NCBI GenBank assembly: GCA_903927965.1
Contig: CAIYPA010000193.1
Span: 17,594 to 81,593, forward strand
DNA: 64,000 nt
Reading direction: 5' to 3'
Source of the DNA: an uncultured Bacteroidia bacterium
GTDB lineage: Bacteria > Bacteroidota > Bacteroidia > Bacteroidales > Prolixibacteraceae
Made by a program: the position numbers and the translations under genes
Notes under the pieces: model-generated
What the model was told of the DNA's origin: nothing
Databases searched by the model: none
The model's input: the letters and a program-made list of their open reading frames with translations, nothing else
In this document: positions 1 to 64,000 of the stretch, piece after piece
Layout of the letters: the number at the start of each line of letters is the position of its first letter
How positions within the stretch are numbered: position 1 is the first letter of the stretch

Positions 1-390
1 TTTTGAGACTACCGGGGGATCACAATCCTGTGGCAACTGGCGCATTGATCTTGAAACACGGTCACGTACATCATTTGCAGCGGCTTCCATGTCCTCATCG
101 ATGTTAAATTCAACGGAGATTGAACTCCTTCCATCGCTGCTTGAGGAAGTAAGTGTACGGATACCTGCAATACCATTGATCGATTCTTCGAGGATTTCTG
201 TAATCTGAGTAGAAATTACGTCAGCATTAGCACCGACATAGGAAGTTGAAACCGTAATAATCGGGGGATCAACACTGGGGAATTCCCTTAATCCCAATTT
301 ATAAAACCCGACTGCACCGAACAAAACGATCACTATCGATAGTACCGATGAAAATACTGGTCGTTTGATGCTAAAAGAAGCAATATTCAT
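1..390 (-). CDS. RND efflux transporter permease (AcrB/MexB-like), N-terminal part; gene runs off the left edge
   Basis: Minus-strand translation from ATG at 390 reads MNIASFSIKRPVFSSVLSIVIVLFGAVGFYKLGLREFPSVDPPIITVSTSYVGANADVISTQITEILEE..., typical of the RND permease N-terminus. Confidence 0.93.
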   Translation of the reverse strand, partial: MNIASFSIKRPVFSSVLSIVIVLFGAVGFYKLGLREFPSVDPPIITVSTSYVGANADVISTQITEILEESINGIAGIRTLTSSSSDGRSSISVEFNIDEDMEAAANDVRDRVSRSMRQLPQDCDPPVVSK

Positions 391-415
391 TTCTTAAAAT
401 GCTAATGTTTTGTGA

Positions 416-1462
416 TTACCTGGCAATTTTGGCCCTAACAGGCATACCTTCTTTAACCTGAAGCAATCCACTGGTTACCAGTGTATCTCCAACAGACAGG
501 CCTTCAACTATTTCGACCTCGGTTTCGGTCCTGATCCCAGTTGTAACTTTTGTTTCACGAACCTTCCCCTTCTTCACGACATAAACCTCTTCACCGTTAA
601 TGATGGGGACGATTGCCCTGGCAGTAATAAAAATGGTCTGCTTTCCAGGAAAAAGGTTGAGTTTAATTGAAACAAAAGAGCCCGGAAATAAGCTCCTGTC
701 AGGATTTGGTGCCAGAGCCCGAATGCGTATAGAACGGGTTGAAGCATCAATCTTTGACTCAAGTGCATAAATAGTGGCGGAATAGGTACGGTCCAATCCT
801 TCTACCGTAAATTTTATCTCCATATTCTCAACCAGGTTCTGTTTGTATTTTTCAGGAACTGAGAATTCAACTTTAATAGGGTCAATCTGTTGTAAGGATG
901 TGATCACGGTACTGTTCGTTACAAACGAACCTTCGCTGACCATCCTCAGTCCTGCTATTCCATCAAAAGGGGCCAAAAGTTCGGTTTTGGAAATTTGCGC
1001 ATAAAGCAAATCCTGTTCTGCAATCAATGTATATAATCCGTTTTCAGAGGTTTCGTACTCTTCAGTGCTAATCCCGTTTAATTTAAGCAGCTCTTTCTTC
1101 CGCTCTACCTCCTTTTGCTTCAATTCTATCTGGAGCTTGTTCTTTTTGAGGTTTGCCTGTAAATCGGCATCAAACATTTTGACGAGGAGTTCCCCTTTTT
1201 TCACCTTTGTCCCTTCATTAAAAAGGATTTTCGTCACCTTGGCAGAAATTTCAGGTCGGACATCAATTTGTTCGTTCGCAAGCAATGATCCGGTATAAGC
1301 ATACGACAAATCTTTTGACGACAACTTTACCACTGATCCATCTACTGTTAAGGAAGGTACTCTGGGAGCTTTTCCTGAATCCTTATTGTTTTCTTTTCCC
1401 TCTGAACAGGAAAAGAATGAAAAGAGACCTGCGATCAACAGGCTGGCAATTAGTTTGTGCAT
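416..1462 (-). CDS. RND efflux periplasmic adaptor (HlyD/MFP family) lipoprotein
   Basis: Lipobox-like FFSCSEG, barrel-sandwich motif (DVRPEISAKVTKILFNEGTKVKKGELLVKM), directly downstream of the permease direction partner. Confidence 0.93.
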   Translation of the reverse strand: MHKLIASLLIAGLFSFFSCSEGKENNKDSGKAPRVPSLTVDGSVVKLSSKDLSYAYTGSLLANEQIDVRPEISAKVTKILFNEGTKVKKGELLVKMFDADLQANLKKNKLQIELKQKEVERKKELLKLNGISTEEYETSENGLYTLIAEQDLLYAQISKTELLAPFDGIAGLRMVSEGSFVTNSTVITSLQQIDPIKVEFSVPEKYKQNLVENMEIKFTVEGLDRTYSATIYALESKIDASTRSIRIRALAPNPDRSLFPGSFVSIKLNLFPGKQTIFITARAIVPIINGEEVYVVKKGKVRETKVTTGIRTETEVEIVEGLSVGDTLVTSGLLQVKEGMPVRAKIAR

Positions 1463-1563
1463 TTTTAATATTAGTTTAAGGACACAAATTAAAACAAATT
1501 ATTAAAATTATAGACTTTATAATTGAATATTAGTTTAAAGATAGGGTAAATAAACTGTAAAAT

Positions 1564-1600
1564 AAAAAAGGGGAAGGTATTGAACCCTCCCCCTTTTTTA
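1564..1600. terminator. Rho-independent, possibly bidirectional terminator
   Basis: AAAAAAGGGGAAGG..loop..CCCTCCCCCTTTTTT inverted repeat flanked by A/T runs. Confidence 0.6.
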
Positions 1601-1777
1601 TTTTACAGGAGCATAAAAACACCTGATGGGCGAATTAATTTTTCCTTCGGTGACAAGTTTTTTGATTGCTTTGTCAACCTCTTTTTTGTCGATACCTGTT
1701 GCGTCGGCAATTTCACCACCTTTAAGGGGTTTGTCTGCCTTTTCGAGAGCCTGAAAAACGATGTCCTTTGTTTCCAT
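1598..1777 (-). CDS. small winged-helix/HTH-like protein (59 aa)
   Basis: Not in the supplied ORF track; minus-strand ATG at 1777 gives METKDIVFQALEKADKPLKGGEIADATGIDKKEVDKAIKKLVTEGKINSPIRCFYAPVK*, HTH-like pattern; stop abuts the terminator. Confidence 0.8.
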   Translation of the reverse strand: METKDIVFQALEKADKPLKGGEIADATGIDKKEVDKAIKKLVTEGKINSPIRCFYAPVK

Positions 1778-1857
1778 AACGAATTAAATAATAGATTTAT
1801 ATTGAGATTTGATGCTACTGGCGGCTAGTTGGCAACTAGCTTCCGGCAGCAAGAGTT

Positions 1858-2931
1858 TCATAATTTGGATAACCTGGCCAATAAATAATGATCAGCCAAT
1901 ACAATCGCAGCCATTGCTTCTACAATAGGCACAGCCCTGGGTAAAACGCATGGGTCGTGTCGTCCTTTTGGATTGATTGTTGTTTCGTTCTCATCTTTAT
2001 CAACTGTCTTTTGCTCTTTTAAAAGTGTAGCGATTGGTTTAAAGGCAACACGCCAGTAAATATCCTGCCCATTGCTGATTCCTCCTTGTATGCCACCTGA
2101 ATGGTTGGTGAGAGTTGAAATCTTGTCATCCTTTTTGATGAAAATATCATTGTGCTGTGAACCAGATAGTTCTGTTCCGGCAAAACCAGAACCATATTCA
2201 AAACCCTTCACCGCATTGATACCCAACATGGCATGGCCCAGATCGGCATGAAGTTTATTAAAGACCGGTTCACCCCATCCGGCAGGAACACCTGTAATTA
2301 AACCGCTCACAACGCCACCCACAGTGTCGTGATTCCTACCTGCCTCTTCAATCCTCGCGATCATCCTTTCTGAAGTTTCAGGATCAGGACACCTTACAAT
2401 TGTTGATTCGGTGAGCGACAGATCAAGGTCCTGATAGGCTTTTGTCAATGCAATTTCCCCAACCTGCGATACCCATGCATTTATTTTAATTCCCTGACTT
2501 TCAAGCAATTGTTTGGCGATTGCCCCTGCAACGACCCTCGCTATGGTTTCACGGGCAGAAGACCTTCCGCCGCCACGGTGATCGCGGACACCATATTTCT
2601 GGTCATAGGTAAAATCTGCATGTGATGGACGGTAAACATCTTTAAGGTCGTTGTAATCGGCCGAATGATGGTCTTTATTCCTGATTATAAACCCGATAGG
2701 GGTTCCGGTAGTATATTCTTCAAAGATACCGGAAAGGAATTCTACCTGATCTGTTTCGTTCCTTTGGGTCGTGATATGCGACTGACCAGGTTTACGCCTG
2801 TCCAAATCCTGCTGCACAAGAGTGACATCAACTTTTAATCCGGCAGGGCAACCGTCAATAACTCCACCAATTGCAGCACCATGCGATTCACCAAACGATG
2901 TCAAACGGAAAACCCTTCCTAATGTGTTCAT
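1858..2931 (-). CDS. aroC: chorismate synthase
   Basis: [32 protein letters not shown]..., [10 protein letters not shown]; start trimmed to the internal Met. Confidence 0.97.
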
Positions 2932-3031
2932 CGACAAATAATTTGTTATATAAATAAACAAACCCGAAGGTTTCACTCCGGGTTCATAAAAGTAAGCTAT
3001 TTTAATTAAATCCTTTTAAAAAGAGGAAATT

Positions 3032-3658
3032 TTAGCAGCATCCACAACCTGAAGATTTTTCTTCACTACAGCTACAATCTTCGGTTTCGCATCCGCCATC
3101 ACCGCAACCATCACCGCAACCATCACCGCATCCACTGCCACAGCTGCTACCACAACCACAGCCACTACTGTAAGCTGCACTTAACTCTTCAGGAGTTGCA
3201 TCGCGCACTTCGAGAACTTCACCTGTAAAATAAAGGTCTTCACCGGCCAAAGCATGGTTAAAGTCCATCTGAACAGTGGTTTCATTCACAGATATGACAA
3301 CACCGTCCATCCTCTGGCCGCTTGTTGACATCATCGGGACACTATTTCCTGGAGTAATCAATTCTTCATCAACTTTACCATCAACCATAAAAATATGTTT
3401 CGGTAAATCAACAATGGCTTCTTCATTAATTTCGCCGTAGGCATCAGCCGCAGCGATCGAAATCTCAAAAGTGTCTCCCCCATTTTTATTGGTAAGGCCC
3501 TCCTCAAATGCCGGCAGCATCATCCCTGAACCAAAAAGGAAGGTCAACGGGTTTTCCGTACCTGCTTTTTCAAAAACATCGCCATCTTTTCCGTCCAACT
3601 TCAATTCATAGGTAACGGATACCATTTTATCTTTTGCAATTGTCATAATCTTATTCAT
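3032..3658 (-). CDS. slyD: FKBP-type peptidyl-prolyl isomerase, SlyD-like, with Cys/Gly-rich metal-binding-type tail
   Basis: VTYELKLDGKDGDVFEKAG..., EISIAAADAYGE, DFNHALAGEDLYFTGEVLEVRDAT; tail CGCGSSCGSGCGDGCGDGCGDGGC. Confidence 0.9.
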   Translation of the reverse strand: MNKIMTIAKDKMVSVTYELKLDGKDGDVFEKAGTENPLTFLFGSGMMLPAFEEGLTNKNGGDTFEISIAAADAYGEINEEAIVDLPKHIFMVDGKVDEELITPGNSVPMMSTSGQRMDGVVISVNETTVQMDFNHALAGEDLYFTGEVLEVRDATPEELSAAYSSGCGCGSSCGSGCGDGCGDGCGDGGCETEDCSCSEEKSSGCGCC

Positions 3659-3805
3659 CTAAATTTTAAGGCCACAAAGAAAACATGTTATTCTGAATTA
3701 TACAATGAATAGTAACGGAAAACGGTCAAAAATGTTCCGATAAATCAAAAATATTAAATCAAAGGATAACGGTTTATGAGAAATGAACTGTTGATTGATT
3801 TGCCT

Positions 3806-4558
3806 TTATTTTATAACTTGTTCATATTTAAGGTTATCCAAACATACATATGCTGGTGTGTTCATCCCCCATGCCCCATTGTCAGTTGAAGAAAAGCGGA
3901 ATGTCAATTTGTTGATCTTCCCCAAAGAAGAAAGATCAAAAGTGGTCCATTTGTTCACAATATAGTCTTTTGTATTGTCCGTCGAACGATAATCGGCAAG
4001 GTAGAAATCGACCGAATTCAAAGAAACACCCGCAGCATTGTAACCAATTGCCGTAACTTTAAACCAGTCAGGATCATTTCCTGAAACACCCCCGAATTTC
4101 TTGGCAAAACTTGGATCTCCGTTTTTTATTGTTAAGGCTGTATATGTTGTATTACATACACTTACACTTTTTATAGTAAATTCTGAACCAGAAGGGAATG
4201 ATACAAAAGCATCAGAACCAAATGGAGGGTAATAGATCGCAAATTTATTTGTGCCATTTGAAGGATCAAAAACACTGTATTGATTGCCAAAACCAGCAGT
4301 CGTCACGTCTGCCTTCTGTGACCATGCAAAACCGTCCCATGATCCATATAAAGTATTATAGTTGTTCTCAAATGTTAAGTCACCCGAGGTAAATTTTCCA
4401 GCCTTGTCGGAGCCATTCCAGTACGTTCCATTTCCTACTGCCAGCAATTCAAAATCCGCTTTTGTGATTTCAACCAAACCACCAATTTCCTTCCGGCAAG
4501 ACGTCAGGACAACAAAAATTGACAGTAGAACAGCCAATTGAATTTTAACGTTTTTCAT
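3806..4558 (-). CDS. DUF4465-type lipoprotein
   Basis: Signal peptide plus lipobox LTSCRKE; body pattern (YWNGSDKAGKFTSGDLTFENNYNTLYGSWDGFAWS...) typical of DUF4465 proteins; start trimmed to MKNVKIQL. Confidence 0.8.
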   Translation of the reverse strand: MKNVKIQLAVLLSIFVVLTSCRKEIGGLVEITKADFELLAVGNGTYWNGSDKAGKFTSGDLTFENNYNTLYGSWDGFAWSQKADVTTAGFGNQYSVFDPSNGTNKFAIYYPPFGSDAFVSFPSGSEFTIKSVSVCNTTYTALTIKNGDPSFAKKFGGVSGNDPDWFKVTAIGYNAAGVSLNSVDFYLADYRSTDNTKDYIVNKWTTFDLSSLGKINKLTFRFSSTDNGAWGMNTPAYVCLDNLKYEQVIK

Positions 4559-4758
4559 TGATTCATCGTTTTTTGTGTGTAATTTTTGAAATTCATTTGC
4601 AAGTTTGTAAGACATTCGGCACACAAACATCCGGTGAAATGTTCCGATAGAAATTTCCGCAAATCAGAGGTAAGGGGTTCCAAGAGGCACCAACACTCTA
4701 AAATGTTATCGTTTAAACACTTAAACGACTTTTGACAGCACGGACAAACTTTTTCCAT
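4555..4758 (-). CDS. cysteine-rich CWC family protein
   Basis: MEKVCPCCQKSFKCLNDNILECWCLLEPL...CLCAECL; overlaps the DUF4465 start by 4 nt. Confidence 0.8.
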   Translation of the reverse strand: MEKVCPCCQKSFKCLNDNILECWCLLEPLTSDLRKFLSEHFTGCLCAECLTNLQMNFKNYTQKTMNQ

Positions 4759-4867
4759 TCAGAAAATATTTTCATGTTCATTTGCCGGCTTCCTGTAAAA
4801 TAGGTAAAAATGACTAACAATGAATTGCAGTTCATTTTTGCTATTGTTCCCGAAAGCAAAAAAATTG

Positions 4868-5065
4868 TAGTGTAATCTCGGCAGGTCTTCTGGCTCGTCC
4901 GGTTTTCTGAACCTTCCCATTCCTGTTAACCGGAACAGTGGTATTCGAGTCAGAAACCAATAATGGACTTACAGCTGCGGGTACAGCTCCGGTATTGCAC
5001 CGGATTCCCTTTTCATTGCCCATTCCGGATGTGGAATGGACAAAACCGAAAAACGAGGCAAATAT
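4868..5065 (-). ncRNA. cobalamin (B12) riboswitch
   Basis: Minus strand contains AAAAGGGAATCCGGTGCAATACCGGAGCTGTACCCGCAGCTGTAAGTCC...CCACTGTTCCGGTTAACAGGAATGGGAAGG...GAGCCAGAAGACCTGCC, the B12-box core and conserved elements. Confidence 0.95.
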
Positions 5066-5116
5066 AAGGAATCTACTTTGGTTTTTTGATGTCAATGAAA
5101 AAAAACCAACATCTGA

Positions 5117-7159
<2,043 letters not shown>

Positions 7160-7229
7160 AAGTTGTCAAATTGTAACTATTTTTGCAAAAAAATACTGTA
7201 ATAAAACCATTTTGTAATTTTGAGTCGAT

Positions 7230-7766
7230 ATGTTCAAGAAAATTATAAAATATTTCGCGGATAAACAATTGTTGAAGTTTGATCATACCCGTAAAAGGGA
7301 TCGAAAGATCAAAACTTTGAATGATTCAAAACATGTTGGGATTCTTTGGAACCCTGAAGACGAAGGAAGCCTGGATGCCTATGAATCGCTTCGGAAAATT
7401 TTGCATGGTAAAAAGATCAAAACAACTGGAATTGCACAAATTGATTCGATACGTGAAATGGAAATATTGACTACCAATACCAAATCAGGATTTCTGGACA
7501 AACGTAACGTTACCTGGATGGGCCGACCAAAATCGAATGCTGGGATCAGCTTTATTGAGGAGCCCTATGATATATTGATCGATATATCAGTCAATAAAAC
7601 AATTGCTTTGCAATATATGCTGGTACACTCAATGGCCATCTTTAAGGTTGGCTGGAAAGGCGAAGATCCCAATTATTACGATTTGAATATCGATATCGCG
7701 GAAAAGCCTCAATGCAAATACCTGATGGAACAGATGGTTTATTATCTTGAAAAATTAACCAATTAA
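7230..7766 (+). CDS. conserved hypothetical protein (DUF6913-like)
   Basis: 178 aa ORF between ligA and dapA with good coding character; family assignment from memory. Confidence 0.8.
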   Translation: MFKKIIKYFADKQLLKFDHTRKRDRKIKTLNDSKHVGILWNPEDEGSLDAYESLRKILHGKKIKTTGIAQIDSIREMEILTTNTKSGFLDKRNVTWMGRPKSNAGISFIEEPYDILIDISVNKTIALQYMLVHSMAIFKVGWKGEDPNYYDLNIDIAEKPQCKYLMEQMVYYLEKLTN

Positions 7767-7780
7767 GTGTAGAGTCTTAT

Positions 7781-8662
7781 ATGAGAAAAGAATTCGTAGG
7801 TGCCGGGGTGGCGTTGATTACCCCCTTTAAAGCCGATCAGACAGTTGATTTTGAAGGTTTGGGTAAAATTATTGACAATCAGCTTGATAATAAAATTGAT
7901 TATCTGGTGGTTCTGGGAACTACTGCCGAAACCGCAACGCTTTCAAAGGCTGAAAAACAGCAAATCGTTGATTTTGTGGGGCATCGCGTCAATGGAAAGG
8001 TTCCGATTGTGGTCGGCATCGGCAGCAACAATACAGCTTCGTTGATCGAAAATATTCAAAATATGGACTTGTCGTTTGCAAACGCGATACTTTCAGTCGT
8101 GCCATACTACAATAAACCATCCCAGGAAGGTATTTACCAGCATTATTTGGCCATTGCAGCAATCAGTCCACTTCCATTGGTCCTTTACAATGTACCCGGA
8201 AGAACAGGTGTAAATATGTCTGCTGAAACGACACTTCGTTTGGCCCATGCCTCCGACAAATTCATTGCAACAAAAGAAGCATCGGGAAATTTAAACGAAA
8301 TCACGAAAATATTGCGCGATAAACCAGAAAATTTCCTTGTTATATCGGGTGACGATAGCATGATCGTTCCACTTATTTCCCTTGGAGGCGATGGTGTGAT
8401 CTCCGTAGCTGCCAATGTTGTTCCAAAGGTGATTGCCGATATGACTCATTCGGCTTTGGATGGCGATTTCAAAACCGCTGCCCAGCTTCACCTTAGTTTC
8501 CAGCGTATGTGCGATGCGCTTTTCGTTGAAGGAAATCCAGCTGGGGCGAAAGCAGCACTCCACTCTGCAGGTGAAATTGAAAATGTACTGCGGTTGCCGC
8601 TTGTACCGGTTGGTAATCAAACCTATAAAATTCTTGCAGAGGAAATGCAAAAATTAGTTTAG
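7781..8662 (+). CDS. dapA: 4-hydroxy-tetrahydrodipicolinate synthase
   Basis: GAGVALITPF, GTTAETATLS, VLYNVPGRTG, ATKEASGN, SGDDS. Confidence 0.97.
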   Translation: MRKEFVGAGVALITPFKADQTVDFEGLGKIIDNQLDNKIDYLVVLGTTAETATLSKAEKQQIVDFVGHRVNGKVPIVVGIGSNNTASLIENIQNMDLSFANAILSVVPYYNKPSQEGIYQHYLAIAAISPLPLVLYNVPGRTGVNMSAETTLRLAHASDKFIATKEASGNLNEITKILRDKPENFLVISGDDSMIVPLISLGGDGVISVAANVVPKVIADMTHSALDGDFKTAAQLHLSFQRMCDALFVEGNPAGAKAALHSAGEIENVLRLPLVPVGNQTYKILAEEMQKLV

Positions 8663-8938
8663 ATGAAGACAAAATTGGATGAAGAAGAATTGGATATTTT
8701 ACAACATCATGAAAACGATCAATTGAAAATTTCTAAAACAAGAAAGGTTGATTTGGTTTATGCTGTAAAATCTGCAAAATCCACAATTGAAGGGAAGGCA
8801 GAATTAAGGATAAAATTAACAGAGAAAGATTTAAGAAAGCTTAAATTGAAAGAAATAGAAATAGGTATTCCTTATCAAAATATCGTTACAGCCTTGATCC
8901 ATAAATACTTAGAAGATAAGATTGATTTAACTATTTGA
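8663..8938 (+). CDS. CopG/BrnA-type antitoxin-like protein
   Basis: C-terminal ELRIKLTEKDLRKLKLKEIEIGIPYQNIVTALIHKYLEDKI resembles ribbon-helix-helix antitoxins (..GIPYQTLISSLIHKY..); starts immediately after the dapA stop. Confidence 0.7.
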   Translation: MKTKLDEEELDILQHHENDQLKISKTRKVDLVYAVKSAKSTIEGKAELRIKLTEKDLRKLKLKEIEIGIPYQNIVTALIHKYLEDKIDLTI

Positions 8939-8967
8939 TATAAGTGATTTTACAACATAACTTCAAA

Positions 8968-9819
8968 TTATTCGATCATTCTCTTTAGCCATTTCTCAGC
9001 CAGTTCCGGCCAGGTTTCGGCGGCAATATTCCCAGGGCGCAATCCATAGCCATGTCCCCCTTTCGGCATAAAATGCAATTCAACAGGTATTTTGGAGTCA
9101 CGAAGAGCAGTGGTCATCACCAGGGCACTGTTTCCATAGGTATCATCGGCAGTCGCAAAAATAAACATAGGAGGAGTAGTTTGTTGATTGACAATTAATT
9201 CAGGTGTCAACGACCTGTTGTTGCCAAGGTCGAGGTAAGCAGGATAGATGAGCAATGCAAAATCTGGGCGGCACGACAACGAGTCCGTTTTGTCAATTGG
9301 CTGATACGTTTTATTAGACGCCATTGTGGCTGCCCTGGCCGATAAGCTTCCACCTGCTGAAAATCCCATCACACCCATTTTGTTGTATTTTATCCCATAA
9401 TTATCAGCCTTACTGCGTATTAACCGCATTGCCCTCTGGATGTCCATTAATGCTCCTTCCTGTTTTTTCGGAACCCTATATTGCAGTACAAATGCAGTAA
9501 TACCCTGTTTATTCAGCCATTCGGCAACTTCATATCCTTCCTTATTGATGGCCAATATGCTGTAACCGCCACCTGGACAAACAATTACACCTGCTCCATT
9601 TTGCTTTTCAGCGGAAGGTTTAAATACAAAGAATGCAGGATTGGTCACATCGGTCAACCGGATCACATCACCATCTTTGTTGGGTGTTTGAACAGGATCA
9701 TGTTTTGCATCGGTTTCACCCGGTACCTTGTCCGGCCACAAGTAAACAGGTTGAGACACCTGACCAAAACTACAAACCGACAATAAAAAAAGAAACAGCA
9801 AAACAATTGGCTTTTTCAT
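8968..9819 (-). CDS. secreted alpha/beta hydrolase (acetylxylan esterase-like)
   Basis: Signal peptide, VIVCPGGGYSILA, GFSAGGSLSA, ADDTYGNSA, GGHGYGL. Confidence 0.88.
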   Translation of the reverse strand: MKKPIVLLFLFLLSVCSFGQVSQPVYLWPDKVPGETDAKHDPVQTPNKDGDVIRLTDVTNPAFFVFKPSAEKQNGAGVIVCPGGGYSILAINKEGYEVAEWLNKQGITAFVLQYRVPKKQEGALMDIQRAMRLIRSKADNYGIKYNKMGVMGFSAGGSLSARAATMASNKTYQPIDKTDSLSCRPDFALLIYPAYLDLGNNRSLTPELIVNQQTTPPMFIFATADDTYGNSALVMTTALRDSKIPVELHFMPKGGHGYGLRPGNIAAETWPELAEKWLKRMIE

Positions 9820-9983
9820 AATTTTTTCCATAATCAATGAATCGATCCTCAAAGGTAATATTCTTATAAAACTAAATCAGTAACAGTTTTTGGATATAAA
9901 ATAAAAATTGCAGGAAGAAAGCAAATTGAAATTTTTTTGCCTCCATCCGACAATTAAACTAAAATTGAACTTTCCAATAAAGT

Positions 9984-11633
9984 CTATTCAGCGGTCCTCT
10001 TCTTTATTTTCTTCGTATAATAAAATGAAAGCGCAAGCGAGATAATGGCAAGCGAAAGCAAGGCAATCACACGATAGGCCAATTCAATACGGGCCAGATC
10101 GACAAGAAATAAAAACAGTGCTGCAGCGACCATTGTTCCCAATGCCATATACCTGTATTTCACGATCTTAAGCAACAAACTGAGTAAGAAGTACGCAACT
10201 GCTGCCAATACCCACGAAAGTGTAATAAACTGGCCTGGAACCATATGGTAAAGGGTATATAGCACCATAGGAAAAGCCGTTATCAGATAGAAATTCCTGA
10301 TCGATTCGGTGCGGATTGTCAAACGCTCTTTTTGCCAGTTCAATATCCTCGCTGTGGCCAGGGCAACGAAAGAAAATGAGATGTTCATGGCATCTCCATG
10401 TTCGGCTGTTGTTAAATATATGATCAACAATGAGATATACATCAATATATTCATGATCACAATGAACTTGCTCCTGAACCAAACAGCCATCGATACAACC
10501 AGAAGGCTCTGCATAGCGAGAAAGAAATAAGCCTGTGGAAAATGATATATTCCATAAATTGTCGCCGTCAAAGCAAGATAGCCGAAAATTGCATACAAGG
10601 CAGCCGTGATTTTCCAGTTTGACTTTACCTTTAAAAGGATGGAATAGCCTATGCAATAAAATGCAATAATCCCGGTAGGAAGAACATAGGCGTCTTTAAA
10701 GAACGACAGGATGAACAATCCCATCATCACAATAAAACCTAACCCATTAAAGACAATTGCACCAATGATCCCTGTTGAAGTATAGGACTCCTCCTTCACG
10801 GGCATCAAGGCTATTGATGAAAAAACAGCAGCAACTAGAAAAAGATAGATAAATCCAAACTGATGATTGTCAATCACCTGCACGGGATGCCCCATCAAAG
10901 GGTTACCAAGCAACCACAACAAATTGACCAGATAAGCAAGCACTATCGATAAAAATACCAATCGTATCCAACCAAATCTGTACAAAAATGCAATGCTTGA
11001 CAAGGAAAGCAGGCATGTCAAAAAAAGCATGAGGTGCGTAGAATCGCTTAACATCGCGGTTATGGCCAGAAAGACGAAAGCTATCCCGGAATATACTGCA
11101 TATTTTCTTTGGACAGACAAATACATCAGGTAGCCAATAATCGCCAGAAGCAGCACTAATACAATTAAATAACTGGAAATAATTGCGTTCGTTGCAAAGA
11201 AATGCAATTTCATTATGACATAAAAGGTCAGCAAATAGCCATTAAGGTCAAATATTTTTGCCATATAACCATTTGATTCCCGTAGGTACTTTGCCAGAAA
11301 GAAAACTGATCCAACCGCTGCCAAACCAAAAACAGGTGAAATTAATGCAAACCCTGAGACCCGTAAATACTCGACAAGAAAAACAATCCCAAAGAACAGC
11401 ACGATATTGCCTAACCACGCAAGGCCGTACTGGCCGATATTGGATTCGATTTGCTCATCATTTACCTCTTCGGCCAAAGCACTTTGCTTTTCATCGGAAG
11501 CTTTATTTACAGGTGGCGTATAGTAAGGTTTTCTGTTCGATTCCAATTGCACAACCCTTTGTTCCAGTGCTTCAATTTTGGCAATAAGTTCCTGATAAAC
11601 TGTATCGATTGTCTGGTCTGAATTTGAACTCAT
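9984..11633 (-). CDS. DUF2339-like multi-pass membrane protein
   Basis: N-terminal coiled coil, GQYGLAWLGNIVLFFGIVFLVEY and many TM segments. Confidence 0.8.
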   Translation of the reverse strand: MSSNSDQTIDTVYQELIAKIEALEQRVVQLESNRKPYYTPPVNKASDEKQSALAEEVNDEQIESNIGQYGLAWLGNIVLFFGIVFLVEYLRVSGFALISPVFGLAAVGSVFFLAKYLRESNGYMAKIFDLNGYLLTFYVIMKLHFFATNAIISSYLIVLVLLLAIIGYLMYLSVQRKYAVYSGIAFVFLAITAMLSDSTHLMLFLTCLLSLSSIAFLYRFGWIRLVFLSIVLAYLVNLLWLLGNPLMGHPVQVIDNHQFGFIYLFLVAAVFSSIALMPVKEESYTSTGIIGAIVFNGLGFIVMMGLFILSFFKDAYVLPTGIIAFYCIGYSILLKVKSNWKITAALYAIFGYLALTATIYGIYHFPQAYFFLAMQSLLVVSMAVWFRSKFIVIMNILMYISLLIIYLTTAEHGDAMNISFSFVALATARILNWQKERLTIRTESIRNFYLITAFPMVLYTLYHMVPGQFITLSWVLAAVAYFLLSLLLKIVKYRYMALGTMVAAALFLFLVDLARIELAYRVIALLSLAIISLALSFYYTKKIKKRTAE

Positions 11634-11704
11634 AAAAACTTGTTTTATTAAAGATTATACCAGTTTTCAAAAAATCATCCATCTGTTAGCTCAAATAAAT
11701 GGCA

Positions 11705-12907
11705 TCAATTGTTCTCATGTTGGCCCACTTTTTTCCATGGCGGTAAAAGCCACAAAAGAAAAGCAAGGATGAAAAATGGGATAATCACCCAGATTATTGA
11801 GAATAAGAACCCTTCAGATCCGAGAAGGTGAAGTTTATATCCAGTAAAGCCATAAAAACTTTTCGAAAACAACTGTCCACCAATTACAACATTCCATCGC
11901 ATAAAAAATATCCCGAAAAGGACCAACAAGCTACATGACAGGTAGATAATTTTCCTGATTTTCTCACTTGGCTTGTAAAGTTGTAATGTACCCAGGGAGA
12001 TCAATGGCACAACTGTTCCCAGGAATATCTGGAAAACAAAAAGTGTCAGGAACAATGGTCCATGTACAAGCAGGAACAAGATTTCGAACGATTCTTCCGC
12101 TTCATAAATCCGGTGGATCTGGTCCAAACCTTCCATGGTAAAATCGATAACCAGAATATAGAACAGGAATTTGGCAATCGAATCGAGTGCAGGCATATCT
12201 ATTTTTTGCTTCCTGAAAAAGGAAACAGCCATATAGATGAAAAGAACCAGCGCAATCCCCGAAACCATGGCTGAGAACAAGAAAATAACTGGCATCAAAA
12301 CTGTTGACCACCAAGGATTTGCCTTAATCGATCCAAAAATAAATCCTACATAACCATGGAGCATAAACGCAGAAGGGATACCCACGACAGTAATAAAATA
12401 ACCAATTTTATCGTCCCATTTTATCGTACTGGGGCTTAAATCTGTGACCCCCAAGGTCAGGATCTTGTATATCCGGCCTTTAAACCCTTTTGTCTCCTTC
12501 GACCAGATGACGATGTCCTGCCTGTAATCGAACCAGATTTCCAATAGCAAAACAACCATCAAATACCATAAATAGACAAACCCGAATATGGCCATAGCAG
12601 ATGTAGAATGGGGCGTCATCAGGATTTCGTAAAACCTTTCAGGATGCCCTAAGTGACTGACCAGTGGCATTGTAGCGACAAGGAGAAAAGCAAGGGCTGT
12701 GAGCAGTGCCAATTGGTAAGTTGGCCCAAGGACTTTAACATTAAATACCCTTTCGAGTGAAGCGAGGATAAAGGCCCCGGCAACCAAGCCTGTGATGTAT
12801 GGATACAGGACAATGAGCAGTCCCCATTGCAGATCAAGTTCGTTTGGATAGATAAATCCCTGAACCTGTGATAACATATCATAAAGATGCTGAAAATTCT
12901 GTTCCAT
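11705..12907 (-). CDS. NrfD/PsrC-type quinone-interacting membrane subunit
   Basis: Multi-TM NrfD-like protein directly downstream of a four-cluster ferredoxin subunit. Confidence 0.88.
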   Translation of the reverse strand: MEQNFQHLYDMLSQVQGFIYPNELDLQWGLLIVLYPYITGLVAGAFILASLERVFNVKVLGPTYQLALLTALAFLLVATMPLVSHLGHPERFYEILMTPHSTSAMAIFGFVYLWYLMVVLLLEIWFDYRQDIVIWSKETKGFKGRIYKILTLGVTDLSPSTIKWDDKIGYFITVVGIPSAFMLHGYVGFIFGSIKANPWWSTVLMPVIFLFSAMVSGIALVLFIYMAVSFFRKQKIDMPALDSIAKFLFYILVIDFTMEGLDQIHRIYEAEESFEILFLLVHGPLFLTLFVFQIFLGTVVPLISLGTLQLYKPSEKIRKIIYLSCSLLVLFGIFFMRWNVVIGGQLFSKSFYGFTGYKLHLLGSEGFLFSIIWVIIPFFILAFLLWLLPPWKKVGQHENN

Positions 12908-12908
12908 A

Positions 12909-13679
12909 TTATCTTACCTCCCCGCTTAATGCATTATAAAAACATTTACTACCTGTGTTGAGATGTGGTTTTAAAACCAGACAAGTGTGCTCCTTCATAA
13001 ATTTGACCAAAGGGCTCTTTGGATCGTTCAGGTTGCCCAGAATCCTTGCGTGAGTAGGACATACCTCAACACAGGCAGTGGTTTTTCCTTTTGAGATCCG
13101 GTGATAGCAAAGCGTACATTTGTCTGCTACATTTTTGGCAGGATTGATGTACCTGCAACCATAAGGGCACGCCTGAACACAATACCTGCAACCGATACAA
13201 TAGGTTTCGTCAACCATAACGACCCCGTCAGGAGTTTCGTAGGTCGCACCTACCGGACAAGCCTGAACACAAGGCGATTTGTAGCAATGGTTGCACAACT
13301 TAGGGACAAAGAATGCCTTGAAGATATCCTCCGGTGGAACACTCTGGACAAAACCGTCAATACCCCCATTGGGCGATTCTACTTTAACTGTACCATCGTT
13401 TTTTATGGTGTATTGTTCAACCCATGTCCTGAAATAGAAAGGTTGTTTAGGTATGTTATTTTCTGTTTTACAAGCATTTGCACATCTTCCACAACCAATG
13501 CATTTTTCAATGTCGATACCATAACCCCACCAGGTTTTTGAAGGATCCTTGGGCCTTTCGACTGCATAAACCACTGCATTGAACGGCGTGAACAGGCTCG
13601 TTGTCACCAACAAACTGCCCACTGTTGCTGCCTTTTTGATAAATTTTCTCCTTGATTTTCCTATTTCTTCATTTGACAT
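12909..13679 (-). CDS. Tat-exported 4Fe-4S ferredoxin subunit (DsrO/HybA/NrfC-like)
   Basis: SRRKFIKKAA Tat motif; CIGCGRCANAC, CNHCYKSPCVQACP, CIGCRYCVQACP, CTLCYHRI..CVEVCP. Confidence 0.93.
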   Translation of the reverse strand: MSNEEIGKSRRKFIKKAATVGSLLVTTSLFTPFNAVVYAVERPKDPSKTWWGYGIDIEKCIGCGRCANACKTENNIPKQPFYFRTWVEQYTIKNDGTVKVESPNGGIDGFVQSVPPEDIFKAFFVPKLCNHCYKSPCVQACPVGATYETPDGVVMVDETYCIGCRYCVQACPYGCRYINPAKNVADKCTLCYHRISKGKTTACVEVCPTHARILGNLNDPKSPLVKFMKEHTCLVLKPHLNTGSKCFYNALSGEVR

Positions 13680-14110
13680 GGCAAGTGGGGATTATGACAT
13701 TCGATACAATTTTCAGTTACATTGTGTTCTTTCAGATCGACTTGATGCACGAGTTTGCTGCGGGAAGGATTGAGGGAGTGGCACATTCCGCAGAAATCCC
13801 TTCCTTTCGGGATCATCGGTTTAATCGAATCGGGATTGGCAATGTGGGCGGATCCGGGACCATGGCATGTTTCGCAGGAGATTCCTTTGTGAAGATCAGT
13901 TTCCATCTCCTGGATCCGATCAGAGTGACAATCGTCACAGGCTTCCTTTCCTGCATAAATCATTGCTTTTTCTTTGTTCTCTGCGATCGAGTTAAACCGG
14001 TAATGGCCTTGTTCACCAAACGACTTCGGAACAAGGAAACTTCTGGCCGCCAAAAAGAGAAAAATGAAAATTGCAAATAATGGAATTAGTCTTTTTAGTT
14101 GTGGAGGCAT
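13661..14110 (-). CDS. tetraheme cytochrome c
   Basis: Four CXXCH motifs: CDDCH, CETCH, CGMCH, CIECH; N-terminal TM anchor; overlaps the ferredoxin start. Confidence 0.9.
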   Translation of the reverse strand: MPPQLKRLIPLFAIFIFLFLAARSFLVPKSFGEQGHYRFNSIAENKEKAMIYAGKEACDDCHSDRIQEMETDLHKGISCETCHGPGSAHIANPDSIKPMIPKGRDFCGMCHSLNPSRSKLVHQVDLKEHNVTENCIECHNPHLPCQMKK

Positions 14111-14221
14111 ATTTAACGATTTATTAATATTGGATAAAGATAGATTTGTACATATATCCATAATAATAAATCAAATTGACATTTGTCATGTTTTGCAATA
14201 TAGAAACATTCAAAATAAAAT

Positions 14222-14510
14222 GGTTGAAGTTTCGAATTGTGCAACAAAGTTTTTGAAGTTGGGAGAAGATCACAAACAATATAATGGTAGTTTCTAACTC
14301 AGGTTCTATCACTGCGCGGAGTGCTGCACAATTTTAATTTGAAGGATTAATATCAGCACTCCAAAGCAATCCCAAACTAAGAAGCACTATCCCAAAAACA
14401 AAATTCGGACAGTGCTTCAAATCATGGGATTGCCGCATCAAACAATTTGATTCTGATAACCAGTTAATTTACAGTAGTTTGATTCGCAATGACAATTTCA
14501 GAAGTAAGAT
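14222..14510 (+). repeat. dispersed intergenic repeat family A, copy 1
   Basis: CACTGCGCGGAGTGCTGCACAATTTTAATTTGAAGG...AAGCAATCCCAAACTAAGAAGCAC...GATTCGCAATGACA; shared with copies at 22.8, 54.9 and 55.5 kb. Confidence 0.8.
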
Positions 14511-14630
14511 CTTCCAAAATAAAAATGGTTAAACTTGTATTTAGTGTCCAGGTGACTGTTGATGCGGTAAAGAGTCACCAGGAAACTTGTCATAAAGTTT
14601 GTTTTCGTTTCTGGGTGACCATATGTCAAT

Positions 14631-17600
14631 TTATCCCAGCTTTACATTTTTAACCCACTCCAACGCATTCACAAACGCTTCGATCCATGGGGTCACCTGA
14701 TCATCTTTCCTCTCGGATGGATAATTTGCCCATTGCCATGGATAGATCGCCCTTTCGATATGGGGCATCATTGCCAGGTGGCGTCCATCTTCCGAGCAAA
14801 TGGCGGCTGTGTCATAATCTGAACCATTCGGATTTCCGGGATAGTTGCTGTAAGAGAATTTTGCAGGAATTTTGTATTGGTCTTCTGCATAAGGCATTAC
14901 GAATTTACCTTCACCGTGTGCCACCCAAACTCCCAAGCTTTTTCCCGAGAGAGTCTTAAACATCACCGATTCGTTTTCAAGCACATCGACACCAACAAAG
15001 CACGACTCAAACTTATGCGAATCGTTATGTGCCATTTTTACGCTTTCGCCATGACCTGGATTTACAAGGTCAAGTTCAACCATCAACTGACAGCCGTTGC
15101 AGATTCCAAGGCTAAGGGTATCCTCCCGTTTGTAAAAATTGTCAAGGGCAGTTTTTGCCTTTTCATTGTATTTTAATGCACCTGCCCAACCTTTTGCAGA
15201 GCCAAGCACATCAGAATTCGAAAATCCTCCAACAAAAACGATCAGGCTCACATCTTCCAATGTTTCGAGGCCATTGATCAGGTCGGTGGTGTGGACATCC
15301 TTCACATCGAAACCGGCAAGGTACATGCTCCACGCCATTTCGCGGTCGCCGTTGCTCCCTTTTTCACGGATTATAGCCGCTTTAATTCCCGAAGGTTGAC
15401 GACGTTTGGGATCGATTCCCAAACTATCAAATGTACCAGTAAACGACCCGAAATTAAATTTGAGTTCGTTTTTCTTGTAATTGACTAAACGTTCCAAGGC
15501 AAGCTTTTCACCACTTTGACGACGATCCAATAGATAGGATGGCCTGAACCATAAATCACGCAGTTCGTCAATATCAAACTGGAGTTGATCCTCGCCATTT
15601 TTTACAGTGACCATTCGATTGAGGGTAGGAGTCCCAATTTTATAATAGGCAATACCTTTATTTTGAAGTTCCTGTTCAAATCCTGAAGCTTTTAAGGGTT
15701 GAACAACAATTCCAGGGTTCTCACTGAAAAGCGCTTTTACACTATCAGCTTCCTTCAACCCAGTCATGTCAACATCTATGCCACCAATATTTTGAGCAAA
15801 GCACATTTCAAGCAAGGTGGTAAGGATACCACCGGATGAAATATCATGTCCAGACACAATTAATTGTCTATCAATCAATTGCTGGATTGCTTCAAAAGCT
15901 GAAACAAAATAGGACACATCTGAAACGGTAGGTGTGTTTTCACCCAATTGGCTTAAAACCTGTGCAAGCGAACTTCCACCCAATGTTTTGGGTGATTTTG
16001 ATAGATCTATGTAATAAATTGGTTTGGAAGGATCGATTGACAGCACCGGCTCAACCACTTTGCGGATATCCGACACTTCGCCAGATGCTGAAATGATCAC
16101 AGTTCCAGGAGCATAAACCAAATCGTTTTTGTATTTCTGGGTCATCGAAAGCGAATCTTTGCCTGTAGGAATATTGACCCCCAATGCGCAGGCAAATTTT
16201 GAGGCAGCCTCTACCCCACTGTACAACCGGAAATTTTCGCCCTGATTTTTAGCAGGCCACATCCAATTGGCAGAAAGTGATATCCCTTTGATACCGTGGG
16301 TCATCGGAGCCCAGATGATGTTGGTCAACGATTCGGCAATCGAAAGGATAGAACCATTTGCGGCATCGATCAATCCAGCAACCGGGGCATGTCCCAATGA
16401 AGTGGCGATCCCTTTTACTCCCTGATAGTCAATGGCTACGACCCCAAGATTGTTTAATGGCAATTGCAATGGACCGGCACATTGCTGTTTTGCAATCTTA
16501 CCTGTTACCGACCTGTCAACCTTGTTCGTGAGCCAATCCTTGCAACCAACAGACTCCAATTGAAGGACTTGAGCTATATATTTGTTAATTAATGAATTAT
16601 CGTAATTAATACCGGAGTAGGTAGCGATTTTGGATTGGTCCTCCAAAACGGTTTTCGGGGGTTTGCCAAACATATAGGCCAAATCCCAATTGATCGGTTT
16701 TTCGCCGGTTTTACGGTTTGTAAACGTAAACTTATGGTTCCCTGTTGTTTCGCCGATCACATAAATTGGGGAACGTTCACGTTCGGCAATCCGGGTAATC
16801 AGTTCAATATTTTCGCTGCTTGTCACAAATCCCATCCGTTCCTGCGATTCGTTACCAACAATCTCTTTGGCCGACAGTGTCGGATCGCCGATTGGCAATT
16901 GGTCGATGTAAATTTCACCGCCTGTCTCTTCAACCAATTCCGAAAGGCAGTTCAAATGTCCTCCTGCACCATGGTCGTGAATGGAAATGATCGGATTATT
17001 GCCCGATTCCGCCAATGCCCTGATCGTATTGTATGCCCTTTTTTGCATTTCGGGATTGGCACGCTGAACAGCATTCAATTCGATATGGCTCTCAAATTCG
17101 CCTGTATCTACAGAAGATACCGCACCGCCACCCATACCGATCCGGTAATTGTCTCCACCCAGCAAAACCACTTTGTCACCAATTCCCGGGACACTTTTCA
17201 GGCAATCCTCCTGACGGGCATAACCGATGCCGCCAGCTTGCATGATCACCTTGTCGTACCCGAATTTCTTGTTGTTTTCAAAATGCTCAAAAGTCATAAC
17301 TGAGCCGTTGATAAGGGGTTGCCCGAATTTGTTCCCAAAATCGGAAGCGCCATTGGAAGCTTTTATCAAAATCTCCTCCGGTGTTTGGTACAACCATGGA
17401 CGAGGTTCAGTTGCATTTTCCCATTCACGCCCCTCCCCATCATTGCGGGAATAGGCAGTCATGTAAACAGCTGTCCCGGCAATCGGGAAACTACCCTTTC
17501 CACCAGCCATCCGGTCACGGATTTCACCACCTGTTCCGGTTGCTGCACCATTGAACGGTTCAACAGTTGTCGGGAAATTATGGGTCTCGGCTTTTAAAGA

Positions 17601-18323
17601 TAGAACAGTCTGTATATCAGTTACTTCAAAAAAATCGGGTTTGTCCTGTGTTTTTGGGGCAAACTGCTCTGAATCAGCACCCTGACTAAAAGAACAATTG
17701 TCCTTGTAGGCTGATAGGATTGTATTGGGATTGGTCTTTGTTGTTTCCTTGATCAACTGGAACAATGTGGAAGGTTTTTCAACCCCGTCAATTATGAAAT
17801 TTCCGTTAAATATTTTGTGGCGGCAATGCTCCGAATTGACCTGTGAAAATCCAAATACCTCACTATCAGTTAATTTACGTTCCATTTTCTTTGAAACATT
17901 GTTCAGGTAATTGATTTCGTCATCGCTTAAAGCCAAACCTTCCTGCTGACTGTAAGCAGCAATGTCATCAATATAGAGAATTGGATCTGGTAAATGCTTG
18001 ATCGTAAATATTTCCTGATCGAGTTTTTTATAAACCACCTGCAACATCGGGTCGTGCTTCGGCGATTCGGTAACAGCCTCAAAGAATTCCTCAATCCTAA
18101 CGATTCCGTCAATCCCCATGTTTTGGGTGATCTCGACTGCATTGGTACTCCAGGGCGTAATCATCTCTTTTCTAGGGCCTACGAATGTACCCATAACCTT
18201 ATCGCCTGAAATTGGTGATGCCTGGTCGAATAACCAGACCAACTTATCGAGATCGGAAGTGGACAAATTTTTTTTGGAATCAACGGCAATCAGGTTGGTT
18301 TTGCCTTTAAAGAAGAGGATCAT
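14631..18323 (-). CDS. purL: phosphoribosylformylglycinamidine synthase
   Basis: 1230 aa; SEHCRHKIFNG, LKAETHNFPT, C-terminal glutaminase GICNGCQLM. Confidence 0.98.
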   Translation of the reverse strand: MILFFKGKTNLIAVDSKKNLSTSDLDKLVWLFDQASPISGDKVMGTFVGPRKEMITPWSTNAVEITQNMGIDGIVRIEEFFEAVTESPKHDPMLQVVYKKLDQEIFTIKHLPDPILYIDDIAAYSQQEGLALSDDEINYLNNVSKKMERKLTDSEVFGFSQVNSEHCRHKIFNGNFIIDGVEKPSTLFQLIKETTKTNPNTILSAYKDNCSFSQGADSEQFAPKTQDKPDFFEVTDIQTVLSLKAETHNFPTTVEPFNGAATGTGGEIRDRMAGGKGSFPIAGTAVYMTAYSRNDGEGREWENATEPRPWLYQTPEEILIKASNGASDFGNKFGQPLINGSVMTFEHFENNKKFGYDKVIMQAGGIGYARQEDCLKSVPGIGDKVVLLGGDNYRIGMGGGAVSSVDTGEFESHIELNAVQRANPEMQKRAYNTIRALAESGNNPIISIHDHGAGGHLNCLSELVEETGGEIYIDQLPIGDPTLSAKEIVGNESQERMGFVTSSENIELITRIAERERSPIYVIGETTGNHKFTFTNRKTGEKPINWDLAYMFGKPPKTVLEDQSKIATYSGINYDNSLINKYIAQVLQLESVGCKDWLTNKVDRSVTGKIAKQQCAGPLQLPLNNLGVVAIDYQGVKGIATSLGHAPVAGLIDAANGSILSIAESLTNIIWAPMTHGIKGISLSANWMWPAKNQGENFRLYSGVEAASKFACALGVNIPTGKDSLSMTQKYKNDLVYAPGTVIISASGEVSDIRKVVEPVLSIDPSKPIYYIDLSKSPKTLGGSSLAQVLSQLGENTPTVSDVSYFVSAFEAIQQLIDRQLIVSGHDISSGGILTTLLEMCFAQNIGGIDVDMTGLKEADSVKALFSENPGIVVQPLKASGFEQELQNKGIAYYKIGTPTLNRMVTVKNGEDQLQFDIDELRDLWFRPSYLLDRRQSGEKLALERLVNYKKNELKFNFGSFTGTFDSLGIDPKRRQPSGIKAAIIREKGSNGDREMAWSMYLAGFDVKDVHTTDLINGLETLEDVSLIVFVGGFSNSDVLGSAKGWAGALKYNEKAKTALDNFYKREDTLSLGICNGCQLMVELDLVNPGHGESVKMAHNDSHKFESCFVGVDVLENESVMFKTLSGKSLGVWVAHGEGKFVMPYAEDQYKIPAKFSYSNYPGNPNGSDYDTAAICSEDGRHLAMMPHIERAIYPWQWANYPSERKDDQVTPWIEAFVNALEWVKNVKLG

Positions 18324-18557
18324 TGCAGTGAGTTTTAATTGACGGCGTCAAAGTTATCAATGTTGGCAAAGATAAGGAAAAATCGATGCGTAGGATTGTT
18401 TCACCAAGGTTTGCCATTGTTTCAAAAATTTTGACATTGTCAAAAATATAAATGCAGCTTCAATAAACAAACTGGAATAATTTTCTAACTTTACGATCCA
18501 TTAAGCTTTTCAACAGTTCGGTTCCGAAAAATTAACAAGCCATAAAACCCGATTAAA

Positions 18558-20777
18558 ATGAAAATTATCTGTCTGGGAAATTATCCCCCACGTCAATGCG
18601 GTATAGCTACGTTTACCGGAAATTTGATAAATGCCATTTTGAACGCTGCGGATATTCATGCTTATAACGTTGAAATAGAGGTAATTGCAATGAACGACAA
18701 CGGTAGTTCATACAATTATCCCCCAATTGTCGGGCATGTGATCAACGATAGGGTGATGAATGAGTACATCATGATGGCAGAAACCATCAATAATTCGGGT
18801 GCTGAATTGTGTTTGTTGCAACATGAGTTTGGGATTTTTGGGGGCGAAAGTGGGGTTCTTCTCCTTGGCCTTTTGCGAAGGTTAAAAATACCGGTAGTCT
18901 CAACTTTTCATACCGTTTTAAAAACCCCAACTTTCCATCAGTTTGAAATCATGAAGAAAATTGCCGCTTACTCTTCACGGATCGTTGTGATGAATAATCT
19001 GGCAATCGGATTTTTAACGGAACTTTACCATGTTTCGCGCGAAAAAATTGTCCGAATTGAACATGGAGTGCCGGATTACGAAATTTACAAGGATCAATTG
19101 TTGCCCAAACCAACGAACTGGGAAAACAGGACCATCATGCTCACTTTTGGATTGATCGGGCGGAGCAAAGGGATCGAAACAGCAATTAAAGCCCTGCCTG
19201 CAATTGTTTCAAAGCATCCCGATGTTTTGTATGTTATTCTTGGAAAGACACATCCCAGTATTGTCAAAAATGTAGGTGAAGAATACCGTGATTTTTTGCA
19301 TGAACTGGTGAAGAGCCTAAACCTGGAGGACAATGTCGTGTTTATAAACGAGTATGTCAGTGAATTGGAATTGATGTCTTACCTGAAAGCTGCTGATTTA
19401 TACATTACACCTTATCAAAATAAAGCCCAGATTACAAGCGGGACATTAAGTTATGCAGTTAGTAGTGGTTGTGCAGTAATCTCAACACCTTACTGGCATG
19501 CAGAAGAGTTGCTTGCTGAAGGACGAGGTTGCCTGTTCGACTTCGGAAATTATAAACAACTGGCTCAGATCGTGAACCAATTGCTCGATAACCTGGATTT
19601 GATGCACCAATTGCAACAAAAGGCTTATGACTATGGGAAAACAATTGCATGGCCTAAAATTGGCAAAGCTTATCTTGACTTATTCGATGTTACCGTTTCG
19701 AACAGGAATCAATCAGAGTCCATACAGATTAAAGAGTTGACCATCAATTATCCAGATTTTGATATCGCCCACCTGAAACGGCTTACTGATGATACCGGTT
19801 TATTGCAACATGCAAGGACCAATGTTCCAAATTACAAGGCCGGATATAGCCTTGATGACAATGCCCGGGCCATTCTGGTCTGCACCACCGCCTATTATCA
19901 ATCCAATGATCAGGTTTACCTTGACCTTCTGAATAAATATATGGCGTATGTTGCTTATATGCAGCAAGTTGATGGGTATTTTAAAAATTTCATGACTTAT
20001 GAAGGTGCTTTATTGGATTGTACTTCGGATGATGCTTATGGACGAACAATATGGGCCCTGGGATACCTGATCCGCTTTGCTCCCATCGAGCCCTATTTTC
20101 ATTTGGCCCTTGAATTATTCGAACATGCACTGCCCCAATTGAACAATCTGACCTACGCACGTGGATATGCCAATTGTATTTTGGGTTTGTACCATTATAT
20201 CAAACGATTTCCCGATCAGGAAAAATACCTGAAATTGTTGCAGGTTTTATCCGATCAGCTCTGTGAAAAGTTCAATGATCATAAACGTGAAAACTGGAAC
20301 TGGTTTGAAACCTCCCTGACTTACGACAATGGCCTTTTGCCTGCCGCCTTATACAAAGCCTATGAAATTTCGGGCAACGATACCTATTTGCAGGTTGCTG
20401 ATGAAAGCCGGTTATTTTTGGAGTCAAAATGTTTTAAGGAAGATTGGTTGTCGTTGATTGGCAATCGGAAATGGTTGCACCTGGACAGGATTTACGATTA
20501 CGAACTTTTTGCCCAACAACCCATCGATGCCATGGCCATGGTCATCCTTTACAAGAGTGCATGGGAAGCAACAGGTAACAAAGAATATATCAACAAATTA
20601 CTCATATCATTTGATTGGTTCTTCGGAAAGAACGATCTTGATATCAGTTTGTTCGACCTCGAATCGAAAGGATGCAACGATGGGATTGAGGAGTTCAACA
20701 TCAACCGGAACCAGGGGGCAGAAAGCAACCTAGCCTACCTCATTTCGTGGCTTGTGGCAAAACCCTTTATTTTATAG
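18558..20777 (+). CDS. GT4-type glycosyltransferase fused to a C-terminal alpha/alpha-barrel-like domain
   Basis: GNYPPRQCGIATFTGNL, STFHTVLKTP, LTFGLIGRSKGIETAIKALP, ITSGTLSYAVSSG; C-terminal half DDTGLLQHARTNVPNYKAGYSLDDNARA... Confidence 0.9.
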   Translation: MKIICLGNYPPRQCGIATFTGNLINAILNAADIHAYNVEIEVIAMNDNGSSYNYPPIVGHVINDRVMNEYIMMAETINNSGAELCLLQHEFGIFGGESGVLLLGLLRRLKIPVVSTFHTVLKTPTFHQFEIMKKIAAYSSRIVVMNNLAIGFLTELYHVSREKIVRIEHGVPDYEIYKDQLLPKPTNWENRTIMLTFGLIGRSKGIETAIKALPAIVSKHPDVLYVILGKTHPSIVKNVGEEYRDFLHELVKSLNLEDNVVFINEYVSELELMSYLKAADLYITPYQNKAQITSGTLSYAVSSGCAVISTPYWHAEELLAEGRGCLFDFGNYKQLAQIVNQLLDNLDLMHQLQQKAYDYGKTIAWPKIGKAYLDLFDVTVSNRNQSESIQIKELTINYPDFDIAHLKRLTDDTGLLQHARTNVPNYKAGYSLDDNARAILVCTTAYYQSNDQVYLDLLNKYMAYVAYMQQVDGYFKNFMTYEGALLDCTSDDAYGRTIWALGYLIRFAPIEPYFHLALELFEHALPQLNNLTYARGYANCILGLYHYIKRFPDQEKYLKLLQVLSDQLCEKFNDHKRENWNWFETSLTYDNGLLPAALYKAYEISGNDTYLQVADESRLFLESKCFKEDWLSLIGNRKWLHLDRIYDYELFAQQPIDAMAMVILYKSAWEATGNKEYINKLLISFDWFFGKNDLDISLFDLESKGCNDGIEEFNINRNQGAESNLAYLISWLVAKPFIL

Positions 20778-22656
20778 GGTTCGTCTTCAGTATTTTATCA
20801 ATCCTGAGCAAAAGCAATTTTGGGTCGACAGGTTTTTTGATGTATTCTGCAGCCCCCATCTTTAAGCCTTTTTCCTCGTACTCGGTACCAGTATGACCGG
20901 AAAGGAAGATGACTGGGATGTTGACCTTGTTGTTCTTCATGTATTCAAGCATTTGGTAACCATCTAGATGTGGCATGGCAATATCCGACAGGATCAGGTC
21001 GTATTTCTCTTTGGATATCTGCATCAAAGCGATTATTCCATCAGGTGCGATGTCAACATCATAACCTTCCGATTTTAATATGCTACCAATCAGTTTCTGA
21101 TTAATCACCTCATCTTCAACAATCAGGATCCTTGCTTTCATTTTTTCGGGGCTTGGGCGTCCCATTTTCATGTCAGTAGGAAGAAGGTTGGTCAGCAATT
21201 CCTTTAAAGAAATGGTCGCATAGGTCGATGCGGTATCCGACATTGCATAAGGGATTACCAATTCATCATTGTTGATGATCGAACCGCATGAATAGACGAC
21301 ATTGGGGACATAACCTTCCCGTTCTTCTTCATTGGGCATCAAAAGGGGTTCATTCAACTGCCCAATCACTTTTGTCGGGTCTTCCAGATCAAGTAAAATC
21401 GCACTGATGACATATTTGCGCATCGGGCCAACCCCATGGGTGATCACGAGCCAACCAAATTCCGTTTCGATGGGGGACCCGCAATTGCCGACCTGGATAA
21501 ATTCCCATGGAAATTTGGGTTGTTGAAGGGGTATCGCCTCATGCCACAAGTTGATCTTTTCAGAAAACATGATGTAGTTGTTGATACCGTCTATCCGTGA
21601 AAGCATGGCATATTTGCCTTTTATTTTCCTGGGAAACAAGGCCATCCCTTTGTTCTGGGCATTTTCGCCATGGATCGGTTTAACCTTGAAATGGTAAAAA
21701 TCTTTTGTTTCTATCATCATTGGCATAATGCTGACACCATTGTAAGCCGTATAAGTCGCATAATACCGTTCTAATCCATCCTCATTGGTGAATTTTACAA
21801 ATCGGGCATCTTCGATCCCATTGCTTTCAGCAGCGGATATTGGAAAAATAACCCGATCTGAAATACCTGTGTCGAGCGAAAATTTAATCCTGTAATGGGA
21901 ATCGCCCAACCAACTGATTATCTGCAACATTTTTCGCTGGGACTCATCCGGCTGCAATTCCCTCTTGATCTCGTCAATAGCCCTGTAAAGTTCATTGTAG
22001 TCAAATTCTGAATTCAGCCTTGAAACAAGGTGATCGACCACTACATTCTCACCCGGCAATTCGCAAACACCATACACTTCGTAAAGTTTCTGGAAAAAAG
22101 TTTCTTTGTTGTAACTATAGTTGTAAACATTTTCTGCCTCATCGATCAGTCGGCCAGTAGGAATGAGTTCGAGGTTATTTTTTGCATCAAGAATCCCACC
22201 ACGAAAAGCAATCGATGAGATATGCCCTTCACCGGTTGCCCTGAAACTGATGATCACCCGTTTTTGACCCTCCTGAAGGCCTGTCTGATCGGGATCCTCA
22301 ACCATTGATGGATTGAAAAAAGCGGCAGACTCAATAGAATATTCCGATGAAAAAAAAGCGCCGATCAGTAGCTTTTTATTGATTGACATGTCACTGAGGT
22401 CTCCTATCCTGCCGTTCATGATGTCACGTACCCGGTCGAAATGTTTATGGAATATCTTTGAAATGTTGCGGTGCCTGGCCGAAAAATCGCGCAAGGTGCG
22501 GTTAAGGCTCAGATGGGCGGCCTCTTCTGGCATGTCAATCACCTTTTGGATAATCGATTGCACACGTGATTCAGGGCCGGGGAAAAAGAATCGGACAATA
22601 ACCCTTTTGGGGTCGCTGTAAAAGCGGATGGATTTACGGTGAATGGCAGTGCTCAT
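20767..22656 (-). CDS. GH130-like glycoside phosphorylase/hydrolase fused to a C-terminal CheY-like receiver domain
   Basis: GH130-like NGIEDARFVKFTNEDGLERYYATYTAYNG, KDFYHFK, HGVGPMRKY; C-terminal REC ARILIVEDEVINQKLIGSILKSEGYDVDIAPDG..LILSDIAMPHLDGYQMLE..VIFLSG..YIKKP. Confidence 0.9.
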   Translation of the reverse strand: MSTAIHRKSIRFYSDPKRVIVRFFFPGPESRVQSIIQKVIDMPEEAAHLSLNRTLRDFSARHRNISKIFHKHFDRVRDIMNGRIGDLSDMSINKKLLIGAFFSSEYSIESAAFFNPSMVEDPDQTGLQEGQKRVIISFRATGEGHISSIAFRGGILDAKNNLELIPTGRLIDEAENVYNYSYNKETFFQKLYEVYGVCELPGENVVVDHLVSRLNSEFDYNELYRAIDEIKRELQPDESQRKMLQIISWLGDSHYRIKFSLDTGISDRVIFPISAAESNGIEDARFVKFTNEDGLERYYATYTAYNGVSIMPMMIETKDFYHFKVKPIHGENAQNKGMALFPRKIKGKYAMLSRIDGINNYIMFSEKINLWHEAIPLQQPKFPWEFIQVGNCGSPIETEFGWLVITHGVGPMRKYVISAILLDLEDPTKVIGQLNEPLLMPNEEEREGYVPNVVYSCGSIINNDELVIPYAMSDTASTYATISLKELLTNLLPTDMKMGRPSPEKMKARILIVEDEVINQKLIGSILKSEGYDVDIAPDGIIALMQISKEKYDLILSDIAMPHLDGYQMLEYMKNNKVNIPVIFLSGHTGTEYEEKGLKMGAAEYIKKPVDPKLLLLRIDKILKTNPIK

Positions 22657-22734
22657 TGGTCAATTTTTTTTCTAAAAGTAGATAACAAGAATGAATAATC
22701 AAAATGAAAAGATTTTTTAGGAAAGTTCAACCGA

Positions 22735-22842
22735 AACAGGAAACCGGAAACAGGAAACCGGAGAAGGGAAACCGGAGACAGGAAACTGGAGACCGGAAAC
22801 TGGAGAAGGGAAATCGGAGACAGGAAACCGGAGACTGGAAAA
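22735..22842 (+). repeat. short degenerate tandem repeat (GGAAACCGGAGA-like)
   Basis: Repeated ggaaaccggagaagggaaaccggagacaggaaactggagacc units. Confidence 0.85.
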
Positions 22843-22844
22843 AT

Positions 22845-23085
22845 CAAAATCTCGGATTGCGCCACAAAATTTTTAAAGTTGGATGAAGACCACAAATAAT
22901 TTAACTGCACTTTCCGGCTTAGGACCTGTCATTGCGCGGAGTGCGGCACAACCCAAATTTGAAAGGTAATCATCTGCACAGAACATGTTCCGATCCTTCG
23001 GAAAAGCAATCCCAAACTTTGAAGCACGGATCCAAAAAACAATGTTTTGACTGCGCTACAATTTCTAAAAGTGTTGACATATCCG
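22845..23085 (+). repeat. dispersed intergenic repeat family A, copy 2
   Basis: TGTCATTGCGCGGAGTGCGGCACAACCCAAATTTGAAAGG...AAAGCAATCCCAAACTTTGAAGCAC. Confidence 0.8.
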
Positions 23086-23127
23086 TTTGTGCGCCGACAC
23101 TTCAAAACCACGGAAGTGGTTTAACGT

Positions 23128-23298
23128 GAATAGCCCCATATGAAATGCGGGGTAACAATGATGAAGTAAACACCAGAACCCTGAAAGGGTTCAACGTATT
23201 ATCAAGATATCCAACATATTAATTCTCAAGTTGAACCCAATTCAGGGTTCCAGGTTGTTTTTCGTTTATTTTTCCATGGGTTGCACCCATGGCTATTC
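23128..23298. repeat. REP/MITE-like palindromic element (family D)
   Basis: Termini GAATAGCC...GGCTATTC; internal inverted pair GAACCCTGAAAGGGTTCAAC / GTTGAACCCAATTCAGGGTTC. Confidence 0.7.
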
Positions 23299-23560
23299 AT
23301 CTTCAATCCTTTCAGGATTGTAAAATAGTATAATTCAGATTGATAATACAATACCATTCCAAATTTTCAATCTCGTTTACTCCTTTTTCAAAAACGGTTT
23401 CATCACTTGAGGCAATCCCAGCCATTGTGCGATATCATTATAACCTTTGGCAATGTCCTGTGCAAGGCCAACCCCATATTTGATCACATTGACCGTATTT
23501 GCTTGAATTTGGAAAGCTGTTATAAAAATCGTAAATTCGCATCATTCAAAATTTGGTTTT

Positions 23561-24412
23561 ATGCTTGCACCACTCGACAATGAGACGATTTTTAAAAAGG
23601 CATTCACAGACAAGGTTGTGTTCCAACAGTTTGTGAAAGACCTCTTTGATGTCGATATTGTTGTCGATAAAATTGAGACGGAGAAACGGTTCGAACCGCC
23701 GCTCTCGCCGATCAACTTTGAGCTGGATATCTATGCCGAAAGTACCGACCACAGCTTTGTGATCGAAATCCAGAAAATAGATTACGATAAAAATTTCGAC
23801 CGGTTCCTGCACTATTTCCTCACGCTCATCATCAACCAGCAAAAGAGTTTTGCCGACTATAAATTCAAGCAGACCGTCCTTGGAGTTGTCGTTTTTGCGC
23901 GCCCTTTTCGGTTCAGCCAAAAAGACAACCAACCGGTCAGGGACAATGTGATGGTGATCGACTTCAACCCTCGGAATTTAAAGGGGGAGCTCGTAAAATT
24001 GTACGAACACAGTATGGTATTTTTGAACCCATCAAAAAAGTATCAAAACTCCGATACCCCAAAGAATTATCAGGATTGGCTCGACCTGTTTTACGCCTCG
24101 ATGAAGGAACCTGTCAACTACAGGTTAAACCTGAACAACAAGGGAATTGCAAAGGCCATTGGATTAATCGATTACGATAGGTTGGATCCTTTTGTCCTGC
24201 AAAAAATGAAGGAAAACGAGATGCGAAAAGAGATGTTATTTTCAATACAACAAGAAGGAAAACTGGAAGGAAGGTTGGAAGGAAAGCTGGAAGGAAAGTT
24301 GGAAAATGCAATGAACGGCATCAAGGCAGGTTTTTCAAATGAGGTGATATCTGCGATAACCAAACTGACAGACGAGGAAATCGATCAGTTGCGCAATCAA
24401 CCTGAACAATAA
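23561..24412 (+). CDS. Rpn family recombination-promoting nuclease / PD-(D/E)XK nuclease family transposase
   Basis: MLAPLDNETIFKKAFTD...FELDIYAESTDHSFVIEIQ, C-terminal EGKLEGRLEGKLEGKLE repeats. Confidence 0.9.
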   Translation: MLAPLDNETIFKKAFTDKVVFQQFVKDLFDVDIVVDKIETEKRFEPPLSPINFELDIYAESTDHSFVIEIQKIDYDKNFDRFLHYFLTLIINQQKSFADYKFKQTVLGVVVFARPFRFSQKDNQPVRDNVMVIDFNPRNLKGELVKLYEHSMVFLNPSKKYQNSDTPKNYQDWLDLFYASMKEPVNYRLNLNNKGIAKAIGLIDYDRLDPFVLQKMKENEMRKEMLFSIQQEGKLEGRLEGKLEGKLENAMNGIKAGFSNEVISAITKLTDEEIDQLRNQPEQ

Positions 24413-24456
24413 ACACCGATACTACACAACATTATAAATAACAGTCATTTAATACT

Positions 24457-25377
24457 TTGTACGTGCAGAAAAAAATTCTTAAAGGTTATTCTTATACTGT
24501 ACTGGCAACGGTTGTTTACAGCAACGTTTATATCTTTAGCAAGGCCGCTTTAAACGAAGTTACCCTTCCCCAATTTTTGTTCTTTGTGTTTTTGATCGGT
24601 TTTATGATCAACCTGGTCCTACTTTGGAAGAAAGGTGGATTTTCAAAACTGGCAACGGTCCCCAAAAATTTATGGTGGATTTTCCCGACCCTCGGTGTTC
24701 TTGAAATCTTTACCGGCATTACTTTTTACGCTTCAATCAATGCAATAGCAGAACCCGCCGTTACAGGGTTTTTGGGCAACCTCTTCCCTCTTTTTACCAC
24801 AATCCTTGGGATTGCATTTTTAAAGGAACGGTTTTCCAAGATCGAAACTTTGGGAATCTTGATTGTCTTTGCGGGTGCTTTGCTCACCTCCTATTCGGGA
24901 AACCTGGCCCTGAAAGATTTCTTTATTCCGGGTGTTGGCCTGGTGATCGTGAATTGTTTGGGTGCTGCTTCTGCAACGGTGATCGTACGTTCAAAAGTGA
25001 ACAACCTATCTCCAGAAATTCTAAGTTTTAACCGCACCCTCTGGTTGTTGATCTTCTTCTCGGGTTGGGTGATTACTGCCGGGACTCCAATGGTCGTTTC
25101 AGCACATGCCTTCACCAACATAACCATCGCGGCTATTCTTGACCCTGTTTTGGCTATCCTATTGGTTTATAAGGCATATCAATACATTGAAGCCTCACGG
25201 GGAACCATCATCCAATCGATGAAAGGATTGATCATTATCCCTGTAGCCTATTTTTATTTTGGGACGCTGCCCTTAACCCATCAGATCATCGGTGGTGTCA
25301 TCGCAATGGTCGGGGTGATCATTATTGGGGTTGGACAGTATCTGCTGGACCATCGGAAAATGGAGGCTGTGGGTTAG
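24457..25377 (+). CDS. EamA/DMT family transporter
   Basis: About 10 TM segments, duplicated EamA architecture (IAFLKERFSKIETLGILIVFAGALL); start codon TTG or nearby GTG. Confidence 0.88.
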   Translation: MYVQKKILKGYSYTVLATVVYSNVYIFSKAALNEVTLPQFLFFVFLIGFMINLVLLWKKGGFSKLATVPKNLWWIFPTLGVLEIFTGITFYASINAIAEPAVTGFLGNLFPLFTTILGIAFLKERFSKIETLGILIVFAGALLTSYSGNLALKDFFIPGVGLVIVNCLGAASATVIVRSKVNNLSPEILSFNRTLWLLIFFSGWVITAGTPMVVSAHAFTNITIAAILDPVLAILLVYKAYQYIEASRGTIIQSMKGLIIIPVAYFYFGTLPLTHQIIGGVIAMVGVIIIGVGQYLLDHRKMEAVG

Positions 25378-25547
25378 CGGCTGGCGATTTAGAAGGGCTA
25401 CTGGCAACTAGCAGCTGGCAACTTGCTTTGATGTTGCTTCAAATTTAACTTTACTTCTAATAAAAAGTGCAATGACAACCCAGGATTGGACATTTCCAGA
25501 ATTGGGAACAATACACTTTAGACTCCACTCCTTTAGGGGGCTTTTCA

Positions 25548-25708
25548 TCCCCGTCCGAAGGGAGAGTTGCATTTTTTCGGACATTTGATCGCGGACGGTT
25601 ATCCTGTTGCTTCCTTTCCCCCGGGTGGCGCGGTCCCGTAATCCTTTGATCTTGAATTGTGCTTTTGCTTGGGACCGCTTACCCGGGGTTATTCAAGTTT
25701 TACCCTTA
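25548..25708 (+). repeat. dispersed repeat family C, copy 1
   Basis: CCGTCCGAAGGG...GATCGCGGACGGTTATC...GGGTGGCGCGGTCC...GACCGCTTACCCGGGGTTATTCA, shared inverted with 55.3 kb. Confidence 0.8.
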
Positions 25709-25794
25709 CAGGAACTGACCGCGGAGGGATTTTGAAACGTTTCCGAATTGGTAGTAATGGACTATCAGGTTTTGGAAACCAGAATTAACTTATT

Positions 25795-25850
25795 GCCAGT
25801 CGCCAGAAGCCAGCCGCCAGTTGCCAGAAGCCAGTAGCCAGCCGCCAATA
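25795..25850. repeat. degenerate GCCAG(T/A)NGCCAGAA-type tandem repeat
   Basis: gccagtcgccagaagccagccgccagttgccagaagccagtagccagccgcca. Confidence 0.75.
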
Positions 25851-25855
25851 GCCCT

Positions 25856-27253
25856 TTAAACCGGAAACTTCCTTTTCTCTGCTATCAGCCTTTCTCCCTG
25901 GTATTCGGTGACGGACATCCTGATCCGCCACTCTTTTGGAAAGGCACTGTTGAACCGATTGCCGAGGTTTTTGACCCATCCCAAGGGGACATTCCTGTAT
26001 GTAATTAAATTCCAGCCTTTTTCAGTTGATTTTGGCGATATATCGTCACGCTTTAAATAGGTAATCGCATCTTCCAAAGACAAATCAATCTCCGGGAATA
26101 CGGAACGGTCCAGTATTTTGGACAATGCCAATTCGTGGGCCGGCAATAGGTCCTTTTGCTTGATTTCCCCTATTTTAACCCCTGCATGGATAATCCTTAG
26201 GTTATTTTTGATTTGCAACAAGTCAGGCATCAATGCTGCAGGAAAGGCAAGCAAGGAATCTTCAAACCGTAGAATTTCAAGCCGTTCATTATTTAACAAG
26301 GACATTGCACGCTCCTTTTCTGCCCTGGATGCCTGTAAAGGATTTTCCTTCAATTTCCGAAGTTGGGACGGACTATTTTCTCCCCGTTTTCGTACCACTG
26401 CCATAAAAAAACCTTCTCCTGAAACTTTGTGTGGATAAAACCGGTAACATGGAAACCCTCCTGAATCGGTGATAGTTATTCCCCAGCTATCAGATATATG
26501 CAACGGAACCGGTTCAATATCTGCAAATTGATTCAACCACATAATATTATCCTCATTCTCAGCAGGATTAAAGGTGCAGGTACTGTAAATCAGGACCCCT
26601 CCATCTTTTAGTGAAGGCCATATATCGGCCAATATCCGTTGCTGGCGTTGGGCGCAGAGCTGGGCATTGTCGGTCGACCACTCCAGTATGGCACTTTCAT
26701 CACGCCTGAACAAACCTTCCCCAGAACAAGGGGCGTCAACAACAATCACATCGAAAAACTGGGGCAATCGCTGAAAATCATGGGGATCATTGTTGGTCAC
26801 AACCACATTGGCATTGCCCCATTTCTTCAAATTCTCCGACAAGATTTGCCCACGTGCCCTGATCACATCGTTGCTCACCAACAAGCTATCCTCAGAAATT
26901 AACGAAGCGAGGTGGGTGGACTTACCGCCAGGAGCAGCGCACAAATCAAGAACTTTCACACCCGATTTTACATCCAATTGTCTAATTGCCTGTTCCAAAA
27001 ACATTGAACTTGATTCCTGAACATAGTAAACCCCTGAATGAATAAAAGGGTCGATCGTAAACAACGGCCGCTCGGGAACAAAATAACCTGTTTCGCAATA
27101 ATTTACAGGATTCAAATCTGTTCTGCCATTGAATTTGTTCCGGTTGAGCCTGATCGTGGTTGAGGTATCCCTATCATACGACGACTGGAACTCATCGTAT
27201 TCATTACCAAGTATTTTAACCATTCGTTCAGCAAACAGGTGGGGTAAAATCAT
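25856..27253 (-). CDS. RsmF-like rRNA (cytosine-C5-)-methyltransferase, NOL1/NOP2/Sun family
   Basis: VLDLCAAPGGKSTHLASL, VDAPCSGEGLFRR, YSTCTFNPAENE. Confidence 0.95.
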   Translation of the reverse strand: MILPHLFAERMVKILGNEYDEFQSSYDRDTSTTIRLNRNKFNGRTDLNPVNYCETGYFVPERPLFTIDPFIHSGVYYVQESSSMFLEQAIRQLDVKSGVKVLDLCAAPGGKSTHLASLISEDSLLVSNDVIRARGQILSENLKKWGNANVVVTNNDPHDFQRLPQFFDVIVVDAPCSGEGLFRRDESAILEWSTDNAQLCAQRQQRILADIWPSLKDGGVLIYSTCTFNPAENEDNIMWLNQFADIEPVPLHISDSWGITITDSGGFPCYRFYPHKVSGEGFFMAVVRKRGENSPSQLRKLKENPLQASRAEKERAMSLLNNERLEILRFEDSLLAFPAALMPDLLQIKNNLRIIHAGVKIGEIKQKDLLPAHELALSKILDRSVFPEIDLSLEDAITYLKRDDISPKSTEKGWNLITYRNVPLGWVKNLGNRFNSAFPKEWRIRMSVTEYQGERLIAEKRKFPV

Positions 27254-27485
27254 TTTTGATTCCGGGATTTTTGATTTCGGATTTATAAAAAATCATTCCT
27301 GTCTTTGACAATCTCAGGCAATGAAAGTCAAAAATAGCTATTTTGATCGGTTTTCCTTTTCTGAAAAGAAAAATTAGCTGGATTTATAAAATATAGACAT
27401 TGAATATTTCAAGATTTCCTTAGTTTTACCTAAAATTCAAAGTACAATCATTAACTTTGTACTCAGCTGATTTAAAACGAACAAT

Positions 27486-29279
27486 ATGTCATCATCATTT
27501 CGGTTAAGGTATTTTTTAGGATTGATTCCAAGTGCACAAAAGATTGATTCTGTGTGGACTGAACTTCAAAAATTGCGGGAAGAGTTGCTTCAGTTGGAAG
27601 CATCCAAAGAGCTGGCTCGTTTCAATGAATTGAATTCAATCGTGCAAACCACTGAATTTCATAATAAAAAACGTGAAATAGTTAACCTTGCCTACAAAGG
27701 AAGTCCCGAATATGACGTGATCACAGAATTGAAAGACCTTGAGAACTCTAAACCCATCAAAGATTATTTCAGATTTACACAATCAGCGGATTTTACCAGG
27801 TTTAACCAAATTGCCAAAAGCACCGCATTGGCAAGGTATCTTGAATTGAAGAAAACCGTAGTAGAGTCGATGGTTTTCATTCAGCGAAAAAAAGATGTGG
27901 AATCCCTTCGTTACAAAGGTTCGCCAGAATACATTAAAATTGAGGAATACAATAAGTTAAAAGGCAATCGGCAACTGAAAAGGTATTACACAACCATTGC
28001 CTCCAACGAATACAGGTCCTTCCTGGAATCGGAGCCCACACTAAAAGGAAAACCTGTTGACAAGGCATCGAAAAAGGATCCCAAGTTTAAGGCATACCTT
28101 AAGTTCCTGAATTCCAAAAGTTATAAAAATGTCAAGACGGTCGAAAGTATGGGGCTTGTTGGCAAATTGGAGCAGTTGAAACAGCAGGTTGAAGCAGCAC
28201 CTTTCATCAAACAGGTTGCTTACCTGAAAAACAAATCCAGGTATGAAACAACGCCAGACTTTGCTTTGCTTTCCGAATTTAAGAGTTTGGACAAAAATCC
28301 TGATATCCTGTTTTATCTGAAAATTCAGAAATCCTCAATCAATAAAAACCACGAAGAGGTTGAGGGATCAAAACAATTGGCCCACTTTCATGATTTAAAA
28401 ATTAAAGTTGCCGACACAACATTCAAAGAACGGGTTGCTTTCCTTCAAAACAAAAAAAGATTCGAAACTACCAATGACTATAAATTGGAAACTGAATACA
28501 ACGAATTGGATAAGAGCAATTTCATGACACATTACCGGAAGTTGAAAAAACGGCCTGAACTTTCGTTTTTTGAACAATGGGAAGTGGTCCTGGATGAAAA
28601 TTTTCATAATAGCAACCTTTCTGATTCTCTTTGGGAGCCTGAAAATTACTGGCACGCAAGCCGGGCAGGTTGCAGCTTCTCGCAGGTTGATGAAATTCAT
28701 GCCTATAACGGAATTAAAAACATTGAGATCAAAAATTCTGTTTTGTCAATTGTGACAAAAGCAGAGAAAGCCAATGGACGTGTCTGGGATCCTGCTGTGG
28801 GGGTTATCCCAAAACAGTTTGACTACAGTTCCTCGATCTTAAACACCGGCAAAGGCTTCAAAATTACTGAAGGCGTCATTGAAGCAAAAGTGAAATTCAG
28901 TGCAGTTGGTGCCATTACAAGTGCATTTTCACTGACAGGTAACCACCCTTTTCCCCAGATCGATGTTTTCAGAAGTGGCCACAACTGTGTCGGTATTGGA
29001 ATTATAGACCAACCCGATAAAAATGGCATTAAAAAATTGGTTCAGATTAAAGGTTTGAATTTCAGCCGTTTTCATGTCTTCCGACTGGAAATATTTGGAA
29101 ATGAAGTTGTTTGGAAGATCAATAACTATGAAGTTCATCGGGAGCGTCTCACAAAAAATGTGGGTGAACTTTTCCTTAATTTTGTGGGAAGCCTTCATCA
29201 CCCGGTCAACGGGGGAACATTGCCTCATTATTTTGAAATTGACTGGGTACGATGTTTAAGGAAAAAACAAGCCAAATAG
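27486..29279 (+). CDS. repeat-containing protein with C-terminal GH16/concanavalin-like domain
   Basis: N-terminal repeated helical units (YKGSPEYDVI.EL.., YKGSPEYIKIEEYN.., ETTPDFALLSEF.., ETTNDYKLETEYN..) followed by a GH16-like DENFHNSNLSDSLWEPENYW...FPQIDVFRSG. Confidence 0.8.
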   Translation: MSSSFRLRYFLGLIPSAQKIDSVWTELQKLREELLQLEASKELARFNELNSIVQTTEFHNKKREIVNLAYKGSPEYDVITELKDLENSKPIKDYFRFTQSADFTRFNQIAKSTALARYLELKKTVVESMVFIQRKKDVESLRYKGSPEYIKIEEYNKLKGNRQLKRYYTTIASNEYRSFLESEPTLKGKPVDKASKKDPKFKAYLKFLNSKSYKNVKTVESMGLVGKLEQLKQQVEAAPFIKQVAYLKNKSRYETTPDFALLSEFKSLDKNPDILFYLKIQKSSINKNHEEVEGSKQLAHFHDLKIKVADTTFKERVAFLQNKKRFETTNDYKLETEYNELDKSNFMTHYRKLKKRPELSFFEQWEVVLDENFHNSNLSDSLWEPENYWHASRAGCSFSQVDEIHAYNGIKNIEIKNSVLSIVTKAEKANGRVWDPAVGVIPKQFDYSSSILNTGKGFKITEGVIEAKVKFSAVGAITSAFSLTGNHPFPQIDVFRSGHNCVGIGIIDQPDKNGIKKLVQIKGLNFSRFHVFRLEIFGNEVVWKINNYEVHRERLTKNVGELFLNFVGSLHHPVNGGTLPHYFEIDWVRCLRKKQAK

Positions 29280-29289
29280 GAACCATTCA

Positions 29290-29625
29290 ATGAATAACTG
29301 GTCCGATATTTTCGAAGGAGCTGTCACGATTTGTAACCCTGACGGCATCATTGTTTATATGAATGAAAAATCGCGGAAGCAATTTTCAAAATACGGAGGT
29401 GGTGATTTAATCGGGAAAAACTTGCTTGATTGTCACCCGGAACCTTCGAGGTCAAAACTTTCGGAAATGTTGCAAGTTCCTTCAACAAACACATACACAA
29501 TCGAAAAGGGAGGAACAAAAAAAATAATCCATCAATCTCCACTCTTTGAAAACGGGATTTTTAATGGTTTGGTCGAAATCTCGTTTGAATTACCGGATCC
29601 CCTACCCCATTTTATCCGCGACTAA
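29290..29625 (+). CDS. stand-alone PAS-like domain protein
   Basis: 111 aa; AVTICNPDGIIVYMNEKSRKQF...GKNLLDCHPEPSRSKLSEML. Confidence 0.75.
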   Translation: MNNWSDIFEGAVTICNPDGIIVYMNEKSRKQFSKYGGGDLIGKNLLDCHPEPSRSKLSEMLQVPSTNTYTIEKGGTKKIIHQSPLFENGIFNGLVEISFELPDPLPHFIRD

Positions 29626-29819
29626 CAAGTTTCGTTTAAGATTCTCATCCGGTGCTATGTTAAAGATCAAATTGTAAGATGAATTGCCCCAAAAGGCCGA
29701 TGCCATAAGGTAACTTGTGGTTTTGTATTTGAGAAAGTTCGTAAACAACATATTATTTTTTTAATTATATAAATATCAATATATGTTCCTGATAATTAAC
29801 CATTTTACTCCTGGAGAAT

Positions 29820-32279
29820 ATGGAACACAGTAAAAAGAAATCACCGGATGCCGATAAAATCCGGATTAAAGCTGAACAAAAGTTGAACAAAAAACTATCC
29901 CCCGAAGTGTTAAAAAATATGGAGGAAGGTCAAGGTAGTGGTGACAAAGACTTTTATGAAGCCGACATACAAAAACTCATCCATGAACTTGAGGTTCATA
30001 CGATAGAGCTTGAAATTCAGAATGAGGAACTTAAAAGGGCAGAAATAAAAGTTCAGGCTTCCGAAACCCGCTTTCGACGGCTATTTGAATCGGCAAAAGA
30101 TGGTATCCTTATCCTTGACGCAGAAAGTGGGCAAATTGTCGAAGCAAACCCTTATTTGATTGAATTGATAGGGTTCACGCGAGAAGAAATATTGGGAAAG
30201 GAGCTTTGGGAAATCGGCACTTTTAAAAATATTGCGGCCTCGAAAGAATCGTTTGCAATCTTGCAGAACAAGGAATATATCCGGTTTGAAAATATGCCTT
30301 TGGTCACCAAAAATGGTGAACCGATAGGGGTTGAATTCGTAAGCAATGTCTATCTCGTTGAAGATAAAAAAGTTATTCAATGCAATATCCGAAATATAAC
30401 TGAACGGATTCGGGCCGAAAAGGCTCTGAAAAAAGTTCAGGACCGTTTGAACAGTGTCGTAGAAGCTACAAATGTGGGTATCTGGGAATGGAATGTACAA
30501 TCTGGTGAGGTGAACATTAATGAACGATGGGCTGAAATAATTGGATACACATTGGACGAAATCTCACCGGTAACAATCAATACATGGCTCAAATTTGCCC
30601 ATCCTGAAGATTTAATTGTTTCCGAACGGCTTTTAGAACTGGTATTCAACTGCAAATCTTCATATTATGACCTTGAATGCCGGATGAAACACCACAATGG
30701 CCAATGGATTTGGATACACGACAAGGGAAAGGTGGTCGAATGGACAACCGATGGCAAACCGTTACTCATGGCAGGAACCCATTCTGACATTACAGAGCGC
30801 AAGCATACTGAACAGAAATTGATGGAGAGTGAAAAACGGGCGCAGGGATTAATCAGGGCTGTTCCGGATCTTATTTTCTCACTTGATAAAAATGGGGTAT
30901 ATCTCGATTATAAGGCAAACACCGAGGATTTGCATTATCAGAAGGATTCGATAATCGGGAAAAACAACCGTGACCTTACACCCCCAGAATTTGCAGAATT
31001 GGTCGATATAAATATGGGATTGGCCTTTAAAACAGGTGAAATGCAGGTTTTCGAATACCACTTGCCGGTTCCCGAAAAAGGCTTGCTCTCCTTCGAGGCA
31101 AGAATGATTCCAATTGGAACAGTAGAAGTTATGGTCATTGTGAGGGACATTACAGATGAAAAATTGATTGAAAGTGCATTACAGGAGAAAGCCCAATTGT
31201 ACCATGCAATGTTTGAAAAGAATCAGGCAGTTAAGTTGCTAATTGATCCGAAAGACGGTGCCATTGTTGACGCCAATTCAGCGGCCTCGAATTACTACGG
31301 ATATTCTCAGTTAGAATTGAAATCAATGAATATATGCAACCTCAATATTTTACCTGCTGAAGAAATAATCAAAGAGATGCAAGTCGCAATAAACGGGCTA
31401 AAATCATTTCACAAGTTTAGGCATAGGTTATCGACTAAAGAAATCCGCGATGTGGAAGTCTATTCCAGCCCAATATCTATCTCTGGCCGTGAACTGTTAC
31501 ATTCAATCATCCATGATGTTACAGATCGGAAAAACATGGAGGATCAATTAAAGGAGAACGAAACAAGGCTACGTGAACTGAATGCAACAAAAGACAAATT
31601 TTTCTCGATTATTGGCCACGACTTAAAAAACCCCTTTAATGCAATCATCGGGTTTAGCAACATTTTGTCGGACCAGATAAAGGAAAAAGACTATGTTGGA
31701 ATTGGGGAATACGCTGATATCATCCATAAATCTTCTTTACGGGCTATGTTGTTGCTTTCGGACTTGTTGGAGTGGTCGCAGCTGCAAACCGGTAGAATGG
31801 TTTTCACACCCACAACATTCGATCTGGTAAAACTGATCCATAAAGTTACTGAACTTGCCAATGACGCCGCAATGCATAAAAACATCTCAATATCAACTGA
31901 TTTGCCTGAACAGGTTAATCTTTTTGCCGATAAATCGATGATTGGCAGTATTTTGAGAAATCTGATTTCCAATGCAGTCAAATTTTCGAATGAGAATGGA
32001 CAGATCAATATCTCAGTAACCAAAAGGCCAATAGAATTCATCATTGCAGTTCAGGACAAGGGTGTTGGCATAAAGGAAGAAGCCATTGGGAAACTTTTCA
32101 GGATCGAAGAAACCTATTCAACACGTGGAACCCATCAAGAGACCGGAACCGGTCTTGGATTGTTGCTTTGTAGGGAATTGGCACTAAAACATTCGGGTAA
32201 AATTTGGGTTGAGAGTACATTTGGAACTGGCAGTACATTCTTTTTTACGATTCCCAAATTTATAGTTACCGAAACATAG
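29820..32279 (+). CDS. multi-PAS sensor histidine kinase
   Basis: Several PAS/PAC domains; DKFFSIIGHDLKNPFNAIIGFS (H-box), NLISNAVKFS, GTGLGLLLC. Confidence 0.95.
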   Translation: MEHSKKKSPDADKIRIKAEQKLNKKLSPEVLKNMEEGQGSGDKDFYEADIQKLIHELEVHTIELEIQNEELKRAEIKVQASETRFRRLFESAKDGILILDAESGQIVEANPYLIELIGFTREEILGKELWEIGTFKNIAASKESFAILQNKEYIRFENMPLVTKNGEPIGVEFVSNVYLVEDKKVIQCNIRNITERIRAEKALKKVQDRLNSVVEATNVGIWEWNVQSGEVNINERWAEIIGYTLDEISPVTINTWLKFAHPEDLIVSERLLELVFNCKSSYYDLECRMKHHNGQWIWIHDKGKVVEWTTDGKPLLMAGTHSDITERKHTEQKLMESEKRAQGLIRAVPDLIFSLDKNGVYLDYKANTEDLHYQKDSIIGKNNRDLTPPEFAELVDINMGLAFKTGEMQVFEYHLPVPEKGLLSFEARMIPIGTVEVMVIVRDITDEKLIESALQEKAQLYHAMFEKNQAVKLLIDPKDGAIVDANSAASNYYGYSQLELKSMNICNLNILPAEEIIKEMQVAINGLKSFHKFRHRLSTKEIRDVEVYSSPISISGRELLHSIIHDVTDRKNMEDQLKENETRLRELNATKDKFFSIIGHDLKNPFNAIIGFSNILSDQIKEKDYVGIGEYADIIHKSSLRAMLLLSDLLEWSQLQTGRMVFTPTTFDLVKLIHKVTELANDAAMHKNISISTDLPEQVNLFADKSMIGSILRNLISNAVKFSNENGQINISVTKRPIEFIIAVQDKGVGIKEEAIGKLFRIEETYSTRGTHQETGTGLGLLLCRELALKHSGKIWVESTFGTGSTFFFTIPKFIVTET

Positions 32280-32355
32280 AGATTTCAGAATTTATAACTT
32301 AATTCGTGGGATTTTAGCTATTTTTAAATTTGATCTAAATTGAAATCCTAATAAT

Positions 32356-34656
32356 ATGCTTGCACGAAAGAAAAAGACTTCAGAGGTAGAAACGTTAAAA
32401 CTGCTTCAAGAACTGGAATTGTTTCAAACTGAATTGAAGGCTCAAAATGAGGAGTTATTGATGGCAGTTGCGAAAGCAGAAACAGCAACGGCCCTGTACA
32501 ACCTGGCCCCTTCTGGTTATTTTACCCTTGCAATCGATGGTACGATCCTGCAAATCAATCAATCCGGTTCAGAAATGCTTCAGACGGAACGTTCCAGGTT
32601 GATCAATAGCCAAATCAAATTATTTATCTCCTCCAGTACCCTCCCCATCTTTAATAATTTCCTTGAGGACACTTTTAAATTAAAAAGTAAGCAGCATTGT
32701 GAAATTCAATTGATCATTCACGACACCCCATCCATTTTTCTACATTTAGATGGCAATGTTTTTCAAAATCACACTTGCTTGATTACAGCGGTCGATATCA
32801 CAAACCGGAAAAAAGAAGAAGAAAAGTTGAAGAGGAGCGAAAATCAGTTCCGGAATATATTTGAAAATGCGACAATTGGTATTTATCACTCCACACCGGA
32901 AGGAAGGTTCCTTAAAGTGAATTTGAAACTTGTAAATATGCTCGGGTATACATCGACAGACGAATTGATCAATGGAACGACCAATATAAATACCCAAATC
33001 TATGCCGAACCTGAAACAAGGCCTATAATATTGGGGGCAATGATGAGCAAGGACGGATGGGTACATTTTGATAAAGTACTTTGGAGGGGAAAAGATGGCA
33101 ATACCGTTATTTTGGATATGAGTTCCAGAAAAGTCCTCAATCCCGATGGATCGATTGCCTACCTTGAGGGTATTGTAGCCGACATCACCGCTAAAACAAA
33201 CTCGCAGGAATTGATCAATCAGATCCGACAGAATTATGAAACGTTCTTCAATACGATCGATGATTTCCTTTTCGTTTTGGATGAGCAAGGGAACATCACG
33301 CACACAAACACGACTGTCATTGACCGACTTGGATATTCTTCAGAAGAGTTGGCAGGGCAATCGGTCCTGATGGTCCACCCGGAGGAACGTAGGGCGGAGG
33401 CTGGACGGATAGTCGGTGAAATGTTGGCCGGAAAATCAGTGTTTTGTCCTGTTCCGTTAATCACTAAAGCAGGTAATGCCATCCCTGTTGAAACGAAGGT
33501 AAAGGCTGGTATCTGGAATGGCAAACCAGCAATTTTCGGAGTAACCAAAGACATTTCCCAAACCAAATTGTCGGAGGAGAAATTCTCCAAAGTTTTTTAT
33601 CTTAACCCATCTGCCTGTGGATTAAGTGATTTGCAGACTGGTGAATACATTGAAGTCAATGATGCTTTCTATTCGTTGTTTGGTTTTACCAAAGAAGAGG
33701 TGATCGGCAAAACAGCTATTGAGTTGGGAATTTTGACCAGTGAAACAAAAAAAATGATTTTGGAAACTGCTGACAAAAGCGGTATCTATTCAAATATTGA
33801 AGCCGATTTAAAAGCAAAGAATGGCGACATCAAACATGTTTTACTTTCAACTGAAAACATCTTTGTTCAACATGTAAAGTTATGATATACAGTTGTTTAT
33901 GATATTACTTTGCGCAAACAAGCGGAGATTGCATTGAAAGACAACGAAGTTCGTTTAAAGGAATTGAATGCCACCAAGGATAAATTTTTCTCAATTATCG
34001 GTCACGACCTCAGAAATCCCTTTAACGCAATTATCGGTTTCAGCAACCTATTGACCGACCAAATCAAGGAAAAAGATTATGAAGGGATAGAAGAATATGC
34101 AAATATCATCCAGACTTCTTCTGTCAGGGCGATGTCATTGCTATCCGACTTGCTCGAATGGTCACAAATACAAACCGGTAAAATGACATTTTCTCCAATC
34201 ACCTTCGATTTAGCAAAGCTGGTCAATGAAGTTTTGGAACTTGCCAATTACAATGCCCACCAAAAAAAGATCACATTTATTAATGAATTACCCCATACAG
34301 TTATTGTTTTTGCTGACATTTCTATGATTGGTACAATCCTTAGAAACCTGATTTCTAACGCAATCAAATTCTCCAATTTGAACGGACAGGTAGTGATCTC
34401 AGTCAACCAAAGACCGACAGAATTGATTGTAAAAATTCTTGATAATGGAATAGGTATAAAGGAAGAAACCATTGGGAAACTTTTCCGGATCGACGAGGCA
34501 TATTCCACTCCTGGAACCCTGAAGGAGACAGGAACGGGACTTGGGCTATTGTTGTGCAAAGAACTGGTCCAGAAACACGGGGGCGAAATATGGGTTGAAA
34601 GCAAGTTTGGATCGGGCAGTACTTTCTTTTTTACGATTCCACAATTGCTAAATTGA
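32356..34656 (+). pseudogene. multi-PAS sensor histidine kinase interrupted by an in-frame TGA at 33883-33885
   Basis: ORFs 32356..33885 and 33910..34656 are in the same frame; ...FVQHVKL*YTVVYDITLRKQAE... continues a PAC domain across the stop into the kinase core. Confidence 0.85.
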
Positions 34657-34718
34657 TATACATCTGTGGATGAAATTTTTATACATTATTTGCGAAATAA
34701 CTTTGTGCAATGCCTTAA

Positions 34719-34800
34719 AATAAGGGAATAAGGTTGCATTTCAGTTCATTTGCCCTGATTACTAAGGTCTAATAGGAAAAGATAAGGTTTTGGAGAATAT
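34719..34800 (+). repeat. MITE-like repeat family B, partial copy 1
   Basis: AATAAGGGAATAAGGTTG...TTACTAAGGT...AAAAGATAAGGTTTT. Confidence 0.75.
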
Positions 34801-34927
34801 GCTCTGTTGTCGTGTTTTCCATTTGGAGAGATACTATTTTTGATAAAGTACTTATAATTAGATAATTGCATCGAAATCCCTATGCTACCTTTAACTAAAG
34901 GGGGAGTCGTTCAAATATATTTTATCT

Positions 34928-37312
34928 CTATTTGGGGATCAAAAAACTAAATTTACTTCCTTTACCATATTCGCTTTCGGCCCATATTTTACCGCCATTT
35001 TTTTCGATAAACTCTTTACAAAGCAACAATCCCAAACCAGTACCCGATTCATTTTGGGTCCCTTTGGTTGAGTAGGACTCATCTATCTTAAAAAGTTTAT
35101 GAATATTCTCCTTTTTAATCCCCATTCCGTTATCGGAAACCTGGATTAGAGATCCTTCTACCTGTAGATGTACAGAAATGGTGATCATGCCGCCAGAATG
35201 GGTAAACTTCACAGCGTTGGAAATAAGATTTCTTAATATTGTGCCTATCATCTCTTTATCAGCAAAAACCACTACATCGTAAGGCAATTGCAATAAAATT
35301 TCAATCTTTTTTTGCTTCGCAGAGTCGTTTAAAAGTTCTATAACCTCACCGATGAGTTTTACCAATTCAAAATTTTCAGGATTGAATTCCATTTTCCCCG
35401 TTTGTGATCTAGCCCAAATTAAAAGATTGTTTAACAATGACATAGCCCTTAAAGATGAATCCTTGATAATGGTAGCGTACTCATCAATACCATTATAATC
35501 GTTCTCCTTGACCTGATCGATCAGAAGATTGCTAAATCCGATAACGGCGTTAAACGGGTTTTTCAGGTCGTGCGCAATGATTGAGAAAAATTTGTCCTTG
35601 GTCGCATTGAGATCGTGAAGCCGGGTTTCGTTTGCCTTAAGTGTTTCCTCAAACCGCTTGCGGTCTGTGATATCGGTAACAAATACAGTCAAACCGACAA
35701 TGGAATGTTTGTCATCATAAATAGGCGAATACCTGGTTTCCCACAATATCCAACGGAAGTCTTCATCACCAAATTCTTCAGCCTCAATAAAGTGTTCACC
35801 CTGTAAAACCCTGTTATAATAGGTCAAAGTCCTTCGCTTGTCCTCCTCCTCTACAATAAGGTCGGGCATGTACATTCCAACTTCAATATCCACACCATAA
35901 ATGGCTTTCATCGTTTCGCGATGTGAAAATGTAAAGGCAGTGTATCTTAATTCAAGGTTAAGTGCGAAGATAATCAACCCGTGAGAGCTTTCAAAAATGG
36001 AACGGAGCAAATCATTGTTCTTTCTCGCATTTTCTTCACTTTGTTTCAAAGCAAGTTCAGCTTGTTTCTGTTTGGTAATGTCGCGGCTAACGCCTTGAAT
36101 TTCAACTTTGCCCGTATTTTTATTGACATAATAATTATTTACCACTTCGGTAACTATAATGGTTCCATCTTTTCGTAAATGAACCACCTCATTCTGGTAA
36201 CCAGTGCCAGGTATTGGATTGCACGAATACTCTACCACCCGGTCTCTTGTTCTCTGAATGAAAAACTCCCTGATCTCAGGAATAAGGGTCATTTCAAAAG
36301 GAGTATTCAGTAGTTCTAAAGGTGCATAACCAAGAAGCTGCTCGCAGGATGGACTGACATATAAAAGGGACATTGTTTCAGGATCCAATACCCAGATCAC
36401 ATCCTTTGTATTTTCAGCCAAAAGTTTATACCGTTTCTCACTTTGAATCAATACCGCTTCAATCTCATGACGTTCTGTAATGTCCTGAATCGTACCGATC
36501 AACGATAAGGCGTTTCCACTATCATCAAAAGTAACCTCCCCTAAACCATGCAACCATCTTATCTCCCCATCAGACTTACGGACGATCCTGTATTCCTTGT
36601 TAAATGGGTTCCTGTATTTAATAACATGGATCTGTAAATGGTTGTTCATCATCTCCTTATCATCAGGGTGGACCAGATCGAGCCAACCTTGAACACTCCG
36701 GATGTAGCTTTTATCGATCCCGAAAATCTGGTCCATCACTTCCGACGATTCCCAGTAACCAGAAATAAAATCTGTTTTGTAAGAACCGATAAAGGCTGCT
36801 TTTTGCGATTCCCTGAAAAAATAGACACTCTCTCGTAAATCTTCCTCCGACTGCTTAAGTTTGGTAATATCAACAGCTGTAATCAGGCACTTTCTCATGT
36901 CCTGAAATATAATGATCCCTTCTACTTGCAGGAAAATTGAAGCTTTATCTCCAATGGATAATTGAATTTCGCAGGTTTGTTTAATTTTTGAATTGAAGAT
37001 CTTCTTCAAAAAGTCGTTAAAAGCAAGCAGGGTATTATTTGAAATAAAAAACTTAAAATTGGCGTTGAATAATTGTGAGCGTTGCTTGCCCAACATTAAA
37101 GCTCCAGAAAGGTTCAACTCACTGATATTGCCTTCACTGTCCAATGTAAAGTAGCCAGATGGTGCAAAATCATAAAGTGCAGTGGCCGTTTCGGCATTCG
37201 CCAAAGCCATTTTCAATTCTTCGTTTTGCCTGAATAGTTCATCCTTGACAACTTCAAGTTCCTGGATAAGTTTTAATGCATCGGCTTCTGCCTGGTTATT
37301 AGTTGGTTGCAT
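34928..37312 (-). CDS. multi-PAS sensor histidine kinase
   Basis: PAS/PAC domains, DKFFSIIAHDLKNPFNAVIGFS, NLISNAVKFT, GTGLGLLLC. Confidence 0.95.
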   Translation of the reverse strand: MQPTNNQAEADALKLIQELEVVKDELFRQNEELKMALANAETATALYDFAPSGYFTLDSEGNISELNLSGALMLGKQRSQLFNANFKFFISNNTLLAFNDFLKKIFNSKIKQTCEIQLSIGDKASIFLQVEGIIIFQDMRKCLITAVDITKLKQSEEDLRESVYFFRESQKAAFIGSYKTDFISGYWESSEVMDQIFGIDKSYIRSVQGWLDLVHPDDKEMMNNHLQIHVIKYRNPFNKEYRIVRKSDGEIRWLHGLGEVTFDDSGNALSLIGTIQDITERHEIEAVLIQSEKRYKLLAENTKDVIWVLDPETMSLLYVSPSCEQLLGYAPLELLNTPFEMTLIPEIREFFIQRTRDRVVEYSCNPIPGTGYQNEVVHLRKDGTIIVTEVVNNYYVNKNTGKVEIQGVSRDITKQKQAELALKQSEENARKNNDLLRSIFESSHGLIIFALNLELRYTAFTFSHRETMKAIYGVDIEVGMYMPDLIVEEEDKRRTLTYYNRVLQGEHFIEAEEFGDEDFRWILWETRYSPIYDDKHSIVGLTVFVTDITDRKRFEETLKANETRLHDLNATKDKFFSIIAHDLKNPFNAVIGFSNLLIDQVKENDYNGIDEYATIIKDSSLRAMSLLNNLLIWARSQTGKMEFNPENFELVKLIGEVIELLNDSAKQKKIEILLQLPYDVVVFADKEMIGTILRNLISNAVKFTHSGGMITISVHLQVEGSLIQVSDNGMGIKKENIHKLFKIDESYSTKGTQNESGTGLGLLLCKEFIEKNGGKIWAESEYGKGSKFSFLIPK

Positions 37313-37371
37313 TGTAACGATTATGAAAATTCATAATAGATTATAATTCAATTATTTAATGCATTTGTTAA

Positions 37372-38670
37372 TTAGTCTTTCGAAACTTTAAGCTTGGTAA
37401 CCCTTTCCATTACCTCCATGCACATCCGTCCATTGTGGTAGGGGCATTTCCAAAACCCGGCTTTGTCACCTTTGCTGACAGATCCTTTTGCTGTGACAGC
37501 ACCAAACCATTCACCGTTCTGATGATCGACCAGGAACTTGTTAGTGAAATTCCAGCACTTGATGGCATCGGTCAGGAAATGTTCTTCACCACTTAACTCA
37601 AAAGCGTTCAGTAAACCCACAACAGTTTCGGCTTGTGGCCACCAGTCACGCGAGGTATTGGTTTTTCCATCGGCATAATCTTTTTCGGCAATCAGGCTTC
37701 CATCGGACTGTAACCCTTCAGAAGCTGCAAGAGCAATTTTAATCGCCAGTTTTTTACTATCGCCGATCAATTGCTGATCCCCCAAAATTTGTGCTGCTTC
37801 AACAATCAACCACGATGTTTCGATATCATGCCCGTAGGAATGGATTATCGAAGTACTCTGCCAGCTTCTGTCAAGGAAAACATTGAGGTGAAAGGTTTGT
37901 GGATTGATGATTTTGTCGCGAAACAAAAGGATCAGGTTTTTCAGGCGCCCTGCCAGTTTTGGGTCGTGCCATACCCTGTAAAGGTTAGCATACGATTCCA
38001 TCAGGTGCAGATGGGTGTTCATGGTCTTTTCATCTTTGGCACTTTTCTCCCCAATGATCAGGTCGCCGGTCCGCTGCCACTTCTGGTCGAATACCTCAAA
38101 ATAACCCTCAGAAACAGGATCGACTGCATACTTTTCGAGGGCAAAGTAAATCGCTTTCGCCTGGTCCAAAGCATTTTGGTCGCCTGTAGCACGGTAATAT
38201 TCCGAAAGTCCATACATCAAAAACGATTGGGAATAGGTTTGCTTCCTTGTATCTGAAGGCTCACCCTTGTAAGTCACACTTCTGTAAGTCCCCCCGTATT
38301 GCTTATCCACAAAGTATTTAAAAATATAATCCTTTGCACGTTTGGCCACCGAAAGATAGGAGGTGTCTTTTGTTACACGATAGGCGGCAGAATAAGTCCA
38401 TAGGATCCTTCCGTTCAGGATTCCACCCTTTTCAGCTTCGGGGTATATTTTTTCCTGGCCATCGATCCTTCCATAAAAACCGCCATTCACCGGATCAGCG
38501 ACATTCTTTGTCCAATACGGTAATATATTACTAATCAAATTATTACGAACTTCGGATTTCAATTTGGCGAGCAATTCCGATTTATTTTTTGAATCTTTAT
38601 TATTTCCATCGGCAATTCCTGAAAATCCGACTGAAAAACAGAGCAGAAGAATAAATGCAAACGTTTTCAT
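37372..38670 (-). CDS. secreted AGE-family epimerase (N-acylglucosamine/cellobiose 2-epimerase-like)
   Basis: Signal peptide; LPYWTKNVADPVNGGFYGRIDG, RILWTYSAAYR, SYGHDIETSWL, DRDWWPQAE-like TSRDWWPQAETVVGLL. Confidence 0.9.
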   Translation of the reverse strand: MKTFAFILLLCFSVGFSGIADGNNKDSKNKSELLAKLKSEVRNNLISNILPYWTKNVADPVNGGFYGRIDGQEKIYPEAEKGGILNGRILWTYSAAYRVTKDTSYLSVAKRAKDYIFKYFVDKQYGGTYRSVTYKGEPSDTRKQTYSQSFLMYGLSEYYRATGDQNALDQAKAIYFALEKYAVDPVSEGYFEVFDQKWQRTGDLIIGEKSAKDEKTMNTHLHLMESYANLYRVWHDPKLAGRLKNLILLFRDKIINPQTFHLNVFLDRSWQSTSIIHSYGHDIETSWLIVEAAQILGDQQLIGDSKKLAIKIALAASEGLQSDGSLIAEKDYADGKTNTSRDWWPQAETVVGLLNAFELSGEEHFLTDAIKCWNFTNKFLVDHQNGEWFGAVTAKGSVSKGDKAGFWKCPYHNGRMCMEVMERVTKLKVSKD

Positions 38671-38769
38671 GGACCTGATTAATTATTTTGTTAGTTTAAT
38701 CTATGGGGCTAAAATACAAAATAATACATTTGAAAGTCCTTTAGATTTAGGCCGATTCCTCAAAACTTT

Positions 38770-38815
38770 TTTTTATAAAAAAAACCGCTCCGGAAATTTA
38801 ACCCGAAACGGCTTT
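38770..38815 (-). terminator. Rho-independent terminator downstream of the cyclophilin gene
   Basis: Minus strand CCGTTTCGG-TTAAATTT-CCGGAGCGG stem allowing G-U pairs, followed by TTTTTTTT. Confidence 0.6.
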
Positions 38816-38934
38816 TAAATAAGGTTCTTATCCTGTGAATAGCAATTTTTAAAACCTTATTTTTCTGAACAAACCTCCGTAACAAAGTAAATGCACCCTC
38901 ATACCACCACTATTTACCTTATTTTCAATTCCGA

Positions 38935-39372
38935 TTAAGATTCGATAATCACGATTTTTTCGATCTTATCACCCTGACGGATTGCATCGATCACTTCCAG
39001 TCCTTCGTAAACCTTACCAAAACAGGTATGTTTACGGTCGAGATGGCTTGTTTGGGTGCGGCTGTGGCAAATAAAGAATTGGGAACCGCCAGTGTCTTTT
39101 CCTGCATGGGCCATCGACAATACCCCACGGTCGTGGTACTGGTTGTCACCGGTCAGCTCGCATTTGATTTTATAACCAGGGCCACCGGCACCGGTTCCAT
39201 TTGGGCATCCACCCTGGATGACAAAATTTGGGATTACCCGGTGAAAGTTAAGTCCATCATAAAAACCAGCTTTCGACAGTTTAACAAAGTTGGCAACAGC
39301 TATCGGTGCATCCTTTTCGAAGAAATTAACCTTCATAACTCCCTTTACGGTATGAATTTCAGCTTGAATCAT
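38935..39372 (-). CDS. cyclophilin-type peptidyl-prolyl isomerase
   Basis: [53 protein letters not shown]. Confidence 0.96.
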
Positions 39373-39517
39373 AATTAAAAAAATTTTATTCGCAAAGGTA
39401 AAATCTTTCAGGCAATTCAGGATAATTTTTATGACCTTGTTAAATAATAATCTGTTATAAGTTTATCTTTGCCGATAACTTTGCCTTCAAACGGCATTGA
39501 TTAATTGTTTTTAAACT

Positions 39518-41506
39518 ATGGGTAATCTTAAAATACATCATATTTGTCTTCTGGTTCTGGTTGTGTTTGCCAGCTCCTGTACTGTTTCAAAACGATACCG
39601 TACTGCTTTAACCTCCTTTGAAATTGGGGAATATACAAAAAGCATTGCCTCCTTTCGGAAGGTATATAGCAAGACAAAGGATAAAAACCAAAAGGCAGTT
39701 ATACAGTTTAAAATTGCTGAAGCTTATTACAAGATCGGGCAATACCGCCAGGCCGAGAGTTACTATAAAAATGCAATAACCAGTAAATTAGGGGGAGCTA
39801 TAACCTGGTTGCATTATGCAGAAGTCCTGCGCGACAATGGGAAATACGCTGAAGCCATCAAAAATTACAAGATCTATCTCGATTCGGTACCTGGTGATCA
39901 AATGGCTTTGAACGGTATCGAATCGTCAACTGTAACCAAAGAATGGCCGAAAGTAAAATCGCGCTATATTATTGCCAACATGAAAGACCTGAATTCTGCT
40001 TCCAGCGATTTTTCTGCTGCTTATGCTGGTGTACACGACAACGAGATCTTTTTCACATCTGTCAGGCAAGGTAGCACGGGCAAAAAGAAAAGTGCGATTA
40101 CAGGTGAATTCAATGCCGATATTTACAGGAGCAACTACAATGCACAGAAAAAGCATTGGGACAAACCTCAATTGATCGATGCCAACAATGTGATCAATAC
40201 TATTGAAGAGGAAGGGGCCGGAACCTTCACTTCGGATGGGACGACCATGTATTTTACACGTTGCCCTTATGACAAGAGTGGAGAGAAGGGGACTGCAATC
40301 TATACCGCAACCCAACTCTCGGGAGTCTGGGGAAATGCAACAAAAGTTTCGATTCTCAACGATAGTTTAATGGCAGCCCATCCTACCATTTCGGCAAAAG
40401 GAGATACACTCTATTTTGTTTCGGACCGACCAGGAGGCTATGGAGGAAAGGATATCTGGTATGTGAAGAAAAAAGGGGATAAATGGGACAAACCTGTCAA
40501 TGCAGGCTCTGAGATCAATACTTCTGGTGACGAAATGTTCCCCTTTATCCGCGACAATGGAATACTCTATTTTTCTTCGAATGGCCATGTCGGTATGGGT
40601 GGGCTCGATATCTTTATGGCAAAAAAAAATCTGGATAAGAAGTGGATCGTTGAGAACATGAAGTATCCGATCAATTCCACTGGGGATGATTTTGCGATCA
40701 CCTATTACCCTGGCGAAGACCGTGGTTTGTTAAGCAGCAACCGCACCGGAAGCCGTAAAGATGATATTTACAGTTTCTTACTCCCACCTAAAATTTATGA
40801 ACTGGAAGGGGATATCTTTAACAAAGGAACCGGTACAAGGATCAATGATGCATCGGTCAGGTTGATCGGGACAGATGGGACGATGCTCAGGATGACTGCC
40901 GAAAACGGAAAGTTCAAATTCAAGCTGAAACCTGAAGTTGAGTATGTTATAGCAGCCTATAAAAAAGGGTTCCTTAATGCGAAGGCCGTTACTTCTACGG
41001 TTGGAATGGACGAAGGAAAACAGTTCCAGGTAAGGTTGGACCTGACCCCATCGGATGTACCGATCAATGTTGACAATATCAACTATGAATATGCCAAATG
41101 GGACCTACTGCCCGAATCGATTACCGCACTTGACAGTCTGGCGTCTTTGCTCGTGCTCAATCCGACCATTGTGATCGAATTGATGTCGCACTCCGATTGT
41201 CGTGGGGATGACCAAGTCAATTCGATCCTATCGCAGAAAAGGGCACAATCGGTTGTTACTTATTTAATATCCAAAGGGATACAAGCCGGAAGGCTTGTGG
41301 CTAAGGGTTATGGGGAAACTGCCCCAAAAACGGTGACCAAAGCCATCGCCAAACAATATCCATTCCTGAAACCGGGGGTCGAACTCACGTGTACCTATAT
41401 CGAGTCGCTTAAAGACGAGAAAAAGATGGAGATCTGCCACCAGATCAACCGGAGGACTGAATTTAAAGTACTTTCATCCGATTACAAGGAGAAGTTTGAG
41501 AAGTAA
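39518..41506 (+). CDS. PorE-like outer-membrane protein: TPR, PD40 beta-propeller, carboxypeptidase-regulatory-like domain, OmpA domain
   Basis: Lipobox SSCTVSK, TPR region, PD40 repeats (TLYFVSDRPGGYGGKDIWYV), C-terminal OmpA (ELMSHSDCRGDDQVNSILSQKRAQSVVTYLISKGI). Confidence 0.9.
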   Translation: MGNLKIHHICLLVLVVFASSCTVSKRYRTALTSFEIGEYTKSIASFRKVYSKTKDKNQKAVIQFKIAEAYYKIGQYRQAESYYKNAITSKLGGAITWLHYAEVLRDNGKYAEAIKNYKIYLDSVPGDQMALNGIESSTVTKEWPKVKSRYIIANMKDLNSASSDFSAAYAGVHDNEIFFTSVRQGSTGKKKSAITGEFNADIYRSNYNAQKKHWDKPQLIDANNVINTIEEEGAGTFTSDGTTMYFTRCPYDKSGEKGTAIYTATQLSGVWGNATKVSILNDSLMAAHPTISAKGDTLYFVSDRPGGYGGKDIWYVKKKGDKWDKPVNAGSEINTSGDEMFPFIRDNGILYFSSNGHVGMGGLDIFMAKKNLDKKWIVENMKYPINSTGDDFAITYYPGEDRGLLSSNRTGSRKDDIYSFLLPPKIYELEGDIFNKGTGTRINDASVRLIGTDGTMLRMTAENGKFKFKLKPEVEYVIAAYKKGFLNAKAVTSTVGMDEGKQFQVRLDLTPSDVPINVDNINYEYAKWDLLPESITALDSLASLLVLNPTIVIELMSHSDCRGDDQVNSILSQKRAQSVVTYLISKGIQAGRLVAKGYGETAPKTVTKAIAKQYPFLKPGVELTCTYIESLKDEKKMEICHQINRRTEFKVLSSDYKEKFEK

Positions 41507-41533
41507 AGTTTTTGAACGAAAACTGGAAAACCC

Positions 41534-41956
41534 ATGGAAAGTCTAGATATAAGGTGGAACCAAAGATTCCAAAACTATACCAAGTCGATGCGTCTTTTAG
41601 AAAACGCTTTGCAAATTCCTGATCCTGACATTGTTCAGAAAGCGGGCATTATCCAGTTTTTTGAAATGAGTTTTGAATTGGCATGGAACATGGTAAAAGA
41701 TTATTTGGAAGAACAAGGTTTTGTGGATGTAAAATCCCCAAGGGGAGCCTTAAAAAAAGCATTTGAAACAGGAATAATCGAAGATGGCCACGATTGGATG
41801 GACTTGTTGGTTGACAGAAATTTAACCTCACACACTTATGATGAACAAAAGGCAACCGACCTGGAGCATTTAATTCACAACAAGTACTTCCCATTATTGA
41901 ATGCGTTGCTCATTACTTTTAAGCAGAAGTTGGATGAAACGAGCCATAAAGAATAG
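41534..41956 (+). CDS. HEPN-type nucleotidyltransferase substrate-binding protein (HI0074 family)
   Basis: QRFQNYTKSMRLLENAL...GIIQFFEMSFELAWNMVKDYLEEQGF..RGALKKAFETGII..WMDLLVDRNLTSHTYDE. Confidence 0.93.
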   Translation: MESLDIRWNQRFQNYTKSMRLLENALQIPDPDIVQKAGIIQFFEMSFELAWNMVKDYLEEQGFVDVKSPRGALKKAFETGIIEDGHDWMDLLVDRNLTSHTYDEQKATDLEHLIHNKYFPLLNALLITFKQKLDETSHKE

Positions 41957-42269
41957 ATTCGGACTTTTAGATTCTGACATAGAGGCAATTATACAAACTT
42001 TGGTCAAGTATCCCAAAGTTGAACAGGCTTATATTTTTGGCAGTCGTGCAAAAGGCACTTTCAAAAACGGCAGTGATGTCGATATCGCTATTAAAGGCAC
42101 CGGTCTGGACCTCGATACACTAAACCAGATAAGCTACTGGTTGAATGAAGAAACCAACATGCCCTACAAATTTGATGTGCTGATTTATGAAAACCTTCAT
42201 GAGCCCAATTTGAAGGAACATATTGACAGGGTGGGAATTGAGTTTTATAACAAAAGGAAGGAAGATTAG
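41934..42269 (+). CDS. MNT-type minimal nucleotidyltransferase
   Basis: YIFGSRAKGTFKNGSDVDIAIKG; overlaps the HEPN gene by 23 nt. Confidence 0.93.
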   Translation: MKRAIKNRFGLLDSDIEAIIQTLVKYPKVEQAYIFGSRAKGTFKNGSDVDIAIKGTGLDLDTLNQISYWLNEETNMPYKFDVLIYENLHEPNLKEHIDRVGIEFYNKRKED

Positions 42270-42295
42270 TTTCAATTTTTCCGTGCCTGGAATAG

Positions 42296-42463
42296 AAATA
42301 CAAATTTCAACTGCGGCAACGCGATAAAGAACTAGCCAAAGAGGTAAAAGGTTTAAAAAGTCAAAATCTTCGGGACCATATGACCGATCCAGAGCTGATT
42401 TTTTCGATGTTGGGAAAGGCCTCGACCAAGGAAATAGCAATAAATACCGACATACTAATTTGA
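42296..42463 (+). pseudogene. C-terminal remnant resembling DinD/BRO-family DNA-damage-inducible protein
   Basis: Reading frame gives ..FQLRQRDKELAKEVKGLKSQNLRDHMTDPELIFSMLGKASTKEIAINTDILI*, similar to DinD (..LRDHMT.LELIFTMLGEA.TTEI..); no N-terminus present. Confidence 0.6.
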
Positions 42464-42482
42464 TTCTCAAAATAGCCTGAAC

Positions 42483-42652
42483 AATAAGGGAATAAGGTTA
42501 TTGGGGCAGCAGTGTATTTTGAGTTACTCAGGTTAAAAATTGAAAATAAGGTTTTTAAACCACAAGATTTTTTTATTCAAAAACCTTATCTTTTCCATTT
42601 AAACATTAGTAACCAGGCAATTACACCTACACACCAACCTTATTCCCTTATT
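42483..42652. repeat. MITE-like repeat family B, complete copy 2 (170 bp)
   Basis: Terminal inverted repeats AATAAGGGAATAAGGTT / AACCTTATTCCCTTATT; whole element is an imperfect palindrome. Confidence 0.88.
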
Positions 42653-42692
42653 ACAGTTTCAATGTTTTTTGCTACAAGCAAATAAAAACAAT

Positions 42693-43775
42693 CTATTCAT
42701 TTTCAATCCGATGCGTAGGGTTCGGGAAACCGGGTTGAAAGGCATCTTCCTTACTTTCGGTGACCAAAACACCATTGCCCGAAATTGCGAAGACACTGTT
42801 CCTGACCAACCTTCGGGCTTCTTCGGGAGTTGTTTCGATCCTTGCATTGACCATCATCCTCAAATTGTCAACGTTCCTGACTGGAAAATGTCTTTTCCAG
42901 TTTTCATCGGCGATGGTTGTAAAACTGATTTTCTCGTCAAACCCCTCCCCTTTTAACATAAATTTCAGATGCCCGATGTTGACCCTGTTTTGTTTGATCT
43001 CCGCAATCAAATGATCAATGAGCTTGATCGCCTGGTTCCAGGCTGATTGGTCTTCAGTATGAATGTTGATCTCTTCATCCAACCAGGCCAGGTCTGCCTC
43101 CCCTTTTCCATAGGTTTGATAGTCAATGCTTAATGAAATACAATGAGGATCAGGTAATTTACTTAAGATGTCGAGCCAGTTTTGAATATTCTGATCATCC
43201 AAAGAATTTTGAAGAATGACCTTCTTTTTTGAAAACTGTACGGCCACCAGGTTGCGAAGTTCATCGAAATCTGCTTCCGGCATCAAGTCAATCTTGTTGA
43301 TCACCAATAAATCGGCCTCTTCGATTTGCTTTGAAAAAATATATGAAATGTCATTACTAAAAGGCAATTTCTTTCCATGAAGATAATCTGAAAATAACCG
43401 GCAATCGGTAAACACCGAAAAGGTCAGTTCGTTAAACAGCTCCTTTTTGAGCAATTTCAGAGGTTTTAAAACAGTTGCTACAAGATCGGTACACGATCCC
43501 ACACTTTCGGCAAAGATGGTCTCAGGTTTGATTTCACGCTCCAGCAGTTCAATCTTGCTGCTCAGGCTATTGAAATTACAGCAAAAGCAGCCATTCGTAA
43601 CCTCAGCGGATGGTATATGATTCGCAACCATAAAACTTGAGTCAACCAGGTATTTGCCCTGGTCGTTTGTTACAACCGCAACTTTGCTCCCTTGACGCAT
43701 CAATAATTTTGAGGCATTCGTAATCGCTGTGGTCTTTCCACTTCCCAAAAAACCTCCGACAATATGTAACTTCAT
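42693..43775 (-). CDS. CobW/COG0523-like P-loop GTPase
   Basis: GGFLGSGKTTAI, TNGCFCCNF (CXCC-type motif), ESVGSCTD, INKIDLM. Confidence 0.88.
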   Translation of the reverse strand: MKLHIVGGFLGSGKTTAITNASKLLMRQGSKVAVVTNDQGKYLVDSSFMVANHIPSAEVTNGCFCCNFNSLSSKIELLEREIKPETIFAESVGSCTDLVATVLKPLKLLKKELFNELTFSVFTDCRLFSDYLHGKKLPFSNDISYIFSKQIEEADLLVINKIDLMPEADFDELRNLVAVQFSKKKVILQNSLDDQNIQNWLDILSKLPDPHCISLSIDYQTYGKGEADLAWLDEEINIHTEDQSAWNQAIKLIDHLIAEIKQNRVNIGHLKFMLKGEGFDEKISFTTIADENWKRHFPVRNVDNLRMMVNARIETTPEEARRLVRNSVFAISGNGVLVTESKEDAFQPGFPNPTHRIENE

Positions 43776-43862
43776 CGTTTAAATTTTATTTGTAAATACC
43801 TGAATACTTTGCGAATGAACCAACTATTTTGCAAAATGGCTTATTCGCAATCAAATTTGGGT

Positions 43863-45662
43863 TCAATATAAAAATCTACGCAACGCTTCGATGTAATAGA
43901 TCAACGGATACAACTTCTCGTCGTACCAAAGCATTGCAAAATAGAGCCCTATCGGGTTGGACCGTAAACCATTCTGATCAAATTCATTCTGCAACCAGTT
44001 AAAACCGTCCAGGCATACCAACCTATCTTTTCCGGTCAACGCAGCAATGGAGAGAGAAGTTTCCTCAATTGTGCCATTCATTCCAATTTCACCACCCCAA
44101 CTTCCGTCCTCATTCTGCTGAGCAATCAGATAATTCGTAGCTTTGTCCAACATTTGACCAATATTGCGTTTCATGGTATCATCCAGACATTTGCACAATA
44201 AACTATCATTCAAATAGATTGAAACTTTGGCGGTACCATAGACAGGATTCTTGTTATCTGAGGTGAACTGGTTGCCAAACCACAATGGATTCCAGCTTCC
44301 ATTGTCGTTCTGTACCTTCCAAAGGAAACCGAAGGCTCTTGCAATACAGTTGGTTAGGGCTATTCGCAAATCGCCAGGAATAATTTCGGCCAAAACATCC
44401 AACGATTTGGCCAATGCGAAGAGCGCATGACCCGTCAGGTCGGCACAACTGCTGTCGAAGGGAAGCCTCCCCCATCCTTTACAAAACGTGGGAAATCCGC
44501 CATCCTTGTTCTGCAAGGTTGTCAGCCAGCAGCAACCGTTGACAATCGCTGTAACTGTATCAGTATCTCCAGGACGGTACAAATCAAGCAATGCAAGGAT
44601 CGCTCCAGACGTGTCGTCCACATCGGGAACCGAACCTGAAAAATTGGTCCATCCCCAACCTCCGGGTTCTGCGAGGTTGAAAGGATGAATGGATTTGTAT
44701 TGAAATAAATTGAAATGGGTTAAAAGATTTGAAATTTCCTGCTTAGAAAATTCGTTCATCATTTGAGGTCCCAACGCTTTCACACTTAAGGAGGTGACCC
44801 ATGTTGAGAGGTCGGTATCGATGGGCCAGCTTCCATCTTCGCGTTGCTGGTTTCGCAAAAAGGAAATCCCTTTTTCAGCAACTGCATTTTTACCTAATCC
44901 ACAGGATATAAGGCACATCGCAACAAAGGCTGTCAATGGGATGGCTTCAAGGAAACCGCCGCTCTCTGGCATGATGCTTTCCAATTTCCTCATGGCCGGT
45001 GCTATGGATTTGTTCCTTAGCCATTTCATGACCGGATTGTGGTGTTTGCGTGTCTTAAAAATAAAGATGCCGACACCAATCAAGGCAGGAATGGCATAGC
45101 TCACCACGCGCAAATTGAACAAGCTGTACCATTTGGCAGGCAATAATGTGAATTCAAATGGCAATTGTGGGATTTTGTGGCTTACTTCAGGATACAGCAC
45201 GCCACAAATAATCAGCATCGAAAGGATTGGGACAGAAAAGGTGTAATCACTTCCATAATAGCCAATTACAGCAGTTGTAATGTCCTTCTTGTTCAAGTCT
45301 ATTTTTTGTGAAAGCAAATACTTTTCAATATTGGACAATGAGTATCCAGAATCGACATTCAGGTCTTTACAATATCTGATTGCAGCATAGGACAATAAGG
45401 AAGTGCTTACATTGCTTTTGCTCTGTGGGGTGTCACCAAATCCGCCGTCAGGGTTCTGGTTTTTGATCAGCCAATCCAATCCATTGACAATCAGAAGATG
45501 ATCCGAATCATCCCCATTGATTTTGAGTGCCACAATCGCCACGGCTGTTCCAAGGGCACTCGATGAAAGCTTACCAGACCAAAAACCCTGTGGGTTAAGT
45601 TCGTCCTTTAGTAGTCCAACCAGCTTTTTGTATTGATTTTCAAGATCTATTTGTCCCATCAC
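43863..45662 (-). CDS. class II terpene cyclase / squalene-hopene cyclase-like protein
   Basis: DXDDT motif in GGWGWTNFSGSVPDVDDTSGAILAL; QW-like repeats QNPDGGFGD, QREDGSW, QNKDGGFPTF, QNDNGSWNPLW, QQNEDGSWGG. Confidence 0.88.
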   Translation of the reverse strand: MMGQIDLENQYKKLVGLLKDELNPQGFWSGKLSSSALGTAVAIVALKINGDDSDHLLIVNGLDWLIKNQNPDGGFGDTPQSKSNVSTSLLSYAAIRYCKDLNVDSGYSLSNIEKYLLSQKIDLNKKDITTAVIGYYGSDYTFSVPILSMLIICGVLYPEVSHKIPQLPFEFTLLPAKWYSLFNLRVVSYAIPALIGVGIFIFKTRKHHNPVMKWLRNKSIAPAMRKLESIMPESGGFLEAIPLTAFVAMCLISCGLGKNAVAEKGISFLRNQQREDGSWPIDTDLSTWVTSLSVKALGPQMMNEFSKQEISNLLTHFNLFQYKSIHPFNLAEPGGWGWTNFSGSVPDVDDTSGAILALLDLYRPGDTDTVTAIVNGCCWLTTLQNKDGGFPTFCKGWGRLPFDSSCADLTGHALFALAKSLDVLAEIIPGDLRIALTNCIARAFGFLWKVQNDNGSWNPLWFGNQFTSDNKNPVYGTAKVSIYLNDSLLCKCLDDTMKRNIGQMLDKATNYLIAQQNEDGSWGGEIGMNGTIEETSLSIAALTGKDRLVCLDGFNWLQNEFDQNGLRSNPIGLYFAMLWYDEKLYPLIYYIEALRRFLY

Positions 45663-45716
45663 AGAATATAATTGCTAAATCATTAATAACCAATTTTATA
45701 TAGTTGTTTATATCAA

Positions 45717-46592
45717 CTAATTCATTGACCCAAGAGCAAGCAAACCATAGAAGGTATATTCCACATCGGTGATAAAATCGGTTGAAGTGGCCCTGAAACC
45801 TCCATTGTCGTAAAGATCATCAACAAATGAAAGGCAATCAGGTTTGATCAAACGAATATCCGCATCCAGGAAATGGAGTGCGAACAAGGCAACTCCAGTC
45901 GAAAGCAAATCCTCTTCGGGAGCCCTTAAAACAGCTGCAAACCCACCATTTCCACGATAAAATGTTAGAAGAGCTTCAACAGGTTCGGATTGTGGGTTGC
46001 CTGCCATTCCCATCATTACCGCTGTGGTGGCAACTACCGGACATGGATGCCCCTTCAAATTGAGCAATCGTTTGTACCGTTTTACCACACGTTGGATCGA
46101 AAGGTAGTCTTCAAGATAAAAGAGGGCCAATATGCCCAGAAAACCGCTGTATTCGGGTTGTTTAAGATCGGGTCGCAGCAAGTCTTCGAGTATTTCGTTC
46201 CGGAGTTTTTCCGTGATAACGTCTAGTCCGATCAATTTTGCATAGAGGATCGCGCCACAGTACCGATAAACGCCGGTCAGGTTACCCGAAGGAACGGTTG
46301 CTTCAACATACTTTTTAAGTGGTTCTTTAAAGCCCGGAACTTCCAGTGAATTGGAAATAAAATATCCGAAAAGGGAGTAATACAAATCGCACTTTCCGGC
46401 ACGGTCGGCAAATCCACCTTCGACAGTTTGCTGGCTAAGCACAAATGACCTCATTTCCAGTATCATACCCTCATCCAGCATTGCTATCGACTGTGCAAGG
46501 ACGGGTTCGAGAAGTTTGGGGCGTATTTTTTTAAGCTGCGATTTGGCAGCAAGTTTAAATATACTCTTTGAAAACTTTTCCCAAAATTTCAT
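45717..46592 (-). CDS. prenyltransferase/terpene-cyclase alpha-barrel-like protein
   Basis: Repeats resembling the prenyltransferase beta-subunit: TVEGGFADRAGKCDLYYSLFGYF, YRGNGGFAAV, LYDNGGFRATSTDFITDVEYTFYGLLAL. Confidence 0.72.
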   Translation of the reverse strand: MKFWEKFSKSIFKLAAKSQLKKIRPKLLEPVLAQSIAMLDEGMILEMRSFVLSQQTVEGGFADRAGKCDLYYSLFGYFISNSLEVPGFKEPLKKYVEATVPSGNLTGVYRYCGAILYAKLIGLDVITEKLRNEILEDLLRPDLKQPEYSGFLGILALFYLEDYLSIQRVVKRYKRLLNLKGHPCPVVATTAVMMGMAGNPQSEPVEALLTFYRGNGGFAAVLRAPEEDLLSTGVALFALHFLDADIRLIKPDCLSFVDDLYDNGGFRATSTDFITDVEYTFYGLLALGSMN

Positions 46593-48150
46593 GCAATGCC
46601 AGTTTTAAACCCAGGTTAGGAAGCGATCCGAGACATTTAATTGCCTCATTTATCGTATTGACCAACAATTCTTTGGTAATCTGAACGATCTGATGTTCCT
46701 CGATCATCCCGTAAATCGTTTCAAAAAAATCGGTTCTGAAAGCACCCATTAAAACTTCTTTTTCGAGAGGATCAAGGTGCTTTTCCAAAACAGAAAGCAA
46801 GATGGAGAACTTCCTTACAGCAATATCGCCCTTATCGCCCAAATAATCGGCGAGGTCATCCTTGATTTGATAACCTATCCCAATGTAATGGCTGAACAGG
46901 CTTAAAACCTCCAGAATTTCGGGTGAAGCCCCACCAACTGCAGCTCCGAGCAAAAAGGAAACCCTGAAAGCCGCCGAAGTCTTGTTGTCGAACAATTCCA
47001 ACATTTCATACAGCGAAAGGATTTTTTTGGAGCGGATCGAAATCAGTTCAGCCCCCTGCCCGATTGTGAGGCTACGGTGGCCTCGGGATACAATTTTGAC
47101 CCCTTCGCAAATCAGCTCATGCGACAAGGTACTTTCCGAAATCAAACGATACCCTTCGCCTATCAGGTAATCGCCAACATTAATGGCAACCGGTGCACCG
47201 TAACGTGTGTGAATGGCCTCCTTACCATAACGGAAACCGTCATTGTCTTCGATGTCATCGTGGATCAAAGAAGCTTTATGGAAACACTCAACCGATAAGG
47301 CAAGCATATTGATCACCACGGGATCAGGCTCATTTACAAACGCTTCGTAAGCCAGCACAGCAAGGAAAGGGCGTAACCTTTGTCCGCCCGAAAGGAGCGA
47401 TTCAAAGGCAATCAGCTCCGTTTTATTTTTGGGAGTCCCCAAAATACGTGTTAATTGTTCCTCGCCAAAGATTGAAGAAGATTTGTTCCTCAGGTAATTC
47501 AGGTTGAGTAACCTGATCGAAGGATCATCACGGAAGTTGTAAACCTCCTGTTTGATCCATTCCGCATCGGGCCGGGTGCTTACACATCCACAAGTAACCA
47601 GCGGAATACCGATTCCGGGAATGGCATATTTGCTGACCGAATCGAACATTTTTTGCAGCACCTCCATGCAACCGACCCCAATCACAGCATCAACCTTCCC
47701 ACTTTCGATTAGTCGGGTCGTAATGGTTGTCCCTTCCGTTACAAGAGCAACGTACCCCAGGTTCTCGGCTTCGCGTAAAAAACCAGAAATACTGCAATTG
47801 CCACATTCACTGCACAATAGTCCAAGTTCATCCTGTTGTGCCTGACATAAGGATACATTCCGAAGGCATTGCGGCAACAAAAAGATACGACGGTTGTAAG
47901 GTATCGCACCAACAACAGGACGCCAGATTGCATTTCCGCAGCATACCATGACAAAGGCGGTAAAACGCTCTTCCCACTCTTCAGCCTTGATAAGGGCATT
48001 TGCATAAACCCGCAATCCATCATAACTTACAGGGGGCATGACCGGATTCTCAAGGAAATACGACTCTACCCTTGCCCTGATCAACCTCCTCCTGGCGGTT
48101 TCTGCAGGAACATCAAGCACAAATAACGATTGAAATATCTTTGACTTCAT
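46555..48150 (-). CDS. fusion of DUF116 domain and trans-polyprenyl diphosphate synthase
   Basis: N-term IFLLPQCLRNVSLCQAQQDELGLLCSECGNCSISGFLREAENLGY (DUF116-like); C-term LLSGGQRLRPFLAVLAYEAF, SLIHDDIEDN (first Asp-rich motif), GYQIKDDLADYLGD (second). Confidence 0.88.
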   Translation of the reverse strand: MKSKIFQSLFVLDVPAETARRRLIRARVESYFLENPVMPPVSYDGLRVYANALIKAEEWEERFTAFVMVCCGNAIWRPVVGAIPYNRRIFLLPQCLRNVSLCQAQQDELGLLCSECGNCSISGFLREAENLGYVALVTEGTTITTRLIESGKVDAVIGVGCMEVLQKMFDSVSKYAIPGIGIPLVTCGCVSTRPDAEWIKQEVYNFRDDPSIRLLNLNYLRNKSSSIFGEEQLTRILGTPKNKTELIAFESLLSGGQRLRPFLAVLAYEAFVNEPDPVVINMLALSVECFHKASLIHDDIEDNDGFRYGKEAIHTRYGAPVAINVGDYLIGEGYRLISESTLSHELICEGVKIVSRGHRSLTIGQGAELISIRSKKILSLYEMLELFDNKTSAAFRVSFLLGAAVGGASPEILEVLSLFSHYIGIGYQIKDDLADYLGDKGDIAVRKFSILLSVLEKHLDPLEKEVLMGAFRTDFFETIYGMIEEHQIVQITKELLVNTINEAIKCLGSLPNLGLKLALHEILGKVFKEYI

Positions 48151-48347
48151 GTGTTTAAAATCTCAAAAGTGAAAAAAATGTTGAATTCTCCGGTTTCCGT
48201 TCTCCCGTCTCCAAGCCAATTGCCCTATGCTCCATGCCCCAAGCTCCATGCCCCAAGCCTTCTCCTAAACCCCAGCCCTAATGGGGGTGATCGTGCATAT
48301 AATTTTTAATAATTCAAATCGTACATACAAATTTCTAGTTACACCTA

Positions 48348-49526
48348 TCACCCATATGCGCCCAGGCCAAAAAAAGCTTTTTTCTTGCCCATCCGGTACA
48401 TCCAGTTTTTCTCAGGAATCACAGGACAACTTCCATGACTAGTAACAACAGTTCCATCGGTTAATTGTTGCGACAGATCTCCCCGGTTCGATGTGTTGAT
48501 GGCACTGTGATCTGCAGCAAATTTCGCAAGCCAGGCAGGGTCTTCCATCAGGATACAACCCTTTGTCTTGCGATTGATTTCCGATTTAAAATCTTTCAGA
48601 AAGACAGATTGCTCGTAAACTGATTTCAGATCACCATTTTGGATGTTATCGCACGAAAACTGGATAACTGGGCATGGCTCAATATTTCCTGATGGATTGA
48701 TGTGGTGGCTCAATCCTTCAGCTGCGGGGCAGAAAGGTATCCCATCGGCGTCCCAGTAAGAGTCGATCATGACAATCGGGTATTTGGTGCGGCCATCGAC
48801 AAGGAAATTCCGCAATCTCAAAATTTCATTGGGAGAGAGTGCCAACTCATAATGAGGGTTTTCGCCCGATGGCCGGTAGATGTAATACCAAACATAAACG
48901 ACCCCACGATCGTGAAGTTTTTGAATGAATTCATCAGATAAAGCCATTTCAATATTTGACTTACAAACACTTATGGCAACACCTGTGATTAGCTTGTTTT
49001 TTGTGGCAGTTTCGATTGCCTTCACTGTACGCTCATAAACCCTGTTGCTCCCCCGGCGGATATCGGCAACAAATTCATCGCCTTCGAGGCTGATCAGGGG
49101 AGTTACGTTGCCCACTTCGCGCAACTCGGCTGCTACACGGTCGGTCAATAAGGTGCCGTTAGTAAACAATTGAAAATAGCAATCGGGATGTGCCCTGAAT
49201 ATTGTCAATAAATCTTTATACATCAAAGGTTCACCGCCCAAAATTCCAAAGAAATAGCTGCCATATTTCTTACTTTCAACAATTATTTTATTAATAGATT
49301 GTATGTCAATACTTTCACTTTTTTCTCCTTTTGTGACCCAACAACCCTGACAGGTCAGGTTACAGTCGTCAGTAACGGAAATAAATTGAAAACAGGGGAA
49401 AACCTCCCCTTTCTTCTTTCGTTTTTCGAATTTACTGAAGCCGCTCATCCCTTTCCATCCAAGGTTAAAGGCAAACTTCCACAAACACTTCCTGTCAGAC
49501 CTTAAAAAATTTCTTAATAATGACAT
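48348..49526 (-). CDS. radical SAM protein with Cys-rich C-terminal region
   Basis: SVTDDCNLTCQGCW (CX3CX2C), GILGGEPLMYKDLL, LFTNGTLL; C-terminal FCPAAEG..NIEPCPV.QFSC..KGCILM. Confidence 0.92.
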   Translation of the reverse strand: MSLLRNFLRSDRKCLWKFAFNLGWKGMSGFSKFEKRKKKGEVFPCFQFISVTDDCNLTCQGCWVTKGEKSESIDIQSINKIIVESKKYGSYFFGILGGEPLMYKDLLTIFRAHPDCYFQLFTNGTLLTDRVAAELREVGNVTPLISLEGDEFVADIRRGSNRVYERTVKAIETATKNKLITGVAISVCKSNIEMALSDEFIQKLHDRGVVYVWYYIYRPSGENPHYELALSPNEILRLRNFLVDGRTKYPIVMIDSYWDADGIPFCPAAEGLSHHINPSGNIEPCPVIQFSCDNIQNGDLKSVYEQSVFLKDFKSEINRKTKGCILMEDPAWLAKFAADHSAINTSNRGDLSQQLTDGTVVTSHGSCPVIPEKNWMYRMGKKKAFFGLGAYG

Positions 49527-49604
49527 TAGATAAATATTTTTCTAAAATAACTTAGACTGCGTTTGTACTAAAAAGTTAATTCATTCCTTCATTCCTTAAT
49601 TCCT

Positions 49605-50384
49605 TCATTCTTTCATTCTTTCATTCTTTGCGATATCCCTTTCTTCCATTGCTTTGCGCATGGCTTCGGAACGGATGATCGACTGCCTCTTCGCTTTCCT
49701 CAATTCGAGGGCCTTGTAGATGTTGCTTCCCAAAATGGTGTCCACATCGTGTTTCTGGCGTTGCTGCTCCGCGATTTCGTCAATTGTATCTGCACCCGAA
49801 ATAGCACCGCCCTGATCATATTTGGGAAAAACAATGGCTGTTTGGGGACAAATCCTTCCGCAGGCAGGACAATTGTTCTTGCATCCTTGTGGATTGGTAA
49901 CAATCACCCTTTTATCGGTTTTCTGATAAACACCAAAAAGACAAAAATCTGCACATTGACCACAGGCCGTACAACGCGAATAGTCGATAACAGGAAACCA
50001 GGATGGCCATTCGGTATCGCATTGAAGTTCAGTAAATTCCCCTTTTGGAGAATAACCATCCAAAAAAGCATTTATCGTTTCAAAAATTGCGGGATTTTCC
50101 AGTTCCCTAAAATTCAAATGTTTAAATCTTTCAGTTGAGTAATTTACACCACAATTCTCAAGCAAAAGACGTACGGCCCTCGGATAGCAGGCGATAATCA
50201 TAAATTCACCGTCTGGACCAAAAATCTCAAATATCTCTTTTTTTCGGGTTACCGAGCAACCACACAGATCGGAGATCTGCACGAAGGGAATACCCATTTG
50301 TTTTAGGTACTGCGCAATTTCGTCCAGTCTTTCGGGACTGATCAACTTTGCACCACAATTACAAAATATTACTTTTTTCCCCAT
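49605..50384 (-). CDS. 4Fe-4S dicluster ferredoxin-type protein
   Basis: VIDYSRCTACGQCADFCLFGVYQ, CKNNCPACGRICPQTAIVFP; N-terminal FCNCGAKL. Confidence 0.9.
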   Translation of the reverse strand: MGKKVIFCNCGAKLISPERLDEIAQYLKQMGIPFVQISDLCGCSVTRKKEIFEIFGPDGEFMIIACYPRAVRLLLENCGVNYSTERFKHLNFRELENPAIFETINAFLDGYSPKGEFTELQCDTEWPSWFPVIDYSRCTACGQCADFCLFGVYQKTDKRVIVTNPQGCKNNCPACGRICPQTAIVFPKYDQGGAISGADTIDEIAEQQRQKHDVDTILGSNIYKALELRKAKRQSIIRSEAMRKAMEERDIAKNERMKE

Positions 50385-50553
50385 TGTTAAACTCCCTGAA
50401 TAAATACCTGTTCATACGAAGCAAAGATATGTTTTCGGAAGATAAAAACAAGGAGTAGGAAAAAACATGAAACGGAGAAGTGGGCTTGGGCTTCGCTCAG
50501 CCACCGAAGAGCAGAGAAACGGTGTTCGGAAGTTTTGCCATAATTGACCATCT

Positions 50554-50643
50554 AAACGGTGACTGAGCGGAGTCGAAGTCACCCGTTTGGGGAACACGGT
50601 CATTTAAACGGTGACTGAGCGGAGTCGAAGTCAACCGTTTGGG
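50554..50643. repeat. two copies of a palindromic unit AAACGGTGACTGAGCGGAGTCGAAGTCAACCGTTTGGG
   Basis: Direct repeats at 50554-50591 and 50606-50643, each with inverted arms AAACGGT.GACT / AGTC(A)ACCGTTT. Confidence 0.85.
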
Positions 50644-50678
50644 AAATGGTTTTTATCGTAAAAGATTTGATAAAATTA

Positions 50679-52019
50679 CTATTTCCCTGAATAACTGATA
50701 AATGCAATTTTCTTGCTGTTGGGCGACCAGGGATTGGCACTTAACGTCCCATCACCGCCATAGAGATAGGCAACGACCTTTGTGGTTCCCGGAGAATTCA
50801 GTTTCAATACACGCAACATCACATCTTTGTTGGTGGGATGCGCGTCCGGGTCAATGTCGGGAGGAAACGATACAAACACCATTAAATTTCCATCGGGTGA
50901 AATATGTGGGAACCAATTGTGATATTCATCGAAAGTAAGTTGCTCCTTGACTGATCCATCCGGTTTCATACGCCAGATCTGCATCGTACCAGTCACATTT
51001 GTATTGTAATAGATAAATTTCCCATCTGGTGAATTTACTGTTCCATCTACGATTGCCGTCTTTGTTAAGGTTATTACAGGTTGGATCATCTTCTTTTCAA
51101 GAACTTTTGAAGGATTGGTCATTTTTTCAAGATCACCGGCATCGATCTTTTCTGGGCTTCCCCCAGTTACAGGTACAACATAATTTGCCGTACCTTCGCT
51201 AAAAAGCAATTTGTTCCCGTCATGCATCCAACTGGCAGCTTCAACTTTTGCCTTGCTTTCATAAACCACTTTTCGGTTTAAATTCTCTATATCAAGTACT
51301 TCAACCCTGCATCCCAAAACATCGCTGTTTACGGTTTTTACAGCATAAGGATTTGAACTATAATTGTTTAGAACTGGTTGTCGATCAATACGGACATTCC
51401 AAACCCTGGCCCTTGCAATTGCATCCGAATCGTGCGAACAGATATAAATACCTGCAAGCACCTCCTTTTTCATTTTTATATGCTCCGTAGCTACAAGTTG
51501 CAGAGGTTCGCCCGGATTTGCAATCTTCATGGTCAGGACATTGCCGATCCGCTGCAACTGCATGGTTTGCTTTCCTTTTCCCTTTTTTGCAAAGAACCTT
51601 TCCTCCTCAGGGTCGCGCATGAACATCCCCTTGAAAGGCCTCCATTGGAGCAGACAAAGTCCATCGAAGTGCTTGACCGCATTCCAACTTGCTGCCCCTT
51701 CGTCTGCCGATTCCCTGACCATCCACCCAATTTTGCAATGGGCATTTGCTTTGACGATATCTTCCGTAAAATCGAAGTCGGCTGTTACGATAAAATCACT
51801 GCTGATCTTATTGTACAGATAATGAAACTCATCCCTGTTGAACCAGATATTGGAACCCGAACCGGTAATCGTATAAACCTGGGTCTTCTCGTCAAAACTG
51901 GCAGCACCCATATTTTTTGGGTTGCCAATGTCCTGGTTGAACTGAAAAATACCAACGGGATTCTGGGCAGACAAGTTGATGATGATTATTGAAGTCAAAA
52001 AAAATAGGAAATACTTCAT
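50679..52019 (-). CDS. secreted TolB/PD40 beta-propeller protein with N-terminal jelly-roll-like domain
   Basis: Signal peptide; PD40 motifs SPDGKFIYYNTNVTGTMQIWRMKPDGS, ISPDGNLMVFVSF, NPWSPNSKKIAFISY. Confidence 0.85.
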   Translation of the reverse strand: MKYFLFFLTSIIIINLSAQNPVGIFQFNQDIGNPKNMGAASFDEKTQVYTITGSGSNIWFNRDEFHYLYNKISSDFIVTADFDFTEDIVKANAHCKIGWMVRESADEGAASWNAVKHFDGLCLLQWRPFKGMFMRDPEEERFFAKKGKGKQTMQLQRIGNVLTMKIANPGEPLQLVATEHIKMKKEVLAGIYICSHDSDAIARARVWNVRIDRQPVLNNYSSNPYAVKTVNSDVLGCRVEVLDIENLNRKVVYESKAKVEAASWMHDGNKLLFSEGTANYVVPVTGGSPEKIDAGDLEKMTNPSKVLEKKMIQPVITLTKTAIVDGTVNSPDGKFIYYNTNVTGTMQIWRMKPDGSVKEQLTFDEYHNWFPHISPDGNLMVFVSFPPDIDPDAHPTNKDVMLRVLKLNSPGTTKVVAYLYGGDGTLSANPWSPNSKKIAFISYSGK

Positions 52020-52123
52020 GTTTACTTTGCTTTTAAATTATTGGACCCGATTACAATTGGCCTGTAAATTTAAGGGAATTATCAAATATTAAATTTTAAA
52101 TTTGGCTTTTAAAATAAAACTAA

Positions 52124-54850
52124 ATGATCACTATAATTAGAGTTATACAATTATTTATATTCCTGATACTTATATTTCAAAACAGCATGGTTTCCGCTAA
52201 AACAGCTGTCACCGGGTTACGTTGTGAATATCTGACCAATCCTTTGGGAATTAATGCTCCAAATCCGCGACTTTCCTGGCAAATTGAGAGCGACGGATCC
52301 AATGTCAGGCAATCGGCATATGAAATTCGTGTTGAGAGTTCAACAGTATCATCGCCCAATCGTAAAAAACTGATCTGGAATTCAGGCAAAGTAAACAGCG
52401 AACAGTCGGTAAATACTGAATACAACGGGCCTGCGCTCAATTCGACAACCCGATATGATTGGCAGGTAATGGTATGGGATAATCAGGGAAGAGCAACTGA
52501 GTGGAGTGCCCGTGCATGGTGGGAAACTGCCTTACTTGATACCGCCCTGTGGAAGGCAGAATGGATTGTTGCACCAGGTAAAACCAGCGAAGACCACCAG
52601 CCTGTCTATTTCAGAAAAGAGTTCGCATGTTCAAAGAAAATTGCATCTGCCCGTCTATATATCACTTCTTTAGGTCTTTACCAGGTTTTTCTGAACGGTA
52701 GAAAAGTTGGGAACGATCTTTTCACTCCAGGTTGGACAAGTTACAACAAACGACTGCAATACCAGATCTACGATATCACAAACCTGCTTAAATCTGAAAA
52801 TGCGATCTGTGCAATTGTTGGCGATGGATGGTACAGGGGCAACATTGGGGGTAAGGTACAAAGGAATTACTACGGCGACAAGTCAGCACTTTTGGCTCAA
52901 ATTGAAATTTCGTTTATTGATGGTACAAGGCAATTTGTCAATACGGATGGCTCATGGTTTTCAGGCAATGGTCCAATTATCATATCCGACATTTACAATG
53001 GGGAGACCTATGATGCGACTGTGGATATTTCGGGATGGGACATACCTGGGTTTGGAAAAGGATCGTTTGTACCTGTTGAAACATACGATCATCCGAAAAA
53101 TAACCTTGTAAGTTCCAACTCTTATCCGGTCAGGGCAATTACACAACTTAAACCACTCAAAATCAGCATTACGCCTAAAGGTGAGACTATTTTCGATATG
53201 GGCCAGAATATGGTCGGATGGGTCCGATTCACTGCGAAGGAACAAAAAGGTAGCCACATCAGGTTGCAATTCGCTGAAGTCCTCGACAAAGAAGGCAATT
53301 TTTATATCGATAATCTCCGAAAAGCAAAAGCAACTGATGACTTTATCCTTAAAGGTGGTGATAAGGAAGAAACTTTTGAACCCCATTTCACTTTTCATGG
53401 ATTCAGGTATGTAAAAGTGGAGAATTATCCCGGCAAACCCGACTTGAATTGCCTGACAGGGATCGTGATTCATTCCAACATGCCTCAGACGGCTTCATTC
53501 ATTTGTTCTGATTCATTGGTCAACCGTCTTCAGAGCAACATCCAATGGGGACAACGTGGCAATTTCCTCGATATCCCAACCGATTGTCCGCAACGTGACG
53601 AGCGATTGGGGTGGACCGGCGATGCCCAGGTATTTGCCCCCACGGCTTCATTTAATTTTGATGTTGCACCTTTTTTTTCAAAGTGGATGCTCGATCTTGC
53701 TGCAGATCAGTTGCCGGACGGGAAAGTGACAGATGTAGTTCCCGATGTACGGTCAGGACGCAGCAGTTCGACAGCATGGGCAGATGCCTCAATTATTGTT
53801 CCCTGGACGGTCTATCAGGTTTATGGCGATACCCGTATTCTTGAAAATCAATACAATAGTATGAAAGCATGGGTCGGGTACATGATGCAGCGTGCGGGTG
53901 ATGACTATCTCTGGACCGGTGATGCCCATTATGGCGACTGGTTGGCTTTTGCAACCACAAAATCGGACTATCCCGGGGCAACTACCGATAAAGACTTGAT
54001 CGCTACCGCGTATTATGCCTACTCGACCAGCCTTCTGGCAAAAATTGCGAAGGTACTGGGCAAAAATGAAGATGCCACCAAATACGACGACTTGACTCTT
54101 AAAATCAAGCAGGCTTTCTGTCACGAATATGTTACACCAGCCGGACGTTTGGTCTCAAATACCCAAACAGCTTATTCATTGGCTCTTACATTTAAACTGT
54201 TGCCAGACGAACTGGTTTCAAAAGCAGCATCCTTCCTTACTGAGGACGTGAAGAAAATGGGGCACCTTACAACAGGTTTCGTTGGAACGCCGTTGCTTTG
54301 CCAGGCACTTTCAGACAATGGCTATTCCGACCTTGCCTTTATGCTGCTGATGAGGAAGGAGTACCCATCGTGGCTCTATCCGGTAACCCAGGGTGCGACC
54401 ACAATTTGGGAAAGATGGGACGGGCAAAAACCTGACGGATCGTTTCAGGATGCGGGTATGAACAGCTTTAACCATTACGCCTATGGTGCGATTGGCGATT
54501 GGTTGTATAGCTATGTGGCGGGCATCGCAGGTGACCCTGATTTTCCTGGATACAAGCATTTCAACCTTCTGCCCCACCCAGGTGGTGGTTTGACATCGGC
54601 ATCCGCAACCCTGAAAACAGTCTATGGAACGATCTTATCTGAATGGAACATTGAAAACGGTAAAATGAACTATTCCTGCCAGGTCCCACCAAATACCTCT
54701 GCGACAATTCGTTTCGATCATGTGGAATTAAAGGACATTTTAGTCAATGACCTTCCAATATTGGGAAATAAATCTATTACAGTTTCTGAAAGTAGAGGAA
54801 AAGTGAATATTGAGGTTGGAAGCGGGAAGTATAAGTTTACAGTACTTTAA
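52124..54850 (+). CDS. GH78 alpha-L-rhamnosidase
   Basis: PRLSWQIESD, YRGNIGG, DIPTDCPQRDERLGWTGDAQVFAPTASFNFD, GATTIWERWDG. Confidence 0.96.
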   Translation: MITIIRVIQLFIFLILIFQNSMVSAKTAVTGLRCEYLTNPLGINAPNPRLSWQIESDGSNVRQSAYEIRVESSTVSSPNRKKLIWNSGKVNSEQSVNTEYNGPALNSTTRYDWQVMVWDNQGRATEWSARAWWETALLDTALWKAEWIVAPGKTSEDHQPVYFRKEFACSKKIASARLYITSLGLYQVFLNGRKVGNDLFTPGWTSYNKRLQYQIYDITNLLKSENAICAIVGDGWYRGNIGGKVQRNYYGDKSALLAQIEISFIDGTRQFVNTDGSWFSGNGPIIISDIYNGETYDATVDISGWDIPGFGKGSFVPVETYDHPKNNLVSSNSYPVRAITQLKPLKISITPKGETIFDMGQNMVGWVRFTAKEQKGSHIRLQFAEVLDKEGNFYIDNLRKAKATDDFILKGGDKEETFEPHFTFHGFRYVKVENYPGKPDLNCLTGIVIHSNMPQTASFICSDSLVNRLQSNIQWGQRGNFLDIPTDCPQRDERLGWTGDAQVFAPTASFNFDVAPFFSKWMLDLAADQLPDGKVTDVVPDVRSGRSSSTAWADASIIVPWTVYQVYGDTRILENQYNSMKAWVGYMMQRAGDDYLWTGDAHYGDWLAFATTKSDYPGATTDKDLIATAYYAYSTSLLAKIAKVLGKNEDATKYDDLTLKIKQAFCHEYVTPAGRLVSNTQTAYSLALTFKLLPDELVSKAASFLTEDVKKMGHLTTGFVGTPLLCQALSDNGYSDLAFMLLMRKEYPSWLYPVTQGATTIWERWDGQKPDGSFQDAGMNSFNHYAYGAIGDWLYSYVAGIAGDPDFPGYKHFNLLPHPGGGLTSASATLKTVYGTILSEWNIENGKMNYSCQVPPNTSATIRFDHVELKDILVNDLPILGNKSITVSESRGKVNIEVGSGKYKFTVL

Positions 54851-54857
54851 TTAGAAT

Positions 54858-55100
54858 GATTTTCCTCCCGAAACTGTCATTGCGAACCAAACGTTTGTAA
54901 ATTAAATGTTTTGATTGTGCTTCTAGTCTGGGATTGCCACGGTTTGCATATTATTCTGTTGATTGACAATGTCTTATGTCGCAAACCTCGCAATGACAAG
55001 TCTTATGTTTGTGAGTGCTTATAATATTGATAGTTAGCTTTATCATCCTTTAAAAACTTTGTGCCGTACTCCAGAATTTTGAAATATCACAGTTGTTTTT
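54858..55100 (-). repeat. dispersed intergenic repeat family A, diverged copy 3
   Basis: Reverse complement: CACAAAGTTTTTAAAG...GTCATTGCGAGGTTTGCG...GGCAATCCCAGACTAGAAGCAC...GGTTCGCAATGACAG. Confidence 0.7.
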
Positions 55101-55261
55101 CCCAACCCAACCCTAAAGGGAGTTTTTCTTGGACCTTGATTATCAACAAAATATAACTATATTTTAAAATTGACCTTAATTGTTCATAAGAATAGGTCAG
55201 ACGAATCATTTAGGTCAAACTTTCGGAATCGTTTCAATATCCTACCATGGTTTCTTCCCTG

Positions 55262-55420
55262 AAAGGGAAAAACCATGAATAACCCCGGGTAAGCGGTTCC
55301 GAACAAAAGATCGGTCAAAGCACAAAAGATCTTTGGACCGCGCCACCCGGGGTAAAAGAAGCAATAAGATAACCGTCCGCGATCGATATTTCGGTAAAGA
55401 ACCAATGCCCCTTCGGACGG
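55262..55420 (-). repeat. dispersed repeat family C, copy 2 (inverted relative to copy 1)
   Basis: AATAACCCCGGGTAAGCGGTTCC...GGACCGCGCCACCCGGGG...GATAACCGTCCGCGATC...CCCTTCGGACGG. Confidence 0.8.
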
Positions 55421-55457
55421 AACAGAGCGGTAAAAAAAAAGTGGTTGGCACAAATAT

Positions 55458-55768
55458 TATTAGGAGGATTTTTCTCCAGAAGCTGTCATTTGGAACCAAA
55501 TATCTGTAAATTAGATTGTTGGAATGTTCAATATGTTTGGTGAAGCAATCCCAAATTTGAAGCACTTTCAAAATATTGTTTTTGGATGGTGCTCCTTAGT
55601 TTGGGATTGCTTTGTCGTGCTGATGATCACCTTTCAAATTTGGATTGTACAGCACTCCGCGCAATGACAGGTCATGAGGAAGAAAGTGCTGTTATGATGT
55701 TTGTGAACTTCCTAAAACTTTAAAAACTTTGTGGCGAAATCCACAATTTTGAAAACTATTCCAACATA
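55458..55768 (-). repeat. dispersed intergenic repeat family A, copy 4
   Basis: Reverse complement: GCCACAAAGTTTTTAAAGTT...GTCATTGCGCGGAGTGCTGTACAATCCAAATTTGAAAGGTGATCATCAGCAC...AAAGCAATCCCAAACTAAGGAGCAC. Confidence 0.85.
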
Positions 55769-55841
55769 TTTTTAAAACCTCTGCATTTTGACGGTTATGA
55801 TTTCTTACTTTGCACGTTTAATTTAAAGGTAGGGATTACTG

Positions 55842-57971
55842 ATGACCAACGAACAACTCAAAAAACTCGAAAACGACCTCTGGGCTTCGGCCAATTCGCT
55901 GCGGGCTTATGGCGGGCTCAAAGCTGCCGACTATGCAGTGCCGGTGCTGGGATTGATTTTCCTCCGTTTTGCCGACAACAAATACACCCTTTACGAACCC
56001 GATATCCTCAAAGAATTCGAAACCGACAAAGGGACAAGGCTCGAAAGGCCCATTGAATCAATCGCTTTGGAAAAGTGCGGGTTTTACCTGCCTGGTTATG
56101 CGCGGTACGATTTCCTGCTCGGCCTGCCCAACGAGGAAAGCATAGCAAAGGCTTTGCGCAAGGCCATGGAAGGGATCGAAGAGTACCAGGACGAAAAGTT
56201 CAAAAACGTATTGCCCAAAGAGGCCTATTTCGACATCGAGAAAAAGAAACCCGACATCCTCCCGCAACTGCTCAAAACCTTTTCCGACATTCCCAAAGAC
56301 GCAAGTGGCGATATTTTCGGAAAGATCTACGAATATTTCCTTGGCGAGTTTGCGATGAGCGAAGGGCAAAAAGGGGGCGAGTTCTTCACGCCAACCTCAA
56401 TCGTGCGGTTTATCGTGGAGGTGATCGAACCGTTTGCCGGAAAAATTTATGACCCTGCCTGTGGTTCAGGTGGAATGTTCGTACAGAGCGCCAAGTTTAT
56501 CAAGGAGGCCAACCACGACCTGAGCGATATTTATGTCTATGGTCAGGAATACATGGGCGAGACTGCCCGTTTGGCCAAGATGAACCTGATGGTAAACAAT
56601 ATACGTGGCGAGATTACCGAGACAAACTCTTACGAGAACGACCCTTACACAAGCCTCGGCAAGTTCGATTTTGTGATGGCCAATCCACCGTTCAACGTGA
56701 AATCGGTGAAGGAGAGCACGGTAAAAAATGACGAGCGTTTTTACAAATATGGCCTGCCAAAGAACAAGGGCAAAAACACCGATGACAGCATTACCGATGC
56801 CAACTACCTGTGGGTCTCGCTGTTTGCCACCTCGCTCAACGAAAAAGGGAGGGCCGGTTTTGTGATGCCCAATTCGGCCTCCGATGCTGGGAACTCTGAA
56901 TACGAAATCCGCAAGAAATTGGTTGACAGCAATATAGTCGATTGCATGGTATCGATGCCATCGAACATGTTTTTTACCGTGACCCTTCCGGCTACGCTTT
57001 GGTTCCTCGACAAGCAAAAAGCTAATACCGACCGGAAGGACAAGATCCTTTTCCTCGATGCCCGCAACACCTATACCCAGGTTGACCGTGCCCACCGCGA
57101 ATGGCGAGAGGAACAGGTCCAGAACCTTGCCGCCATTGTGCGCCTTTACCGTGGCGAAACCGACCGCTACCTGCAGTTGGTGGCGCATTATGCCGGAAAT
57201 GCCACCGACAGTATCATGGAACTTCCTGCTGTTTATGAGGCATTTAAGTTAAAATTGCTAACCTCGCTCGAAAAGCTTGGGCAATATGCAAAAGAAAGCG
57301 GGACTAAACGAAAACCTGACGAACAGAAGGTACTCGACAAAAGCGGGTTGATGCAAAAACTCGGTTCATTGGTAGTTCCGGAATTGGAATTTCCAGTATT
57401 GCATTGGACGACCATCTTAAAGGATTTTGACGATATTACGGAAGCCACCAACGAAGACCTGCTAAGGTTCGAAACCAAACTGGCCGATGATATTGAATCG
57501 CTCAAAGAGCAGGACACCAACCTGAAAATTGCAAAGGACGCGATTTGCGAAATCTGGGCGGAGGCCGATAAAATCTTAAAGCTCAAGGCCGACAAAACAT
57601 GGGCTGAGCTGGAACTCAACAACCTCTCGAAAACCCTTGACGAATTGTACCAGAACTGGAAAACAGCCATTGACAACGTAACCTATTGGCATACAAATAT
57701 AACTTGGTTGCAGAGCCGTTTCCCAGATGCCAAATACGCCGATGTTGTGGGTTTATGCAAAGTGGCTGATAAACAGGAATATGCAGGGGAACAGGATTAT
57801 TCGCTGAATGCAGGGAGATATGTTGGGGTGGAGATTGATGAGGATATATCAAGTTCTGATGATATCAAATTGAAAATAAAATCCTTGCATCTTCGTCTTG
57901 AAGAATTGGACAAAAAATCTTCCATTTTGGAAAAATTGATAAGAGACAATATTAATTCACTTTTGTCATGA
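55842..57971 (+). CDS. hsdM: type I restriction-modification DNA methyltransferase subunit M
   Basis: LRAYGGLKAADYAVPVLGLIFLRFAD, GEFFTPTSIVRFIVEVIEPF, YDPACGSGGMFVQS, FVMANPPFNVKS. Confidence 0.97.
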   Translation: MTNEQLKKLENDLWASANSLRAYGGLKAADYAVPVLGLIFLRFADNKYTLYEPDILKEFETDKGTRLERPIESIALEKCGFYLPGYARYDFLLGLPNEESIAKALRKAMEGIEEYQDEKFKNVLPKEAYFDIEKKKPDILPQLLKTFSDIPKDASGDIFGKIYEYFLGEFAMSEGQKGGEFFTPTSIVRFIVEVIEPFAGKIYDPACGSGGMFVQSAKFIKEANHDLSDIYVYGQEYMGETARLAKMNLMVNNIRGEITETNSYENDPYTSLGKFDFVMANPPFNVKSVKESTVKNDERFYKYGLPKNKGKNTDDSITDANYLWVSLFATSLNEKGRAGFVMPNSASDAGNSEYEIRKKLVDSNIVDCMVSMPSNMFFTVTLPATLWFLDKQKANTDRKDKILFLDARNTYTQVDRAHREWREEQVQNLAAIVRLYRGETDRYLQLVAHYAGNATDSIMELPAVYEAFKLKLLTSLEKLGQYAKESGTKRKPDEQKVLDKSGLMQKLGSLVVPELEFPVLHWTTILKDFDDITEATNEDLLRFETKLADDIESLKEQDTNLKIAKDAICEIWAEADKILKLKADKTWAELELNNLSKTLDELYQNWKTAIDNVTYWHTNITWLQSRFPDAKYADVVGLCKVADKQEYAGEQDYSLNAGRYVGVEIDEDISSSDDIKLKIKSLHLRLEELDKKSSILEKLIRDNINSLLS

Positions 57972-59134
57972 TGGAAGAAGTACGATTAGATGATTTAATT
58001 ATACTACAAAGAGGTTTCGATATTTCGGAGAAGGAACAAATTACTGGTATAGTGCCGGTTATATCTTCTGGTGGTACTTTGAGTTTCCATAATGAATTTA
58101 AAGTAAAAGGACCAGGAGTTGTTATTGGAAGAAAAGGTACTTTAGGGAAAGTTTACTATACTGCGGAGGATTATTGGCCGCATAGTACCTCTTTATGGGT
58201 CAAAAACTTTAAAGGTAATGACCCAAAATTTATTTATTATCTATTACAAGTACTTCATTTTGAAAAATTTGATGCCGGAGCAGCAAACCCGACATTAAAT
58301 AGAAATCATATTCATCCTTTAAAACTTAAAGTTGTAAAAAAGGAATTCCGAAGCAAAATCGTCTCCATTCTTTCGGCTTACGATGAGCTGATCCAAAACA
58401 ACAAGCAGCGTATCAGGTTATTGGAAGAGATGGCCGAAGAAATTTACAAGGAGTGGTTTGTAAGGATGCGGTTCCCGGGGCACGAAACGGCAAAGTTTGT
58501 GGACGGTTTGCCGGAAGGATGGGAAAAGAAAAAGGTTGAAGATGTTTTCAAGACTTCCTCAGGTGGAACTCCATCAAGGGAGAAAGAATCAGATTATTAT
58601 GGAGGGGATATCGACTGGATTAAAACCGGTGAGTTAAAAGATACCTTTGTATTTGACTCTGATGAAAAAATCACAGATGTTGGGTTGAAAAATTCATCTG
58701 CAAAGATGTTTCCTGCGAACACACTTCTAATGGCAATGTACGGCGTAAATATTGGTCAATTAGGTATTTCCGTAAAGCCAGCTTCAGCAAATCAAGCTGT
58801 TTGTGTGTTTAATCCTCTTAAACCAGAAAAGTATTCATTATATTATTCTTTCTTCTTTTTTAAATCAATTCGTTTTCATCTTTTCAATATTAGTATGGGT
58901 GCTGCACAACAGAATTTAAGTCAGGATTTAATTAAAAAGATAAATTATTTAAGTCCATGTTCTTATATTATCATCAAATACGATTTGATGGTTAAACCGT
59001 TCTTTGAAGAAATACAGATTCTTCAACAGAAAAACCAACTTCTCCAGCAGACTCGTGATTTATTGTTGCCACGGTTGATCAGCGGCAAGTTGAGCGTGGA
59101 GCATTTGGTAGAGGAGGCAATCCCGAAGGGATGA
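57968..59134 (+). CDS. hsdS: type I restriction-modification specificity subunit S
   Basis: Two TRD halves with conserved ILSAYDELIQNNKQRIRLLEEMAEEIYKEWFVRMRFPGHE and C-terminal QKNQLLQQTRDLLLPRLISGKL; 4-nt overlap with hsdM. Confidence 0.95.
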   Translation: MMEEVRLDDLIILQRGFDISEKEQITGIVPVISSGGTLSFHNEFKVKGPGVVIGRKGTLGKVYYTAEDYWPHSTSLWVKNFKGNDPKFIYYLLQVLHFEKFDAGAANPTLNRNHIHPLKLKVVKKEFRSKIVSILSAYDELIQNNKQRIRLLEEMAEEIYKEWFVRMRFPGHETAKFVDGLPEGWEKKKVEDVFKTSSGGTPSREKESDYYGGDIDWIKTGELKDTFVFDSDEKITDVGLKNSSAKMFPANTLLMAMYGVNIGQLGISVKPASANQAVCVFNPLKPEKYSLYYSFFFFKSIRFHLFNISMGAAQQNLSQDLIKKINYLSPCSYIIIKYDLMVKPFFEEIQILQQKNQLLQQTRDLLLPRLISGKLSVEHLVEEAIPKG

Positions 59135-59260
59135 AATGATTATAGCGATGATATGATTATGGCGTGGAATTCAATTTATTACAACGAAAAACCCCGAAGT
59201 GGGTGACATGTTTGCGATAATTTAATTTGTGTGTATTCTACCCAAAAACGCTGAAACCAT

Positions 59261-59397
59261 AATAAGGGAATAAGGTTGGCCTGTTGTTGTATTTGCTTGG
59301 TTACTAAGGTTTTTTCAGAAAAATAAGGTTTTAAAAAATGTTATTTCAATGCCAAAAAATCTTATTTTAAACACTTTAACCTTAGTAACTCAAAATT
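59261..59397. repeat. MITE-like repeat family B, copy 3 (right terminus missing)
   Basis: AATAAGGGAATAAGGTTGG...GGTTACTAAGGTT...AAATAAGGTTTT and inverted arm AAAATCTTATTTT...AACCTTAGTAACTCAAAATTG. Confidence 0.8.
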
Positions 59398-59484
59398 GTT
59401 TCTAATCTATTGTATGTGTGATAATTGGTTTTACCTTTACTGAAAATTTGACATTCTCTCATAATAAACTTTACAATATCCATT

Positions 59485-60504
59485 ATGAGCAATATAGATA
59501 AAAATGCAGCTCCATTGGTATTGGAATTGAAGCAACTTATTGAAAAAAGTCGCCAGCAAATTGCTATTGCTATTAATTCGGAAATTACAATTTTATACTG
59601 GAATATTGGTAAACATATTTTTCAGTTCACAAACGAAAGGGCTGAATATGGAAAAGAGATTTTGCCGACACTGTCGGCAAAATTAGTCATTGAGTTTGGC
59701 AAAGGCTTTAGTACAAGGAACTTAGCCAATATGTTGAAAATTTATGAATTTTATCCCGACGAAAACATTTTGCAGACACTGTCTGCAAAATTGAGCTGGA
59801 GCCATTTTGTCGAATTATTAAGTGTCAAAGATCCCTTGCATCGTGAGTTCTATGGCACGCTTTGCAGCTTGGAAAAATGGGGAGTCAGACAATTGCGGAA
59901 AAATATCGATTCGATGTTGTACTTTCGCTCTGCTATCGCTTCCCATCCTGATGAAATCATAAAAAATGAACTTCAACAGCTTGGTAATAATGTGAATATA
60001 AATCCTGATCTAGTTTTTAAAAACACTTATGTTTTAGATTTTCTGAATCTTCCCGGGCGATATTCAGAAAGTGAATTGGAACAGGCACTAATTGATAATT
60101 TACAAGCCTTTATACTTGAATTGGGTGTTGGATTTGCATTTGTTGAACGACAAAAACGAATTTCAATCGACGCTATCGATTATCATTTGGACCTTCTCTT
60201 TTACCACCGAAAACTCAAACGTTTGGTAGCCATCGATTTGAAACTTGGAAAATTCAAGCCCAAGCACAAAGCCCAGATGGAACTCTACCTGCGTTGGCTC
60301 CAAAAACACGAAATGCAGCCTGGCGAAGATGTCCCTATTGGCTTGTTACTTTGCAGCGAAGGAAATACCGAACACATCGAACTGCTAATGCTTGACCAAC
60401 AGGAAATTAAGGTTGCACAATACCTCACAGAATTGCCATCGAAACAGTGGTTTGCCGATAAACTGCGCAGGGCAATGGAAATTGCAAAAATGAACACTAA
60501 ATAA
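59485..60504 (+). CDS. DUF1016/YhcG-like PD-(D/E)XK nuclease domain protein
   Basis: ARQQIAIAINSEITILYWNIGKHI-type N-term, LSWSHFVELLSVKDPLHREFY, FVERQKRISIDAIDYHLDLLFYHRKLKRLVAIDLKLGKFKPKHKAQMELYLRWL. Confidence 0.95.
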   Translation: MSNIDKNAAPLVLELKQLIEKSRQQIAIAINSEITILYWNIGKHIFQFTNERAEYGKEILPTLSAKLVIEFGKGFSTRNLANMLKIYEFYPDENILQTLSAKLSWSHFVELLSVKDPLHREFYGTLCSLEKWGVRQLRKNIDSMLYFRSAIASHPDEIIKNELQQLGNNVNINPDLVFKNTYVLDFLNLPGRYSESELEQALIDNLQAFILELGVGFAFVERQKRISIDAIDYHLDLLFYHRKLKRLVAIDLKLGKFKPKHKAQMELYLRWLQKHEMQPGEDVPIGLLLCSEGNTEHIELLMLDQQEIKVAQYLTELPSKQWFADKLRRAMEIAKMNTK

Positions 60505-63500
60505 TTGATTATGGCCTACCTGAACGAATCGCACATCGAACTTGCCGACATTGCTTACTTTACCGAAAAATTGGGATATTCCCATATCAACGCCTGGGAA
60601 AAACAGATCCTCGGACGGAAAAGCCTTAAAGAGGTGGTCCTTACCGACCGGCTAAAACACCAATTGCAGCAACTCAACAACCACCTTCCAGAACATTGCA
60701 TCGAAACTGCCATTGGCGAACTGACAAAAAGCCGGGCAACGATGTTGCCGGTTTTGGCCAACAAGGAAGTTTATGGGTTGATCAAAAACGGGGTGCAGGT
60801 ATCGTACAAGAATATTCACGGCAGGGAAGAGAACGATTATGTGAGGATCATCGATTTCAGTCCGGCCAACGACAACGATTTTTTGGTCGTGACGCAGTTG
60901 AGCATCGAATACCAGCTTACCCAAAATATTACGAGGCGTCCAGATATGCTATTGTATATCAATGGATTGCCATTGGTGATGATCGAATTGAAGAATGCCA
61001 CCGAAAAGGTAAAAACAGGGTACGACAAAAACCTCAAAGATTACCAGCGCGATATCCCCCAATTGTTCTGGTACAACCTGTTCGTCTGCATCTCGAACGG
61101 CATCCAAACGCGTGTTGGCAGTTTCAATGCGCCGTGGGACCATTTTTTCTCGTGGTTGAAACTGAAGGACACCTCTATCACCCACGACCAGCTTACAAAA
61201 GACGAGATCGAAAAGGAGAGCGAACGGACAGGAGAACACCTTAGCCTAAAGATTTTTGGCGAAGGTCTTTGTCAAAAAGACAAACTGATCGATTACTTCG
61301 AAAACTTTGTGCTGTACCACCGCAACAAGGTCAAGATCATTGCCAAGAACCATCAGTTCCTGGGCGTGAACAATTCCATTGTGGCACTTCAGAACAAGGA
61401 GGGCAATAAAGGGAAACTCGGCGTTTTCTGGCACACACAGGGATCGGGGAAATCGTATTCGATGATCTTTTTCTCCAAAAAGGTACACCGCAAGCTGACC
61501 GGCAACTGGTCGTTTCTGATCATCACCGACCGGAAGGATCTCGATAGCCAGATTTACAGGAACTTCCTGGAGACCGAAACCATTGTCGAAACCAAGGACC
61601 AGAAAGAGAACTATTTCAGGCCAGCCGATAAAGAGAAATTAAAGGAATATCTGCAGTCGAACAGGTCTTTCGTGTTCTCATTGATCTTTAAATTCGGGAT
61701 CGAAACCGGCAAGACCTTCCAGCAGCTCACCGACCGGAACGACTGGATTGTGATCGTGGATGAAGCGCACCGCACGCAATACAAAAGCCTGGCCGAAAAT
61801 ATGCGGATCGGCCTGCCAAATGCCCAGTACATCGCTTTTACAGGCACGCCCCTGTTGCGCAGCGAACTCACCAAAGATTGGTTTGGCCCGTATGTTTCGG
61901 AATACGACTTTGCCCAAAGCATCGAAGATGGCGCAACGGTCCCGATCTATTACAAGAAAAGCGTTCCTAGGGTGGAGCAGGTCAACCCCGATCTGGTGGG
62001 TGAAGCAGCTGAAATTTTGGAAAACGAAAACCTTACAGAAGAACAGAAGGAGAAGCTGAACAAGGAATATTCGACGCTACTTCAGGTTGTGAGGCGCGAC
62101 GACAGGCTCGAAGAGATCGCGAAACACATTGTCAGCCATTTCCCCTACCGGTTGGATGTCCTCGATGAAGAGAAGTACCGGAGGCCCATGAAGGCAATGG
62201 TCATCAGCATCGACAAGTTTACAGCGGTCAGGATGTTCGACAAAGTGCAATACCACCTCAAGGAAGAGATCAAGGAACTCCGGAAAAAGATTAAAGTTGA
62301 AAAGAATCCTGAAATCAAGGCACGGCACGAAAGGGCGATCCTGTTTATGCAGGAGACCCGTATGGCGGTGGTCATCAGTCAGGAAGGTGGCGACAAGGAC
62401 GAAGAAAAAGTCTTTGCCGATGCCGGGCTAAACATCAGGCCGCACAGGGAGTTGATCGACCGGCCTGATGAAGATGGGCGCAACATTGAAGACTATTTCA
62501 AGGACCCAAACAATACCTACAGGATCGTTTTTGTAACGGCCATGTGGATGACCGGTTTTGATGCGCCCTCTGTATCAACATTATACCTCGATAAGCCACT
62601 TCAGAACCACACCTTGATGCAAACCATTGCCAGGGCGAACAGGGTGATCGAAGGGAAGAAAAACGGGTTGGTTGTCGATTATTTTGGCGTTTTCAGGAAC
62701 CTTAAAATTGCGTTGGCCGCTTACGCGGAAGGGACAAAAGGGAAAGGGAAGAAAGCAGAGGAAGGCGGCGATGGTGGTGACGAGTATCCTGCAAAGGAAT
62801 TCGAAGAGCTGTTTTTATTGCTCGACGAGGTCATTCTTGAGGCAAAGGGCTACTTCCAAAATTTGGGCGCCGATATGGACAAAATCCTGAACCTGGGCGA
62901 AAAAGGGTTCAAGGACATTGAACTGTTCCAGGAATATGCCAACCTGATCCTTGCCAAAGACGAATACAAGAAGCAGTTGGGGCTGTATGTGAATACCATT
63001 GTGTCACTTTATGATTCGGCCACACCCGAGGTTTATGACCGTCCGGGCTATAAAAGGAACCGCGATGTTTTTCAATACCTTCGCGATGTTGTTGACCGCA
63101 ATGTTGACCGTGACGATGCTGTAGATAGGGCAAGAAAGAAAATCGACGAATTGCTCGATACCAGCATTTTAGGCAAAGGTGACCTGCACGAAGAGCAAAA
63201 AAACAGGTATTCGATTGAAACGTGGAAGCAAATCGACCTGAGCAAACTCGATTTTGCCGTTCTAAGAAAAGAGTTCCCAAACAAGGAACACAAGAACATT
63301 CAGTTTGCCGACCTCAGGGAATTGCTGGAAATCAAGCTCAATCAAATGCTTGCGCAGAACAAGACGAGGGGCAGTTTTCTTGTAAATTTTCAAAAGATTA
63401 TCGACGATTACAATTCGGGGAGTATATCCATCGATGAAGCTTATGAAGAGTTGTTAAGAAGGGCCGAGGCAATGGACGAAGAAGCGCGGAGAGCTGCAAA

Positions 63501-63819
63501 AAACGAAATGACGGAGCCTGAGCAGGAGCTTTTCGACCTCCTCAAAAAAGACAAACTGACCAAAGAGGAGGAGAAAAGTGTAAGGCTTGCCGCCCATGCC
63601 TTGTTGGAGAGACTTTTTGACGCGAAAAACAAGATCCTGATCCAGGAGTGGTGGAAAGAGAAATCCACACAGGAAAAAGTAAAAAGGGAGATCCAACTCG
63701 TTCTTGATAATTTATTGCCAAAAGATAGTTACGATATGAATCTCTTTTCACAGAAGGTGGATGTCACCTTTCAGCATTTTTTCGAGTTGGCCCAGGTAGG
63801 AAAAGGGGTGGCGGCGTAG
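60505..63819 (+). CDS. hsdR: type I restriction enzyme R subunit (HsdR)
   Basis: MIELKNATEKVKTGYDKNLKDYQRDIPQLF nuclease-domain region, GVFWHTQGSGKSYSM (Walker A), IVDEAHRTQYKSLAENMR (DEAH), AFTGTPLL. Confidence 0.97.
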   Translation: MIMAYLNESHIELADIAYFTEKLGYSHINAWEKQILGRKSLKEVVLTDRLKHQLQQLNNHLPEHCIETAIGELTKSRATMLPVLANKEVYGLIKNGVQVSYKNIHGREENDYVRIIDFSPANDNDFLVVTQLSIEYQLTQNITRRPDMLLYINGLPLVMIELKNATEKVKTGYDKNLKDYQRDIPQLFWYNLFVCISNGIQTRVGSFNAPWDHFFSWLKLKDTSITHDQLTKDEIEKESERTGEHLSLKIFGEGLCQKDKLIDYFENFVLYHRNKVKIIAKNHQFLGVNNSIVALQNKEGNKGKLGVFWHTQGSGKSYSMIFFSKKVHRKLTGNWSFLIITDRKDLDSQIYRNFLETETIVETKDQKENYFRPADKEKLKEYLQSNRSFVFSLIFKFGIETGKTFQQLTDRNDWIVIVDEAHRTQYKSLAENMRIGLPNAQYIAFTGTPLLRSELTKDWFGPYVSEYDFAQSIEDGATVPIYYKKSVPRVEQVNPDLVGEAAEILENENLTEEQKEKLNKEYSTLLQVVRRDDRLEEIAKHIVSHFPYRLDVLDEEKYRRPMKAMVISIDKFTAVRMFDKVQYHLKEEIKELRKKIKVEKNPEIKARHERAILFMQETRMAVVISQEGGDKDEEKVFADAGLNIRPHRELIDRPDEDGRNIEDYFKDPNNTYRIVFVTAMWMTGFDAPSVSTLYLDKPLQNHTLMQTIARANRVIEGKKNGLVVDYFGVFRNLKIALAAYAEGTKGKGKKAEEGGDGGDEYPAKEFEELFLLLDEVILEAKGYFQNLGADMDKILNLGEKGFKDIELFQEYANLILAKDEYKKQLGLYVNTIVSLYDSATPEVYDRPGYKRNRDVFQYLRDVVDRNVDRDDAVDRARKKIDELLDTSILGKGDLHEEQKNRYSIETWKQIDLSKLDFAVLRKEFPNKEHKNIQFADLRELLEIKLNQMLAQNKTRGSFLVNFQKIIDDYNSGSISIDEAYEELLRRAEAMDEEARRAAKNEMTEPEQELFDLLKKDKLTKEEEKSVRLAAHALLERLFDAKNKILIQEWWKEKSTQEKVKREIQLVLDNLLPKDSYDMNLFSQKVDVTFQHFFELAQVGKGVAA

Positions 63820-64000
63820 TGGAAAATCTGATTGGAAATATTATTTGCAACAGTTATTTAAATAACTAATGTTTCGCACTTGATCTCAGGTTTTAACAGT
63901 CAATCGATTGAAAAAATTGTCTAATTTTAAGATACAGATTATCAAGGCTATATGTTTTCCATTTTTATTTATGCCGCTTCGTCTATCTCTGAGAAATTTA

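Follow-up and report, generated by a model that had tools for sequence, protein, structure and literature searches.

A GH130 β-mannoside phosphorylase-like enzyme fused to a conserved response-regulator receiver domain in Bacteroidales

Background

Glycan phosphorylases under the control of protein phosphorylation are well known from eukaryotes, in which glycogen phosphorylase answers to phosphorylase kinase; that enzyme, however, has a fold (GT35) unrelated to the one described here, is phosphorylated on serine by a separate kinase and carries no receiver. In bacteria, to our knowledge, nearly all receiver (REC) domains act on transcription, second-messenger enzymes or motility. The T9SS response regulator PorX, for which in vitro phosphorylation and dimerisation have been studied (PMC11320123), resembles the present protein in joining, likewise in Bacteroidetes, a CheY-like receiver to an enzyme that does not bind DNA; in PorX, however, this enzyme is a phosphodiesterase of the alkaline-phosphatase superfamily with a role in the control of secretion, i.e., an unrelated catalytic domain with no sugar chemistry (PMC11320123). 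On the enzymatic side, the closest described proteins are the Thermoanaerobacter Teth514 phosphorylases (PMC4264767), which are the best sequence and fold matches, align in the Glu-Asp pair, the -1 subsite Asp and the basic K/R/H positions, and belong to a cluster that also has a GT4, as does our locus. In contrast to the fusion, they are ~300 aa single-domain proteins without REC, N-terminal helical extension or helical insert. Nearer relatives are the long REC-less GH130s found here in Bacteroidota and in a few delta-proteobacterial and Planctomycetota MAGs (L035, L037, L038, L042-L061 and L086-L102), which share the N-terminal extension and propeller (42-60% identity) and frequently a GT4 neighbour, but stop at about residue 490, without REC, and in some cases lie in hybrid-kinase islands (L042, L058). 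GH130 and REC are each domains of known kinds; their combination was undescribed as an architecture in the literature searched (mostly non-subscription papers), although domain databases may well list single proteins.

Results

Architecture of the fusion gene

The window, a 64,000-nucleotide stretch of an uncultured Bacteroidia genome, contains a single gene that a sequence-only reading had described as a full GH130-like domain followed by a full receiver, and this is borne out by the open reading frame and by Pfam matches to both domains (Table 1). Glyco_hydro_130 (PF04041) matches residues 267-488 (E 6.6e-29, 101.3 bits vs a cut-off of 26) and Response_reg (PF00072) matches residues 510-619 (E 4.7e-28, 98 bits vs a cut-off of 30). 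The former covers part of the enzyme, as alignment and AlphaFold2 place the actual start of the propeller near residue 103. The AlphaFold2 model (pLDDT 87.6, pTM 0.72) leaves the relative orientation of GH130 and REC loose; because this pTM and the disordered linker leave the domain orientation unfixed, an allosteric path is invisible in the model.

Table 1. Coordinates of the fusion gene, its parts and the adjacent glycosyltransferase gene in the window
Feature	Position	Strand	Basis or remark
GT4 glycosyltransferase with C-terminal α/α-barrel-like domain, 739 aa	18558..20777	+	convergent; 3' ends overlap GH130-REC by 11 nt
GH130-REC fusion gene, 629 aa, ATG start	20767..22656	-	ORF, Pfam, homologues
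N-terminal helical extension, residues 1-101	22354..22656	-	AlphaFold2 secondary structure and alignment; common to REC-less long GH130s
GH130 β-propeller, residues 102-491, helical insert ~184-252	21184..22353	-	Pfam, alignment, AlphaFold2, Foldseek
Flexible linker, residues 492-507	21136..21183	-	~15 residues; AlphaFold2: pLDDT <50 at 495-504
REC domain, residues 508-624	20785..21135	-	Pfam; Foldseek to BeF3-activated DrrD receiver, rmsd 1.0
D283 codon, invariant GH130 catalytic Asp, GIEDAR motif	21808..21810	-	24/24 fused proteins; role per PMC4599007
D558 codon, predicted phospho-acceptor Asp	20983..20985	-	conserved in 24/24

Upstream of the gene, a promoter scan gave more consensus matches than shuffled sequences, the consensus being uninformative for Bacteroidota promoters. 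At window positions 22729-22841, ~70 bp upstream of the start codon, a 14-bp unit (ACAGGAAACCGGAG) is repeated in tandem (7.6 copies).

Fold and predicted activity of the GH130 domain

The five-bladed β-propeller fold is supported by the model confidence and by Foldseek, in which the top 35 matches were all GH130 structures and the best PDB match was Teth514_1788, a 1,2-β-oligomannan phosphorylase that was matched in its phosphate complex as well (TM by target 0.76). By sequence and fold together, the Thermoanaerobacter phosphorylases of 1,2-β-oligomannan and of β-1,2-mannobiose come first among solved structures and the Listeria β-1,2-mannobiose phosphorylase next, while β-1,4 GH130 enzymes are more distant. 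The putative active site comprises the catalytic E282/D283, N115 and D474 of the -1 subsite and the basic residues K336, R354 and H407, with N115 assigned by motif and the catalytic and -1 subsite equivalents taken from PMC4264767 and PMC4599007. Conservation among the fused proteins is complete (24/24) for N115, E282, D283, R354 and D474, and nearly so for H407 (23/24) and K336 (22/24); N115, D283 and D474 are also conserved in the alignment with the REC-less long GH130s. Going by PMC4599007 and PMC4264767, the active site agrees with a β-1,2-type phosphorylase in its catalytic Asp, in the Glu beside it, which is a trait of β-1,2 enzymes, and in its basic positions. Because K336 was matched to the β-1,2 specificity lysine, and R354 and H407 to phosphate ligands, by alignment, we infer both ‘phosphorylase’ and ‘β-1,2’. 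The earlier wording, ‘GH130 phosphorylase-like’, was thus a fair one for the predicted enzyme, whose fold and residues point to β-1,2-mannoside phosphorylases and away from the β-1,4 activity of the Pfam name.

Some GH130s are inverting hydrolases (PMC4599007), E282 beside the catalytic Asp marks the GH130_NC/β-1,2 type, and the fused GH130 is also close to Uhgb_MS, which is annotated as a mannoside synthase, so that a β-mannosidase or a synthase under the same REC control has to be weighed. This appears unlikely: K336, R354 and H407 correspond in the alignments to basic residues in the Teth514 phosphorylases, whereas hydrolases have acidic replacements; the hydrolase BT3780 is a far weaker match (5a7v, 5.5e-05); and the known GH130 hydrolases are secreted (PMC4599007), whereas the fusion has no signal peptide, as judged by eye, and carries a cytoplasmic REC.

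Receiver site and selection on both domains

The receiver has the E514/D515 acidic pair (VEDE), D558 (SDIAMP), S586 and K608 (KKP), so that every site residue required for phosphorylation geometry is present; in 24/24 fused proteins D515, D558 and K608 are unchanged, position 514 is acidic and position 586 is Ser or Thr. No other receiver occurs in the window, as had been noticed from the letters: of 121 REC matches genome-wide, only C193:38393-38722 falls within the window coordinates, a further one lying ~11 kb upstream of the window. Since the genome has ~120 such matches, little can be read into its standing alone in the window.

For unsaturated pairs, dN/dS was ~0.06-0.08 for REC and ~0.02-0.04 for GH130; in most pairs with the window gene dS was saturated while dN was just 0.05-0.21. 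Codon comparison thus indicates that both domains are under strong purifying selection, and both look active. The linker, by contrast with these domains, is variable and poorly conserved among the fused proteins, which argues against its being a rigid coupling element.

RECs without a DNA-binding output can serve as phosphate sinks, and the genome holds many kinases besides its ~120 REC matches; the GH130 could accordingly be a sensor, in which mannoside binding controls REC as a sink for another response regulator. We give this little credence, since catalytic residues invariant in 24/24 proteins and a GH130 dN/dS lower than that of REC would be unneeded for a mere sensor.

Distribution and single origin of the fusion

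The fusion recurs in other genomes and its phosphorylation geometry is intact, so that neither of the two objections foreseen in the first description applies. At least 24 distinct fused GH130-REC proteins were found, the most divergent of them at 44-50% identity and with both domains confirmed by Pfam. A scan of named genomes added eight MAGs, most of them Bacteroidia/Bacteroidales, that encode full-length fused proteins at 70-90% identity. Of 393 genomes sampled from the order, 75 gave a match to a long GH130; an ORF of >600 aa was present in 15, one of which is the genome of the window, and all 14 of the other >600-aa GH130 ORFs carry REC. Further fusions occurred in another order of the same class (one, G694) and in the same family (two, G1181 and G1232), and outside the class there were zero fused forms among the phylum-sample matches. 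A GH130-REC 83-84% identical, together with GT4, lies at L030:6001-7884 on a contig from a Verrucomicrobia-labelled MAG, which may reflect horizontal transfer or mis-binning.

A maximum-likelihood tree from the GH130 part alone of 61 long GH130s, without an outgroup root, placed the 24 fused proteins on one side of one branch (98/78), and REC gain amounted to one change in 100% of bootstrap trees. A separate REC tree, with a small comparison set of 20 further RECs encoded at the same loci, kept the 24 fused RECs together as one clade distinct from that set (90/82). One clade in each tree is therefore consistent with a single capture, and the simplest history suggested by these sequences would be one receiver capture followed by inheritance, possibly with some transfer between lineages. 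Repeated independent fusions are unneeded given a single change on the tree. Loss of REC within the fused clade was considered for four short matches (G1176, G083, G353 and G1229) and rejected: they look like frameshifted or truncated REC-less forms, have no REC match beside the GH130 match and are absent from the tree.

Given that REC is a very common and mobile domain, as its 121 matches in this genome illustrate, the fusion might be functionally neutral, as an accidental C-terminal addition or an assembly chimera. We regard this as scarcely credible: 24 distinct proteins from many independent assemblies form a single clade, five REC site positions are invariant, REC dN/dS is <0.1, and the frequent REC loss or decay expected within the fused clade was not seen. 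A chimera or chance fusion is ruled out by the 24 homologues and both trees.

Linkage to a GT4 glycosyltransferase gene

The GT4 gene with its α/α-barrel domain, a partner that the sequence-only reading had missed, is the sole recurrent neighbour of the fusion, being immediately adjacent (≤129 nt or overlapping) in 15 of 24 loci, a count limited by contig ends. Within these 15 fused loci, 13 pairs are convergent (10 with overlapping 3' ends) and 2 are co-directional. At the overlap in the window, a terminator-like hairpin was rejected, as the folding is no better than that of shuffles (z 0.03). No SusC/SusD Pfam match, as would be expected of a polysaccharide utilisation locus, was found among the window proteins scanned (18-39 kb). 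REC-less long GH130 loci have a GT4 within 6 kb in 21 of 37 cases; a further GT and a second, short GH130 are often present there too. At L057:1055-4318 (-), a short GH130 and a GT4/α-α-barrel protein are fused in one 1087-aa ORF, which provides independent support for a functional GH130-GT4 link. Apparent stand-alone lipoproteins that resemble, by eye, the C-terminal α/α-barrel of the GT4 protein lie beside several GH130s at L059:9451-10752 and L061:7808-9079, the L059 locus having in addition an ABC transporter ATPase; these hint that the α/α-barrel domain may itself be a β-mannan-active enzyme.

Stand-alone and hybrid RECs often work through partner binding. The main rival to allostery is accordingly recruitment, in which a phosphorylation-dependent face of REC docks the GH130 on the GT4 protein, a kinase or a membrane complex while turnover remains unchanged. 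The flexible, poorly conserved linker and the adjacency of the GT4 gene would suit such docking, but the full conservation of the phosphorylation site is equally predicted by allostery, and we consider recruitment rather unlikely.

Candidate phosphorelay partners

Several histidine kinases had been placed 7-17 kb from the fusion; kinases are indeed present, but as two intact genes and one split by an in-frame stop, at 7.2-14.7 kb. The further suggestion that those at 29.8-37.3 kb are its partners is not supported, since a histidine kinase lies within 8 kb in just 3 of 24 fused loci, the window locus included (7.2 kb), a count limited by contig ends. As their proximity to the fusion is unconserved, we rejected the window kinases as cognate partners. 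What survives of the proposed phosphorelay control of sugar turnover is the control itself, which remains the most economical reading of an intact conserved site, but not the window kinases as its link. In the split PAS kinase (window 32356-34656, +), a single in-frame stop near 33883-33885 divides a four-PAS protein (32356-33885) from a HisKA+HATPase ORF (33910-34656) in the same frame. Over their kinase part, the neighbouring window kinases share 63-70% identity, which suggests tandem duplication. The best lead for a partner comes from another locus (L074), where a PAS-GAF-HisKA-HATPase kinase without receiver lies 104 nt upstream of the fusion on the same strand.

Some REC-less long GH130 paralogues (L058, i.e., G000:C480, L042, L052 and L054-L057) lie in an island with a CHASE3-PAS hybrid kinase, an AraC-type regulator, a stand-alone REC, an AI-2E transporter and holin-like proteins, a content reminiscent of stress response. 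In L042, 25 nt separate the end of the lone REC gene from the start of the GH130 gene that follows it. The position of REC-less sisters beside hybrid kinases or stand-alone receivers (L042, L058) suggests that the family may associate with phosphorelays more broadly, and the fusion may be the covalent form of such an association.

Discussion

Our preferred reading, to which we assign a probability of roughly 0.6, is that the protein is a cytoplasmic GH130 β-mannoside phosphorylase acting as an enzymatic response regulator, phosphorylated at D558 and working with the GT4 protein on a β-mannan-type glycan. Its observed basis is the domain architecture, the single origin, the conservation of both active sites, purifying selection and the GT4 linkage; from these we infer phosphorolysis rather than hydrolysis, the β-1,2 linkage, phosphotransfer, allosteric switching and the glycan.

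As an enzymatic response regulator, a GH130 β-mannoside phosphorylase, most like 1,2-β-oligomannan phosphorylase, would have gained a permanent C-terminal receiver. D558 would receive its phosphoryl group either from a small phosphodonor or from a histidine kinase whose gene, in most genomes, probably lies elsewhere. Phosphorylation may change the α4-β5-α5 face of REC and thus alter its docking or dimerisation, which in turn could change propeller assembly, substrate access or activity. The fusion and the adjacent GT4/α-α-barrel protein would make and remobilise a β-mannan-type glycan, the phosphorylase presumably exchanging terminal mannose with α-mannose-1-phosphate. Since close REC-less paralogues manage without it, REC is unneeded for catalysis; and because such sister enzymes exist at 50-60% identity, the regulatory gain is testable by direct comparison.

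More tentatively, and at somewhat less than even odds, a phosphorelay may act directly on a glycoside phosphorylase and, together with GT4, govern an uncharacterised β-mannan turnover in Bacteroidales, which would make this the first receiver-regulated carbohydrate phosphorylase. REC appears to be wired directly into an enzyme of central carbon or storage-glycan metabolism, with no detour through gene expression, and, if true, the fusion would be a bacterial counterpart of kinase-controlled glycogen phosphorylase, while its GT4 partner suggests that environmental Bacteroidales have a β-mannan-type pathway yet to be described.

Follow-up and report, generated by a model that had tools for sequence, protein, structure and literature searches.

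The fusion protein and its two domains

Why would DUF116, a cysteine-rich domain without known function, be joined covalently to an enzyme of prenyl chain synthesis, and in which pathway would such a protein act? The question is raised by a gene (46555..48150, minus strand) in the window, that is, the whole stretch of 64,000 nucleotides from an uncultured Bacteroidia bacterium that was analysed here. Its open reading frame is unbroken from the ATG at 48150 to the stop at 46555 and encodes 531 amino acids. The Pfam search that had been proposed together with the original prediction was run, and both expected domains were found in this single frame, each far above its cutoff: DUF116 (PF01976; residues 56–201, 47548..47985, minus strand; 3.2e-30, 105.1 bits, gathering threshold 25) and polyprenyl_synt (PF00348; residues 250–469, 46744..47403, minus strand; 8.9e-38, 130 bits, cutoff 27). 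The assignment of the first ~210 residues to DUF116 was right with regard to the identity of the domain, but too generous in its extent, as the homology spans only residues ~56–201; residues 1 to ~55 form a helical N-terminal extension outside this homology.

When the protein was compared to the PDB with phmmer, prenyl diphosphate synthases matched the C-terminal part only (best match 1wy0, 2.6e-26). An AlphaFold2 model based on 64 aligned sequences was confident (pLDDT 90.5, pTM 0.88), and a Foldseek search with its C-terminal part likewise retrieved prenyl synthase structures including 1wy0 (E 1.4e-12, TM to target 0.81).

The architecture itself has been known since 2015 from one sentence by Makarova et al. 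(PMC5898192), according to which arCOG02078 (DUF116) is fused to a polyprenyl synthetase in some bacteria, e.g. in Psta_0175 of Pirellula staleyi, which thus shares the architecture of the window's protein. For arCOG02078, a flavodoxin-like fold and participation in electron transfer were predicted in the same source; the surrounding gene cluster is absent from that passage. In a search of the literature on DUF116, COG1852, Psta_0175 or the cluster, this was the only relevant paper; PMC8692599, considered as a candidate for cluster literature, proved unrelated. The conserved gene cluster around the fusion has apparently not been described so far.

Distribution and origin of the fusion

DUF116 was detected in 30 of 295 sampled genomes of the window's order, and in 12 of these (the window's genome and 11 others) it lies in one frame with the synthase; one more case is cut by a contig end. 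A scan of genome contigs yielded 80 further loci with 35–74% identity, which belong to the Verrucomicrobiota (31), Planctomycetota (22), Bacteroidota (18), Acidobacteriota (4), Lentisphaerota (1) and Kiritimatiellota (1); three loci, among these one of a Riflebacteria MAG, could not be placed. Judged by frame length alone, DUF116 frames of fusion size account for ~47 of 81 in the sample of the phylum of a Planctomycetota record (L094) and for ~21 of 28 in that of a Verrucomicrobiota record (L078). Given that the one-frame arrangement is seen in 11 more genomes from the order and has representatives in at least five further phyla, an assembly merge or a frameshift joining two genes, which the original prediction had itself raised, is ruled out as the source of the fusion. 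Separate DUF116 and synthase genes lying side by side were not noticed in the loci that were read in a non-systematic look.

In a tree of 50 fused and 31 standalone DUF116 domains, one branch parts the two groups (SH-aLRT 96). Nothing in this quick tree, which contains several long branches, contradicts a single origin of the fused domains.

The synthase half

The C-terminal half resembles the trans-isoprenyl diphosphate synthases (PF00348), of which the geranylgeranyl diphosphate synthase of Pyrococcus horikoshii (1wy0) is the nearest solved representative, in its fold, both Asp-rich motifs, the GxRxRP motif and the Lys-Thr pair. Among 78 aligned fusions, D298, D299 and D302 of the first Asp-rich motif (DDIED, residues 298–302) and D431 and D432 of the second (DDLAD, 431–435) are invariant, while position 435 is occupied by D in 70 and by E in 8 sequences. 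In the GG(K)RxRP motif (GGQRLRP, 255–261), R260 occurs in all and R258 in 77 of the 78; position 257 is K in 58 and Q in 14, the window's protein being among the latter. K390 and T391 are invariant as well.

Beside the N-terminal DUF116, one substitution sets the fusions apart from these synthases. Following the first Asp-rich motif, R307-Y308 (RYG, 307–309) is found in 76 of 78 fusions where RR is usual, and RR is kept in 1wy0 and in another synthase of the window's genome (L057). Because the second Arg of this pair helps to bind the diphosphate of IPP in farnesyl diphosphate synthases, its replacement suggests that the acceptor site is altered and that the acceptor is perhaps a compound other than ordinary IPP. 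The predicted membership of the C-terminal half in the fold of the trans-isoprenyl diphosphate synthases stands, whereas ordinary elongation with IPP is not assured. The fusion also diverges from all NCBIfam synthase equivalogs (best 114 bits versus a cutoff of 450).

The DUF116 half

DUF116 is indeed Cys-rich, as had been claimed, with seven conserved cysteines in the window's domain (C95, C102, C113, C116, C119, C161 and C189). The corresponding columns are conserved to 100% in 89 fused and to 97–100% in 31 standalone domains, and with all seven cysteines fully kept the fused DUF116 is not a decayed domain. From the CxxCxxC pattern and the other conserved cysteines we infer that DUF116 binds an Fe-S cluster or another metal centre.

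Standalone DUF116 proteins (PF01976, COG1852, arCOG02078) possess the same domain and the same seven cysteines as the fusion; they differ in lacking the synthase and in their location. Within the window's own phylum, 17 loci with an unfused DUF116 gene were compared and had no neighbourhood in common. In seven loci of the phylum of the Planctomycetota record (L162–L166, L170, L171), a standalone DUF116 (~147 aa) adjoins fmt, ~5 kb into each locus, in the order def-fmt-DUF116-rsmB (def and rsmB in six of seven each; gene identities checked by Pfam in L170). This context is linked to translation and unrelated to prenyl synthesis. Prenyl metabolism is therefore one context of DUF116 among several. 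The view that the link to a prenyl synthase is a direct clue to the function of the domain holds for one subfamily at most, namely the fused domains that group apart in the tree; it does not extend to the standalone forms, which carry the same cysteines in other contexts. As these cysteines are common to fused and standalone forms, DUF116 probably has one general Fe-S or redox function, which was recruited by the prenyl pathway.

A DUF116 sequence profile gave no match in the PDB. Foldseek returned nothing below 0.001 for the modelled domain (best 0.008), and cobalamin-domain and receiver/flavodoxin-like folds appeared at TM ~0.3, so that the model shows no more than a loose Rossmann/flavodoxin-like resemblance. 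Cobalamin binding was considered and not adopted at these values.

The conserved gene cluster

The genes around the fusion, which the original prediction had left unmentioned, are a larger clue than the fusion alone. The operon in the window comprises six genes, all on the minus strand. It starts with a 4Fe-4S ferredoxin-type protein of 259 aa (Pfam Fer4; 49605..50384), a conserved neighbour, followed by a radical SAM/SPASM protein of 392 aa (48348..49526; Radical_SAM 2.6e-17, weak SPASM match) with a CxxxCxxC motif (C55/C59/C62) and C266, C285 and C324. After the fusion gene, whose end is overlapped by 38 bp by the start of the next gene, follow an alpha/alpha-toroid protein of 291 aa (45717..46592), which is similar to the beta subunit of protein prenyltransferases and devoid of conserved Zn ligands, and a squalene-hopene-cyclase-like (SHC-like) protein of 599 aa (43863..45662; SQHop_cyclase_C 3e-33, SQHop_cyclase_N 4.7e-19). 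The last gene encodes a CobW/COG0523-type GTPase of 360 aa (42693..43775; Pfam cobW 1.9e-29) with a CxCC motif.

Elsewhere in the window, three other loci were observed. An NTase substrate-binding protein (PF08780) and a Polbeta nucleotidyltransferase (PF18765) are arranged like a HEPN/MNT toxin-antitoxin pair (41534–42269, plus strand). By eye, a type I restriction-modification-like locus with HsdM, HsdS, a DUF1016-like protein and HsdR was recognized at 55842–63819 (plus strand), and an NrfD-like membrane protein adjoining a Tat-type 4Fe-4S protein at 11705–13679 (minus strand).

Counting the window, the arrangement of the first five operon genes is identical in 10 loci of the order, and it is seen on every contig of sufficient length; the CobW gene is found in the cluster of many genomes, not of all. 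Beside CobW, profile searches across the phyla added two families: GcvH-like proteins (PF01597), whose conserved Lys lies within ExxKA, much as at a lipoyl site, and class V aminotransferases that resemble cysteine desulfurases and conserve a Lys and a Cys. Gene content was counted in 40 records with enough flank. Fer4, radical SAM, toroid and SHC-like genes were present in 6 of 6 such Bacteroidota loci. The 13 Planctomycetota loci contained Fer4 (13), toroid (11), SHC-like (11), radical SAM (8), CobW (8) and GcvH (8) genes. In the fetched region of the 15 Verrucomicrobiota loci, the fusion gene often lacked the SHC-like gene (present in 3) or the toroid gene (present in 6), so the pathway is dispersed or variable there. 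A cluster of ~5–9 genes is thus common to at least five bacterial phyla, and it is present in an isolate genome, that of Draconibacterium aestuarii.

Some loci show additional features. In several Planctomycetota loci of Phycisphaerae and Sedimentisphaerales (L070, L091, L109, L114, L122, L124), a radical SAM protein of another family (~500–630 aa) replaces the SPASM gene beside the fusion. In loci of Bacteroidota and a Riflebacteria MAG (L046, 13787–19901; L049; L125; L128), the SHC-like gene is followed by PQQ-type beta-propellers and a polyferredoxin and in some by a NapH-like 4Fe-4S membrane protein. In L068 (1992–5949) and L108 (2015–5904), the operon is immediately preceded by genes for FAD/4Fe-4S proteins and for proteins like the 51-kDa subunit of NADH dehydrogenase, which could provide electrons of low potential.

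Cyclase-like, toroid and radical SAM proteins

The SHC-like protein matches squalene-hopene cyclase and other solved SQHop-type cyclases. Like the squalene-hopene cyclases and the class II cyclases of SQHop type from bacteria (1gsz; 7xq4 and 8zg0 groups), it possesses both cyclase domains, N and C, and carries the DxDD(T) motif. This motif, DVDDT in the window's protein, corresponds to the class II cyclase acid motif, and D347, D349, D350 and T351 are conserved in at least 98% of 47 sequences. The protein differs from the known cyclases in conserved motifs of its own (VVSYAxPAL and GGxLEAxPLT), its score against the NCBIfam hopene_cyclase model stays far below the cutoff (87.9 versus 431.1 bits), and its gene clusters with a prenyl synthase and a radical SAM gene, not with a squalene synthase gene, which is missing among the conserved neighbours of the cluster.

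The squalene/phytoene synthase family (PF00494) is missing from 5 of 13 operon genomes of the order, among which G506, G495 and G600 are 98–99% complete, and from 3 of 15 further operon genomes, including that of the isolate D. aestuarii (G702). Operon genomes without PF00494 argue that squalene is not a general requirement for the cyclase, and its substrate is probably a compound other than squalene, although a gene of this family is present in most other cluster-bearing genomes. The prenyl product of the fusion would be the simplest substrate.

For the toroid protein, the nearest relative in a profile search was the beta subunit of geranylgeranyltransferase II (E ~3e-9), and the alpha/alpha-toroid repeats are shared with the solved type II enzyme (1dce, chain B). 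The Zn site of the latter, with its Asp, Cys and His ligands, is absent: no Cys or His occurs in columns conserved to at least 90% in 48 sequences, and D69, Y71, Y72, D228, D276 and E278 are conserved instead. The toroid protein is therefore not a protein prenyltransferase of the Zn type. The closest solved relative of the radical SAM protein is SkfB (2.1e-21), a likeness that perhaps reflects only features common to SPASM proteins.

Proposed pathway and alternative explanations

Taken together, these genes point to a dedicated pathway, common to several phyla, that would lead to a putative cyclised terpenoid or meroterpenoid and in which the fusion would be the prenyl-transfer enzyme; we give this reading about an even chance. 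In the order of steps that we infer, the active-looking trans-prenyl synthase predicted in the C-terminal half would use an allylic diphosphate and, given the change from R to Y, possibly an acceptor other than ordinary IPP. The DUF116 half, predicted to bind one or more Fe-S clusters via its seven invariant cysteines, would be served by the operon's 4Fe-4S protein. Most likely this half would reduce the prenyl product or contribute to such a reduction, or else pass electrons to the radical SAM enzyme. The SHC-like protein would then cyclise the product by means of its DxDD acid. The toroid protein would presumably be a second component that binds prenyl groups, and tailoring would fall to the radical SAM enzyme. 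For the part of DUF116 in this scheme our confidence is lower than for the class of pathway. The argument concerning the acceptor site derives from the roles of the RR pair in farnesyl diphosphate synthases, and the low counts of SHC-like and toroid genes in the Verrucomicrobiota speak against a terpenoid pathway of uniform composition.

A different explanation starts from the electron-transfer role predicted for arCOG02078 (PMC5898192). DUF116 could be a plain electron-transfer module, the synthase could be of the ordinary polyprenyl diphosphate type and provide a quinone or a carrier lipid with its chain, and their fusion would serve energy metabolism rather than a special terpenoid. The beta-propellers, polyferredoxin and NapH-like proteins after the operon (L046, L049, L125, L128) and the NADH dehydrogenase-like and FAD/4Fe-4S proteins before it (L068, L108) would be in line with this. 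However, the window's genome contains two other synthase genes outside the operon, quinone tails do not require two proteins with cyclase folds, and the RY change is kept in nearly all fusions, so that we consider this explanation unlikely.

Slightly less probable still is a controlling function, in which DUF116 would regulate the synthase, either by sensing redox state or metals or as a structural domain dependent on Fe-S, and would take no part in prenyl-chain chemistry. The fusion as such could be explained by a structural or regulatory role of this kind, and as the seven cysteines are also found in standalone forms in unrelated contexts, the activity of the domain need not concern prenyl groups. 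Yet at least five phyla have retained the fusion next to Fe-S and radical SAM genes, a pattern in keeping with a demand for electrons in catalysis. The synthesis of a hopanoid-like triterpenoid from squalene is the most improbable alternative: the 599-aa protein does match squalene-hopene cyclases with DxDDT intact, but reaches 88 bits against the hopene-cyclase cutoff of 431, several near-complete operon genomes are devoid of PF00494, and the conserved neighbours include no squalene synthase.

With regard to the terpenoid pathway, a more specific version can be formulated, which we regard as speculative and rather unlikely in its details. The DUF116-fused prenyltransferase would join a prenyl chain to a non-IPP acceptor; after a class II cyclisation and tailoring by the radical SAM enzyme, the product would belong to a new class of sulphur-containing or carrier-bound terpenoids. 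The cysteine-desulfurase-like and lipoyl-carrier-like neighbours would fit an insertion of sulphur.

The conserved operon provides a concrete and testable context for DUF116, from which a terpenoid is predicted. If such a product were found, it would offer the first biochemical assay for this domain of so far unknown function, and a route to terpenoids independent of squalene synthase would become known.
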